Shown here: positions 1-46,460 of the stretch, piece after piece
Layout: every line of letters begins with the position of its first letter
Numbering within the stretch: position 1 is the first letter of the stretch
Source: a virus
IMG/VR virus record: IMGVR_UViG_3300033388_000677
Coordinates: 1-46,460 of that record
Direction: 5' to 3' (one strand)
Length of the DNA stretch: 46,460 nt
The notes under the pieces: model-generated
What the model was told of the DNA's origin: nothing
Database searches by the model: none
Seen by the model: the letters and a program-made list of their open reading frames with translations, nothing else
Program-made: the position numbers and the translations under genes

Positions 1-15
1 GTTTTGATTCGGCAG
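1..15. repeat. Terminal direct repeat (15 bp), other copy at 46446-46460
   Basis: The first 15 bases (GTTTTGATTCGGCAG) are repeated exactly as the last 15 bases. This fits a circular or circularly permuted genome whose assembly overlaps itself. It is too short to be called a packaging repeat with confidence, and an assembler k-mer overlap would look the same. Confidence 0.8.
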
Positions 16-168
16 CGCCCACCTCGCGCAATTTTTGATGTTTGACCTATGCTTGACCTTGAGAGTGGTTGAGAGCTACACTACTCCCATAGTCAAGAAA
101 GTAGATACCAGCGGTAAGGGTTAAATAGGTATCCGCTATCGGCGTTATAGAGCGTTACAGGGTTGTTT
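16..168. other. Non-coding leader before the packaging module
   Basis: About 150 bases without a convincing gene. With 46358-46460 it forms one intergenic region if the molecule is circular. It holds a possible promoter (53-82) and a 6-bp inverted pair, CTTGAC at 52-57 and GTCAAG at 93-98, that could be an operator. Lying just upstream of the terminase genes, it is a reasonable place for a packaging site, but none is visible. Confidence 0.4.
53..82 (+). promoter_or_regulatory. Possible sigma70-type promoter for the late operon
   Basis: TTGACC at 53-58 (5 of 6 to the -35 consensus), an 18-base spacer, then TACACT at 77-82 (4 of 6 to the -10). It points at the first gene of the packaging and head operon. 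Weak -10, so this is tentative. Confidence 0.3.
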
Positions 169-565
169 ATGAAAAAAAAAAATATGTATAGATTTTGATG
201 GTGTTATATATCCAAACTTTAAATATTTTGGTACGAGTATTTTACGCGGCGATCCGGTTCCCGGTACTGTTGATGCACTTAATAAGTTATCGCAATGTTT
301 TAACGTTGTAATACATTCGTCGAGGTGTGATACGAACGAAGGGTTTGAAGCAATAAAATCATATTTAAAAAAATATGATATACCGTTCGAAGTGGTTAAA
401 GATAAACCTACGGCGCATATTTACATTGACGACCGCGCAGTATGTTTTAATGGTGTTTGGGACGATACGATCAAAAATATAGAATCATTTAAACAATGGC
501 AATTAGACGATAAGTTAAGAGCTAAAATATTCCGTAAACGGAATAGGCGTTCGCGTCGTGACTAA
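169..565 (+). CDS. HAD-superfamily phosphatase-like protein, frameshifted at an A11 run
   Basis: All four HAD motifs are visible: DxD in CIDFDGVIYP, the Ser motif in VIHSSR, a Lys in VKDKP, and the acidic pair in YIDDRA. The family hydrolyses phosphoesters through an aspartyl-phosphate; the substrate here is unknown. The good frame has no ATG, GTG or TTG near its beginning. The only sensible start is ATG 169 after an AGGG Shine-Dalgarno, and it is followed at once by eleven A (172-182) that put it out of frame by one base. Ten A would give a product of about 131 aa. The run may slip during transcription or translation, be a real mutation, or be a sequencing error. The end overlaps the terminase small subunit start by 8 bases, which suggests an expressed gene. 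Confidence 0.7.
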
Positions 566-1421
566 TCGATTAGTATCTAAAGCAGAGTTTGCACGTATCG
601 CGGGTGTTACTAATGGCGCTATAACTAAATTGTTAAAAACACAACTTAAAAACACAATGGTCGGTAAACGCATCGACGTTAACCACGCGAAAGCGGTTAA
701 ATATATAAAAGACAAAGCCGACGCTATGACCACCGAACCCGCGACCGGTATTGATCCGTTATACGAGTACGCCGTAGAGTATTGTCAATCGAAGAAAAAG
801 ATATCTATATCAGCATTGCAACGTAAATTACGTGTTGGGTACAACAGGGCGAAGCGTATCGCCGATATGATGGTACTCGCCGGTGTTGATATTGACGGTA
901 CAAAATCACCAGCCACACCGAAGAAAAAATCCGCCCATGTGGTCAAGGGTCACAACGCCGCTAAGAATAAAAAAGAGGCTGAATCGTTATCAGAACTAAA
1001 AGAAGAAATCGAAAGCGGTAGTATGGTTCACGATATACCCGAAGACCTCGACGACTTCGTCGATATGACCCTCCGGGAAATATTGCAACGGTTCGGAACT
1101 AAAACCGCGTTTCTGGATTGGCTAAAGGCTACAAAATCAATCGAGGACATAAACGAAAAGCGTTTAAAAAATGCACAAACACGCGGCGAACTCGTTAACC
1201 GGGATTTAGTTAAACTCGGTGTTATTGAACCGTTCGACACCGCGTTTAATAAATTGCTAACGGATGGTGCGAAGACAATCGCGCGCCGGGTTTGTGCAAT
1301 GAATGGCGCGGGTCGATCCGTTGCCGATTGCGAAACATTTGTCGCCGATCAAATTAGTAGTTTTATCCGCCCGGCTAAAGCGAAAATTAACAGAGCGTTG
1401 AAAAAACGCATAAAGGTATAA
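558..1421 (+). CDS. Terminase small subunit with FtsK-gamma-like DNA-binding domain
   Basis: 287 aa from GTG 558. Three parts can be seen. Residues about 8-55 form a helix-turn-helix like lambda Nu1 (AEFARIAGVTNGAITKLL, then VGKRIDVNHAKAVKYI). Residues about 68-115 (DPLYEYAVEY, ISISALQRKLRVGYNRAKR) match the FtsK gamma winged helix very closely. A charged helical C-terminal half of about 170 aa resembles the rest of phage terminase small subunits. The role is recognition of phage DNA and recruitment of the large subunit, which lies three genes downstream. The assignment as small subunit rests on domain type plus position. The gamma-type domain, which in FtsK reads the KOPS sequence, is unusual here. 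Confidence 0.75.
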   Translation: MTNRLVSKAEFARIAGVTNGAITKLLKTQLKNTMVGKRIDVNHAKAVKYIKDKADAMTTEPATGIDPLYEYAVEYCQSKKKISISALQRKLRVGYNRAKRIADMMVLAGVDIDGTKSPATPKKKSAHVVKGHNAAKNKKEAESLSELKEEIESGSMVHDIPEDLDDFVDMTLREILQRFGTKTAFLDWLKATKSIEDINEKRLKNAQTRGELVNRDLVKLGVIEPFDTAFNKLLTDGAKTIARRVCAMNGAGRSVADCETFVADQISSFIRPAKAKINRALKKRIKV

Positions 1422-1424
1422 ATT

Positions 1425-1628
1425 ATGGAATCCGCAGGTATAGTATTAGATAGTTGGAAACTTCCAATATTTGAAAAAATGTTAAACGATAACAATTATA
1501 AATATACACAACACCCCGGTATAACAAAAGATGCCATAACGCTAAAAGTTGAATTCGAAGACATTAAAAAATTACAACCTTTAATCGCTAAAGCAAATCA
1601 AGACGCGGCAAAAAGTAAGTTAAATTAA
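1425..1628 (+). CDS. Small conserved phage protein of the packaging module
   Basis: 67 aa, 3 bases after the terminase small subunit and directly followed by the next gene, so part of the same operon. The opening pattern (GIVLDSWKLPIFEKML, with a later HPGITKDAITLKVEF) is typical of small proteins found beside phage terminases. No catalytic motif or membrane segment is visible and the function is unknown. Confidence 0.75.
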   Translation: MESAGIVLDSWKLPIFEKMLNDNNYKYTQHPGITKDAITLKVEFEDIKKLQPLIAKANQDAAKSKLN

Positions 1629-1913
1629 ATGAATATTCCACATGATTGTCCTAGAGGTTTAACTAATTGTATATCGCTTGCTAACATTATATCGGATGAT
1701 AAAACATCTTTTTTTTGTTGCGGTGAAAATAACGGCGTTAATAGAATTGTTAAAACTGATATTTTCACAACCTGTTTTAAAGGCGAATTTAGGGACGAAA
1801 TAAACCATAACGATAAACGAGATTTAATACATTTATCGTCTGTTATTATTCAATCGTTAGCCGTTGTTGAAAAAAGTTACGACGACAAAAACGATTGGTC
1901 CCCGTGGGATTAA
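1629..1913 (+). CDS. Hypothetical protein, cysteine-containing
   Basis: 94 aa, beginning one base after the preceding stop and ending 5 bases before the terminase large subunit. It has five cysteines (PHDCPRGLTNC near the N-terminus, FFCCGENNG, TTCFKG), which may bind metal, but no spacing matches a known zinc finger. Kept as real because of tight operon packing and codon style. Confidence 0.65.
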   Translation: MNIPHDCPRGLTNCISLANIISDDKTSFFCCGENNGVNRIVKTDIFTTCFKGEFRDEINHNDKRDLIHLSSVIIQSLAVVEKSYDDKNDWSPWD

Positions 1914-1918
1914 ATTAA

Positions 1919-3907
1919 ATGCCCGAAATAGATAACATAGGCGCGGATTGGTTAGCGGACGAAGTCGACGAACTAACCGATTTAATTACCCATGTTTTAC
2001 CCTCGACGTTTAACGAAGAAAATAGATATCTCCCGGAATCCGTTACCAGTATCCCCGGTTACCTTCGTTACGATGTTAACCCGTTCATGCGCGAGATTGT
2101 GGATTGTGCCGACGTAAATTCCCCGGTGCGCGAAGTCAATGTAAAAAAAGGCGTACAAATAACTTATACAACGTTACTCGAATCCGTCATGTTATATTTT
2201 ATGGCGCATATAAAAACCGTACCGTTAATGTTTTTAACCGCCGATAAAGAACTCGCAATCGCCCGCGTTGAAAATAGTATTATCCCTATGTTAAATCAAT
2301 CCGGGTTCGCCGATATTATTAGATCAAGCGACGAAGGTAACTCGCGTAAAACTGGTAAAACAAAAGACCATTTACAATGGGAAGGCGGCGGATATATGGT
2401 TCCGTTCGGTGCGAAGACCGCCGACAAAATGCGTATGTTTTCTATCATGGTTATGTTAAAAGATGAACTCGACGCGTGGCAAGATACCGTAGGTAAAGAC
2501 GGCGACCCTGACGCACTAAGCGACGACCGTTGTTCGGCGTATTGGGAACGACGAAAAATATTTCGCGGGTCCACTCCATTAATTTTAAATAATTCAAAAA
2601 TACAATCGGCATACTTACGCGGCGACCAACGTCATTACATGGTTAATTGTAAATCGTGTGGGTTTCCACAAGCGTTACGGTGGGAAACTAAAGATAAAAA
2701 AACCGGAATACTTGGCGGCTTTAAATGGGATATGGACGACGGCGTATTAAATTTAGAATCGGTTAGATATCTTTGTCAAAATTGCGGCGAACCACATTAC
2801 GAACACGATAAAGAATTATTATTCAGTCCCGACGGTGGTGCAAAATGGGAACCAACTGCGCGACCCGCCGAACCGAATATCCGTTCGTATCATTTACCGG
2901 CAATGTATTCGCCGATAGGTATGCAACCGTGGTACAAATGTGTAAGCGCATATTTAAAAGGTTTCGACCCGGTTGCTAAAAAAGTAAAAGACATTGGCAA
3001 GTATCAAGTTTTTTATAATAATATTTTAGCGGAACCGTTTGAAGTTAAAGGAACTAAAGTTCGATTCGAACAAGTATCCGCACACCGTCGAACGGTTTAT
3101 CGTTTAGGTGAAATACCGAACACTTACGCGGCAAAATATTCCGGGTCCGTTATTTTATTTTTAACATGTCAAGTCGATGTACATAAAAATAATTTAGCGG
3201 TTTCCGTTATGGGTTGGACCCGCGACATGCGTTGTTATGTTATCGATTATTGGCGGTTTGAAGTTACCGGCGACGAGGACGATTGTAGCGAATTAACATC
3301 GCCTGTATGGGGTCGACTTCAAAAGTTAATCGAAGAAACAATCTACACCGCCGACGACGGAAAAAAATATAAAATTATATTAACGTTAGTCGATGCCGGT
3401 TACGCTAACGATACGGTTACAACTTTTTGTAGCGTTTACGCGTCGGGTGTTTATCCGATATTGGGTCGCGACCGCCCCGGTAAAAATCAAACGATAAAAG
3501 AGTTTGCAAAATTCGAAACGCAATCCGGGACCACCGGTTACAAAATTGTCGTCGATCATTACAAGGATCGTTTGTCGTCGGTGTTGCGTCGTGATTGGGT
3601 AGAAGGCGCGGGCGAGCAACCAACGTACCATTTTAACGCCCCGGTCGATATTACTGATAAACAATTAAAAGAATTGACAGTCGAAAGTCGTCGCGAGAAA
3701 AAGGACCCACAAACCGGCGTAACGTCGTATTTCTGGTATCGTCCGGGTAACGCTCGCAATGAGTTGTGGGATTTATTGGTATACGGACACGCCGCCGTAG
3801 AAATACTAGCGTACACGATATGTATAGAGCATTTCGAACTATCCACGATAGAGTGGTCGAAGTTTTGGGACTACGTCGAAGCCGATAAACTTTACTATTC
3901 CGATTAA
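1919..3907 (+). CDS. Terminase large subunit, GpA family
   Basis: 662 aa, the usual length for lambda GpA-type packaging ATPase/nucleases. The N-terminal ATPase part has the family's degenerate Walker A region (VKKGVQITYTT), a LFLTADKE-type strand and the FRGSTPL segment. A zinc-binding insert follows (CKSCGFP ... CQNCGEP). The C-terminal nuclease part includes the acidic strands FLTCQVDVHKNN and ILTLVDAGYAND. The enzyme pumps DNA into the prohead at the portal and cuts it. The portal gene follows one small gene later. Confidence 0.93.
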   Translation: MPEIDNIGADWLADEVDELTDLITHVLPSTFNEENRYLPESVTSIPGYLRYDVNPFMREIVDCADVNSPVREVNVKKGVQITYTTLLESVMLYFMAHIKTVPLMFLTADKELAIARVENSIIPMLNQSGFADIIRSSDEGNSRKTGKTKDHLQWEGGGYMVPFGAKTADKMRMFSIMVMLKDELDAWQDTVGKDGDPDALSDDRCSAYWERRKIFRGSTPLILNNSKIQSAYLRGDQRHYMVNCKSCGFPQALRWETKDKKTGILGGFKWDMDDGVLNLESVRYLCQNCGEPHYEHDKELLFSPDGGAKWEPTARPAEPNIRSYHLPAMYSPIGMQPWYKCVSAYLKGFDPVAKKVKDIGKYQVFYNNILAEPFEVKGTKVRFEQVSAHRRTVYRLGEIPNTYAAKYSGSVILFLTCQVDVHKNNLAVSVMGWTRDMRCYVIDYWRFEVTGDEDDCSELTSPVWGRLQKLIEETIYTADDGKKYKIILTLVDAGYANDTVTTFCSVYASGVYPILGRDRPGKNQTIKEFAKFETQSGTTGYKIVVDHYKDRLSSVLRRDWVEGAGEQPTYHFNAPVDITDKQLKELTVESRREKKDPQTGVTSYFWYRPGNARNELWDLLVYGHAAVEILAYTICIEHFELSTIEWSKFWDYVEADKLYYSD

Positions 3908-3950
3908 ATAGATATACTAAGTTATATTTTACAATCCACGGGCGCTATAA

Positions 3951-4211
3951 ATGGCGATTAACGACACTTTTTTAGAAGCACGTATAACCGCAACGGAAGC
4001 CGCTATCGTGGCGTATGAAGCGGCGCAACTTGCGTTTGCTACGGATGGTAACATGCAGTCGTATAAACTCGATACAGGGCAAAGTATACAAACCGTAACC
4101 CGTGCCGATTTAGATATGATTACGAAAACCGTGCAAAGTTTATATAATCAATTATCCACATTATGCGCGCGTAAAAACGGCGCGGCATCTATAGGGCGTC
4201 CCGCATGGTAA
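3951..4211 (+). CDS. gpW-like / DUF6148-type head-tail connector protein
   Basis: 86 aa, mostly alpha-helical. It has repeated Ala-rich helices (ARITATEAAIVAYEAAQLA) and the pattern SYKLDTGQSIQTVTRADL typical of small proteins between terminase and portal. In lambda the gene at this position (W) makes a head-completion protein. Its end overlaps the portal start by 7 bases. Assignment rests on position and general pattern. Confidence 0.7.
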   Translation: MAINDTFLEARITATEAAIVAYEAAQLAFATDGNMQSYKLDTGQSIQTVTRADLDMITKTVQSLYNQLSTLCARKNGAASIGRPAW

Positions 4212-5899
4212 ACGAAAATTTACGGTCTAAAATTTCGCAAGCAATCGGCGGTAGTTCTATCCCGGACGCGTTACCATCACTCATTACCGACGGGAATTTA
4301 GACGCGGTAGACCTTCGTAATTTATCAGCACACGCCGGGCAGTTTACACAATCAGGTTTTCAAAATTCACTATACGACGGCGGTAAATTTTTCGGCGGTT
4401 TCGGTTTAACACAAATTCAAACGGTTGATTATTGGACGTTACGCGCACGGTCGTCGCAATTATTCAACGAAAATTTATATGCTCGCGGCTTAATTCGTCG
4501 CCTTATTACAAACGAAATTAACACCGGGTTAACGCCCGAATCTATGCCCGACGAATCGATTATCGGCGTCGCCGAAGATAGTTTAACTGATTGGACCGAA
4601 ACGGTTGAAAATCGTTTTAACGTGTGGCATAAAAATCCAAAATTATGCGATTGGAAGCGTGAATCTACATTCGGTGATTTACAACGCACCATACGACGCG
4701 AAGCGTTAGTAAGCGGCGATATATTAATCGTAATACGTCGATCGCCTACAACTAAATTACCGATGATACAATTAATAAACGGTAGTAAAGTACAAACACC
4801 GTTAGCGAATAAAGCTAAAATAAGACAAGGTAGCGTAATTAAACACGGTGTCGAGTTTGATCGTAACGGTCGTGTTGCGGCTCATTGGATTAAACAAGAC
4901 GATGGCGACTTTAAGCGTATGCCCGCGTTTGGCGAAAAATCAGGGCGTCGGTTATCGTGGTTAGTTTACGGAACGGATAAACGACTCGACGAAGTTCGCG
5001 GTCAACCGTTGTTAGCGTTAATTATGCAATCGTTGAAAGAGTTAGACCGTTATCGCGATAGCGCACAACGTAAAGCGGTTATTAATTCGTTAATCGCTAT
5101 GTCGGTCGAAAAGTCCACCGATAAAATGGGAACGTTACCGGGTCAAGGTGGCGCGGTTCGTAACGATTCCGCAACAATCACCGACGGCGACGGTACAAGT
5201 CGCACATTAAACGTCGCGCAATATTTACCCGGTGTAACCGTCGACGAAATGCAAGTCGGCGAAACGTTGAAAATGCACGGAGGACAAGGTACCGACGTAA
5301 GCTTCCCTCCATTTGAAGAAGCTATCGTACAAGCTATGGCATGGGCGAACGAAGTACCCCCGGAAATATTACGCCTCGCGTTTTCAAATAATTACAGTGC
5401 GTCACAAGCCGCGATAAATGAATTTAAAATATACCTTAATCGTATATGGTCCGATTTTGGCGAAACAGTTTGTACGCCGATTTATATCGAATGGCTACTA
5501 AGCGAAACGCTACTCGGTAAGATAAAAGCGTCGGGTTTATTGCAATCATGGCGCACACCTTCGGAGTACGACATATTCGGCGCATGGACTAGCGTTGATT
5601 GGTACGGATCGATTAAACCTTCGACCGATATGTTAAAACAAGGTAAAGGCGCGCAATTGTGGATTAAATTAGGTTTAACCACACACGCACGCGAAGCACG
5701 TAACGCGACCGGTACTAAATTTACGAAAAATGTAAAACGACTTAAAACCGAAAACAAATTACTAGCCGAAGCCGCGCGACCGTTGTTAGAATTACAAGCA
5801 GAATTCGGAACGGCGGAAACTGATGCCGCAATCGAAGCATTAAACAATGCCACCGATAATATGGTCGCGATGGTCGAAGATAAAGTCGATGCCATTTAA
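4205..5899 (+). CDS. Portal protein, lambda GpB family
   Basis: 564 aa. Recognisable segments are WTLRARSSQLFNENLYARGL and RLITNEINTGLTPES near the N-terminus, LVYGTDKRLDEVRGQPLL in the middle, and PPEILRLAFSNNYSASQAA towards the C-terminal third, all typical of lambda-type portals. It forms the dodecameric ring for DNA entry and tail joining at one capsid vertex. It overlaps both neighbours, so translation is probably coupled. Confidence 0.93.
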   Translation: MVNENLRSKISQAIGGSSIPDALPSLITDGNLDAVDLRNLSAHAGQFTQSGFQNSLYDGGKFFGGFGLTQIQTVDYWTLRARSSQLFNENLYARGLIRRLITNEINTGLTPESMPDESIIGVAEDSLTDWTETVENRFNVWHKNPKLCDWKRESTFGDLQRTIRREALVSGDILIVIRRSPTTKLPMIQLINGSKVQTPLANKAKIRQGSVIKHGVEFDRNGRVAAHWIKQDDGDFKRMPAFGEKSGRRLSWLVYGTDKRLDEVRGQPLLALIMQSLKELDRYRDSAQRKAVINSLIAMSVEKSTDKMGTLPGQGGAVRNDSATITDGDGTSRTLNVAQYLPGVTVDEMQVGETLKMHGGQGTDVSFPPFEEAIVQAMAWANEVPPEILRLAFSNNYSASQAAINEFKIYLNRIWSDFGETVCTPIYIEWLLSETLLGKIKASGLLQSWRTPSEYDIFGAWTSVDWYGSIKPSTDMLKQGKGAQLWIKLGLTTHAREARNATGTKFTKNVKRLKTENKLLAEAARPLLELQAEFGTAETDAAIEALNNATDNMVAMVEDKVDAI

Positions 5900-6521
5900 T
5901 TTTTACGATAGAGCAAAAGCGTTATTAGGTATTACTGACAATTTCGAAACTAATATCGCGACAACAAATAACGCGATAGATGTTGCTTTACGCGACGGGT
6001 ATGGTAATCCTTATGAGTCTGACGATGGTTCAATTCCGACGATAACGCATCAACACCACCAAATCCATCAAGGTAACGGGTTTACCCATGCCAATGTGCA
6101 TGCAGGGCTTGCTAGTAGCGCAACATCTACGCATTTAATGGTAGTGGGTAATAACGCCGTACATTTAAGGTCGTTTAATTTGCAGACAACAACCGCACCA
6201 TGTACAGCCTCATATTTTGAAAATGTTGTAGTTTCTGACAACGGCTCAATTATGGGTGTTGGTAATAATAACAGAACTAGCGATAAAACACCCACGATGG
6301 CTATATATTTAGATCCTGTTATTACAGACGTGGGCGACCCGATAGGATCTTCATTGATACCCTCTACCTCACAAAAAGGCGGTAACGGTTTAGATATTAT
6401 TACAGGCGGTGAATGGATATTAAAACCTAATACAATTTATTCTTTTGGATTAACAAATAATACAAATCAGGATATAGACTATAGCGTTGTTTTATTCTGG
6501 TACGAACCGCAATTAGGTTAA
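5889..6521 (+). CDS. Conserved structural-module protein with HHxIHxGNxF motif
   Basis: 210 aa from ATG 5889, which overlaps the portal stop. Upstream in-frame ATGs lie well inside the portal gene and lack a better ribosome site. The motif QHHQIHQGNGFTHANVHAG followed by a beta-rich C-terminal half (TNNTNQDIDYSVVLFWYEPQ) is common in small virion-module proteins of tailed phages. It may be a capsid-associated or decoration protein. No enzyme motif is visible and the precise role is unknown. Confidence 0.7.
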   Translation: MPFNFYDRAKALLGITDNFETNIATTNNAIDVALRDGYGNPYESDDGSIPTITHQHHQIHQGNGFTHANVHAGLASSATSTHLMVVGNNAVHLRSFNLQTTTAPCTASYFENVVVSDNGSIMGVGNNNRTSDKTPTMAIYLDPVITDVGDPIGSSLIPSTSQKGGNGLDIITGGEWILKPNTIYSFGLTNNTNQDIDYSVVLFWYEPQLG

Positions 6522-6580
6522 TAATTGATATATTTAAAAGTAAAGGTTACTATGCAACTAATTATAAAAGAGGTTCGACC

Positions 6581-7777
6581 ATGTGGCTATTAGAATCTAG
6601 TGTCAGGGACGCAATGCAAGCGGCTATTATTGCGGGCGCTTCACCATCCGCCGAGCAACAAGCACAGTTTCAAGCGATGCAAATTTCGGCATTATCCGAA
6701 GGTGGGTCAAGCGTTCTTACAATGGCAGGTACTAGCGCCGAAATATCTATTAAAGGCGTCTTAACGAAAGAGCCTAGTTTTTTAGCGATGTTATTCGGCG
6801 GTGGTAACACCACGTACCCGGATATTATAAGCGCGTTAAAAGAAGCAAACGAAAACCCAAACATTGCCGATATCACATTAGTAATTGATTCCCCCGGCGG
6901 TCACATTGACGGCCTATTCGATTTATTAGACACGTTAAAAGCTATACGTAAACCGGTTAAAGCTATCGGTATTAATTTAGTCGCGTCCGCCGCGTATGCT
7001 ATCGCAAGTCAAGCCGACACGATTGTTTCATCGAACGACGCTACCCGGTTCGGTAGTATCGGGATAGTTATGTCGGCTAAAATTGATAACAATAGAATCG
7101 ATATTACAAGTACGAACGCACCGCGAAAAGCGCCGGACGTTCGTACCGAAGAAGGTAAAGCAATGATCGTCGAACAACTCGACGCAATGCACGAATTATT
7201 CGTCGCCGCTATAGCCGATGGGCGAGGCGGTACGACGGACGATATTAATGCTAATTTCGGTCAAGGTGGTGTATTACTTGCCGGGGAAGCATTAAAACGC
7301 GGTATGATTGACAGTATAGCGGCGCGACCGTTACAATCTGTTTCGAATACCAACCCTCAAGCCGCCGCTATTGGCGGGGACAATCAAAAGGTAAAAGTTA
7401 TGAACTTAGCACAACTTAAAGCCGAACACCCCGAAGCGTATAGCGCGGCGGTAAGTGAAGGCGTTACACAAGGCGTTACGCAAGGCGTAACACAGGAACG
7501 CGACCGCGTCAATTCTCATTTAATTATGGGTAAATCATCGGGTGATATGGATACGGCTATTAAAGCGTGTCAAGAAGGTTCAGAAATGACCGGTGTAATG
7601 ACCGCGACATATTTATCGGCTACTGCAAATCGCGCCGACATTACTGCCGCATCCGGTGACGACGACGACGCGGGTGCCGCAGCCGATAACGCTAACGCCG
7701 AAGCAGAAACCGCAGATACAGACGCGGAAAAAATCGCCGCCGGTTTAGAAGCTAAATACGGAATGGAGGTTAAATAG
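6581..7777 (+). CDS. Head maturation protease, S49 (SppA/ClpP-like), with C-terminal scaffold domain
   Basis: 398 aa. Residues about 55-235 are an S49 serine protease: LVIDSPGGHIDG forms the oxyanion region and VASAAYAIAS carries the likely nucleophile (Ser136). The C-terminal 130 residues are acidic and Ala-rich with a GVTQ triplicate (about 294-304), as in scaffolds cleaved during head assembly (lambda C/Nu3 arrangement). The protease removes scaffold and trims head proteins before DNA packaging. A nested start at 7400 would make the scaffold alone. Confidence 0.9.
   Translation: MWLLESSVRDAMQAAIIAGASPSAEQQAQFQAMQISALSEGGSSVLTMAGTSAEISIKGVLTKEPSFLAMLFGGGNTTYPDIISALKEANENPNIADITLVIDSPGGHIDGLFDLLDTLKAIRKPVKAIGINLVASAAYAIASQADTIVSSNDATRFGSIGIVMSAKIDNNRIDITSTNAPRKAPDVRTEEGKAMIVEQLDAMHELFVAAIADGRGGTTDDINANFGQGGVLLAGEALKRGMIDSIAARPLQSVSNTNPQAAAIGGDNQKVKVMNLAQLKAEHPEAYSAAVSEGVTQGVTQGVTQERDRVNSHLIMGKSSGDMDTAIKACQEGSEMTGVMTATYLSATANRADITAASGDDDDAGAAADNANAEAETADTDAEKIAAGLEAKYGMEVK
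7400..7777 (+). CDS. Nested scaffolding protein (in-frame internal start)
   Basis: ATG 7400 is in frame inside the protease gene and is preceded by AAAGG at 7387-7391 with 8 bases of spacing, a good internal ribosome site. The 125-aa product (starting MNLAQLKAEHPEAY) is the helical, acidic C-terminal part of the protease. Lambda makes its Nu3 scaffold from the C gene in exactly this way. The separate product is inferred. Confidence 0.6.
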   Translation: MNLAQLKAEHPEAYSAAVSEGVTQGVTQGVTQERDRVNSHLIMGKSSGDMDTAIKACQEGSEMTGVMTATYLSATANRADITAASGDDDDAGAAADNANAEAETADTDAEKIAAGLEAKYGMEVK

Positions 7778-7779
7778 TC

Positions 7780-8181
7780 ATGGCTAATATAACTACAACC
7801 AATGTGGATTTAGGTAACGTTGTTATCGAAGGTGTTGCGGATCACGACGAGCTATTAACGCTTGCCGGTGCTGATACAATAGCCGAAGGTACTATCCTCG
7901 CGCGCGATTCGGTATCGCTTAAACTGGTGCTTTTCGCTAAAGGCGGTATCACTAATGAAAACGGTATCCCTAAAGCGGTGCTAACCTACGAGGTAGTTTC
8001 TACCGGCGCGGGCGATTCTGCTATACGTGCTTTACAAACGGGTAAAGTTAATTTTAATCGTCTGATTATTGATGCAGACGGCGACAATAGTAATATTGAT
8101 AACGCTGTAATGGATCAATTGCGCGACTATGGTATCGAAACCTTATCCGCTCAAGACCTTTCAATCCTCGATAATCAGTAG
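7780..8181 (+). CDS. Head decoration protein, lambda gpD-like
   Basis: 133 aa, beta-rich, starting two bases after the protease stop and preceded by a strong GGAGG. The segments VVIEGVADHDELLTLAGADTI and GTILARDSV, then KAVLTYEVVSTGAGD, fit trimeric capsid-stabilising decoration proteins. The position between protease and major capsid protein is the lambda D position. Confidence 0.82.
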   Translation: MANITTTNVDLGNVVIEGVADHDELLTLAGADTIAEGTILARDSVSLKLVLFAKGGITNENGIPKAVLTYEVVSTGAGDSAIRALQTGKVNFNRLIIDADGDNSNIDNAVMDQLRDYGIETLSAQDLSILDNQ

Positions 8182-8222
8182 TAAATACTGATATCTATTA
8201 ACTGATTACGGGAGTAATTAAA

Positions 8223-9317
8223 ATGAGTGGATCAACTACCAGACGCATGATTAGCGCCTACCTACAAAAAGCGGGTACTACGCTATTTTTATCGGGCATG
8301 TTTCAAAGCCCGCCTGAAAATTTCCATAGTACCGAAGAAGTCGAAATCGACATCGAACGTAGCGATGAAGAAATTAGCATCGTAATTCAAGATTTATCAA
8401 CCGGGTATCGTTTAAATACGTCCGACGCGTATACGAACAAAAGTTTTAAACCGCCGATTAATAAAGAATCGATTACGATTAATTCGTTTGACCTTCTTAA
8501 ACGTAATGCCGGTTCTAATCCATTCGAAAATCCCGATTTTCGAATGAATATTATCGACCGTATGTTTAAGGGCATGGTTAAGGTTGAAAATAAAATCCGT
8601 CGTTCACTGGAATTACAAGCGTCGCAGATTTTACAAACTGGCGTATTAACGTTAATCGACGACAACGGTACCGCGCTTTATACGTTGGATTTCCAACCGA
8701 AAGCTACGCATTTTCCTAATGCGAGTATTGCATGGGGTGGCGCAACTTCCGTACCGCTTGTTGATATTAGCGCGCTTGCCGAAATTATTCGAAATGATGG
8801 TCTAGGTGATCCCGACGAATTGATTTTCGGCGTAGATGCGTTTAATAACTTTATCTCGGATTCAACCGTACAAGCGTTATTAAATAATCGTCGTATGGAT
8901 ACGGGTGCGGTTCAGCCAATGAAACGTCGCGGTGATGGTGGTACGTATCGCGGTTGGGTTGAAATCAGTAATTATCGTTACCAGATGTGGACATATGGCG
9001 GACGTTATAACCATCCACAAACAGGCGTTAAAACTCCGTTTATCGATAAAGATAACGTTATCGTGCGTGATAGTACGGGTCGTTTAGATGCGACGTTCGG
9101 GTCTATTCCGAATATCGGTCGTGAAATGGGTGTACAGGCTACAAACTTGTTACCTGAATTACCCGGACGTATCACTAACGAAGGCGGTAGCATGGATTTG
9201 TTTACCAATACATGGTTGTCGAATGATGGTGAACAATTGTTCGGCGGCGTCGGTGTACGTGCGTTGTTAATACCCACGGCTATTGATACCTACGGTTGCT
9301 TAAATACACAACCATAA
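8223..9317 (+). CDS. Major capsid protein, lambda gpE family
   Basis: 364 aa, close to lambda E (341 aa). Preceded by GGGAG. Features include FHSTEEVEIDIERSDEEI near residue 40, KSFKPPINKE, a long central helix region (MFKGMVKVENKIRRSLELQ), and a C-terminal domain with RYQMWTYGGRY. It is followed directly by a strong terminator, as expected of the most highly expressed head gene. Confidence 0.92.
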   Translation: MSGSTTRRMISAYLQKAGTTLFLSGMFQSPPENFHSTEEVEIDIERSDEEISIVIQDLSTGYRLNTSDAYTNKSFKPPINKESITINSFDLLKRNAGSNPFENPDFRMNIIDRMFKGMVKVENKIRRSLELQASQILQTGVLTLIDDNGTALYTLDFQPKATHFPNASIAWGGATSVPLVDISALAEIIRNDGLGDPDELIFGVDAFNNFISDSTVQALLNNRRMDTGAVQPMKRRGDGGTYRGWVEISNYRYQMWTYGGRYNHPQTGVKTPFIDKDNVIVRDSTGRLDATFGSIPNIGREMGVQATNLLPELPGRITNEGGSMDLFTNTWLSNDGEQLFGGVGVRALLIPTAIDTYGCLNTQP

Positions 9318-9324
9318 CGTAAAG

Positions 9325-9363
9325 TAACTGGGGTCGGAAACTTCCCCGGTTTTCTTTTTTTTA
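9325..9363 (+). terminator. Rho-independent terminator after the capsid gene
   Basis: An 8-bp stem, AACTGGGG (9326-9333) against CCCCGGTT (9344-9351) with one T-G pair and a 10-base loop. It runs into a T-rich tract (TTTTC then nine T). It separates capsid from connector and tail genes. Since no clear promoter follows, partial readthrough is likely. Confidence 0.88.
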
Positions 9364-9391
9364 GAATAAATAAATATAGGGGTTTAGTAGC

Positions 9392-9775
9392 ATGCCTAGT
9401 AATAAAAATTTAATCGCAGGTATCGAAGCCGAAGCGAAAGCAAAAGGTGTTGATGTACCCGTAACGGATGGTTTAAATAATAACCAATTAGCGGAAACGT
9501 TAAAGGGTTTGAAGACGCGAGCACCCGCGCCCAATACAACGGACGATACCGAAGCCGACGCACAGGCCGAAGCCGACGCACAGGCAGAAGCCGACGCACA
9601 GGCAGAAGCCGACGCACAGGAAAAACCGCCTTACTACATGGCATCCGGTAACGTTACCATGACATGCTTAAAAGGTGTTTTAGCCGAAGGTGACGAAGTT
9701 AAAGCTAAGTACTTACCAGACGGTGAAGACGGTTTGAAACGCCACGTTAAAAACGGCACCGTAATTAAAAGTTAA
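9392..9775 (+). CDS. Head-module protein with acidic tandem repeat (FluMu gp35-like position)
   Basis: 127 aa. It has a helical N-terminus (IAGIEAEAKAKGVDV, NQLAETLKGLK) followed by four copies of the hexapeptide EADAQA. A small C-terminal domain has a CLKGVLAEGDEV turn. The position between capsid and connector genes matches the small gp35-type proteins of Mu-like phages. No enzyme motif. The repeat is encoded by an 18-bp tandem array. Confidence 0.7.
   Translation: MPSNKNLIAGIEAEAKAKGVDVPVTDGLNNNQLAETLKGLKTRAPAPNTTDDTEADAQAEADAQAEADAQAEADAQEKPPYYMASGNVTMTCLKGVLAEGDEVKAKYLPDGEDGLKRHVKNGTVIKS
9551..9619 (+). repeat. 18-bp tandem repeat, about four copies
   Basis: Near-identical units beginning GAAGCCGACGCACAGGC at 9551, 9569, 9587 and 9605. 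They encode EADAQA repeats in the surrounding gene. Differences are single bases (GCC/GCA), so the array is recent or maintained and could change copy number without breaking the frame. Confidence 0.9.
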
Positions 9776-9784
9776 GGCCGAATA

Positions 9785-10171
9785 GTGGGATTAAGAGACA
9801 TAGCCGCCGCCGATAATCGTACTATTTTAAACGATAGTATGTTCGGTTTCGGCTATTCTATTACCATCACCGACCCCACCGGTACGAATACAGATTTTAC
9901 CGGGTTTTCTAACGATATTAGTTTAGTTGTTGACCCGGAAACAGGTATAGCCATTAGCGGACGTATCGCAACCGCCGCATTAAATATACAAGATTTACTA
10001 GACGCCGGGTTAACATTACCCGAAGGTATCCCGGATAGTACATCGAAACCGTGGTTAATTACATTTAATGATATTAACGGCGTTGCACAAGTTTTTAAAG
10101 TATCAAAATCTAACCCCGACCGTGCGTTAGGTATGTTAATTTGTTTATTAGAATTTTATAAGGTCGCGTAA
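9785..10171 (+). CDS. Putative head-tail connector / tail attachment protein
   Basis: 128 aa from GTG 9785. Beta-rich, with FGYSITITDPTGTNTDFTG and a C-terminal GMLICLLEFYKVA. Its stop overlaps the next ATG by one base. The position before the tail terminator and sheath suggests a head-completion or attachment role such as lambda FII. No diagnostic motif was found, so the specific role is inferred from order only. Confidence 0.6.
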   Translation: MGLRDIAAADNRTILNDSMFGFGYSITITDPTGTNTDFTGFSNDISLVVDPETGIAISGRIATAALNIQDLLDAGLTLPEGIPDSTSKPWLITFNDINGVAQVFKVSKSNPDRALGMLICLLEFYKVA

Positions 10172-10839
10172 TGGCACTCGAATTAATTGATAAACAGGAT
10201 TCATTCGAAATCATACGAGATCAAATTGCACTTATTTTAGCGAGCGAAGTTGCTAACCAAATGGCATTAGCAACCGCCGCCGCAGAAGACCCTGAATTAT
10301 GGAACTTAAAAATATATACAGAACGGTCGAACCCGTGGGAACAATTCTTAAATAAATCCACAGTCGTTACGCCAATTGCAAACGTGTGGTTTGAAAGCGA
10401 AAATTTTGACAAAAAAGCAAGTAATTTAATAGAACGACAAAAAGGTACGGGTGTTTTTAATATTGATTGTATCGGTTTTGGCGTAAGTGAAGCAGACGGC
10501 ACCGGTCATTTACCGGGTGACGAACTTGCCGCAAAAAATGTACAACGCGCGATACGATTAGTTAGAAATATTTTAATGGCGGCTGAAAATCTTTATTTAC
10601 AATTACCGCGCGGTACGGCATGGGATAGATTCCCGCAAGCTATTACAACATTTCAACCGGCAATAGATACACAATCTGTACAAAAAATAGTAGGTGCGCG
10701 ATTAGTGCTTAACGTATCATATAACGAATTTAGTCCACAGGTGCAGGGTGAAACATTAGAACTTGTATCGATTGACATTAAACGGGCCGAAGATGGTGCC
10801 GTATTAGCAGAAGCAGATTATACTTATCCAATAACTTAG
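10171..10839 (+). CDS. Tail terminator / tail completion protein (gpU-like)
   Basis: 222 aa, starting on the last base of the previous gene. The alpha/beta pattern with ERSNPWEQFLN, TPIANVWFESENFD and a KIVGARLVLNVSYNEF strand is typical of tail completion proteins placed directly before the sheath gene in Mu-like tails. It would cap the tail tube and join tail to head. Confidence 0.7.
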   Translation: MALELIDKQDSFEIIRDQIALILASEVANQMALATAAAEDPELWNLKIYTERSNPWEQFLNKSTVVTPIANVWFESENFDKKASNLIERQKGTGVFNIDCIGFGVSEADGTGHLPGDELAAKNVQRAIRLVRNILMAAENLYLQLPRGTAWDRFPQAITTFQPAIDTQSVQKIVGARLVLNVSYNEFSPQVQGETLELVSIDIKRAEDGAVLAEADYTYPIT

Positions 10840-10850
10840 GAGTAACTAGC

Positions 10851-12350
10851 ATGGGTATTAGCACAGCAATAGACGTAAGCGCGGTTGCTCGCGTTCTTGG
10901 TATTAAAACAAATTTTAAAGATTTACGAGGTGGTGCGACCGTATTTTTACCGCAACGTGTAGCGTTAATCGGACAAGGTTCAACGGCTTCGGTTTATGCA
11001 ACAACTAAAAAGATCGTTTTTAGTGCGTTAGAAGTCGCTCAAACTTATGGTTTTGGTTCGCCAGTACATTTAGCTGCGCGCCAATTATTACCCGATAACG
11101 GCGACGGTATCGGTACTATTCCTTTAACGATTTATCCACTTGACGACGACGGTGCGGGTGTTGTTTCCGATGGCGACATTACACCAACGGTCGCACCTAC
11201 CGAGGCGGCGAGTTATATTGTTCGAGTTAACGAAATTGACTCGGAAGCGTTTGTAATACCTGAAACGGGCGCTACCGTTGCGAGTGTTGTTACACAAATT
11301 ACAGATGCGATTAATGCTAATTTAAATATGCCAATTATTGCATCCGATGGTACAACCCTCGTTACAACCGCGTCTAAATGGAAAGGCACAAGCGCGAACG
11401 ATATCGTTATCGAGATTATCGGTTCGACTACTTCCGGTAATTCGTTTGTAATTACACAACACACCGGTGGTCTGGTTAACCCGGACGTTGACGACGCATT
11501 AAATCAAATTGGTAACGTGTGGGAATCAATGTTATTAAATTGCATGGATATCGCCGATACCGCAACGCTTAATAAATATCAAACATTCGGCGACGGTCGT
11601 TGGGGTGCGTTAGTACGTAAGCCTTTAATCACATTTACGGGTAGTAATCTTGCCACGGTCGCACTTGCGACGGCGGTAACTGATGCGCGTAAAACTGACA
11701 AAGTTAATAGTCAGTTAGTCGCACCCGGTTCGAATAATTTACCGTTTGTAATCGCCGCGCGCGAATTAGCACGTATCGTTAAACTTGCAAACAATAACCC
11801 GGCGCATGACTACGGTAGTCAAGACGCTGCCGGATTAGTACCGGGTGCCGACGGCGATCAATGGAACTACGTAGAACGTGACGCCGCAGTTAAGGCGGGT
11901 AGTTCAACAATTGAAGTTAAAGACGGCGTTATAAACGTTTCCGATGTGGTTACAATGTATCACCCAGACGGCGACCCGCTACCGGCTTATCGTTTTGTTG
12001 TTGACATCGTTAAATTACAAAATATTATTTTCAATCTGGATTTAGAGTTCGCTTCCGATAAATGGGATGGCGCACCGTTAATTGCGGACGACGACGCAAC
12101 TATTAACCCTGATGCTAAAAAACCTAAAACAGCGGTTGCAGCAGCGGCGGCAATTGTTACTAATTTAGGTTTAAATGCAATACTTGCGGATGCTAAATCC
12201 ACGATTCCTGATATAGTTGCGGAAATTGACGGGACTAACCCTAAACGTTTAAACATGGTTGTACCTGTTAAATTATCAGGCAACACGAATATTAAATCGA
12301 TAGATTTAGACTTCGGTTTTAATTTCGGTACGTCTACTTTATTAGCGTAA
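10851..12350 (+). CDS. Contractile tail sheath protein (Mu gpL-like)
   Basis: 499 aa, the usual length for Mu-type sheath proteins, with a good AGGAG ribosome site. The N-terminus has the family segment VFLPQRVALIGQGS and then YGFGSPVHLAARQLLP. The conserved core and C-terminal handshake region include GDPLPAYRFVVDIVKLQNI. It forms the contracting outer tail layer and shows that this phage is a myovirus. Confidence 0.93.
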   Translation: MGISTAIDVSAVARVLGIKTNFKDLRGGATVFLPQRVALIGQGSTASVYATTKKIVFSALEVAQTYGFGSPVHLAARQLLPDNGDGIGTIPLTIYPLDDDGAGVVSDGDITPTVAPTEAASYIVRVNEIDSEAFVIPETGATVASVVTQITDAINANLNMPIIASDGTTLVTTASKWKGTSANDIVIEIIGSTTSGNSFVITQHTGGLVNPDVDDALNQIGNVWESMLLNCMDIADTATLNKYQTFGDGRWGALVRKPLITFTGSNLATVALATAVTDARKTDKVNSQLVAPGSNNLPFVIAARELARIVKLANNNPAHDYGSQDAAGLVPGADGDQWNYVERDAAVKAGSSTIEVKDGVINVSDVVTMYHPDGDPLPAYRFVVDIVKLQNIIFNLDLEFASDKWDGAPLIADDDATINPDAKKPKTAVAAAAAIVTNLGLNAILADAKSTIPDIVAEIDGTNPKRLNMVVPVKLSGNTNIKSIDLDFGFNFGTSTLLA

Positions 12351-12380
12351 TTATTTATTAATTTTTTTTAGGAGAACGAT

Positions 12381-12761
12381 ATGTCAGTAGGCGGTTCTAT
12401 TGAAAGTGTAAACCTTGCTGGTCGCGAATTTGCGGTCGCATCGGATGCCGAATCACAACGTAAATTAGGTGGTTGGGAAAACGAAGTCGCCGCAAATGGC
12501 GATGGTGGTGCGCGGATAATTAAAACGCGCGTACCGTTATTGCTTGATGGTTTAACGCTTGATACAGATGATAACAAAGGCGATCAAGAGTTCTTACAAG
12601 ACTTGGCAGACGGTAATGATTTTTTCGTTATTGCGATTACCTATGTGTCCGGTTTTACTTATCAAGGTCAAGCACAAATTACGGGCGAAATGCAAACGAG
12701 CAGCCAGAATGCAACGACCGCCGTAACATTATCGGGACCCGGTACGTTAACCAAGCAATAA
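12381..12761 (+). CDS. Tail tube protein (Mu gpM-like)
   Basis: 126 aa, directly after the sheath with a strong AGGAG. It is beta-rich with GGWENEVAANGDGGARI and VALSGPGTLTKQ-like C-terminal features (TAVTLSGPGTLTKQ) typical of Mu gpM/P2 FII-type tubes. It forms the inner conduit of the tail. Confidence 0.88.
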   Translation: MSVGGSIESVNLAGREFAVASDAESQRKLGGWENEVAANGDGGARIIKTRVPLLLDGLTLDTDDNKGDQEFLQDLADGNDFFVIAITYVSGFTYQGQAQITGEMQTSSQNATTAVTLSGPGTLTKQ

Positions 12762-12781
12762 TTTTTATAAATAGGGGATTT

Positions 12782-12833
12782 TGCTACGTGGGCACCCTAT
12801 CCCTTTACCTTGATTTCGGTCAAGGGCGTAGCA
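12782..12833 (+). other. Nested RNA hairpins between tail tube and chaperone genes
   Basis: The outer stem TGCTACG (12782-12788) pairs with CGTAGCA (12827-12833). The inner stem CCTTGA (12808-12813) pairs with TCAAGG (12820-12825) around a six-base loop. There is no T tract, so it is not a standard terminator. It could set mRNA stability or the tube-to-chaperone expression ratio. Confidence 0.5.
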
Positions 12834-12859
12834 CCACTAATTTAAAATAGGGTAACATC

Positions 12860-13282
12860 ATGAATGATAAAAAACAGGTAGTAGATACAGAAACAGCCAA
12901 CGCCGAATTTGAACGATTCGCGGACGGTATGGATATCGATATCGATACGTCCAATATGGATGTAGAGGATAAAACGGCATTCGAAAAATTACAACGTCGT
13001 TTTATTAACGCTATCGAACAAGGTCATTTAGTTATTAATGAAAACGATGAAGCCGTATATACACCTCATAGAAAAGCGACAAAAATTAAAGAACCTATTA
13101 CGTTTCACGAACGTTCTGGCGCTAACACTATGGCGATGGATAGAAGTAAAAAAGGTCAAGAAGTACGTAAGGGTTACGCTTTAATGGCTGAAATGTGTAA
13201 TATACACCCGAATATTATTTCCGGTTTAGTTGGTACTGATTTAAAAATCTGCGAAGGTATTTTCGGCCTTTTAACGGATTAG
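12860..13282 (+). CDS. Tail assembly chaperone, short form
   Basis: 140 aa, preceded by AGGGTAAC. It lies between tube and tape measure, the invariant place of lambda G/P2 E-type chaperones. The acidic, helical N-terminus (MDIDIDTSNMDVEDKTAFEKL) and the KGQEVRKGYALMAEMCNIHPN segment fit the family. It coats the tape measure protein before tube assembly. A -1 frameshift near the end produces the longer form listed separately. Confidence 0.83.
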   Translation: MNDKKQVVDTETANAEFERFADGMDIDIDTSNMDVEDKTAFEKLQRRFINAIEQGHLVINENDEAVYTPHRKATKIKEPITFHERSGANTMAMDRSKKGQEVRKGYALMAEMCNIHPNIISGLVGTDLKICEGIFGLLTD

Positions 13283-13485
13283 TTCGGACTTGTTTAGTAC
13301 GTCGCGGCGAAGATGAAAAATTAAGCGATGGTAACAATACATTTTTAAATGTTTATACCGAAATGTTTTTACATATATGTCGCGATTATCCGGGTTTACC
13401 GGACGCCCGGAAACTTAAAGCGCACCAAATATTATTTTTTTATAATGGTTTGCGCAGCGAACTACATAAACATACTAAGGGGTAA
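12860..13485 (+). CDS. Tail assembly chaperone, -1 frameshift long form
   Basis: The -1 frame opens right after a TGA at 13237-13239 and runs without a stop to 13485. It encodes a segment typical of the second chaperone part (LNVYTEMFLHICRDYPGLPD, then LFFYNGLRSELHKHTKG). It has no start codon of its own in a sensible place. Shifting at the heptamer 13240-13246 gives about 208 aa: 129 from frame 0 and 79 from frame -1. This matches the lambda G/GT and P2 E/E' strategy. Confidence 0.82.
13240..13246 (+). promoter_or_regulatory. Ribosomal -1 slippery site T TTA AAA
   Basis: Frame-0 codons GAT TTA AAA contain the canonical heptamer X XXY YYZ. It is the first place where slipping is possible, because the -1 frame has a TGA ending at 13239. 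A later alternative, C CTT TTA at 13267-13273, pairs less well after slipping. Confidence 0.75.
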
Positions 13486-13488
13486 ATC

Positions 13489-15183
13489 ATGGCGGGTCGG
13501 TTTAGCGTTGAAGCGGTGTTCAAAGCCATAGATCGCGTTACAGCACCCGTTACTAAAATGCAAAATCGTGTGCAAAAATTTACGCGAAATATGAATCGCG
13601 GATTTAATAAATTAAATCGTGCGGTGGGTCGGTTTGGTCAGGGTTTGAAAAAAGGCGCAGCAATCGCCGTATTATCTATCGGTTTAGTTTCCGGCGCTAT
13701 GGCTAATGTTATTAATACAGGTGCCGGTTTCGAACAAGCAATAACGGACGTCGGAGCGGTTGCATTAAAAACACGCGATCAAATAAAACCCCTTGAAAAT
13801 CTAGCACTAGAATTAGGTCGCACGACTAAATTCACGGCAACGCAAGCCGCTAACGCGATGGAAATAATGTCGCGCGCCGGTTTTAAAGCTAATGAAATTT
13901 TAAGCGCAACTCCAGCAGTATTAGCAGCTGCCGCAGCATCAGGTTTAGAAATAGCCGAAGTCGCGAACGTTGTTTCTAACGCATTAAAAGGCATGGGTTT
14001 GGAAGCAAACCACGCCGCGAGAGTTGCGGATATTTTAGCGTTAGCGTCGTCCCGTACTAATTCGTCAATCGGTTCATTGGGTGAATCACTTAAAAATGTA
14101 GCATCTACAGCCCGTCAATTAAATGTACCCATCGAAGAAACCGTTGCCGCAATTGCGTTATTACAAGACGTGGGTTTAGATGCGTCGGTCGCCGGTTCCG
14201 CGTTCAATGTAATGTTAACTAAAATGGCGGCACCCACCGTCGGTATGCAAAAGAAAATGAAAAAATTAGGAATTTCATTTAAAGATGTAGCTACTGGCGA
14301 CATGTTACCGTTAGCAAAAGTAATAGAGCAATTAAATATTGCGTCCAAAAAAGTTGGCGGTAATTTCGATAAGGTTGCATTTTTAGCGGAGCTTGTCGGA
14401 TTACGCGGACAAAAAGCGGCGGCAAATCTTGGGGAATTATTCGAAACCGGAAAACTTAAAAAATTAACCGAAGAATTACAAAATGCAGAAGGTTCAGCTA
14501 AAAAAATGGCCGATATACGCATGAATACCTTTAACGGTAGTATGTTATTATTAGGTTCCGCGATTGATGCGGTAAAGGTTAAAATATTTGGATTGCAGAG
14601 TGGTCCGTTAAAAGATGTTATAGACAGCATGACCGCGTGGATTAATAAAAACGAGCAATTAATAGCAAGTACTATCGGTGATTTTTTAGGTAAAATAGTT
14701 ACTAATTTAGATAAAATTATTATTGCATTTACGGGTATTTTTAAAGGTATCGCCGCATTTGTGGCGTTAAGTTTAGCGCTAAAAGGTGTTGCCGCAATGC
14801 TTGGTATAATAAATATTTTGATGGCAGCGAATCCTATTGTATTGGGGATCATGGCCGCAGTCGCCGCAGTCGCATTATTATCCGGCGCGCTTGATCCTGT
14901 AATCGAAATTCTTAGCGATATCGGTTCGGGTATTGCTGACGCGTTTAGTGCGGTTAGTGATTTAACTAATATTTTCGGTGACGACGACGAAGACGAAGCC
15001 GCGCCGGGTGCAACGGGTCCGCAAATTGTAAGTCCACAGGAACGGGTCGCGCGCAGTATCGAAGAACAACGCAAAACAAGTACATCAGAAATAACATTAA
15101 AAACCGAACCCGGTACGAGCGCCGAAGTTACGGGCGGTTCGTTAGGTGGCGGATTGAACTTACAATCATCAGGGGCGTTTTAA
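13489..15183 (+). CDS. Tail tape measure protein
   Basis: 564 aa with AGGGG before the ATG. The N-terminal 60 residues are basic and helical. A TP901-type core follows, with TRDQIKPLENLALELGRTTK, FTATQAANAMEIMSRAGF and PIEETVAAIALLQDVGLDAS. Strong hydrophobic segments follow at about 405-475 (FKGIAAFVALSLALKGVAAM, IVLGIMAAVAAVALLSGAL). The protein sets tail length; at about 1.5 angstrom per residue a tail near 85 nm would be expected, which is inference. Confidence 0.92.
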   Translation: MAGRFSVEAVFKAIDRVTAPVTKMQNRVQKFTRNMNRGFNKLNRAVGRFGQGLKKGAAIAVLSIGLVSGAMANVINTGAGFEQAITDVGAVALKTRDQIKPLENLALELGRTTKFTATQAANAMEIMSRAGFKANEILSATPAVLAAAAASGLEIAEVANVVSNALKGMGLEANHAARVADILALASSRTNSSIGSLGESLKNVASTARQLNVPIEETVAAIALLQDVGLDASVAGSAFNVMLTKMAAPTVGMQKKMKKLGISFKDVATGDMLPLAKVIEQLNIASKKVGGNFDKVAFLAELVGLRGQKAAANLGELFETGKLKKLTEELQNAEGSAKKMADIRMNTFNGSMLLLGSAIDAVKVKIFGLQSGPLKDVIDSMTAWINKNEQLIASTIGDFLGKIVTNLDKIIIAFTGIFKGIAAFVALSLALKGVAAMLGIINILMAANPIVLGIMAAVAAVALLSGALDPVIEILSDIGSGIADAFSAVSDLTNIFGDDDEDEAAPGATGPQIVSPQERVARSIEEQRKTSTSEITLKTEPGTSAEVTGGSLGGGLNLQSSGAF

Positions 15184-16428
15184 ATGTCGTGGCAAGATAG
15201 ATTAAAAGAAGCGGCATATACATCGCCATCCGGCGAGCGTATAACGTTTGCGTATGAAAATGTCAGTACCTCATTCGATAAAAAAACAACCGCGTTTAAT
15301 TTCCCGGACGCCGATGGTACCTATATACAAGATACCGGGCATACAGGGGATCGTCACCCGATGCGTTTATTTTTTTGGGGTGACGATCACGACCTAGACG
15401 CGACGTTATTTATAGCTCTTTTAAAAGAGCGTGGGGAAGGTAAACTCGAACACCCGTTATACGGACCCGTTAATGTCGTCCCGTTCGGTACAATAACCCG
15501 TCGCGATGATTTAAAAACCGCAGCTAATCAAACTATTTTCGAAGTCGCATTTTGGGAAACAATCGGACTTATATATCCGGCTTCGCAAAACGATCCGGGT
15601 AGCGATGTATTAACCGCCGTTGATGAATTTAACGACGTCGAGGCCGCAGAATTTGCCGATTTAACGGATATCGATAGCGCCGTCGAACAATCTAGTTTTA
15701 AAAATTCGTATGAATCGTTGCTCGATAGTGTTACGAGTGGTTTACAGGCTATTGCAGAAGTACAAAAAGACGTCGAAGATAAATTCAACGCGATTAGCGA
15801 TTCGATTAATAACGGTATCGACGTATTAATTTCGCAACCGTTAACATTAGCGTCGCAAACAATACAACTAATACAAACACCGGGTCGATTATTAACAAGC
15901 ATTAAAGCGAGATTAAGTGCTTTCGGTAATTTAGCTAACGACATTATTTCGGGTAACAAATCAATATCATCACCCGGCAACGATTCGCGAAATTCTAATG
16001 ATTTCCATACTAAAAATTTATTCGCGTCAACATATGTTACCGGATCGATAATTAGCGTAGTTAATAATAAATTCGCAACAAAAACCGAAGCGTTAGAAGC
16101 CGCAGAATTAATACTCGATCAATTTGCCGACGTGGTTGCATGGCGAGATGATAATTTTGAATCATTAGGGCAGATCGACACGGGTTCGGCATATCAACAG
16201 TTACAAGAAGCGGTCGCAATTACGGCGGGTTTTTTGGTTGATATATCGTTCACGTTAAAACAAGAGAGTCGAATTGTTTTAGATCGTAATAGAACTATTA
16301 TCGATTTAGTTGCGGAATTATACGGAACGGTCGACGATCAATTAGACTTTTTTATTACGTCAAATAATTTAAGCGGTTCGGAAATTTTAGAATTACCTGC
16401 GGGTCGCGAGATTAAATATTATGTCTAG
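15184..16428 (+). CDS. DNA circularisation / baseplate protein, Mu gpN family
   Basis: 414 aa, starting directly after the tape measure stop. The N-terminus (WQDRLKEAAYTSPSGERITF) and FEVAFWETIG are hallmarks of the DNA_circ_N/Mu gpN family, which is a baseplate component in contractile tails. The C-terminus overlaps the next gene by 8 bases. Confidence 0.88.
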   Translation: MSWQDRLKEAAYTSPSGERITFAYENVSTSFDKKTTAFNFPDADGTYIQDTGHTGDRHPMRLFFWGDDHDLDATLFIALLKERGEGKLEHPLYGPVNVVPFGTITRRDDLKTAANQTIFEVAFWETIGLIYPASQNDPGSDVLTAVDEFNDVEAAEFADLTDIDSAVEQSSFKNSYESLLDSVTSGLQAIAEVQKDVEDKFNAISDSINNGIDVLISQPLTLASQTIQLIQTPGRLLTSIKARLSAFGNLANDIISGNKSISSPGNDSRNSNDFHTKNLFASTYVTGSIISVVNNKFATKTEALEAAELILDQFADVVAWRDDNFESLGQIDTGSAYQQLQEAVAITAGFLVDISFTLKQESRIVLDRNRTIIDLVAELYGTVDDQLDFFITSNNLSGSEILELPAGREIKYYV

Positions 16429-17659
16429 TAAATATACTGTAATTACGGGCGATAATTTCGAACTTATCGCCCGTAAAAAATACGGTACCGAACAAGACGC
16501 GAGTTTAATATCGAAAGCAAATCCGGGCGTTAGCGAACCGTTATCGGTTGGTACGAATATCGTTATCCCTGATAACCCAAACGCACCGCAAAATTTACAA
16601 CAACAATCCGACGCTAATAACATCGACGAAACCGCAATATTAATCGAAGGTAAACGGTTTAGATTTTGGGATAAAGTTACGATAACCCGGTCCATTGATA
16701 CAATTGATAGTATCGAATTCGGTGCCCCGTTTGATTCAAGTAACGAGGGTTTACGCGAAACATTTAAACCGTTTTCGTTTAAATCCATTGTTGTTACCGT
16801 TGGCGGCGATCCAATTTTTACGGGTACTATGGTTGCAATAAATCCGGTGCTTGAAAACGCACGTAAAATAATTGCAGTTAGCGGTTATTCATTACCCGGT
16901 GTTCTTAATGATTGCACACCGCCAGCAAGCATGTTAGATAAACTTGAATTTACAGGGCAAGGTTTACGCGAGATTACGGAATCGTTAGTCGCACCGTTCG
17001 GAATTAGTGTCGATTTTAAAGCCGATCAAGGTGCGATTTTTGAGCTACCTGTGTCGATTGACTCGACTAAAAAAGTTTTAGATTTTATTATCGAATTAGC
17101 AAAACAACGAAATTTAATTGTGACGAGTTCGCCACGCGGTAAATTGATATTACAGCAATCAATCGAACCCGGTAAGCCCGTTGCTAAATTGCAACAAGGC
17201 GCAAGCCCTGTATTATCTGTATCACCGTTTTTTAGTCCTCAGGAATATTACAGCCACATAACAGGGTTAAGTCCCGTAGGTACCGGATACGATGGGTCGC
17301 AATTCACCGTTAAAAATCCGCGTTTACCGGGCGTTATAAGACCGTTAACGTTCAACGCTCCCGATACTATAGATAGCACCGTTAAATCGGCGGTAGAGGC
17401 TAAAGCGGGACGCATGTTCGGCAATCTAGCCGCGTATAACGTCAGTGTGAATACATGGCGCGACCCGGCGGGTAATTTATGGGAACCTAATACAACGGTT
17501 ACACTATCCGCCCCGGATGCTATGATATATACTGATTACGAATTTATTATCCGGTCGGTCACTTTTCAAAAAGACGACAAGACCGAAACAGCCGTATTAA
17601 ACCTCGTATTACCGGGGTCATTTAGTGGCAAAATACCGGACTCCCTACCGTGGGATTAA
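16421..17659 (+). CDS. Baseplate hub protein, Mu gpP family, with N-terminal LysM
   Basis: 412 aa. Residues about 4-50 form a LysM-like domain (YTVITGDNFELIARKKYGT, then GTNIVIPDN). The gpP/gp27-type hub follows, with DSIEFGAPFD, VTVGGDPIFTGTM and the C-terminal FIIRSVTFQKDDKTETAVL. It links tail tube and spike; LysM suggests contact with peptidoglycan. Confidence 0.88.
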   Translation: MSSKYTVITGDNFELIARKKYGTEQDASLISKANPGVSEPLSVGTNIVIPDNPNAPQNLQQQSDANNIDETAILIEGKRFRFWDKVTITRSIDTIDSIEFGAPFDSSNEGLRETFKPFSFKSIVVTVGGDPIFTGTMVAINPVLENARKIIAVSGYSLPGVLNDCTPPASMLDKLEFTGQGLREITESLVAPFGISVDFKADQGAIFELPVSIDSTKKVLDFIIELAKQRNLIVTSSPRGKLILQQSIEPGKPVAKLQQGASPVLSVSPFFSPQEYYSHITGLSPVGTGYDGSQFTVKNPRLPGVIRPLTFNAPDTIDSTVKSAVEAKAGRMFGNLAAYNVSVNTWRDPAGNLWEPNTTVTLSAPDAMIYTDYEFIIRSVTFQKDDKTETAVLNLVLPGSFSGKIPDSLPWD

Positions 17660-17684
17660 TTAACATTTAATAGAGGTTTTTATT

Positions 17685-17921
17685 ATGACTACAGGACGAA
17701 TTGAGGAAGCACTCGCATTAGGTCCGATTTACAACGACGGGACTTATAAATATATAGGTGAAGCAAACCCCGGTACGGCGTTAACCGCTTCTAAATGGCG
17801 TGTACAACGTATAAATATTGCGACTACCCAAATCGAATGGGCTAACGTTAACGGCGTTAAAGCTGAATTCAATAACGTATTTACGGACGTCGGTACCGTT
17901 GCGGCTCTTTTATACTCATAA
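17685..17921 (+). CDS. Small tail-module protein of unknown function
   Basis: 78 aa with AGAGGTT before the ATG. The segment YIGEANPGTALTASKWRVQRI is beta-like and resembles short domains in phage fibre and adhesion proteins. It lies directly before the tailspike gene and may act with it as an adaptor. No firm family assigned. Confidence 0.65.
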   Translation: MTTGRIEEALALGPIYNDGTYKYIGEANPGTALTASKWRVQRINIATTQIEWANVNGVKAEFNNVFTDVGTVAALLYS

Positions 17922-17932
17922 GGGGTGAAATA

Positions 17933-19573
17933 ATGAGCATTTCCAAACATCTAAAAGAACACGCGATTTTAGGTATTTCAGCATTGCCCGCAAATACCGT
18001 AACCGTTGGCGTTGGTGGTATGTTTCCTACAATACAAGCCGCTGTCAATTTTGTAGAAACGCAAATTAATTTTATAGATTCAGGAGTAGCCTCTACTTAC
18101 GAAGAACTCGTACCCGAATCTGGATTCTGGACTGGATTAGCCGTGTCTGATTGGGCTAATGGTTCAAACATAGTAACTCTCGCAGCAACTGCTACTCATG
18201 CCAACAATGAAATATCTGGGAATACCCGACTTTGGTTACAAGCAGGATCAGAAAATCAATTTTACAGAATAATTGCACACCGCGAAGAAGAATCCTTTTT
18301 AACGGACTGCAAACGCATTGGTACATCTATAGCAGGTGCAACTGACCAAATCACTTTGTGGCGAGAAAACAAATGGGTAATCGAATTACTTGACGCACGT
18401 TATGAAGAGAGTGTATTAATATCAACAAATGTGTGCATCCGCTTTGTAGGCACTGCGAATACTGAATGGACTGGGTATCAGGCCTCTGCCTTGATGAAAG
18501 GTTCTGGATTCACCTACGGCGTTATAGAATTTAAAGACGTAGCTTGTCTAGCAGAGGGTAATCCGGGCAGTATCTACTCTTCAGCTTTCATGATAGGTAA
18601 CGTTGGCTCTACTGGCGCATGGGATGAAGAGAACACTATAGAATTACGTTTTTTAGAAGGTTGTAATTTAAACACTTGGCAATCAGATTTCATCAGTCCA
18701 GCAGTCCAAATTGGCAGCGTGTTTATGCATCATCTGACTCTTGCCAGTAATCCAATTATCTCAGCTGCCCACTTACTATACTTTATAGCCCAAGGAACGG
18801 TGCAGGTAAGCCATATTACATGGAATCTTATAGGCGTAGGGGTAGGGATAATTGAAGGAGACAGCTACTTGTTTGACGCAACTCGGGCTAGAAAATTAGT
18901 TATAGGCCATGTACATGTAAATGTACAATCAGGTTATGATGCGAATGGTACTTTAATAATAGTTCAAGGGGGGAAATTCTGCGAAGAAATTCATGTAGAT
19001 AATATTACTATAAGTTCTGATGATGCTTTTGCCGGATTAGGCTCAGCAGCACGTATCGGTATAGTAAGCATGTTCACAGCAGTCTCTGGGACGGGGGTTG
19101 CAGCAAGTAAGGTGTATATTGGAAACTGCTCTCTTAAATTTCCAAATGCACCACAAGGCGTTATTAATTTATATCGTGGCGATTCCGATACAGCAACAGA
19201 AGTTTACATAAGTGATTCGTCTGGTGGTGCTGTCGTACCAGACGCTGGTGATACTATCCACTGCAAGGTACTCGACTGGGTGCAAGCACTAGATTACGCA
19301 GCCGCTATTACTCCAAATCCTAATCTTGGTAACACTATAGACGTGGGTATACTTACCGCAGCTATTACAGTTAATGCGCCAGCCAACCCAATAATAGGTC
19401 AAAAAATGCGCGTATTATTCGAGCAAGGCGGCGTGGGTAATTTCGGTATAACATGGAATGCAATATTTAAGGCACAAGTTTTAGCTGCGGGCGCTACAGG
19501 TACTAAAGCCGCTTACGATTTTGAATATGACGGTGTTGATTGGTTACAAACTAATACTGTTCAATGGTTATAG
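17933..19573 (+). CDS. Tailspike / receptor-binding protein, probable beta-helix
   Basis: 546 aa, preceded by AAGGGGTG. The N-terminus has VGVGGMFPTIQAAVNFV, a classic lead-in to a right-handed beta-helix of the pectate-lyase type. The middle is rich in short strands (VSHITWNLIGVGVG, KLVIGHVHVNV). The last 90 residues (GQKMRVLFEQGG, FGITWNAIFKAQ, YDFEYDGVDWLQ) form a sandwich domain common at fibre and spike ends. It sits unusually between the hub and the central spike genes. From about 18000 to 19300 its codon use (GGA, GCA, TCT) differs from the neighbours, a sign of acquisition. Enzymatic activity is not shown. Confidence 0.72.
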   Translation: MSISKHLKEHAILGISALPANTVTVGVGGMFPTIQAAVNFVETQINFIDSGVASTYEELVPESGFWTGLAVSDWANGSNIVTLAATATHANNEISGNTRLWLQAGSENQFYRIIAHREEESFLTDCKRIGTSIAGATDQITLWRENKWVIELLDARYEESVLISTNVCIRFVGTANTEWTGYQASALMKGSGFTYGVIEFKDVACLAEGNPGSIYSSAFMIGNVGSTGAWDEENTIELRFLEGCNLNTWQSDFISPAVQIGSVFMHHLTLASNPIISAAHLLYFIAQGTVQVSHITWNLIGVGVGIIEGDSYLFDATRARKLVIGHVHVNVQSGYDANGTLIIVQGGKFCEEIHVDNITISSDDAFAGLGSAARIGIVSMFTAVSGTGVAASKVYIGNCSLKFPNAPQGVINLYRGDSDTATEVYISDSSGGAVVPDAGDTIHCKVLDWVQALDYAAAITPNPNLGNTIDVGILTAAITVNAPANPIIGQKMRVLFEQGGVGNFGITWNAIFKAQVLAAGATGTKAAYDFEYDGVDWLQTNTVQWL

Positions 19574-19574
19574 C

Positions 19575-20093
19575 GTGAATAAAATATCGAAAATATTATC
19601 GTTTGTTCGGGCGCTTCGAAACGGTGCTAAAATTAGCGATGTTAAAATCGATTCGGGCGGCGGTCCTAATGTTACCGCCGAACATTTCGCACCGGCGGGG
19701 GATGATTCATTCCCGTTAACAACCGATTACGCAATCGCGAGTAATACACAAGGCACCGGGAAACATGCTGTATTAGGTTACGTTGATCCGATTAACGAAC
19801 CTAAAGCCACACCGGGCGATAAACGTATATACGCGCGCGATGCGGAAACCGGTGCCGTAGTCGTTGAAATGTGGTTAAAAAACGATGGGTCCTCAATCAT
19901 GGAAAACGCTAACGGATCGATAGAATTATCCGCGAATGGTGACATAATTATAAATGGTGTTACAATCGCCGCTAACGGTGGTATTACGGCACCTAATAGT
20001 TTGGTATTAAATGGTAAAGAACTCGACGGACACGACCACCCTATAGCGTGGACCGACCCGGCGGGTTCAGGCACTTCGGGACCTAATAACTAA
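19575..20093 (+). CDS. Baseplate central spike, Mu gp45 / P2 gpV type
   Basis: 172 aa from GTG 19575, just after the tailspike stop; the longer in-frame start at 19521 lies inside that gene. The OB-like N-terminal part (HAVLGYVDPINEP, RIYARDAETGAVV) leads to a repetitive beta part (SIMENANGSIELSANGDI). The tip has GHDHP, the HxH metal-binding motif of membrane-piercing spikes, and ends in Gly/Ser/Pro. It trimerises below the hub and pierces the outer membrane. Confidence 0.87.
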   Translation: MNKISKILSFVRALRNGAKISDVKIDSGGGPNVTAEHFAPAGDDSFPLTTDYAIASNTQGTGKHAVLGYVDPINEPKATPGDKRIYARDAETGAVVVEMWLKNDGSSIMENANGSIELSANGDIIINGVTIAANGGITAPNSLVLNGKELDGHDHPIAWTDPAGSGTSGPNN

Positions 20094-20536
20094 TGGTACA
20101 ACAAGGCGACGTATTATTAGTTCAAACTACCGACGGCGGTAATATCACCGTTACAAACGGTATTATGGAAATGTCGCCGGGTTTAGAAACAATGGCTTAT
20201 TTGTGCATGTTCGGCGGTAACGAAGACGACGACGGACGCGCGGAAAACCCGGCTAATTGGTGGGGAAACATAAGCGAAAACGAAACGTCGAAACAATACC
20301 GAAGCGAAACACAAAATTTATTACAATCATTACCTGCAACGACGGGAAATTTACGTAAAATAGAAGACGCTGCGAATAGAGATTTAACCGTATTTACTGA
20401 ACAAAAAATCGCGTCATCGATAACGGTCATTGCAACAATCCCGGCATTAAATAAGATATCGGTACTTATAAATATCGAAGCGCGAGGCGAGGAAACTAGC
20501 TTCGAATACGTGGAAAACTGGAAGGCGAGTATATGA
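20093..20536 (+). CDS. Baseplate wedge protein, Mu gp46 family
   Basis: 147 aa, starting on the last base of the spike gene. Family features include GDVLLVQTTDGGNI at the N-terminus and DDDGRAENPANWWGN, followed by TGNLRKIEDAANRDL. It lies between gp45- and gp47-type genes as in Mu, and overlaps the next start by 4 bases. Confidence 0.87.
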   Translation: MVQQGDVLLVQTTDGGNITVTNGIMEMSPGLETMAYLCMFGGNEDDDGRAENPANWWGNISENETSKQYRSETQNLLQSLPATTGNLRKIEDAANRDLTVFTEQKIASSITVIATIPALNKISVLINIEARGEETSFEYVENWKASI

Positions 20537-21729
20537 GTTTAACGACCCCGACAACGCAAGAAGTAAACGACAATATTATCGCGCAACTTCAGGCGACATT
20601 AAATCAAACAATACCGTTATTACCTAAATCGTTTAATCGTGTACTTGCGAAAGTGTTAGCTGGTGTTTTTATTTTATTATATAAATACGGCGGTTCGATA
20701 TTTTTAAATTTATTTGTGGCAACCGCGTCCGATCAAGATACGACAATCCTCGGTATTATCGTTAACCCGCTTAAATTTTGGGGTCGATTAATTGGTATCG
20801 GTGACCCTGTATCCGCAACGCAAGCCGAATTATTAATCGATATTACCGTCGAAAATCAAGTCGGATCATTAGACTCAGGTTCGCAATTAATAAACGTTGA
20901 TAACGGCGTTACATATATTACGATAGGCGCTGTATTACTTAACGCCGCGACGGTATCCGCAACTATACGCGCGGTATCCGATCAACAAGGTGGTGGGGGT
21001 TCCGGTGTTATTGGCAACCTTGAACCCGGCGACACCGTTTCGTTTGCTAACGCGTTACCCAATGTGGCTAGAAATGCGCTCGTAAATACACAAACCGTCG
21101 TAGGTGCTAACGGTGAAAGTACCGAAGCATATCGACAACGAGTTGTCGATCGTTTTCAAAAATTACCGCAAGGGGGCGCGCTTGCCGATTACGAATTATG
21201 GGGTGAAGAAACCGCCGGTATAATTAACGTATACCCGTACACTAGCGATTGCCCCGGACAAGTCGACGTATATTGCGAAGCAACCGTCGCAAGTTCAGGT
21301 AGTGCCGACGGGATACCGTTACCCGCACAATTACAAGCCGTACTCGATTCGATTAATTTCGACGATAGCGGACTCGCAAGTCGTCGCCCGGCTAATGCGT
21401 TAGCTAATACGTACGCGATTACGCGTACCGAGTTCGATATTGAAGTTAATGGCTTAGTAGTTGACAACCCTAGTACGGTACAAGCTAATATTACGACCGC
21501 AATCGAAGAATATTTCTTAGATCGTGAGCCGTTTATCGAAGGGCTTTCTATATTACCTCGTAAAGATCGTGTTACACGTTCCGGGGTATCTGGTGTCGTT
21601 GACGATATCGTTAGCGCCGCAGGGGGTGTATTTAATTCGGTGGTCGTAGAACAAGCGACCGTAATTGTCGATATTTATTCGCTCGGTATTGGTGAAAAAT
21701 CTAAAGCTAGTACGGTGTCATTTATATAA
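20533..21729 (+). CDS. Baseplate J-like protein, Mu gp47 family
   Basis: 398 aa with GGCGAG before the start. Baseplate_J features: LYKYGGSIFLNLFVATASDQ, DRFQKLPQGGALADYELWG, and IEEYFLDREPFIEG with SGVSGVVDDIVSAAGG near the C-terminus. It is the main wedge protein that joins the hub to the periphery. Confidence 0.92.
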   Translation: MSLTTPTTQEVNDNIIAQLQATLNQTIPLLPKSFNRVLAKVLAGVFILLYKYGGSIFLNLFVATASDQDTTILGIIVNPLKFWGRLIGIGDPVSATQAELLIDITVENQVGSLDSGSQLINVDNGVTYITIGAVLLNAATVSATIRAVSDQQGGGGSGVIGNLEPGDTVSFANALPNVARNALVNTQTVVGANGESTEAYRQRVVDRFQKLPQGGALADYELWGEETAGIINVYPYTSDCPGQVDVYCEATVASSGSADGIPLPAQLQAVLDSINFDDSGLASRRPANALANTYAITRTEFDIEVNGLVVDNPSTVQANITTAIEEYFLDREPFIEGLSILPRKDRVTRSGVSGVVDDIVSAAGGVFNSVVVEQATVIVDIYSLGIGEKSKASTVSFI

Positions 21730-22544
21730 TGTTTTTAAATATATTTAAACATCTATTACCAAATGCGCGAGCATGGCGATTGATCGTCGATAAACAATTA
21801 CGACAATTTTTTGATGGTTTATCCGTCGCCGTTGGCGATGATATTAAAACATTTTTAGACGGGGTATTTAGTGATATCGACCCACAAACAACGCGGGAAC
21901 TTGTAGCATACGAAACACAATTCGGATTACGCGACACCGGGTTAACCGAACAAGAACGTCGCGACCGATTAGCGGCCACATGGCGGGCATTAGGTGGACA
22001 AGACCCCCGATACATACAAGATACGTTACAGGCTAACGGGTTTGATGTTTATGTCCATGAATGGTGGACCCCCGGAAGCGAACCCGCACCCGATGTTAAA
22101 GCGTGTGTAACGCCTCGTAACCCAACGTTATATTTACGCGATAGTGGCGATAGTATTATATATTTAACGGGTGCGGGCGAGCCGCTTATGGAAGCCGGGG
22201 AAGCAACCGCCGAAGCTGGGGAACGCTTATCGTTACCGGGTTATATATTAGTAAATAAAGTATTTAAAACTTCTCGTAATGTTTTATCGTTATCGGGTGA
22301 GTTATTTATGGAAGCCGGGGAAGCCGACGCCATAAGCGGTAATTATAATGGTTTTGTCGAAACACCTGTCGAATATTTTATACCAACGGACGCTGCAAAA
22401 TGGCCGTATTTCCTGTATATTGGTGGTCAAATATTCGGGGGTCAAGCACAAATAGACCCGAAACGTAAAGACGAATTCGAGGCGCTTTGTTTAAAAATTT
22501 GCCCCGCTCAACAATGGCTAGGTATAATAGTCGAATATGTATAA
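21729..22544 (+). CDS. Baseplate peripheral protein, Mu gp48 (YmfQ/DUF2313) family
   Basis: 271 aa, sharing its first base with the J-gene stop. The start HLLPNARAWRLIVDKQLRQF and the block RDTGLTEQERRDRLAATWRA are typical of DUF2313. The end CPAQQWLGIIVEYV also fits. Two copies of an MEAGEA-type segment (about 157 and 196) form an internal repeat. The tail fibre follows, as in Mu. Confidence 0.88.
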   Translation: MFLNIFKHLLPNARAWRLIVDKQLRQFFDGLSVAVGDDIKTFLDGVFSDIDPQTTRELVAYETQFGLRDTGLTEQERRDRLAATWRALGGQDPRYIQDTLQANGFDVYVHEWWTPGSEPAPDVKACVTPRNPTLYLRDSGDSIIYLTGAGEPLMEAGEATAEAGERLSLPGYILVNKVFKTSRNVLSLSGELFMEAGEADAISGNYNGFVETPVEYFIPTDAAKWPYFLYIGGQIFGGQAQIDPKRKDEFEALCLKICPAQQWLGIIVEYV

Positions 22545-22558
22545 GAGGATTTTAAACC

Positions 22559-23416
22559 ATGTCAATTAATCTATTAACTCAATACCCTACGCAGGTCGGC
22601 CCCGTTGTTGCCGGTTGGCCTCTCGGCGAACCTCGCAATATTACAGCACCGGGCGACGGTACAGGTACACCGTGGGAAGCGGCAATCATTAAAGACACCG
22701 AAGGTTTAAAACAAGCGTTATTAACGTCCGCAGGTATTACGCCGAGCGGTACACCGGACAAAGTAACGGCGTCGGAATATTTACAGGCGATTATCGAATT
22801 AGCGTCGGGACGTGCTTACACATACGACGAAAGCGGTGTCGCTAATACATACGATGTGGATATCCGCGCCAATCAGCAAGCACCCGCGAGTTACTTCGAC
22901 GGAATGATTATTCGATTTACACCGGGGAATGATAATACCAGCGCGTCGACCGTGGACGTTAATAGTTTAGGCACCAAAAACATATTAAAACAAGACGGTG
23001 TAACAGCGTTAACCGGTGGCGAATTAACCACAACTAAAGAAATCGAACTCAAATATAACGGTACGAATTTTGTATTAACGTCCGATATTGTTACGGGAAT
23101 CTATGATTTTGGCAACGTTGCTGCGAGTTCTGATGCGGGTGAAGTCAATATAATACATGGGTTGGGTACGGACGATATAGATTTCGGTGCATCACTGGAA
23201 ACCGGTACAAGCTATACAGGGTCTAGTAGTGCATCTTCATTTATGATGCTTACAAGTAATAACAGAATGGTTATTGGGATCAACTCCCAATCGGCAAGCA
23301 CCCCTGTAATAGTCACTGCGCCCGCAGCGGGAAATATTAAAGTCGATGTACATAACGAACATACAGTATTGCAATCAATGAAATTACATTGGTGGGCGAG
23401 GCGTCGTAATGCCTAA
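22559..23416 (+). CDS. Tail fibre protein
   Basis: 285 aa with AGAGG before the ATG. The N-terminal part has a helical attachment-like stretch (IIKDTEGLKQALLTSAGITP, KVTASEYLQAIIELASG). The middle has the common fibre module PASYFDGMIIRFTPGNDNTS with TVDVNSLGTKNI. The C-terminal 110 residues are Ser-rich and end in LHWWARRRNA, a possible receptor-binding tip. It sits between the last baseplate gene and the endolysin. Confidence 0.78.
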   Translation: MSINLLTQYPTQVGPVVAGWPLGEPRNITAPGDGTGTPWEAAIIKDTEGLKQALLTSAGITPSGTPDKVTASEYLQAIIELASGRAYTYDESGVANTYDVDIRANQQAPASYFDGMIIRFTPGNDNTSASTVDVNSLGTKNILKQDGVTALTGGELTTTKEIELKYNGTNFVLTSDIVTGIYDFGNVAASSDAGEVNIIHGLGTDDIDFGASLETGTSYTGSSSASSFMMLTSNNRMVIGINSQSASTPVIVTAPAAGNIKVDVHNEHTVLQSMKLHWWARRRNA

Positions 23417-23942
23417 TTTAAAACAACACATAATCGACGAAATTATCCGGGTCGAAGGTGGTTACGTTAACGACCCGAACGATTCCGGCGGCGAAACTAA
23501 TTTCGGTATTACCGAAGCGGTTGCCCGACCCTATTTTAACGGCGATATGCGCGATTTACCGCGCGAAATTGCCGTCGCTATCTATACTGTTCAATATTGG
23601 GATAAAGTTCGCGGTGATGATCTTGTCGCATTATCCGAAGCGGTTGCCGAAGAAGTTGTGGATACAGGTGTCAATATGGGACCGAAGCGCGCCGGGACGT
23701 TTTTACAACGTTCATTAAACGTACTTAATAATCGTGGGCAACTATACCCAGACATTACAGTCGATGGAAGTATCGGTCCGGGGACAATTTCAGCACTCAC
23801 AAGCTATTTAAACGTTCGCGATGGTGTTACACTCGTTAAAATGTTGAATTGTTTACAAGGAGCGTTCTACGTTGATTTAGCAGAACGACGCGAAAAGGAC
23901 GAAAAGTTTATTAACGGTTGGTTTAAAAATAGGGTTTCATAA
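23409..23942 (+). CDS. Endolysin, glycoside hydrolase family 108
   Basis: 177 aa, overlapping the fibre gene by 8 bases. The signature EGGYVNDPNDSGGETNFGIT contains the catalytic Glu16. Later VDTGVNMGPKRAGTFLQRSL and TVDGSIGPGTISAL match the C-terminal peptidoglycan-binding part of this family. It cleaves the glycan strand of peptidoglycan. There is no signal peptide, so holin-dependent release is expected. Confidence 0.93.
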   Translation: MPNLKQHIIDEIIRVEGGYVNDPNDSGGETNFGITEAVARPYFNGDMRDLPREIAVAIYTVQYWDKVRGDDLVALSEAVAEEVVDTGVNMGPKRAGTFLQRSLNVLNNRGQLYPDITVDGSIGPGTISALTSYLNVRDGVTLVKMLNCLQGAFYVDLAERREKDEKFINGWFKNRVS

Positions 23943-24316
23943 TGACCGGTAGCAGTCAAAAAACTATAACTATAACACCCGAAGATTTAAAAGCGTTAGA
24001 ACGATTAGCCGTACTAGAGGCGGGACATAAGATACTTGTTGGTGATTTTCAAAAAGGTCGCGACCACGTTGATAAAACGTTAGATAAGATATTCGAAAAA
24101 GTTAATTCAATACCGGGAAAAGTTACGGAGTGTAAGGATACACTTGAAAAGGATATCAACGATAAATACATGAGTAAAGCCGCCGGGTTATTACTGGAAC
24201 AAAAATTAACAAGTAATACGAAATCATTAAAACTGTGGATAGTATCATCGGTTGGCGGCGCAACGTCCGCAGGCGTTTTTTTACTGTGGCTACTTAAAAT
24301 CAACCCAGTGGTGTAA
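23942..24316 (+). CDS. Lysis-cassette membrane protein with coiled coil (holin-associated)
   Basis: 124 aa, sharing one base with the endolysin stop. Residues 10-90 are predicted helical and charged. A single hydrophobic segment follows near the C-terminus (LWIVSSVGGATSAGVFLLWLL). This layout resembles XhlA/haemolysin-type proteins that support lysis. Position makes a lysis role likely; whether it is holin or accessory is open. Confidence 0.68.
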   Translation: MTGSSQKTITITPEDLKALERLAVLEAGHKILVGDFQKGRDHVDKTLDKIFEKVNSIPGKVTECKDTLEKDINDKYMSKAAGLLLEQKLTSNTKSLKLWIVSSVGGATSAGVFLLWLLKINPVV

Positions 24317-24318
24317 AT

Positions 24319-24531
24319 ATGAACGACGATACTGATTACATGCGTAAATACAGGGTTTTCCCAGTGCTATTCAGCTTATTCTATGCTTATCTTATGTTAT
24401 TAACGTTTGAATGGTATACAGCGTTATTGACACCCCATGACGGACAATCAGTATTTGCTGGGTTAATATTTACGGCGGGCGCGGCATGGTTTAAATTTTA
24501 TGTTCAATCGGGTAATAAACAACATGAATAA
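24319..24531 (+). CDS. Holin candidate with two transmembrane segments
   Basis: 70 aa. Two hydrophobic stretches, VLFSLFYAYLMLLTFEWY and VFAGLIFTAGAAWFKFYV, are joined by a short loop, and the ends are charged. Size and topology fit class II holins, and it lies between endolysin and spanins. Its end overlaps the i-spanin gene by 8 bases. Confidence 0.72.
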   Translation: MNDDTDYMRKYRVFPVLFSLFYAYLMLLTFEWYTALLTPHDGQSVFAGLIFTAGAAWFKFYVQSGNKQHE

Positions 24532-25066
24532 AAATATAATTGCGGGGTTAATTATATTCGGTTTGATATTAGTGTCCGGGTTTGGCGGGTATCAATACAG
24601 CGAATCCGAACACGCTAAAAAAGTAACCGAATTAAATAAAACAATATACGATTTAGGCGTCGTTGTTCAAAATGAAACAAATCGACAAGCCGAAACTAAC
24701 CGACGATTAAAAGTCGCTAACCGAGACCGGATCAATGCTCTTAAAATCAATGACCACATTAACGCGACCGTTAAACACCTACAGGATAAACTTAATGAAT
24801 CCGTTAAAGAACTGGACACGGTACGCACTGATTATAATTATATTATCCTCGATGTGGGTTCTATTAACAGGGTGTACAATCAGTCGCGACGTGAATGTAA
24901 CGGACTCGCCGACACTAACGATTCCCCCGTCGTATCCGCGCAGTTATCGGAATTTACCGGCGATAGCATTGCCGAAGTCGTCCGGTACACCGTTGCCCGT
25001 TACTGCGAAATAGCGACCGATTATAATAATTTGTATTTAGATGCTGAGAAATTACTTGCTAATTAA
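24524..25066 (+). CDS. Inner-membrane spanin (Rz-like)
   Basis: 180 aa from ATG 24524. The first 25 residues hold one membrane anchor (IIAGLIIFGLILVSGFGGY), followed by a long periplasmic coiled coil rich in Lys, Glu and Asn. Class, size and position match Rz i-spanins, which bridge to the outer-membrane partner to fuse the two membranes at lysis. The partner is encoded inside this gene in another frame. An earlier in-frame ATG at 24500 lies in the holin gene. Confidence 0.85.
   Translation: MNKNIIAGLIIFGLILVSGFGGYQYSESEHAKKVTELNKTIYDLGVVVQNETNRQAETNRRLKVANRDRINALKINDHINATVKHLQDKLNESVKELDTVRTDYNYIILDVGSINRVYNQSRRECNGLADTNDSPVVSAQLSEFTGDSIAEVVRYTVARYCEIATDYNNLYLDAEKLLAN
24795..25013 (+). CDS. 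Outer-membrane spanin lipoprotein (Rz1-like), embedded in Rz
   Basis: 72 aa from ATG 24795, preceded by AGGAT at a good distance. It has a basic start, a hydrophobic stretch (YALIIIILSSMWV) and the lipobox LLTGC. A short Pro/Ser-rich mature part follows (IPPSYPRSYRNLPAIALP). It lies entirely within the i-spanin gene in a different frame, a known Rz/Rz1 arrangement. A longer form from 24735 is possible but would put a charged stretch before the signal. Confidence 0.85.
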   Translation: MNPLKNWTRYALIIIILSSMWVLLTGCTISRDVNVTDSPTLTIPPSYPRSYRNLPAIALPKSSGTPLPVTAK

Positions 25067-25266
25067 TCAACGTTTCTTTGTTCGATTGTCATTATATCGG
25101 TCGGTTTAGCTTTTATCGGATTGTTGTTAATAATAAAATAGTAATAATCTCTATCCGCAGCCTTAACGGGTTTAATGGTTGTTATTTCGGGGTTATCGAT
25201 ACGACCGTCAAACGTTGCGATACTAATAACCCGGTCGTTTATTTTTGTTCTAATTTCGTAACTCAT
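25063..25266 (-). CDS. Small protein of unknown function, last gene of the left early operon
   Basis: 67 aa with GGAG before the ATG on the minus strand. A beta-rich pattern (EIRTKINDRVISIATFDGRI, DYYYFIINNNPIKAKP) suggests a small SH3-like or OB-like fold. Its stop overlaps the i-spanin stop by 4 bases, so late and early transcription converge here. No family recognised. Confidence 0.7.
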   Translation of the reverse strand: MSYEIRTKINDRVISIATFDGRIDNPEITTIKPVKAADRDYYYFIINNNPIKAKPTDIMTIEQRNVD

Positions 25267-25269
25267 TTA

Positions 25270-25533
25270 TTAATACTCCACGGGTAACGGGCACGAAATA
25301 GCGTCTAAGCCTTTTTCGGTAATCATACAATCATTATCATCAATGCAAAGTACCGCACCTTTATCACATAACGCGCGCATAGTTATCGTTAAATATAAAA
25401 CAGACTTTAGACCGTCGTAGTTTGATTTAAAACATTGTTTTTCATAACGATAAGTGTATGCGCGTATTTTAGCGCCATGCACTAAAGCCTTTAATACGCG
25501 TTTTTGTACTTTTGTATATCTTACTTTTGACAT
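25270..25533 (-). CDS. Small winged-helix-like protein
   Basis: 87 aa with GAGGCG before the ATG, only 3 bases from the next gene. The pattern KVQKRVLKALVHGAKI, then LTITMRALCDKGAVLCIDDN and CMITEKGLDAI looks like a winged helix (helices followed by a hairpin). It may bind DNA. The assignment is by pattern only. Confidence 0.68.
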   Translation of the reverse strand: MSKVRYTKVQKRVLKALVHGAKIRAYTYRYEKQCFKSNYDGLKSVLYLTITMRALCDKGAVLCIDDNDCMITEKGLDAISCPLPVEY

Positions 25534-25543
25534 TATTTACGCC

Positions 25544-25666
25544 TCAATGGATTATAAAAAAGATTATAGCAATTACACAACCCGCAATACATCCGCCGAT
25601 AAAACCGCTTTGACAATTCCAAAACTCCCACCATTTGACATTATATACATTATTAGTTTTTTTCAT
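25544..25666 (-). CDS. 40-aa small membrane protein
   Basis: ATG at 25666 is preceded by GGGGTGA, and the gene starts 3 bases after the polymerase stop. The product begins MKKTNNVYNVKWWEFWNC and ends in one strong membrane segment (FIGGCIAGCVIAIIFFIIH). It is tightly packed between two genes in the same direction, which supports translation. Function unknown; small membrane proteins in early operons often act on the host envelope. Confidence 0.65.
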   Translation of the reverse strand: MKKTNNVYNVKWWEFWNCQSGFIGGCIAGCVIAIIFFIIH

Positions 25667-25669
25667 TGG

Positions 25670-28063
25670 TTATTCACCCCTTAAAGGATTTACAAGTTTT
25701 TCGGCTTCGGTTATATAATATTCGAAGTTAATATCGTCGCGGTTAGCGTCGTTAATATTGTTACACGGCGTTACTAAATAACCGGATTCAAAAACGGTAT
25801 TACGTATTTTATATTGCGAACGATTTTTCGTGTTGATACGTTCGTCGTGCGGCAACCCGGTCGCGTCTAATTGCACTCTATTTTTTATTACATCGGCTAG
25901 GTCTTTTAATTCAGCAATCACACCGTTATAAAACTCGTCTGTTAGCTTGTTTTTACGCGCCCATTGTCCGACAATCTTTTTACCGGCGGGTGGCGACACT
26001 TTCGTTAACGTTCCGGCGTCGAGTGCCGTACTAACATAGTACCGGGTAATTTTTTGTAACTCTGTTTTTTTACCGAATATATCCGATAGTATTAATTGAT
26101 CCGCTCGACCGACTTTAGTGCGTAACATAAAATCGTAAATATTTTTGTGGTTAATAATAAAATCGCGTATATCTTGACCATGAACGAGCGCCGCTTCCGC
26201 CGCCTTCGGTACGACTAATGCGCTATGATTTTGATGCCACAATCGTTCCGCCGTGTCGGGGTTTTCGATAACGCGTTCGTGCGCGTAGGCACCTTTACGT
26301 TTTAATTTACCGTCCGTGTACTCGCCGATATAATTATTAACATCTTTTATCCACATTCTACTATAAATAACGGATTCTAATTCTAAGCACGTATAATTTT
26401 CCCACCATTTACAAACGTTTTTCATATCTTCGATATGTTTACGCGGGCAACGGACCGTTAAACCATCGGTGTTGACTTGAATCATTGTTAAACCCGGTAT
26501 GTCGATTAAATATTGTACGAGCATACATAAAAGCAATTGTCCGTTAATCGTAATAGCCATAGTGTATTGCGGATCGTAAAGCGGGCTATATTCCGAATTA
26601 CTGTCGCCGAATGCACCGTTTCTGGCAAGTTTAATGCTACGGTTTAATGACGTACCTTTTTTGTATTGCCTACGTTCCTGTTTTAGATTTTCATTAACGA
26701 CGCAAAACGTATCGCTTAAATGTTCAGGGTATAAATTATTAGCGCCACCGACTTCGGGATAGTAACCGCCGACGTCCCAATCCCACACCTCGTAATAGTC
26801 GTCTGATTCCACGGTTGTCGATTCTATGGACCCGTGTATCCCGCCGGTGCCGAAGTCATATTCGAAACCGTTAACAATACAATTTAATCCGCCCACTTTT
26901 TCCCAACCACTGACAAATTTAAAACGGTGTATGTCGTTGCGGTTTACTAAATCGGTGCGGCATTTATTTAATAAAATACCTTTATTTAAAACGGCGTCTA
27001 AATTTTTAGTATCCGCTAAACTTGGTACGTCCGCAGGTGTTAAATTATACACTTTCATACGTTCGGGATTCATCGACATAGCCATTTCGGGCGTTACATG
27101 TATGTACTCGAAAACACCTTTCGTTTTTGTGATTACTTGTTCAGATAACCATTGTCTAACGCGTTCGAATTGCGGAACCTTAAAATTAATATACGGGAAT
27201 ATAATATCGCCTAGCGCAATACTTGCGCGCGGTGTTTGTCGTTTTGTTTTCTTATTATTAATATACGTGTAGCACGATCCGGGGTTTATCTTTTCAAGTT
27301 CGGCGATAAATAAATCAGTGCCTATTTTTTTATCATTGGTGTTTATGAAATTACACCCGTGTTTTTCGCTTAATTGTTCGCGAAATTCAATCATTTCTAA
27401 CGTTTCAATATAAAATAATTCAGTCGCATCTACGTCGTGCCCGTTATATTTTATTAGTAAGTCTTTTTGTTCATTGTTTAGAATCGTACCGGGTGGGAAC
27501 GGTAAATCCTCGACACTTTCCATACACATATTAAACTCAATCATTTTTAACGATGTACGTCGCGCTTGATTGTCGAAATGATGAATTTTATATAAATCCA
27601 CCTGTGGTATTAATATGTCGCGATCCCATATAACATTATCGAAACGGTTTTCCCACGACGTCGCGAATATTTGCTGATTTTTTGTATACATATCGGCGTA
27701 AGTAATTCCGTTTCGATAATACTGTATAAAAAAATGTAACATCGGGTAATCGTAACCGATGTTATTAAAACCGATCATACGGCATTTAGTACCGGCTAAC
27801 GCGTTTAAAAAATCATATAATTCAACGGCTTGATTTTTACGGTCCGACATTTCGAATAATACAACGGTCCCGGTCGATAAATGTTTCGCGTAAAATGTAA
27901 ATATATTCGGGTAACATTCTAAATCGTAGGACCAATCGAGCGGGTTAAACGGCACGAAGTCGGCAAACGCTTCCGATGATCCACACGACGGACATTTAAC
28001 CGCGTGTTGCTTATAGAATTTACCGCAACCGTTAACCGGGTCGCATTGTTTACGTCCTAACAT
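25670..28063 (-). CDS. Family B DNA polymerase with 3'-5' exonuclease
   Basis: 797 aa. Residues 1-30 hold a zinc-ribbon-like CDPVNGCG and CPSCG. Exonuclease motifs: YDLECYPN (Asp47, Glu49), GFNNIGYDYPML and YNGHDVDATE. Polymerase motifs: A in WDWDVGGYYPEVGG, B in KLARNGAFGDSNS and C in QVNTDGLTV. These identify a replicative family B enzyme with proofreading. It would extend primers made by the primase-polymerase at 37175. The frame stays open upstream of the ATG into a DUF4326-like segment. Confidence 0.92.
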   Translation of the reverse strand: MLGRKQCDPVNGCGKFYKQHAVKCPSCGSSEAFADFVPFNPLDWSYDLECYPNIFTFYAKHLSTGTVVLFEMSDRKNQAVELYDFLNALAGTKCRMIGFNNIGYDYPMLHFFIQYYRNGITYADMYTKNQQIFATSWENRFDNVIWDRDILIPQVDLYKIHHFDNQARRTSLKMIEFNMCMESVEDLPFPPGTILNNEQKDLLIKYNGHDVDATELFYIETLEMIEFREQLSEKHGCNFINTNDKKIGTDLFIAELEKINPGSCYTYINNKKTKRQTPRASIALGDIIFPYINFKVPQFERVRQWLSEQVITKTKGVFEYIHVTPEMAMSMNPERMKVYNLTPADVPSLADTKNLDAVLNKGILLNKCRTDLVNRNDIHRFKFVSGWEKVGGLNCIVNGFEYDFGTGGIHGSIESTTVESDDYYEVWDWDVGGYYPEVGGANNLYPEHLSDTFCVVNENLKQERRQYKKGTSLNRSIKLARNGAFGDSNSEYSPLYDPQYTMAITINGQLLLCMLVQYLIDIPGLTMIQVNTDGLTVRCPRKHIEDMKNVCKWWENYTCLELESVIYSRMWIKDVNNYIGEYTDGKLKRKGAYAHERVIENPDTAERLWHQNHSALVVPKAAEAALVHGQDIRDFIINHKNIYDFMLRTKVGRADQLILSDIFGKKTELQKITRYYVSTALDAGTLTKVSPPAGKKIVGQWARKNKLTDEFYNGVIAELKDLADVIKNRVQLDATGLPHDERINTKNRSQYKIRNTVFESGYLVTPCNNINDANRDDINFEYYITEAEKLVNPLRGE

Positions 28064-28065
28064 AT

Positions 28066-28274
28066 TTATAACACTCGTTTGTTTTTCGTTAGCTAATTTA
28101 TATAAAACATCACCGTGGCACGGGTTAGGTGAACACCAACAACCGAGAATTTTATTTTTTAATAACTTCGTCGCGGGTGCCGTCCCGACCTATTGTAAAC
28201 GGATTACCCCATTTACTAGGGCGACCGATATAAACATCGTGTTTATCTTTTTTACAATGAACGACATTACACAT
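28066..28274 (-). pseudogene. DUF4326-like gene, broken by frameshift and internal deletion
   Basis: From ATG 28274 (TAATG overlap with the upstream gene) the frame reads MCNVVHCKKDKHDVYIGRP, then SKWGNPFTIGRDGTRDEV, and stops at TAA 28152-28154. The second half of the same domain (ILGCWCSPNPCHGDVLYKLA) continues in another frame, which runs straight into the polymerase ATG. Both halves are clear DUF4326 signatures. The usual helix of roughly 10-20 residues between them is missing, and one A fewer in the A6 run at 28155-28160 would join the frames. It is either a decayed gene or a sequencing slip on top of a deletion. Confidence 0.7.
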
Positions 28275-28621
28275 TAACTATTATCTACCTTATCGCCTTC
28301 GTTGTTTTGATCGTGTGTGCGACCTTCGCCACCTCTATCGTGTATATTAACCACATTGGCCCGGTGAGATTCGCGGTAGTTTGTATCTTCGCGTTTTAAT
28401 TGTTTATCTGTACCCCAAATAAAAACGATAACCTGTAATGTTACAAATATACGACGGAAAAATTTAGCTTTACCCAAATTTAATATATAACCGTGCGGTG
28501 CTTTTACTGTTTTTGGTCCAGCACTTTTTACACGCGATTTAATTAACTCATCATTAAACGATAGAATTAAATCGCCTTTTAAATCTAAACATTGTTTACC
28601 ATCTTTTTTATAAAAATACAT
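28274..28621 (-). CDS. Hypothetical early protein, basic
   Basis: 115 aa, preceded by GGAGTG. The first 70 residues contain short strands (CLDLKGDLILSFND, KAPHGYILNLGKAKFF) and a hydrophobic strand (FVTLQVIVFIWG). The last 40 are polar and probably disordered. Its stop overlaps the next ATG by one base. It follows a minus-strand terminator. No family recognised. Confidence 0.68.
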   Translation of the reverse strand: MYFYKKDGKQCLDLKGDLILSFNDELIKSRVKSAGPKTVKAPHGYILNLGKAKFFRRIFVTLQVIVFIWGTDKQLKREDTNYRESHRANVVNIHDRGGEGRTHDQNNEGDKVDNS

Positions 28622-28634
28622 TGTTTACACTCCG

Positions 28635-28659
28635 AAAAAAAGTCACCCCGAAGGGCGAC
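28635..28659 (-). terminator. Rho-independent terminator, minus strand
   Basis: Read on the minus strand: GTCGCCC, loop TTCG, GGGTGAC (7 bp with one G-T pair), then seven T. It lies just after the ssDNA-binding-like gene and before the polymerase block, so it would favour high expression of the former. Confidence 0.88.
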
Positions 28660-28676
28660 CATTCCAATTGTGGTTA

Positions 28677-29615
28677 TTAAGGCGCTAACGGATAAGTCGC
28701 GATCATTACGTCGGTATGTCCCGACGCTTTTAATTGCGTTACCGTATACGCTACACCATTAACAATATGCGACGCCTCGACGACTACCGGTGCGGGTGCC
28801 GTATTGTTTAGATAATCCTGCGCCGGTGCCGGTGCGGTGTTACCCGGTCCCGATGGTGCAGGTGCAGTATTAACGGGTGCAGGTGCAGTATTAACGGGTG
28901 CAGGTGCAGTATTAACGGGTGCAGGTGCAGTATTAACGGGTGCAGATGCATTACTATTAGCCGGGGTCGTACTAGGCGCTAACGGTGTAGCACTTGCCCC
29001 CGGTGGTAACGTCGTAACTGGAGAACCACCAAATACCGCAGCACCATCGGGACCGCTTTGTATTTCTTCACCGTAGCCGATTAATTCAACCATTGAATAA
29101 TTCATATAAACGCCGGGTTTTTGTTCGTTGTCATTACTAACGACACTACCCGAAACGCGAACAAAGTAACCGCGTTTAATTGCAGTAGGATCGGTAATAA
29201 TAGCTTGACCTCCCGCCGTAAAACATTTAGGTGCAAACGATCCCGAAAAGAATATAACCCAATGACCGGGGTATCCGGTGCGGTCGCAAGGTTTATTACC
29301 TTTAGTGTTAGGGATAGCGCTATCGCCGTCGGTAATTTTAAAAGCAAATGTCGGTAATATACAATTATTCGCCGCGTCGAAATATTGCGGAAAACCGCGT
29401 TTAGCTTCGGCGTGTATTTTACCCCATAGTTCAGGATATCCGACGTCGTTTTTATCGAACGCCACACCGAAATTATAATTTTGCGTGGGTTGCCCTGCAT
29501 TGGGTCCGCTTTTAATTAATAAGGGGTTGCCGTTTTGATCCGTTGTGTTTGCTTTAAAACAATCACCGGAAACTAAACGGCCTACGGGTGTTAAAAAATC
29601 TACTCTTTCGCTCAT
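28677..29615 (-). CDS. ssDNA-binding-like protein (DUF2815 type) with Pro/Ala repeats
   Basis: 312 aa. Residues 1-185 look like the DUF2815/phage ssDNA-binding fold: FLTPVGRLVSGDCFKANTTD, YNFGVAFDKNDVGYPELW, then GYFVRVSGSVVSNDNEQKPG and GVYMNYSMVELIGYGEEI. Residues about 215-270 are a linker of APVNTAP repeats. The last 40 residues (VEASHIVNGVAYTVTQL, SGHTDVM) resemble a segment in the protein encoded at 31241-32050. It probably coats single strands during replication or recombination. Confidence 0.78.
   Translation of the reverse strand: MSERVDFLTPVGRLVSGDCFKANTTDQNGNPLLIKSGPNAGQPTQNYNFGVAFDKNDVGYPELWGKIHAEAKRGFPQYFDAANNCILPTFAFKITDGDSAIPNTKGNKPCDRTGYPGHWVIFFSGSFAPKCFTAGGQAIITDPTAIKRGYFVRVSGSVVSNDNEQKPGVYMNYSMVELIGYGEEIQSGPDGAAVFGGSPVTTLPPGASATPLAPSTTPANSNASAPVNTAPAPVNTAPAPVNTAPAPVNTAPAPSGPGNTAPAPAQDYLNNTAPAPVVVEASHIVNGVAYTVTQLKASGHTDVMIATYPLAP
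28855..28945 (-). repeat. 21-bp tandem repeat encoding PVNTAPA
   Basis: Four near-perfect units beginning at 28861, 28882, 28903 and 28924 on the plus strand (GGTGCAGTATTAACGGGTGC is the first 20 bases). They encode the heptapeptide linker of the ssDNA-binding-like protein. Copy number can change without loss of frame. Confidence 0.92.
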
Positions 29616-29642
29616 GATATTTAATCCTATATTGATGAAAAT

Positions 29643-30060
29643 TTATTTTGTGAAGTCCACATATTGCAACGCGTCACCCTTACGTTTGACCGCTTCTAAG
29701 CACACCGCTTCGGTTTGGTCTTTAACATATTGCAACGCGTCACCCTTACGTTTGACCGCTTCTAAGCACACCCGGTTTGGTCTTTAACATATCGCAACGC
29801 GTCACTATTACGTTTGACCGCTTCTAAGCACACCGCTTCGGTTTGGTCTTTAACATATTGCAACGCGTCACCCTTACGTTTGACCGCTTCTAAGCACACC
29901 GCTTCGGTTTGGTCTTTAACACGGTTTGGTCTTTAACATATCGCAACGCGTCACTATTACGTTTGACCGCTTCTAACGATTCTTTTTCCGTTGAAAAAGT
30001 AAAACCGAGCGCCCAATCTTTCGATTTACCTGATGTTTTGATTATTAATTCTAAATTCAT
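29643..30060 (-). pseudogene. DUF4116-like repeat protein broken by two repeat-linked indels
   Basis: ATG 30060 has an AGGA ribosome site. The first 28 residues (ELIIKTSGKSKDWALGFTF) are unique. Five copies of a 22-residue repeat (EAVCLEAVKRKGDALQYVKD plus QT) follow, similar to DUF4116 repeats. A 17-bp insertion between copies 1 and 2 and a 4-bp deletion between copies 3 and 4 throw the copies into all three frames, so the frame from the ATG stops after copy 1. Without the two indels the length is 405 bp, exactly 134 codons plus stop. It could be a decayed gene, a switchable one, or a repeat misassembly. Confidence 0.72.
29646..29970 (-). repeat. 66-bp tandem repeat array, five copies
   Basis: The anchor GCAACGCGTCA occurs at 29666, 29732, 29794, 29860 and 29943, giving intervals of 66, 62, 66 and 83. 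Two sub-types alternate: CCCTTA in copies at 29666, 29732 and 29860, and CTATTA at 29794 and 29943. The copies have no unique spacers, so this is not a CRISPR array. Confidence 0.93.
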
Positions 30061-30071
30061 AACGGTTATTC

Positions 30072-31241
30072 CTATATTGATGAAAATATTTTACGTGCTT
30101 TACTACCGTCGTCCGGTACTACCTTTAGTCCGGATCGTGGCTTCGTACTTACTTCGTCGATGATATCCGCAGGTACACCGAGTTTTTTAGCTTGCGTCGG
30201 TGTGATTACTTCTATCGGTTTTTGTAAAACGTAACCGCGTTCGTTACCTAGTTCGATTATTTCCGATACAGGTTTCGACCATGCTAAACGACCGTAACCA
30301 ATTTCGACCATAAAGTTAGGAACATTAGTTCCTTTTCTAACTAACGACTTTACTTGTTCTTCGAAACCAGACTCTAAATATTCGAGTTGCTTTATAGCAC
30401 GTTTTATAATTGCAAGTTGAACGCCTAACGCTTCCGGGGATAATTCCATCGGTAACGTTTTCATTGCAACTTCATATAAATCGATACCCGCTTGTAATGC
30501 AGACGGACACGCGTGTCGTGCTTGGCAATAATGACAGTGCGTACCGCTACGGATAACCGAGTCGTCACTTAACGCAACGTGCGCGTTAGTGTGGAGTATA
30601 TTAAAATAACCGCGTAAATCGGACAGTTTAATAACCCACTCTCGGACAATTCCGTCGCGGTGATTTGCGCGAGGTTGAACGACGCGTAAATGTACCGTTA
30701 TGTTTTGTTCTTCGATACCGTCGATATTAAATTTTTCGATAATGCCTTGAGCGTAATTAATTAATTGCCAGTTTTCAAACGCTTCGACAACGCCGTAACC
30801 GAACTTATAATCCCACACGTATAAATGACCGATATGTCGTGCAAAAATAAATTGATCCGTTGTACCGAACGATAATTCGTGTATTGTGCTCGCTAATACG
30901 CGAACTTCGGTTCCGAAACATTCACCACCAAAAACGCCGGTACTACGCATAACGGTCGCCACATCGTCGGCATAAATTTTAGCACCTTCGAACATTTCTT
31001 CGGTGTAAATAACGCCGTTGCTTGCTTCCTCGCCGACAAATTCGTCCGCTTTTGTACTGTTAACGCCTCGCGACATATAGTTAATTAATTGGGCACCTAT
31101 TTCGTGCGACGCCTCGCCTTCGAGTGCTTCCTCGTTGTCTTCGGTTTCCGGGTACATTTGAGCCATTAATACCCAACCGGTGCAACCGTTGGGAGCGCCC
31201 CAAATCCCCGCCGACGAAGGCGGTAAAATGGAGTGCGTCAT
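30072..31241 (-). CDS. PD-(D/E)XK nuclease, DUF2800 / Cas4-like
   Basis: 389 aa. Motifs in order: GEASHEIGAQLI near residue 43, FGTTDQFIF with the metal-binding Asp, VWDYKFGYGVVE with the (D/E)xK pair, then a QLINYAQGI helix. A Cys cluster follows (CHYCQARHACPSA) that could hold an Fe-S cluster as in Cas4/AddB-like nucleases. It probably resects DNA ends for phage recombination together with the ssDNA-binding-like protein. It overlaps the upstream gene's stop by one base. Confidence 0.85.
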   Translation of the reverse strand: MTHSILPPSSAGIWGAPNGCTGWVLMAQMYPETEDNEEALEGEASHEIGAQLINYMSRGVNSTKADEFVGEEASNGVIYTEEMFEGAKIYADDVATVMRSTGVFGGECFGTEVRVLASTIHELSFGTTDQFIFARHIGHLYVWDYKFGYGVVEAFENWQLINYAQGIIEKFNIDGIEEQNITVHLRVVQPRANHRDGIVREWVIKLSDLRGYFNILHTNAHVALSDDSVIRSGTHCHYCQARHACPSALQAGIDLYEVAMKTLPMELSPEALGVQLAIIKRAIKQLEYLESGFEEQVKSLVRKGTNVPNFMVEIGYGRLAWSKPVSEIIELGNERGYVLQKPIEVITPTQAKKLGVPADIIDEVSTKPRSGLKVVPDDGSKARKIFSSI

Positions 31242-32050
31242 TATCCGAACAACGCTTGTTTAACCGCTGGTACTAATTGCGGTTGTGCTGATAATAACGG
31301 TAACGATGTTAAACCGTGAGGCGCTAACGCTGCGGTTATGTCCGCCGGTGTAATTGTGCCCGCCGCTTGCGCCGGTGTAATTAACGCCATTAATTCGGGG
31401 AACGTAACGACCGTTGTTGTTGCGGTTTCAGGTACGACTTTTTGCAATGTGGTCAACGTTTCGTCGGTATGACCCGCCACGCGTAATTGCGTTTCGGTAT
31501 ACGTGACACCATCCCCTGCAATATAAGACGCTTCAATAACTTCGGTCGTTTCATGTGCCGGAGCGGGTGCCGTAGTTTGTGGAGGTGGCGCAGTAGCCGG
31601 ACCGGGTGCCGGTGCTTTATTTGCGTTGATATCGGTAACGTTAGTTGTCGTTGTTGCTTGACTTTCAACGTTACCGAAACCGGCGGCGGTTAATTCTGCG
31701 ATTACTGTATCGAATAAACCCGGTTGATTTTTTTCAAGATTTTTAATTACTGTCCATCGACCATCTTTAGCGGTTTGTTTCTTCGCTTCACCGTGGATAC
31801 GGGCATCGTGAGGGAAACCGGCTTTATCGAGTTCAGGCATCATTGTACCGCCTTCGGATACCGGGATCGTTGCTTCGATATGACTTGTATCGGCGTCGAG
31901 GTTATTTTCGCAATTATTGCAATCGGACGATTGCACGATCTGTACAGTCTTTTCGTTGCTTGTGTCGTTTGCAAGACCTGAAAGCATTAACGACGCGCGA
32001 TTTAGCGCGACGGCGTCGGTTGTTTCTACTGTTATACTAAGTTGTGACAT
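31241..32050 (-). CDS. Early protein with Pro/Ala linker, companion of the nuclease and SSB-like protein
   Basis: 269 aa, first gene of the leftward early operon, with AGGAAC before the ATG. Residues about 75-125 have a pattern common in phage recombination clusters (FPHDARIHGEAKKQTAKDGR, then WTVIKNLEKN). A Pro/Ala-rich linker follows. The segment VIEASYIAGDGVTYTETQL with AGHTDE matches the C-terminus of the ssDNA-binding-like protein. The C-terminal 60 residues are Ala/Leu/Pro-rich helices. It may be an accessory recombination protein; function is not established. Confidence 0.68.
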   Translation of the reverse strand: MSQLSITVETTDAVALNRASLMLSGLANDTSNEKTVQIVQSSDCNNCENNLDADTSHIEATIPVSEGGTMMPELDKAGFPHDARIHGEAKKQTAKDGRWTVIKNLEKNQPGLFDTVIAELTAAGFGNVESQATTTTNVTDINANKAPAPGPATAPPPQTTAPAPAHETTEVIEASYIAGDGVTYTETQLRVAGHTDETLTTLQKVVPETATTTVVTFPELMALITPAQAAGTITPADITAALAPHGLTSLPLLSAQPQLVPAVKQALFG

Positions 32051-32074
32051 GTCTAAAGTTCCTATGATTTGTTG

Positions 32075-32103
32075 TTGACATTAGCGACTTTAACCTATAT
32101 TGT
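32075..32103 (+). promoter_or_regulatory. Promoter for the rightward early operon
   Basis: Perfect TTGACA at 32075-32080, 17-base spacer, TATTGT at 32098-32103 (4 of 6). The first gene starts 46 bases downstream. It overlaps an opposed promoter on the other strand, so only one polymerase could bind at a time. Confidence 0.68.
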
Positions 32104-32115
32104 TTTGCGGGTCAA
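32087..32115 (-). promoter_or_regulatory. Promoter for the leftward early operon
   Basis: On the minus strand TTGACC (32115-32110), 17-base spacer, TAAAGT (32092-32087). It faces and overlaps the rightward promoter. The two -35 boxes lie within an inverted pair GTTGAC/GTCAAC (32074-32079 and 32111-32116), which could serve as an operator. Confidence 0.55.
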
Positions 32116-32148
32116 CACCAAATCATAAAAATAAACAAAGGGTTAAAA

Positions 32149-32337
32149 ATGCAAACAGCTACAAGTAACTATATTAACAATCATAAAAATAGCGCCGAAT
32201 TACTCGACATATATTTAATTAATGGTTTAAGAATGACCGGTCGCGTAGAAGAATTTGACGACGAAGGTATTATAATCGATACGGGTCAATTGATAATGCG
32301 TAGTTCTATCATGACTATTCAGGTACATAAAAAATAA
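32149..32337 (+). CDS. Hfq-like (Sm-fold) RNA-binding protein
   Basis: 62 aa with AAAGGG before the ATG. The Sm1-like block IYLINGLRMTGRVEEFDDEG and the Sm2-like strand LIMRSSIMTIQV line up with bacterial Hfq (IYLVNGIKLQGQ ... YKHAISTVVP). The YKH residues of the proximal RNA site are replaced by MRSS, and the first helix is shorter in features. If it forms a hexamer it may bind other RNAs or alter host Hfq. It overlaps the helicase start (TAATG). Confidence 0.78.
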   Translation: MQTATSNYINNHKNSAELLDIYLINGLRMTGRVEEFDDEGIIIDTGQLIMRSSIMTIQVHKK

Positions 32338-35087
32338 TGCAATTAAGACCGTATCAATCAAAATTAAAAAGTGATGTTTACGAGGCATGGGACAGCGGCG
32401 TTAAAAATGTATTAGCCGTTAGCCCTACCGGTTCTGGCAAAACCGTTTTATTTTCCGATGTGATTAAAGAACATAACGGCGCGAGTTGTGCCATCGCACA
32501 TCGGCAAGAGCTTGTAACGCAAATATCGTTAGCACTTGCGCGCGACGGTGTACGACATAGAATTATCGGGCCTGATAAAGTAATCCGTCTAGCTAATCGT
32601 ATCCACATGGATGAACTCGGTAAATCATATTTTAACGCTAATGCACATGTTGCCGTTGCAGGTGTCGATACGTTGGTACGGCGGCGTAACGAATTATCGC
32701 ACTGGTTAAGTCGTGTTACGAAATGGGTGCAAGATGAATGTTTCCCTGCGGGTACGCTTGTCGATAATATACCGATAGAAAATATTAAAATCGGTGATTA
32801 TGTAACGGCTTTCGATGAAGAAAATAACACTTTTGAAAAACGTAAAGTAACTCGTTTATTTAAAAATCCAATGCCTAAAAACATGGTATCTTTACAAATA
32901 GGACACCATGTTTTAGAATGTACAAAAGGGCATCCGATTTATACTAAAAGGGGTTGGGTAGATGCGGGAAACATTACCGAAAAAGATTACGTGTACATGG
33001 TGCGACAAGCCGATAACGAAAACGAGCGAAGCACAACGGTACGGTTGGAGAAAGAAAGGTCGTATATTTTGTCAAAGAAAATGCGGCATGTCACATCGGG
33101 ACGCAAATCGCAAACCGAGAAAGAAACGAGAGTTACCGAAAGTGAAATGTACGCAATGCGAAAAAGTGGCAGATTTAACAGGTCGTCGATACAACTATTA
33201 CAAACAAACGGGTCGAGCCTATTGTGGGAAAGAATGTTCGGACAACTACCGCTCGAAAGTATCATCGGAAACCATGACCAAAACAAACAAGAAATATGCT
33301 TCGGAACGAATGAAGAAAAACAACCCAATGCGGAACGAGGAAACACGCGCGAAGGTTTCAAATACATTAAAACGGATCGGACATGCTCCAAAAATACGAG
33401 GCGGGAACGGACAACCACCAACGAAAGCGGAATTACAGTTAAACAGTTTATTCGGGGCGCTAGGGTTCGAACTTCAAACCATTGTACGAACGGGTTTGAC
33501 AAATCAAGGTTACCCAAATCATTACAAAATAGATTGCGGAAACAAACATTTAAAAATAGCAATCGAAGCGGACGGAAATTCGCACGGGTTAATAAGTCGA
33601 CGCGAACAAGATGCGAAGAAAGACAATTTTTTAACTGGCAACGGGTGGGTAGTGTTTCGATTTTCAAACACTGTGATATTGAACAATCCGGACGAAGTTT
33701 GCAAAATGGTTATGTCTACAATATTGAAGTTGAAGGATTGCACACCTATATAGCTAATGGAATCGTTGTCCATAATTGTCACCACGTATTAATAAAAAAT
33801 AAATGGGGTAAGGCGGTCGACATGTTCCCGAATGCTATCGGGTTAGGTGTAACAGCAACGCCAACACGCGCCGACGGTGCCGGGTTGGGATCATGGTGCG
33901 GTGGTGTATTCGATGAAATGATCGAAGGTCCGCAAATGCGAACGTTAATCGAAATGGGATACCTTACCGATTATCGTGTATTCGCACCACCGTCCGACAT
34001 TGATTTAACAAACGTAAACATAACGGCGAGCGGTGATTATTCACCCGCACCGCTAAAAAAAGCTGTGCAAAAATCGCACGTTATAGGCGATGTTGTAAAA
34101 CATTATTTACGAATCGCACCGGGTAAACTCGGTATTACTTTCGCAACCGACGTCGAAACCGCAACCGATATCGCACGCGAATTTAATCGCGCCGGTGTAC
34201 CTGCGGAAGTTGTACACGCTGGTACATTAGATACCGATAGAGTTGATATAATAAAACGATTTAAAAACCGTGAATTATTACAACTCGTTAACGTCGATTT
34301 ATTCGGCGAGGGTTTTGATTTACCCGCAATCGAAGTCGTTAGCATGGCGCGACCTACACAAAGTTATAGTTTATTTGTTCAACAATTCGGGCGCGCACTT
34401 CGTTTAATGATATCGAAAATATTATCCGGTGCATGGGATACATATACCGACGCGCAACGCCGCGCATTTATTGCGGAAAGCTCTAAACCACACGCAATAA
34501 TAATCGACCATGTCGGAAACGTACACCGTCATAACTTACCTGATAAACCGCAAGTGTGGACGCTAGACGGTGGTAAACGTAACAAGAAATTAAACACCGA
34601 CGAAATACCGACTAAAACTTGTGTTAACCCGGAATGTTTATCGGTATACGAAGCGATTAAAAATAAATGTCCGTATTGCGGAACGAAACCGGTACCCGCC
34701 GGGCGCGCCTCGATTGAATTTGTCGACGGTGATTTATTAGAACTTGACCCGGAAACACTCGCAGAAATGCGCGGGGAAATTGCCGAAGTCGATAAAGATA
34801 AAGAACTCGCGCGAGTTGATGCAAAAAATAAATATATGCCGAAGGTCGGCGAATACGCGCACGTTAATCGACATGTCGAACGTCAAGAAATGCAAACGGC
34901 GTTACGTGAATCAATTAAATGGTGGGGTGCGTACCAACGACAATTAGACCGCGACGATTCCGAAAGTTATCGACGTTTTTATTTTAGATTTGGTATCGAT
35001 ATATTAACCGCACAATCATTAAATAAAAAAGACGCGTTAGTATTAGCAGAAAAAATAAATATACATTTAGGAGAGTTAGCGATATGA
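32337..35087 (+). CDS. SF2 DNA helicase (DECH box), interrupted by an intein
   Basis: 916 aa as translated, about 570 aa after splicing. Extein motifs: RPYQ near residue 5, Walker A SPTGSGKT (29-36), motif II DE|CHH split by the intein after Glu134, motif III GVTATPTR, and motif VI QQFGRALRL. A zinc ribbon (CVNPEC ... CPYCG) and a C-terminal helical region follow. The layout resembles XPB/RadD-like COG1061 helicases of phages. It cannot be active before splicing, because the ATPase site is divided. It overlaps the Hfq-like gene upstream and a 34-aa gene downstream. Confidence 0.93.
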   Translation: MQLRPYQSKLKSDVYEAWDSGVKNVLAVSPTGSGKTVLFSDVIKEHNGASCAIAHRQELVTQISLALARDGVRHRIIGPDKVIRLANRIHMDELGKSYFNANAHVAVAGVDTLVRRRNELSHWLSRVTKWVQDECFPAGTLVDNIPIENIKIGDYVTAFDEENNTFEKRKVTRLFKNPMPKNMVSLQIGHHVLECTKGHPIYTKRGWVDAGNITEKDYVYMVRQADNENERSTTVRLEKERSYILSKKMRHVTSGRKSQTEKETRVTESEMYAMRKSGRFNRSSIQLLQTNGSSLLWERMFGQLPLESIIGNHDQNKQEICFGTNEEKQPNAERGNTREGFKYIKTDRTCSKNTRRERTTTNESGITVKQFIRGARVRTSNHCTNGFDKSRLPKSLQNRLRKQTFKNSNRSGRKFARVNKSTRTRCEERQFFNWQRVGSVSIFKHCDIEQSGRSLQNGYVYNIEVEGLHTYIANGIVVHNCHHVLIKNKWGKAVDMFPNAIGLGVTATPTRADGAGLGSWCGGVFDEMIEGPQMRTLIEMGYLTDYRVFAPPSDIDLTNVNITASGDYSPAPLKKAVQKSHVIGDVVKHYLRIAPGKLGITFATDVETATDIAREFNRAGVPAEVVHAGTLDTDRVDIIKRFKNRELLQLVNVDLFGEGFDLPAIEVVSMARPTQSYSLFVQQFGRALRLMISKILSGAWDTYTDAQRRAFIAESSKPHAIIIDHVGNVHRHNLPDKPQVWTLDGGKRNKKLNTDEIPTKTCVNPECLSVYEAIKNKCPYCGTKPVPAGRASIEFVDGDLLELDPETLAEMRGEIAEVDKDKELARVDAKNKYMPKVGEYAHVNRHVERQEMQTALRESIKWWGAYQRQLDRDDSESYRRFYFRFGIDILTAQSLNKKDALVLAEKINIHLGELAI
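32739..33776 (+). mobile_element. Intein (Hint domain) in helicase motif II
   Basis: 346 aa, Cys135 to Asn480 of the helicase. Block A is CFPAGTLVDN followed by IKIGDYV. Block B is CTKGHPIYTKRGW with the TxxH histidine. Block F is VYNIEVEGLHTYIANG. Block G is VVHN followed by Cys+1. All residues for class 1 splicing are present (Cys1, penultimate His, Asn, Cys+1). There is no LAGLIDADG domain in this frame. The roughly 235 residues between blocks B and F are an Arg/Ser/Thr/Asn-rich stretch of low plausibility as a fold, and are the shadow of a nuclease gene in another frame. Confidence 0.93.
32962..33753 (+). CDS. EDxHD (Vsr-like) homing endonuclease encoded out of frame inside the intein
   Basis: 263 aa, with AGGGG about 8 bases before ATG 32962. 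Two zinc-finger-like units come first (CTWC ... CQRKC; CTQC ... CGKEC). A NUMOD-like DNA-binding stretch follows (NNPMRNEETRAKVSNTLKRI, then GGNGQPPTKAE). The nuclease core has Glu in TKAEL, Asp in HYKIDCG, IEADGNSH with its His, and Asp in REQDAKKD, which fits the EDxHD pattern. The product would cut intein-less helicase genes and so spread the intein. It starts within intein block B and stops inside block F, so both ends are dual-coding. Composition as a protein is far better here than in the intein frame. Confidence 0.9.
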   Translation: MRETLPKKITCTWCDKPITKTSEAQRYGWRKKGRIFCQRKCGMSHRDANRKPRKKRELPKVKCTQCEKVADLTGRRYNYYKQTGRAYCGKECSDNYRSKVSSETMTKTNKKYASERMKKNNPMRNEETRAKVSNTLKRIGHAPKIRGGNGQPPTKAELQLNSLFGALGFELQTIVRTGLTNQGYPNHYKIDCGNKHLKIAIEADGNSHGLISRREQDAKKDNFLTGNGWVVFRFSNTVILNNPDEVCKMVMSTILKLKDCTPI

Positions 35088-35188
35088 AATTATTTACAAG
35101 TACGTTAACTTGGCTTAGTGATGCAAAACCGGAACCGATAACGAGAGCAGAATTTAAACGAATTTATCCTGATTTTTTATTAAATTAA
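35084..35188 (+). CDS. 34-aa small protein
   Basis: ATG 35084 overlaps the helicase stop (ATGA) and has AGGAG upstream within the helicase gene. The product MKLFTSTLTWLSDAKPEPIT ends in RAEFKRIYPDFLLN. Good ribosome site and coupling support translation. Function unknown. Confidence 0.55.
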   Translation: MKLFTSTLTWLSDAKPEPITRAEFKRIYPDFLLN

Positions 35189-35190
35189 TT

Positions 35191-35253
35191 ATGAAATTAA
35201 AAGTAAACGAATCAATCGAATCAGATTTTAGAATAATAACGAGGGTTAATTAA
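35191..35253 (+). CDS. Possible 20-aa leader peptide
   Basis: A short frame (MKLKVNESIE, SDFRIITRVN) fills the gap before the VRR-NUC gene, but no clear Shine-Dalgarno precedes it. It may only be the spacer carrying the GAGGG of the next gene. Confidence 0.25.
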   Translation: MKLKVNESIESDFRIITRVN

Positions 35254-35255
35254 TT

Positions 35256-35738
35256 ATGAACCTTAACGAATGGGCCACACGGTGGCAAATACCGCGCGAA
35301 GCGGTCGAGGATTTACGACGACAATTCGGCACGATTAATACCGACCCACAATCGCAACCCGACGACGAAGGTAGCGAAGGCGGGGCGCAATCAATGATAC
35401 GTTTAGAAGCGAGTAAAAAAGGTTTGCGATTGTGGCGTAATAACGTTGGTGTTGCATATAACGAAGACGGTGTCCGATGCTTACGTTACGGTTTGGCTAA
35501 CGACTCTAAACAATTAAACGAGATTGTAAAATCGTCGGACTTAATCGGTATACGTAAAATTAAAATTACCCCGGACATGGTCGGTAATGTTATCGGGCAA
35601 TTTGTCGCGCGGGAAGTTAAAACGCCGGGGTGGGTTTATAAAGAAACGAAACGAGAAAAAGCACAATTAACATTTTTAGAATTAATAGCGGCATACGGTG
35701 GCGACGCCGGGTTCGCAACTGGCGAGGGTACATTATGA
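35256..35738 (+). CDS. VRR-NUC domain nuclease
   Basis: 160 aa. The nuclease domain spans about 45-150: RLEASKKGLRLWRNNVGV, then DLIGI with the Asp, FVAREVKTPGW with the ExK pair, and KAQLTFLELIAAYGG with the Gln helix. These are the marks of the VRR-NUC branch of PD-(D/E)XK enzymes, which in phages act on branched or flap DNA. It stands next to the helicase, and its end overlaps the next gene by 4 bases. Confidence 0.87.
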   Translation: MNLNEWATRWQIPREAVEDLRRQFGTINTDPQSQPDDEGSEGGAQSMIRLEASKKGLRLWRNNVGVAYNEDGVRCLRYGLANDSKQLNEIVKSSDLIGIRKIKITPDMVGNVIGQFVAREVKTPGWVYKETKREKAQLTFLELIAAYGGDAGFATGEGTL

Positions 35739-35923
35739 AATATTTGAAATGGTTTTATAGCATGTTTAGTGTTAATAAATTGGTGGAAGTTATTACCGCG
35801 ACATTATTAATTGTATTCGGTATAGCGTTAATAAATGAAGTTGAGCCTTTAACATTGGTTGATATCATAGGTATATTTTTAATTAATGCGGGATACATGT
35901 TTATAGATAGGGGTGCGAAATGA
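35735..35923 (+). CDS. Small protein with two membrane segments
   Basis: 62 aa. Hydrophobic segments at about 18-34 (LVEVITATLLIVFGIAL) and 40-56 (LVDIIGIFLINAGYMFI). It overlaps both neighbours by 4 bases, so it is translated in a chain. Role unknown. Confidence 0.68.
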   Translation: MKYLKWFYSMFSVNKLVEVITATLLIVFGIALINEVEPLTLVDIIGIFLINAGYMFIDRGAK

Positions 35924-36144
35924 ACCGACAACCAATACTAGCAACACCCTTTAACGGGCAAACGTTACAAACAACCGGACCCGGTGCGGATAGCGGGTTC
36001 CCCAATCTCGACGCGGTAATCGCCGCTATGGGACCCGACCATTTAACCCGGACGCCGCGCCTTGTGGTTTATGGTGACGATATTAACCGGGTTGTATTTA
36101 GCGATTTAACATTCCATGTTGACCGCGCAAACAATAACGGTTAG
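35920..36144 (+). CDS. Hypothetical protein
   Basis: 74 aa, ATG overlapping the previous stop, with AGGGGTG before it. Begins MNRQPILATPFNGQTLQTTG and ends with beta-like RLVVYGDDINRVVFSDLTFH. No family or motif recognised. It is followed by the tRNA-like element. Confidence 0.65.
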   Translation: MNRQPILATPFNGQTLQTTGPGADSGFPNLDAVIAAMGPDHLTRTPRLVVYGDDINRVVFSDLTFHVDRANNNG

Positions 36145-36159
36145 TATCGGTTAGAATAT

Positions 36160-36282
36160 GGTGTCGTAGCTCAATTGGTAGAGCAGTAGACCGTTAGTGG
36201 TTCGAATCCTCAATCTTAATAGATATTCGGCTTAACTTGTGTGTTCGTCGGTTGCGGGTTCGAATCCCGCCGACACCCACCA
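36160..36282 (+). tRNA. tRNA-like element with abnormal centre, possibly degenerate
   Basis: A perfect 7-bp acceptor stem (GGTGTCG 36160-36166 with CGACACC 36271-36277), bases T8 A9, a D-arm (GCTC, AATTGGTA, GAGC) and a perfect T-arm (GCGGG, TTCGAAT, CCCGC), then CACCA. Between the D- and T-arms lie 69 bases instead of about 23, with no clean 5-bp anticodon stem. A second T-loop-like copy (GGTTCGAATCC at 36199-36209 and again at 36257-36267) suggests an insertion or a fusion of two tRNA genes. TTGTGTG near 36234-36240 could be a His-like loop, but no amino acid can be assigned safely. Confidence 0.55.
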
Positions 36283-36303
36283 AATTTAAAAACAGGTAAA
36301 ACT

Positions 36304-36804
36304 ATGAAACAACACGTAAAACAGTTAGCTATCGATATGGCAAACGCTAACGGGCTGATTAATCTAACGCGCTTCGATCTATGCAAGCGCGCAGGGATAC
36401 CGGAAGGCTCATTCCCTCACGTTATGGGTTGCACCTTTACAGAATTCGTATCACAATTAAAACCGGAAATCGTTAATAGCGGTAACCACGCGGTTAGTAA
36501 ACGTCGCGCAAATCCTGAATTACGCAAAGAATATATATTAAACGCCGCGTTAATTGTCGCAAAAACTAAAGGTTATAATAAATTAACAAAACCGGCAATA
36601 GCAGAAAACGCGGGCACGTCCGTTAGTTTAGTCGGTTATTATTTTCCTACAATGCCGCAATTGAAACGGGCAGTTATGCGCGCGGCTATCGCGCAGGGAA
36701 TTATCGAAATTATTGCGAACGGTTTAGCTAACAAAGATCAACATGCACTTAAAGCGCCGAAAGCACTAAAAACACAAGCGGCACAATTAATCGCTAATTT
36801 ATAA
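36304..36804 (+). CDS. DNA-binding protein with two HTH-like units, one TetR-like
   Basis: 166 aa from ATG 36304, which follows AGGTAAA; the longer frame from 36241 lies in the tRNA-like element. The N-terminal unit is LTRFDLCKRAGIPEGSFPHV. The second (EYILNAALIVAKTKGYNKLT, then AENAGTSVSLVGYYFPT) is very like a TetR DNA-binding head. A TetR ligand domain is missing. A probable regulator of the rightward early genes or of replication. Confidence 0.72.
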   Translation: MKQHVKQLAIDMANANGLINLTRFDLCKRAGIPEGSFPHVMGCTFTEFVSQLKPEIVNSGNHAVSKRRANPELRKEYILNAALIVAKTKGYNKLTKPAIAENAGTSVSLVGYYFPTMPQLKRAVMRAAIAQGIIEIIANGLANKDQHALKAPKALKTQAAQLIANL

Positions 36805-36818
36805 TAGGTGAGAATAAA

Positions 36819-37154
36819 ATGAAAAGACGTAATTTTTTAAAGTTGGCAATTGCTGCCGTATTAGTACCTGCAACGGTAATTAGTAAAACCGCAATTCAAA
36901 AACTTAATCGTAACAGTGTTTATGGTGATTTTGGTAAACCTATAAGCTTAATTCACCCAAACGGAAAAGAACTAACCGCCGGTGAGATTGCACCCGGTCA
37001 ATTGGTCGAAGTTAAATACAACGGTAAAGAATTTATAGTGAATAAAACACCTAAAAAATATACATGGGACCCCGGACAGCGCGAAGAATATATCGATTTT
37101 GCAGTATGGGAAAGAGCGGTAAAACAATCGTCGTCCGAAATGCTTAATTCATAA
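36819..37154 (+). CDS. Exported protein with twin-arginine (Tat) signal
   Basis: 111 aa. The start MKRRNFLKLAIAAVLVPATV has the RRxFLK Tat motif followed by a weakly hydrophobic stretch. The mature part (about 85 aa) is beta-like (GQLVEVKYNGKEFIVNKTPK). Tat substrates are exported folded, so the product would act in the periplasm, perhaps in superinfection exclusion; this is inference. It lies 20 bases before the primase gene. Confidence 0.65.
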   Translation: MKRRNFLKLAIAAVLVPATVISKTAIQKLNRNSVYGDFGKPISLIHPNGKELTAGEIAPGQLVEVKYNGKEFIVNKTPKKYTWDPGQREEYIDFAVWERAVKQSSSEMLNS

Positions 37155-37174
37155 AATTATTAAAGGTTCTTAGT

Positions 37175-39817
37175 ATGCAATCATTACCCGCAGCACTAGC
37201 CGCGTTTGATAATTATCGTCAATTCATTTTATATAAATTAGTACCTAGTCGAAAAACACCCAGTAAAATGGATAAACTACCGGTTGACCATCGGACGTTA
37301 CAAGTTTTTATAAAAGATAGTAACTGGCAAGACGATCCGACCGCGTGGGTAGACTCACAAACCGCGATTAATTTATGCGCTTTATGTGGTCCCGAATACG
37401 GTGTCGGTTTTTTCTTTACGGCAAACGATCCGTTTTTTTTCGTTGATATTGATAAATGTCGAGTCGATGAAAATTCCCCGTGGTCGGATACGGCTAACGC
37501 GGTATTAAGTTATTTTCCCGGTGCGGCGGTTGAGGTATCACAATCGGGAACGGGGATTCATATCTTCGGAATGGGTAACTCCCCGGCGCATGGTTGTAAA
37601 CATGACGCATTAGGTATCGAATTTTATACAGAGCGCCGCTTCGTAGCGTTAACCGGTACGGATATTATCGGCGATGCGGGTACGGTGCATAACGAATGGT
37701 TGCCTAATTTCGTAACGAATTACATACCGCCTAAAATTGCACATAGCCCCGAACAATGGACTACCGGGCCGGTACCCGAATGGAACGGCCCCGAAGACGA
37801 TGATGAACTAATACATAAAGCATTAAATTCATCAAGTGCTGCGAGTACGTTCGGCACCCGCGCATCATTTCGGGATTTATGGGAATGTAACGTCGAAGTT
37901 TTACCGGATTTTTATCCGCCAAATGAAACCGATACCGGCGAATATGACGAATCTAACGCTGACATGGCGTTAATTCAACACCTCGCATTTTATACAGGTA
38001 AAGATTGCGAACGAATTTTACGGATAATGTGGCAATCGGGATTAGTGCGCGATAAGTGGACGCACCATAAAAATTATTTACGCATATCGATTACCCGATC
38101 CGTTAGTTTACAGAATTCGGTATATGGCACTCAATTAGCCGACGTCGATAAAACACTCGTTAACGAATTCGACGCCCCGGCGTTAAAAGGTTCACCGAAA
38201 CAAAAACTATACGCCGAGAATATCCGCGCACAAAAATTAATTGATTGTATGGGCGACGTTGATACAATAGAAAAATTAACGGCACGTCGAGGCCGGGTAG
38301 TCGAGGCCGGTTTTTGGATGGATAATTCCAACAAGACACCCGAACAATTAATCGAAGTAATCACACTGGTTGAAAATGCAAGTAGTCCGCTCGGTACCGA
38401 AGACGAACCCGAATTTTTAACGGGGTTACAATTTTTACACCGGGACCAACAAATCGAACATTTCGCTGGGTGCGTGTATGTTCAGGACTTACATAAAATA
38501 TTTACACCTGACGGATCGTTCCTGAAATCTGAACAATTTAACGCCACATACGGCGGTTATACATTCGCAATGGATGATAGCGGCAAGAAAGAAACCCGCA
38601 AAGCATGGGACGCATTTACCGAGTCGCAACTCGTTCGTTACCGTAAATCGTCGACGACTTGTTTTAGACCGGATTTAACGCCGGGCGCATTTGTGGATAT
38701 CGAAGGTAAAATCGCCGTTAATATATACGTCCCGGTCAAAACTAAGCGGGTACACGGCGACGTAACCCCGTTTATTACACATCTACATAAGATATTACCG
38801 AATGAGTCGGACAGGGCTATTTTTTTGGCTTATATGGCGTCGTGTATTCAGTACAAAGGAATTAAATTTCAGTGGGCACCGGTACTGCAAGGTGTACAGG
38901 GTAACGGTAAAACATTATTTACCCGGTGCGTTGGTTTCGCTATCGGTGAGAAATACACCCATAAACCCCGTGCCGAACAAATCACCGAAAAATATAACGA
39001 ATTTTTATATAAAACATTGTTTATCGGCGTCGAGGATATCTACGTCCCGGACCATAAAATAAACATGATCGAAATATTAAAACCGATGATTACCGACGAC
39101 CGACAAGAAATTCGCGGTATGGGTATTGCGGGCACGATGAAAACGGTTTGTTGTAATTTCATGTTTAACAGTAATCACAAAGATGCAATACGATTAACCC
39201 GTAACGACCGTCGATATGCTGTATTTTATGCGGCACAACAAAACTACATGGATTTAGAACGCGACGGTATGAACGGTGACTACTTCCCGAATTTATACAA
39301 ATGGTTAAAAAACGAAAACGGTTACGCAATGGTCGCGGAATATCTCGAAAATTATGCGATACCCGCTAATTTAAACCCCGCTACGGATTGCCACCGGGCA
39401 CCGACGACGTCAAGCACTAACGACGCGATTACGGCTTCCCTTGGTGGCGTAGAACAAGAAATAATAGAAGCAATCGAACAAGGTCGGGCCGGTTTTTCCG
39501 GGGGTTGGATATCATCGATAGCAATCGAACATTTATTACATGACATGGGTATGAAGCGATCAATACCGCAAAATAAACGTAAATCAATGTTAAATGACAT
39601 GGGTTACGAATGGCACCCTGCATTAACGAACGGTCGCGTAAATAATCATATAATGTGCGATCAAGGTAAACCGAAATTATATTTAAAAACCGGACATGTG
39701 GCGTTAAACCTACAAACGGCGGCGGAAGTTGCGAAGGCATACGAAACCGCACAAAACGGGCAGGTAGTAACCGGACACGGTGGTCGTGACGGTAGCGTAT
39801 TTAGACAACCTCATTAG
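37175..39817 (+). CDS. Primase-polymerase / SF3 helicase (D5-like)
   Basis: 880 aa. The N-terminal 180 residues form a primase-polymerase: VGFFFTANDPFFFVDIDKCR with the catalytic Asp pair, VEVSQSGTGIHIFG, and an RRFVALTGT strand. A linker of about 300 residues follows. The C-terminal helicase has Walker A LQGVQGNGKTLF (about 570), Walker B FIGVEDIYVP, and a sensor-type NFMFNSNH. A small DNA-binding domain ends the protein. It would open the origin and make primers for the family B polymerase. Repeats just downstream may mark the origin or its control. Confidence 0.9.
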   Translation: MQSLPAALAAFDNYRQFILYKLVPSRKTPSKMDKLPVDHRTLQVFIKDSNWQDDPTAWVDSQTAINLCALCGPEYGVGFFFTANDPFFFVDIDKCRVDENSPWSDTANAVLSYFPGAAVEVSQSGTGIHIFGMGNSPAHGCKHDALGIEFYTERRFVALTGTDIIGDAGTVHNEWLPNFVTNYIPPKIAHSPEQWTTGPVPEWNGPEDDDELIHKALNSSSAASTFGTRASFRDLWECNVEVLPDFYPPNETDTGEYDESNADMALIQHLAFYTGKDCERILRIMWQSGLVRDKWTHHKNYLRISITRSVSLQNSVYGTQLADVDKTLVNEFDAPALKGSPKQKLYAENIRAQKLIDCMGDVDTIEKLTARRGRVVEAGFWMDNSNKTPEQLIEVITLVENASSPLGTEDEPEFLTGLQFLHRDQQIEHFAGCVYVQDLHKIFTPDGSFLKSEQFNATYGGYTFAMDDSGKKETRKAWDAFTESQLVRYRKSSTTCFRPDLTPGAFVDIEGKIAVNIYVPVKTKRVHGDVTPFITHLHKILPNESDRAIFLAYMASCIQYKGIKFQWAPVLQGVQGNGKTLFTRCVGFAIGEKYTHKPRAEQITEKYNEFLYKTLFIGVEDIYVPDHKINMIEILKPMITDDRQEIRGMGIAGTMKTVCCNFMFNSNHKDAIRLTRNDRRYAVFYAAQQNYMDLERDGMNGDYFPNLYKWLKNENGYAMVAEYLENYAIPANLNPATDCHRAPTTSSTNDAITASLGGVEQEIIEAIEQGRAGFSGGWISSIAIEHLLHDMGMKRSIPQNKRKSMLNDMGYEWHPALTNGRVNNHIMCDQGKPKLYLKTGHVALNLQTAAEVAKAYETAQNGQVVTGHGGRDGSVFRQPH

Positions 39818-39828
39818 GAATTAAAACA

Positions 39829-40104
39829 ATGGATATAAACGAAAAAACATTACGTAAACAAATATTAGCAGGTAACGGTTCCGATATACGCGCGTTATTG
39901 CTAACAAAACAACAAAGATATCTTGTATATCATATTCGTAAACAAGGTAACGTAACGACGGTGGAAATTGCAAAGCATAAAGGCGTAAGCGTACAAAATG
40001 CGTCGAGCAAATTACAAAAATTATACTTAAAAGGTTATTTAAAACGCGACGCGTTAACGGCGGATAGCGGCGGCATAAAATATGTATATAAAGTTAACAC
40101 CTAA
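39829..40104 (+). CDS. Winged-helix DNA-binding protein (MarR-like)
   Basis: 91 aa. LTKQQRYLVYHIRKQGNVT, then TVEIAKHKGVSVQNASSKLQ is a helix-turn-helix of the MarR/winged type, followed by LYLKGYLKR and a hairpin ending KYVYKVNT. Its last codons contain the first of four 13-bp operator-like sites, so it may regulate itself. Confidence 0.75.
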   Translation: MDINEKTLRKQILAGNGSDIRALLLTKQQRYLVYHIRKQGNVTTVEIAKHKGVSVQNASSKLQKLYLKGYLKRDALTADSGGIKYVYKVNT

Positions 40105-40105
40105 C
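40093..40105 (+). promoter_or_regulatory. Operator-like site 1 (GTTAACACCTAAC)
   Basis: A 13-bp site overlapping the stop of the winged-helix gene. The identical sequence occurs inverted at 41419-41431, and a one-base variant at 40128-40140 and 40234-40246. Confidence 0.6.
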
Positions 40106-40110
40106 CGACT

Positions 40111-40147
40111 AACGGTACTAGACAATCGTTAACCCCTAACGTATTAT
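40111..40147 (+). promoter_or_regulatory. Promoter-operator element 1
   Basis: AACGGTACTAGAC (40111-40123) carries a -35-like TAGACA (40119-40124). A 17-base spacer contains the inverted repeat CGTTA-ACCCC-TAACG (40127-40141). A -10 TATTAT follows at 40142-40147 (5 of 6). The operator-like site inside the spacer would block polymerase when occupied. Confidence 0.65.
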
Positions 40148-40216
40148 TAGTTTTAAGGGGTACGCGATAGCGAGAGCCAACCGAGCGCGACATAGAATTA
40201 TTAACCGTTATCATTC
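40148..40216. other. Short non-coding stretch between two promoter-operator elements
   Basis: No gene. It holds AAGGGGT, which can pair with ACCCCT of element 1 across about 18 bases and so may attenuate that promoter's transcript. It includes a purine-rich GCGAGAGCCAACCGAGCG segment. Confidence 0.35.
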
Positions 40217-40257
40217 GACGAACGGTACTAGACGTTAACCCCTAACGTTGCTATTAT
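40217..40257 (+). promoter_or_regulatory. Promoter-operator element 2
   Basis: The same AACGGTACTAGAC (40221-40233) with TAGACG (40229-40234) as -35, a 17-base spacer carrying CGTTAACCCCTAACG (40233-40247), and TATTAT at 40252-40257. It would drive the 72-aa gene and the methyltransferase. Its first 21 bases (40217-40237) recur exactly at 41402-41422. Confidence 0.68.
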
Positions 40258-40298
40258 TACTCCACGTTAAACGGACAACAACAAACGGATTAAATAAC

Positions 40299-40517
40299 AT
40301 GACTGGCCCGAAACCAACTATAGATATGACTGACTTTTACAACCTACCCGAAGTTATCGAACAAATAGAAATACAAAAAACAACACCGTTTTTTAATCCT
40401 GCACATAAAGACGCAGCATATAAGATATTAGAAATTGCAACTAAATACGGTGCGGAACGCTATTTCGGTGACCCCGAAGAAGACTATATAAATTATGAAA
40501 ATACGGGGTCAATTTAA
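40299..40517 (+). CDS. Hypothetical protein upstream of the methyltransferase
   Basis: 72 aa from ATG 40299; a longer in-frame reading from 40248 would start inside the promoter element. It is acidic and helical (DFYNLPEVIEQIEIQK, DAAYKILEIATKYGAERYFG). Its stop overlaps the methyltransferase ATG by one base, so the two are co-translated. No family recognised. Confidence 0.68.
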   Translation: MTGPKPTIDMTDFYNLPEVIEQIEIQKTTPFFNPAHKDAAYKILEIATKYGAERYFGDPEEDYINYENTGSI

Positions 40518-41416
40518 TGAATGTATTAAGTGTATTCGATGGTATGAGCTGCGGAAAAATAGCACTAGACCGAGCGGGATTAAATGTAACTAATTATTAC
40601 GCTAGTGAAATAGATAAACATGCGATTATGGTTAGTAACGATAAATACCCTGAAATACTGCGTTTAGGTGATATTACTAAAATCGACGGAAACGCGTTTA
40701 ACGGCGGTTATTTACCGAAAATTGATTTATTCATAGGCGGATCACCCTGCCAAGGCTTCAGTTTCATCGGTACACAATTAAATTTTAATGACCCTCGAAG
40801 TAAATTATTTTGGGATTATGTACGGGTATTAAAAGAATTAAAACAACATAATCCGAATATTAAATTTTTACTTGAAAATGTCAAAATGAAAAAGGAATAT
40901 TTAGACGTAATTAGTAACGCGTTAGGGGTAAAACCTATAATGATAAATAGCGCGTTATTGTCAGCACAAAATAGAAAGCGTTATTATTGGACTAATATAT
41001 CCAATGTAAAACAACCTAATGATAAAAAAATAATGTTAAACGATGTATTAGAAAATACGCAACCGTGTATATCATTCAATGTGAAAACAGAAAAACACTT
41101 AACTTATATTAACAATAGATTAAAAAAACAATTTACTGCAATTTCACCAAAAAAAGCAATAACAATATTAACAAGGGACTATAGTAACTGGAATGGAAAC
41201 TATGTAAAAATTAGTAAAGATGATACAACGGAAAATATAACAGTACCTACAAGTATTCGCAGATTAACGCCTTTAGAATGTGAAAGATTACAAACGGTAC
41301 CTGATAATTTTACGGCTTGTGTAAGTAAAGCTAATAGGTATAAATTATTAGGTAATGGTTGGACGGTTGATATTATCGCCCATATTTTAAAAAATCTACA
41401 GGACGAACGGTACTAG
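40517..41416 (+). CDS. DNA (cytosine-5) methyltransferase
   Basis: 299 aa. Motif I is LSVFDGMSCGKIALDRAG, motif IV GGSPCQGFS with the catalytic Cys, motif VI FLLENVKM, motif VIII SAQNRKRYYWTNI, and motifs IX/X are RRLTPLECERLQTVPDNFT with YKLLGNGWTVDII. It probably modifies phage DNA against host restriction; no matching endonuclease is seen. The gene is AT-richer and uses AGA and AAA-rich stretches more than its neighbours, a sign of transfer. Its last codons lie in a 21-bp repeat. Confidence 0.93.
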   Translation: MNVLSVFDGMSCGKIALDRAGLNVTNYYASEIDKHAIMVSNDKYPEILRLGDITKIDGNAFNGGYLPKIDLFIGGSPCQGFSFIGTQLNFNDPRSKLFWDYVRVLKELKQHNPNIKFLLENVKMKKEYLDVISNALGVKPIMINSALLSAQNRKRYYWTNISNVKQPNDKKIMLNDVLENTQPCISFNVKTEKHLTYINNRLKKQFTAISPKKAITILTRDYSNWNGNYVKISKDDTTENITVPTSIRRLTPLECERLQTVPDNFTACVSKANRYKLLGNGWTVDIIAHILKNLQDERY

Positions 41417-41443
41417 ACGTTAGGTGTTAACACCCGTTATAAT
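41402..41443 (+). promoter_or_regulatory. Promoter-operator element 3 with palindrome
   Basis: AACGGTACTAGAC (41406-41418), -35 TAGACG (41414-41419), 18-base spacer with the palindrome GGTGTTAACACC and the inverted operator site (41419-41431), then a perfect -10 TATAAT (41438-41443). It would drive the small genes that follow. The -10 lies partly in a hairpin (CCCGTTA 41433-41439 with TAACGGG 41449-41455), which could also act as a weak terminator for the methyltransferase transcript. Confidence 0.68.
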
Positions 41444-41489
41444 TAGGGTAACGGGATTTTCCTTAAAAAAATTAAACGAGGTAAACAAC

Positions 41490-41669
41490 ATGGCAGCAAA
41501 AAAGAAAAAAGTATTGTCCGGGTCGCAACGTGTAACACGCAATAGCGATAAGAAAAAAGACGCGGGACTAATGCGCGCTAATATATGGGTACACCCGGAC
41601 GAAGTCGAAAATGTCCGCAAGTACGCAGCAAAGCAACCAAAAACAAAAGCAATTAACACGGTGTTATAA
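41490..41669 (+). CDS. Small basic protein, ribbon-helix-helix-like
   Basis: 59 aa from ATG 41490, preceded by GAGGT. The lysine-rich start (MAAKKKKVLSGSQRVTR) is followed by RANIWVHPDEVENVRKYAAK, a strand-then-helix pattern like Arc/CopG repressors. As the first gene after element 3 it is a candidate for the protein that binds the repeated operators; this is inference. Confidence 0.65.
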   Translation: MAAKKKKVLSGSQRVTRNSDKKKDAGLMRANIWVHPDEVENVRKYAAKQPKTKAINTVL

Positions 41670-41672
41670 ATC

Positions 41673-41936
41673 ATGTCTAAAATTAAAGGGTCAACGTTCG
41701 AACAATCGCGCGGCGATGATGTTACAACACGTAATTATGTCGTACACAGTGAAGGTTTAATCCACATTCGCGGTCGTGATAACAATATCGAAGCGGGTGC
41801 GGATCATGTTAGCGAAGATGGCGTCGCGGTTGATGGTGACGATTTAACTATTTATAACACCAAGTCGTTAATAGAATTGCAATTATCCGTAGATGCTTCG
41901 TTAAGTGTTATTAAGCGTGGGGAATTATCGAAATGA
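41673..41936 (+). CDS. Hypothetical protein
   Basis: 87 aa, 3 bases after the previous stop. Beta-rich middle (YVVHSEGLIHIRGRDNNI) and a C-terminal helix (KSLIELQLSVDASLSVIKRG). No motif recognised. The stop overlaps the next ATG. Confidence 0.65.
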   Translation: MSKIKGSTFEQSRGDDVTTRNYVVHSEGLIHIRGRDNNIEAGADHVSEDGVAVDGDDLTIYNTKSLIELQLSVDASLSVIKRGELSK

Positions 41937-42079
41937 AAAAGTTATATAGATTTAAAGACGGTGAAGGTTTTTTATCTGTAATGGGTGTTAAGGCTCATAG
42001 TTTTGAATCAGCTAAACGCATCGCTAAGTTGTTTATGGATAACCCCGCGTGTATCGGTTGGGGTCCGTACCGTGAGTAG
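41933..42079 (+). CDS. 48-aa small protein
   Basis: ATG 41933 overlaps the previous stop (ATGA) and has GGGGA before it. The product has a FKDGEGFLSVMGVKAHSF start and a helix (SAKRIAKLFMDN), then CIGWGPYRE. The compact alpha/beta pattern and tight packing argue that it is real. Unknown function. Confidence 0.62.
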   Translation: MKKLYRFKDGEGFLSVMGVKAHSFESAKRIAKLFMDNPACIGWGPYRE

Positions 42080-42260
42080 TTGCGAAGCACGTACGGACCG
42101 TACCGGGCAGTTTACTTGCCGCCGTTGTGGTTACTATTGGGATCGTGACGACGACGCACCGGAATGTAAAACGAAGCAACAAATCAAGGATGAAAAAATC
42201 ACGCTTGGTGTTGCACATGGTCGCGAAGCAATTAAACAGATGAAGGAAATTTTAAAATGA
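42072..42260 (+). CDS. Small zinc-binding protein
   Basis: 62 aa from GTG 42072, overlapping the previous gene by 8 bases. A rubredoxin-like knuckle CRRCGYYWDRDDDAPEC (C-x2-C and a later Cys) is followed by a basic helix (HGREAIKQMKEILK). Possibly an RNA- or protein-binding adaptor. Confidence 0.6.
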   Translation: MSSCEARTDRTGQFTCRRCGYYWDRDDDAPECKTKQQIKDEKITLGVAHGREAIKQMKEILK

Positions 42261-42364
42261 TAAAATTAAATGAATATTTAAACGCGGCTATTAAAATTAT
42301 GGTTATTACCCTATTAGTTTACGGGTCCGAAAATGGTTTTAGTTCGTTATGGTTGGGTTACTAA
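42257..42364 (+). CDS. 35-aa small membrane-type peptide
   Basis: ATG 42257 overlaps the previous stop, with AAGGA upstream. One moderately hydrophobic segment (AAIKIMVITLLVYG). Its stop shares a base with the next ATG, so it sits in a chain of overlapping small genes. Function unknown. Confidence 0.52.
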   Translation: MIKLNEYLNAAIKIMVITLLVYGSENGFSSLWLGY

Positions 42365-42492
42365 TGATGTATTGTAAATACACGATAGGTATTATATTAA
42401 TCATCGTCGCATTTGTATTTTTCGGGACAGCTTCGGCTTGCGGCATTGTCGAAACGGATCAATTAATAATTAACTGTATAGGGTGTTTGTGA
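42364..42492 (+). CDS. 42-aa secreted or lipid-anchored peptide
   Basis: Signal-like start (MMYCKYTIGIILIIVAFVFF) ending GTASAC, which could be cleaved by signal peptidase I after ASA or processed as a weak lipobox. A short mature part with two more Cys (CIGC) follows. It is coupled to both neighbours by one-base overlaps. Confidence 0.55.
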   Translation: MMYCKYTIGIILIIVAFVFFGTASACGIVETDQLIINCIGCL

Positions 42493-42872
42493 TGGATTTA
42501 AAACGGTGTAGGGCGCAATCGAAAAACAAATCGTTAGTAAATTCTAGCGCGACGTATATTAAATTACTTGACTATGCGGAACGATTGGAAGAACGAGTCG
42601 AGTATATGGAAAATATCGAATTAGAAAATAGTAATTTAAATATTGACAACGGTGCTTTAGAAATACAATTAATAGAAGCGAACGAAATAATAATTAATTT
42701 AACTGAACAAACTATTAACCAACAAACAGAAGCCCGAAAAATAACCAAATTAATAGGCGACATAAACGTAAACGGTGTAAAACTAACAATCTGTACAAAA
42801 TGTTTTTGTTGTTTTAGCGAAGACGTTAACGTATGCCCTTATTGTGGAACCGAACACAATGCCTCAAAGTAA
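42492..42872 (+). CDS. Coiled-coil protein with C-terminal zinc ribbon
   Basis: 126 aa from ATG 42492 (overlapping the previous TGA); the in-frame GTG 42483 is inside that gene. Residues about 25-85 form a heptad-like coiled coil (LDYAERLEERVEYMENIELE). The C-terminus has CTKCFCCF ... CPYCGTE, a zinc ribbon. Probably a dimeric nucleic-acid or protein-binding factor. Confidence 0.65.
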   Translation: MDLKRCRAQSKNKSLVNSSATYIKLLDYAERLEERVEYMENIELENSNLNIDNGALEIQLIEANEIIINLTEQTINQQTEARKITKLIGDINVNGVKLTICTKCFCCFSEDVNVCPYCGTEHNASK

Positions 42873-43080
42873 CATATCTAAATTAATTAATAGTATGGCT
42901 AACGCCGTGGGAAAACATGCGGTCATCGCGGTGCCTGTTTCGATACTGGATACCACATTCGAGCGTGACGGTGTTATGTATCGTGTATCTGCATCAACGG
43001 ATACGTTTATCATTGCGACCCGTGTCGGGGCACCTGATGAAACAGACGACCCGGACGATATTATTAAGGTGATGCGATAA
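42859..43080 (+). CDS. Hypothetical protein
   Basis: 73 aa from ATG 42859, overlapping the previous gene by 14 bases (GTG 42844 is an alternative start). Beta-rich (HAVIAVPVSILDTTFERDG, TFIIATRVGAP) with an acidic end. The stop overlaps the next ATG. No family recognised. Confidence 0.6.
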   Translation: MPQSNISKLINSMANAVGKHAVIAVPVSILDTTFERDGVMYRVSASTDTFIIATRVGAPDETDDPDDIIKVMR

Positions 43081-43292
43081 TGACTAAAAATATAAAAGAT
43101 TTTATGTGTGTAAATACAGGCGCTTTTCATAATCTTGGTGCCGGTATGGGGATTACCCCGGCTATAAGCGACAAATTCCGGGACTATATAGAAACGGACA
43201 CGACGTTATCGTTACATGCGTTAGAACAACGACGCTACACCATAATCGACGATATCAAACCGCAAGAGTTTAACCCTCGGCAATCATGGTAA
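43080..43292 (+). CDS. Hypothetical protein
   Basis: 70 aa, ATG overlapping the previous TAA by one base. Segments FMCVNTGAFHNLGAGMGITP and TTLSLHALEQRRYTIIDDI show no known motif. Kept for operon packing and codon style. Confidence 0.6.
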   Translation: MTKNIKDFMCVNTGAFHNLGAGMGITPAISDKFRDYIETDTTLSLHALEQRRYTIIDDIKPQEFNPRQSW

Positions 43293-43336
43293 GCAATGAA
43301 CCGGGGCCAATTATCTAAAAAACAGAGGCGTAAATT

Positions 43337-43813
43337 ATGAGTAATTCAAGAATATTTATATTAGTCGAACCAATGAGTAATGTTTTTAAATATGTCGTGG
43401 TTCGTGAATCAGCTAAAAACGGCTTTGATATTGTCGATAATGGTAGCGTCAAAACACTCGTAGATATTGAAAAAATACGAGTAGGCTTATTCAATGCTAA
43501 AGTTAAAATCGATGCCGGGTTCAGAGCCGACGAAATTTTAAAAATGTGTAGTAATTGCGACGGTTGGGAACCTGTTAAATTTAACGTAGATATGTTTCAT
43601 TACATTGATTACATGATCCAATCGGTTAATAAACCTAAAGCAATTCGGGAAAATGATACATTCATTTTAAACACTAATGATACACATGAGTTTATGACAA
43701 ATTCAGACGATTTATTAAAACAGGGTTATACGTTAAGTTCGTCTAATTGTGGCGTAAATAACGATGAAAATTATTATATTGGTATATTCGTTCTACAATC
43801 GGGAGTGTCGTAA
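43337..43813 (+). CDS. Hypothetical protein
   Basis: 158 aa with AGAGG before the ATG. The N-terminal half is beta-rich (RIFILVEPMSNVFKYVVVRE), and the rest is mixed with a Cys-x2-Cys (MCSNCDGWEPV). Not recognised. Confidence 0.62.
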   Translation: MSNSRIFILVEPMSNVFKYVVVRESAKNGFDIVDNGSVKTLVDIEKIRVGLFNAKVKIDAGFRADEILKMCSNCDGWEPVKFNVDMFHYIDYMIQSVNKPKAIRENDTFILNTNDTHEFMTNSDDLLKQGYTLSSSNCGVNNDENYYIGIFVLQSGVS

Positions 43814-43818
43814 CCGTT

Positions 43819-44247
43819 ATGAAAGAACTAAAACAAATATGTCAAGTATTATTATTTTTATCAGAACGTGACGACTGGGTGCCACGTTCGGTAATTGAAA
43901 ACAATCTTATTGATATAGCGCCGAAAGCAATACGCGACTCACTTCGACAACTCGTTATTAAACAAAAAATACAGAAGCAAAAACGAACGGGTGAATTAAG
44001 TGAATATAAATATATAGACGCGCTTGTTAAACCATCACCACGACCGAGAACGGTTAAATGTAAGTCGCCAGTGTCACGCGCAATTATCGCAAAAGCGCCT
44101 CATGTAGTGTCTAATTTCTTTAGATTTTCAGAACAAAAAATAAACTTACTTGAACGATTGAAAAACAAAGTCAGTGATACAGACCGGGATTTAATTATCG
44201 GAATGATTAACGATTATTCGCAAACGATTAAACGGATACGAAAATGA
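43819..44247 (+). CDS. Winged-helix-like protein
   Basis: 142 aa. Residues 1-65 (ICQVLLFLSERDDWVPRSVI, then KAIRDSLRQLVIKQKIQKQK, hairpin GELSEYKYI) look like a winged helix. The rest is a basic linker (KPSPRPRTVKCKSPVSR) and a helical C-terminus. Possibly a DNA-binding regulator. Its stop overlaps the next ATG. Confidence 0.62.
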   Translation: MKELKQICQVLLFLSERDDWVPRSVIENNLIDIAPKAIRDSLRQLVIKQKIQKQKRTGELSEYKYIDALVKPSPRPRTVKCKSPVSRAIIAKAPHVVSNFFRFSEQKINLLERLKNKVSDTDRDLIIGMINDYSQTIKRIRK

Positions 44248-44468
44248 TATCGCAAGAAAAACTAATCGTATTAATCGAAGCGGGAACGTTACCGTATTTA
44301 TTCAATCAACAACGCGGTTACATTGCCGTTACCGATGAAATACTACTTGATTCTAGCCGCTTGAATGGTGACCACATTACCGACGAGGCGTTCCGTGCGA
44401 TGGTACAAATATACGAACAACAATTACTACGGCTTGCCGAACGTTTAGCAGCTTTATATCCATCGTAA
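44244..44468 (+). CDS. Hypothetical protein
   Basis: 74 aa, start overlapping the previous stop (ATGA). Mostly helical, ending AMVQIYEQQLLRLAERLAAL. No motif recognised. Confidence 0.62.
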   Translation: MISQEKLIVLIEAGTLPYLFNQQRGYIAVTDEILLDSSRLNGDHITDEAFRAMVQIYEQQLLRLAERLAALYPS

Positions 44469-44484
44469 TTATTAGGGGAATGAC

Positions 44485-44667
44485 ATGTGTAAAGAATTAA
44501 TCGTTAAAAGCTGTGATCGACTAAGAGAAAAACCAGAATACACACAAACCCAACTAGACAACGCAGTTAAACAGGCAAAAACGGCGTTGCTTGATGAGGT
44601 ATTAGAATCGGGAGCTAATGATTTGTACGATGTTATCAACCAACTAAGGGAAAATATTAATAGCTAA
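44485..44667 (+). CDS. Hypothetical small helical protein
   Basis: 60 aa with AGGGGAATG before ATG 44485. Helical (QTQLDNAVKQAKTALLDEVL). It is the last gene of the rightward early block, and its stop overlaps the stop of a convergent gene. Confidence 0.6.
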   Translation: MCKELIVKSCDRLREKPEYTQTQLDNAVKQAKTALLDEVLESGANDLYDVINQLRENINS

Positions 44668-45158
44668 CCCCTGTGGTACTTCGTTACCCGGTGACATTCA
44701 ACACACGTTTTATTTTTAACGTATCTATAACCAGTGTGGCCATGACAACATACGTCACCCGTTCTATACACTGTAAAACCCACCAAAATAGCCGAATCCC
44801 GGTCGATAACCATGTCCGGCGCGTTACGCATCATAATCGACGTGGGTGTCGCCCTACTGTCTAACGGTTTGGGTTTAGCGGTTGCACATTCATTACATTG
44901 ATTGTTTAGGTTTCTAATTGGGAAATGACCTTTACGACAACGACGTTTAGCGACGAATGTATCAACACCGTTCGCAATCGCATCGTTAACACTCGTTGCG
45001 AAATATTCGTTATTATATTTTTCTACATATTCCCAAAAATAATAGATATCGGAACCTTTCAAACTTCTATCATCCGAAAATAATAGGATGGAATTTCCTC
45101 TTGTTGATGCAATTTGTTGTATTTTATTAGTCATGTAATCGATTAGAATATGTTGCAT
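44664..45158 (-). CDS. Protein with two CxxGH...CxxC zinc-finger-like units
   Basis: 164 aa, minus strand, ATG 45158 with AGGT upstream. The first 65 residues are helical (YYFWEYVEKYNNEYFATSVN). Two similar fingers follow: CRKGHFPIRNLNNQCNEC and CCHGHTGYRYVKNKTCVEC. Such fingers occur in phage HNH-type and other DNA-binding proteins, but no HNH catalytic core is seen. It diverges from the orphan gene at 45641 across a repeat-rich region. Confidence 0.68.
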   Translation of the reverse strand: MQHILIDYMTNKIQQIASTRGNSILLFSDDRSLKGSDIYYFWEYVEKYNNEYFATSVNDAIANGVDTFVAKRRCRKGHFPIRNLNNQCNECATAKPKPLDSRATPTSIMMRNAPDMVIDRDSAILVGFTVYRTGDVCCHGHTGYRYVKNKTCVECHRVTKYHRG

Positions 45159-45227
45159 AGCGGCTACCTGTAGAAATTAAGAAAATCAATAATATCAGAT
45201 CATCCTACTATACGCAAATTATGGGCA

Positions 45228-45243
45228 AAATACCCACCGATTT
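45228..45243 (-). promoter_or_regulatory. Upstream element of the minus-strand gene, mirrored at 45575-45590
   Basis: Read on the minus strand AAATCGGTGGGTATTT, about 70 bases before ATG 45158. The same 16 bases occur on the plus strand at 45575-45590 before ATG 45641. Each divergent gene thus has the same element in the same orientation relative to itself, as expected of a shared activator or phage promoter site. Confidence 0.6.
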
Positions 45244-45358
45244 AAAAAATGTAATTAGTCGTAAGTGATTGTAATTTAGATAATATAACGTTCCATCCCA
45301 ATAACCCGCACTTCTCGACACCTCCCTTGCCATATTACAAAACTATATAGGATGGCGT

Positions 45359-45382
45359 GTAGCCGCTACCCGTAGCCGCTAT
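45359..45382 (+). repeat. GTAGCCGCTA(C/T) repeats
   Basis: Two copies, 13 bases apart (45359-45369 and 45372-45382). Others are at 46354-46364 and, inverted, at 45157-45167 over the start codon of the minus-strand gene; a degenerate copy lies near 46370. All copies lie within about 1.2 kb at the right end. Confidence 0.75.
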
Positions 45383-45574
45383 GTAGCTGTAAGCACTATT
45401 ACTCTATTCTCTATCTAACTTATATAATATAAAGGGTATAGGGTTAAGACATAGTGAAGTATATATAAAATCAATAACTTAACGCGTACTTTTAATCTAC
45501 ACTCTTAAACATTTAATCGTTTAAACGATGTGTAATGTACAGAGGTTTATTTATAAATCAATCAGTTACGTTAA

Positions 45575-45590
45575 AAATCGGTGGGTATTT
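45575..45590 (+). promoter_or_regulatory. Upstream element of the orphan structural gene
   Basis: AAATCGGTGGGTATTT on the plus strand, 50 bases before ATG 45641. It is the mirror of the copy at 45228-45243. Confidence 0.6.
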
Positions 45591-45640
45591 CCTCGCTATC
45601 GCATAAGTGTGATATTGTGGTTATAGAGAGGTGTCTAATT

Positions 45641-46357
45641 ATGTTTAAAATCGATATCAAAGACGTAGAAGAATACGAAAATCATTTAAAAGCGTTCGCA
45701 CACAAAGCGTTTCCGTTTGCCAGTAAAAACACGTTGAATAGCGCGGCGTTTAAAGCGCGCGAATTGTGGCAACGAGATATAAACGTAAAAATGATTACGC
45801 GGAATAAATTTACAGAACGTTCGATATTAGTCGATCAATCAAGGACGCTAACGGTATCACGACAATCGGCGACAGTGGGTTCTACAGCGCCGTACATGGA
45901 CGAACAAGAGTTCGGCGGTACTAAGGTCAAGACAGGGAGTGAGGGTGTCCCTATAGCGACGTCGTTTAGTGCGGGTCAGGGTGAGCAAACGCCGCGTACT
46001 AAGGTCGTACGTAAGCCTAATCGATTAGGTAGCATACAATTGCGCAAGGGTGGTCGTAAGGGTAAGAACAAGAAACAGAATAACGGTTTTAAGATATGGG
46101 ATGCGATTGCCAATGGTAAGCGATTTGTATTTCTTGATCTAGGCAGGAAGAAAGGCATATTCAAGGTGATAGGTGGGTCACGTCGCAACGTACATGCGGC
46201 TAGGCTAATGATGGTGGCTGATATGACAGAGCAATCGATCAACATACCGCGCAACCCAACGTTAAAGCCCGTGATTGATCGTACTCAAATACTCATGCCT
46301 GATATACATACAAAGTCTCTACGATTCCAGCTCAAGCGGCTAGGATTATTCAAGTAG
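45641..46357 (+). CDS. Orphan structural-type protein (minor tail gpZ / gp10-like)
   Basis: 238 aa from ATG 45641, with GAGAGG before it; the longer frame from 45581 lacks a ribosome site and enters the upstream element. The N-terminal part (FASKNTLNSAAFKARELWQR, MITRNKFTERSILVD, STAPYMDEQEFGG) resembles lambda gpZ/HK97 gp10-type tail-joining proteins. A very basic middle follows (RLGSIQLRKGGRKGKNKK). Codon use (AAG, GTA/CTA, AGG) differs from other late genes. It is separated from the late operon by intergenic DNA but would lie just upstream of it on a circular map. Role tentative. Confidence 0.68.
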   Translation: MFKIDIKDVEEYENHLKAFAHKAFPFASKNTLNSAAFKARELWQRDINVKMITRNKFTERSILVDQSRTLTVSRQSATVGSTAPYMDEQEFGGTKVKTGSEGVPIATSFSAGQGEQTPRTKVVRKPNRLGSIQLRKGGRKGKNKKQNNGFKIWDAIANGKRFVFLDLGRKKGIFKVIGGSRRNVHAARLMMVADMTEQSINIPRNPTLKPVIDRTQILMPDIHTKSLRFQLKRLGLFK

Positions 46358-46460
46358 CCGCTACGATTAGCGCCGCTACGATAAGGTGCGCTAAGTCTTT
46401 GATTTATAAAGAAAAAGGTACTGTAGAGGCTGAAACGAACTTGCTGTTTTGATTCGGCAG
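46358..46460. other. Terminal non-coding region with CCGCTACGAT direct repeats
   Basis: CCGCTACGAT occurs at 46358-46367 and 46373-46382, a 15-bp period, right after the last gene. The rest holds no gene and joins positions 1-168 if the molecule is circular. Together these about 270 bases precede the terminase genes and are the natural place to look for a packaging site. Confidence 0.5.

Follow-up and report, generated by a model that had tools for sequence, protein, structure and literature searches.

The small terminase subunit (TerS) predicted from gene 558-1421 of the virus record IMGVR_UViG_3300033388_000677 contains a genuine FtsK gamma core, which is devoid of its wing and located between a Nu1-like winged helix-turn-helix (HTH) and a helical C-terminal part. 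The window, i.e. the whole stretch of 46,460 nucleotides that was analyzed, carries a conserved cos at its ends, and HTH-type boxes lie close to its left end. In the model that we favor, to which we assign a probability of about one half, this TerS would read its packaging site in a composite manner, the HTH recognizing its own boxes and gamma an adjoining G-rich box. Detailed knowledge of how terminases choose their own DNA is available for few phages; if the model is true, the exchange of a DNA-reading module, together with the matching change in DNA, would provide a natural experiment on the evolution of packaging specificity, where a chromosome-segregation reader has been reused without its motor. 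Phage gamma domains that occur as orphans, called unexplained in the work on phage Sam46 (PMC8190038), would then also gain a role.

A small terminase with an FtsK gamma core

The plus-strand open reading frame at 558-1421 (terS) starts with GTG and encodes a protein of 287 amino acids. Residues 1-57 (558-728, plus strand) form the Nu1-like winged HTH, as residues 3-60 match the terminase small subunit family PHROG 57 (E 9e-6) and the AlphaFold model places helices at 8-15, 19-26 and 44-57 and a strand at 38-40. The C-terminal helical part, residues 132-287 (951-1418, plus strand), predicted to be responsible for oligomerization and TerL binding, is shared with the TerS of gamma-lacking phages, as indicated by homology, alignment and modeling. 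Homologues of its larger portion (approximately residues 152-282) are encoded directly upstream of terL in cultured gamma-lacking Acinetobacter, Aeromonas, Pseudoalteromonas and Vibrio phages, and one gamma-lacking homologue is annotated as terminase small subunit. The full architecture is found at 50% identity in the cultured Shewanella phage SppYZU01, which infects S. baltica and has GWER in the recognition helix; there the gene is located immediately upstream of that for TerL. Because C-terminal homologues are found beside lambda-type TerL in many phages, the product of 558-1421 is, as judged by homology, a TerS. The whole protein is also covered, with identical domain order, by PHROG 13700 (291 bits), described as "FtsK/SpoIIIE-like protein" and filed under moron/host takeover, whereas gene context and homologues indicate a terminase small subunit, a label by which the present one could be corrected.

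In the window, terS precedes a lambda gpA-type large terminase gene, terL (1919-3907, plus strand), with ATPase and nuclease domains (PF05876, 5.5e-43; PF20454, 2.9e-40), and a portal gene at 4205-5899 detected in a Pfam search. Two small open reading frames without Pfam match (1425-1913) intervene between terS and terL, and none is found there in most relatives. The position of terS upstream of a gpA-type terL, the N-terminal winged HTH and the presumed TerL-binding function of the C-terminal part are all shared with lambda gpNu1.

The gamma core corresponds to residues 66-110 (753-887, plus strand; helices 69-79, 84-91 and 95-107). It matches the Pfam profile FtsK_gamma (PF09397) with 56.5 bits (cut-off 30.6; E 2.3e-15), phmmer retrieves the Pseudomonas aeruginosa and Escherichia coli FtsK gamma structures (E 1e-9), and the AlphaFold model of TerS superimposes on KOPS-bound gamma (2ve9) with an rmsd of 0.6 Å over 44 columns at 52% identity. 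The preliminary description, made from the sequence alone, had recognized both this domain and the Nu1-like HTH that precedes it in a terminase small subunit, and both assignments are borne out. The Pfam match, which is the only gamma match of the genome, nevertheless spans only positions 4-48 of the 63 profile positions. The beta wing that follows helix 3 is absent, as profile positions 49-63 are unmatched and the corresponding linker, residues 111-131 (888-950, plus strand), is modeled with low confidence and without strands; in the family alignment, relatives have a Pro-rich linker alone at this position. No FtsK/HerA motor is attached.

Residues 88-100, QRKLRVGYNRAKR (819-857, plus strand), align to Q1288-R1300 of E. 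coli FtsK and constitute the counterpart of the KOPS/XerD contact surface. The XerD contacts of E. coli gamma (Q1288, R1289, R1292, G1294 and N1296) are a subset of the KOPS contacts (PMC5052618), and all of them are present in TerS as Q88, R89, R92, G94 and N96. The counterpart of R1297 is found in 47/47 and that of G1294 in 43/47 gamma-bearing phages, whilst the recognition helix is highly variable among relatives (GYN, GDK, GAP, GSA or PFN). The preliminary description had made DNA reading by gamma depend upon the residues of the wing; the wing is lost, whereas the contact residues of helices 2 and 3 are retained. As the wing is missing, the DNA affinity of TerS gamma is not assured.

Approximately 86 distinct TerS relatives were gathered, of which 52 carry gamma. 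According to the tree, gamma is repeatedly gained or lost in this family, with at least 10 changes required, four of them on well-supported branches. Note also that in Pseudomonas phage records (e.g., MK511043) genes whose products are labeled RdgC-like recombination proteins cover a gamma-like segment; among phages, the domain appears to move as a module.

A terminase small subunit containing an FtsK gamma domain was already published in 2021 for Bacillus phages Sam46 and Sam112, together with the two hypotheses of KOPS/SRS-like loading sites and of host DNA packaging (PMC8190038); both readings of the preliminary description had thus been proposed before. In the headful (pac) phage system described there, a gamma of 60 amino acids, including the wing, is N-terminal and fused to Terminase_2, whereas here wingless gamma is inserted between a Nu1-like HTH and a different C-terminal domain in a cos-type phage with gpA-like TerL. 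What is new in comparison is therefore the position of gamma behind a Nu1-like HTH in cos-/gpA-type phages, the missing wing, the repeated gain or loss and a possible link of gamma to a G-rich box in cosB (see below).

Cohesive ends, HTH boxes and the terS promoter region

The window starts and finishes with GTTTTGATTCGGCAG, the second copy of this 15-bp repeat being found at 46446-46460 (plus strand) by end comparison. Such a terminal repeat is present in 4/4 contigs reaching both ends (this one and three others), and it would fit a filled-in 15-nt 5′ overhang; the repeat of lambda has 12 bp. The conserved cos, GTTTTGATTC...CTCGCRCA (1-30, plus strand), includes this repeat as bases 1-15 and is conserved at contig starts. 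A conserved pattern derived from the ends was found in 33 stretches in IMG/VR, mostly at the contig end, and about 50 related contigs possess the same cos, again mostly at the contig end and about 87 bp upstream of terS. The phage is thus, judging from its contig ends, of the cos type with cohesive ends near terS, and the overhang would be of the 5′ type. To the left of cos, AAAAAGGTACTG (46412-46423, plus strand) occupies a cosQ-like position and is present in 6/6 relatives having an internal cos. Further to the left, 46310-46400 contains repeated GCCGCTACGAT-like units, and similar TAGCGGC repeats are found left of cos in relatives L002, L013, L038 and L257.

Two directly repeated boxes, TTTGACC (box 1, 41-47) and CTTGACC (box 2, 52-58), are located 11 bp apart on the plus strand. 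Bases 53-58 of box 2 double as a -35-like hexamer, which is followed after a spacer of 18 by the -10-like hexamer TACACT (77-82, plus strand). With cos as the anchor, a pair of TTnACC-like boxes, whose ends fall near 47 and 58, is found in gamma-bearing and gamma-lacking phages alike, and box 1 resembles box 2 of its own phage more than those of others (z 6.2 for phages with gamma, z 4.2 for those without). Moreover, box and HTH sequences co-vary when C-terminal divergence is controlled for (partial Mantel r 0.28, p 0.0002). In view of this repetition within each phage and of the co-variation, the TerS HTH is most likely the predicted reader of the TTnACC boxes. R3 of lambda occupies bp 48-65, counted from the left end (PMC9026076), and the boxes described here and the lambda cosB R sites have in common that their distance from the left cohesive end is about 40-65 bp. 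Differently from the lambda order R3-I1-R2-R1, two direct boxes and a mirrored arm are present, and the protein has an additional gamma core.

This inverted arm, ACTCCCATAGTCAAG, is found at 83-97 (plus strand), where GTCAAG (92-97) mirrors CTTGAC of box 2. In the gamma-bearing group, inverted arms match far better within a phage than between phages (scores of 7.46 and 5.69, respectively; z 8.0), as opposed to the gamma-lacking phages (z 1.2). In gamma-bearing phages the arms are mirrored around the promoter, and the phage-wise correspondence extends to the G-rich part (z 3.0). In the window, the ATG found there has changed to ATA, and the start of the gene is now at 558; the persistence of GTCAAG in spite of this hints that the mirrored sequence matters as DNA.

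Some further observations concern the region between the promoter-like hexamers and terS. The segment 89-109, ATAGTCAAGAAAGTAGAT, resembles a remnant of the first terS codons (ATG GTA AAG AAA TTA in relatives), a situation that insertion of the upstream gene behind these codons would produce. A reading frame in this region (168-565) is interrupted at 11 consecutive A that follow the ATG at 168 and resumes in another frame up to 565, reflecting either slippage or an assembly error; its product (..IDFDGVIYP..) is HAD-phosphatase-like by eye and has no Pfam match. In L010, L014, L016, L023 and other relatives, the terS ATG follows the -10-like hexamer by about 7 nt (bases 75-90), and terS mRNA may be leaderless in these phages.

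A G-rich box and the possible roles of gamma

The candidate gamma site is the purine/G-rich box GAGAGTGG (61-68, plus strand), which sits in the promoter spacer. In gamma-bearing phages, top-strand positions 61-67 are purine/G-rich, with a mean purine-G window score of 2.2 with gamma versus -2.3 without (p 1.3e-5). The effect survives GC matching, and the other strand shows none. The G-box threshold is passed by 39/47 gamma-bearing phages versus 3/18 without gamma, the latter including three distant outgroup phages (15 when these are excluded), whereas an AAC box, i.e. a third box, is found at the same position in 10/15 gamma-lacking but only 5/47 gamma-bearing phages. Among gamma-bearing phages, the G-box accompanies an aromatic residue at the position of Y1295 in 29/31 cases versus 10/16 otherwise (p 0.013), a link that independent pairs on the tree do not support.

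We would like to point out that the G-box pattern was first spotted by eye in the same data in which it was later tested, and that the relatives are not independent, the association being weak after phylogenetic control. Nested sister contrasts chosen from the tree agree on its direction in 5/5 cases, and the four usable independent pairs point the same way in 3.5/4 (p 0.125). Between the sequences of G-box and gamma, no significant co-variation was seen (partial Mantel r 0.05, p 0.2). A hold-out of nine new members, set down before the scan and too small in size, did not confirm the link (scores -3, 6, -3 and 1 for gamma-bearing, and -1, -3, -2 and 1 for gamma-lacking members). This exploratory analysis suggests that gamma may read one G-rich box in cosB, and not words across the genome.

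Under the favored model, the winged HTH of TerS, in a cos-type phage with lambda-gpA-like TerL, would read the TTnACC boxes, whose distance from the left cohesive end is 41-58 bp, at the position corresponding to R3 in lambda cosB, while the wingless gamma core would act as a second DNA-reading helix on the adjoining purine/G-rich box in the same orientation. One TerS protomer would thus read a composite half-site [TTnACC]-[GAG/GGG]; TerS bound there would anchor TerL at cos and determine which DNA end is packaged, and the mirrored arm, as it lies over the promoter of terS, would allow TerS to repress its own transcription. A broader proposal, which we put forward tentatively and hold a little less probable than not, is that a captured, wing-trimmed gamma forms an exchangeable cos-specificity module, lineages without gamma swapping the G-rich word for a third HTH box, so that the module in the protein and its site in the DNA would be exchanged jointly. 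Gamma of FtsK/SpoIIIE, acting on KOPS/SRS (2ve9; PMC5052618; PMC5357621), has in common with that of TerS the three-helix core, the contact residues and the G-rich purine element on one strand, whereas TerS comes without motor domain, wing or genome-wide skewed motif.

The most serious competing explanation, which we regard as rather unlikely, is that the HTH is the sole specific reader, gamma being a leftover or a general module for DNA or protein contacts (e.g., one that grips non-specifically or spaces the oligomer) and the G-box a feature of the promoter or of DNA bending. It would account for the absence of the wing across the family, the wide variation of the recognition helix and the negative Mantel test for gamma and G-box, as well as for the loss or gain of gamma at least 4 to 10 times, which makes it dispensable. 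The invariance of the R1297 counterpart, the near-invariance of that of G1294 and the strand specificity of the G-box association argue instead for specific reading by gamma.

It is quite improbable that gamma acts on the host by activating or titrating XerD, by competing with FtsK at KOPS or by packaging host DNA. The XerD-contact peptide of E. coli, RQFRIGYNR (PMC5052618), does correspond to RKLRVGYNR in this TerS, but the QR-GN signature for XerD contact, although present here, is kept in only 9/47 gamma-bearing relatives, and the gene occupies the TerS position. The best dif match in the window reaches 20/28 as compared with 18 on shuffled sequences, so that no clear dif is found; this and the poor conservation of the contact signature speak against activation of Xer.

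Even less credence is given to a separate phage repressor having the boxes and mirrored arms as its operator: they flank promoter-like hexamers before terS, but box sequence co-varies with that of the TerS HTH and box position matches that of lambda R3.

The least probable explanation is that gamma, in the manner of FtsK, reads many skewed octamers throughout the genome and thereby gives the packaging motor a direction, as proposed for Sam46 (PMC8190038) and compatible with the contact residues retained in this phage: TerS is a packaging-site factor and not a motor, GGGNAGGG occurs once in 46 kb (position 18840), SRS is absent from the window, and KOPS of the gamma-bearing genomes lie along/against terS in a ratio of 30/17 by our own tally versus 31/9 for the mirror-image pattern used as control. 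Genome-wide KOPS polarity was rejected, as enrichment and orientation in pattern counts over 24 records were no greater than in this control; skewed octamers along the genome, for which the preliminary description had suggested a scan, did not emerge from these counts. Of its suggestion that short polar motifs are used, what holds is that most relatives with gamma have a G-rich element next to the packaging site, and not KOPS-like orientation of the whole genome.

Two minor features of the window may be added. The Lactococcus lactis-type motif GAAGAAG occurs six times on the plus strand and never on the minus strand, a bias probably due to codon use. The gene at 32337-35087 encodes a DNA helicase in which an intein-like insert is recognized at residues 147-480 (PF14890, E 8e-11).
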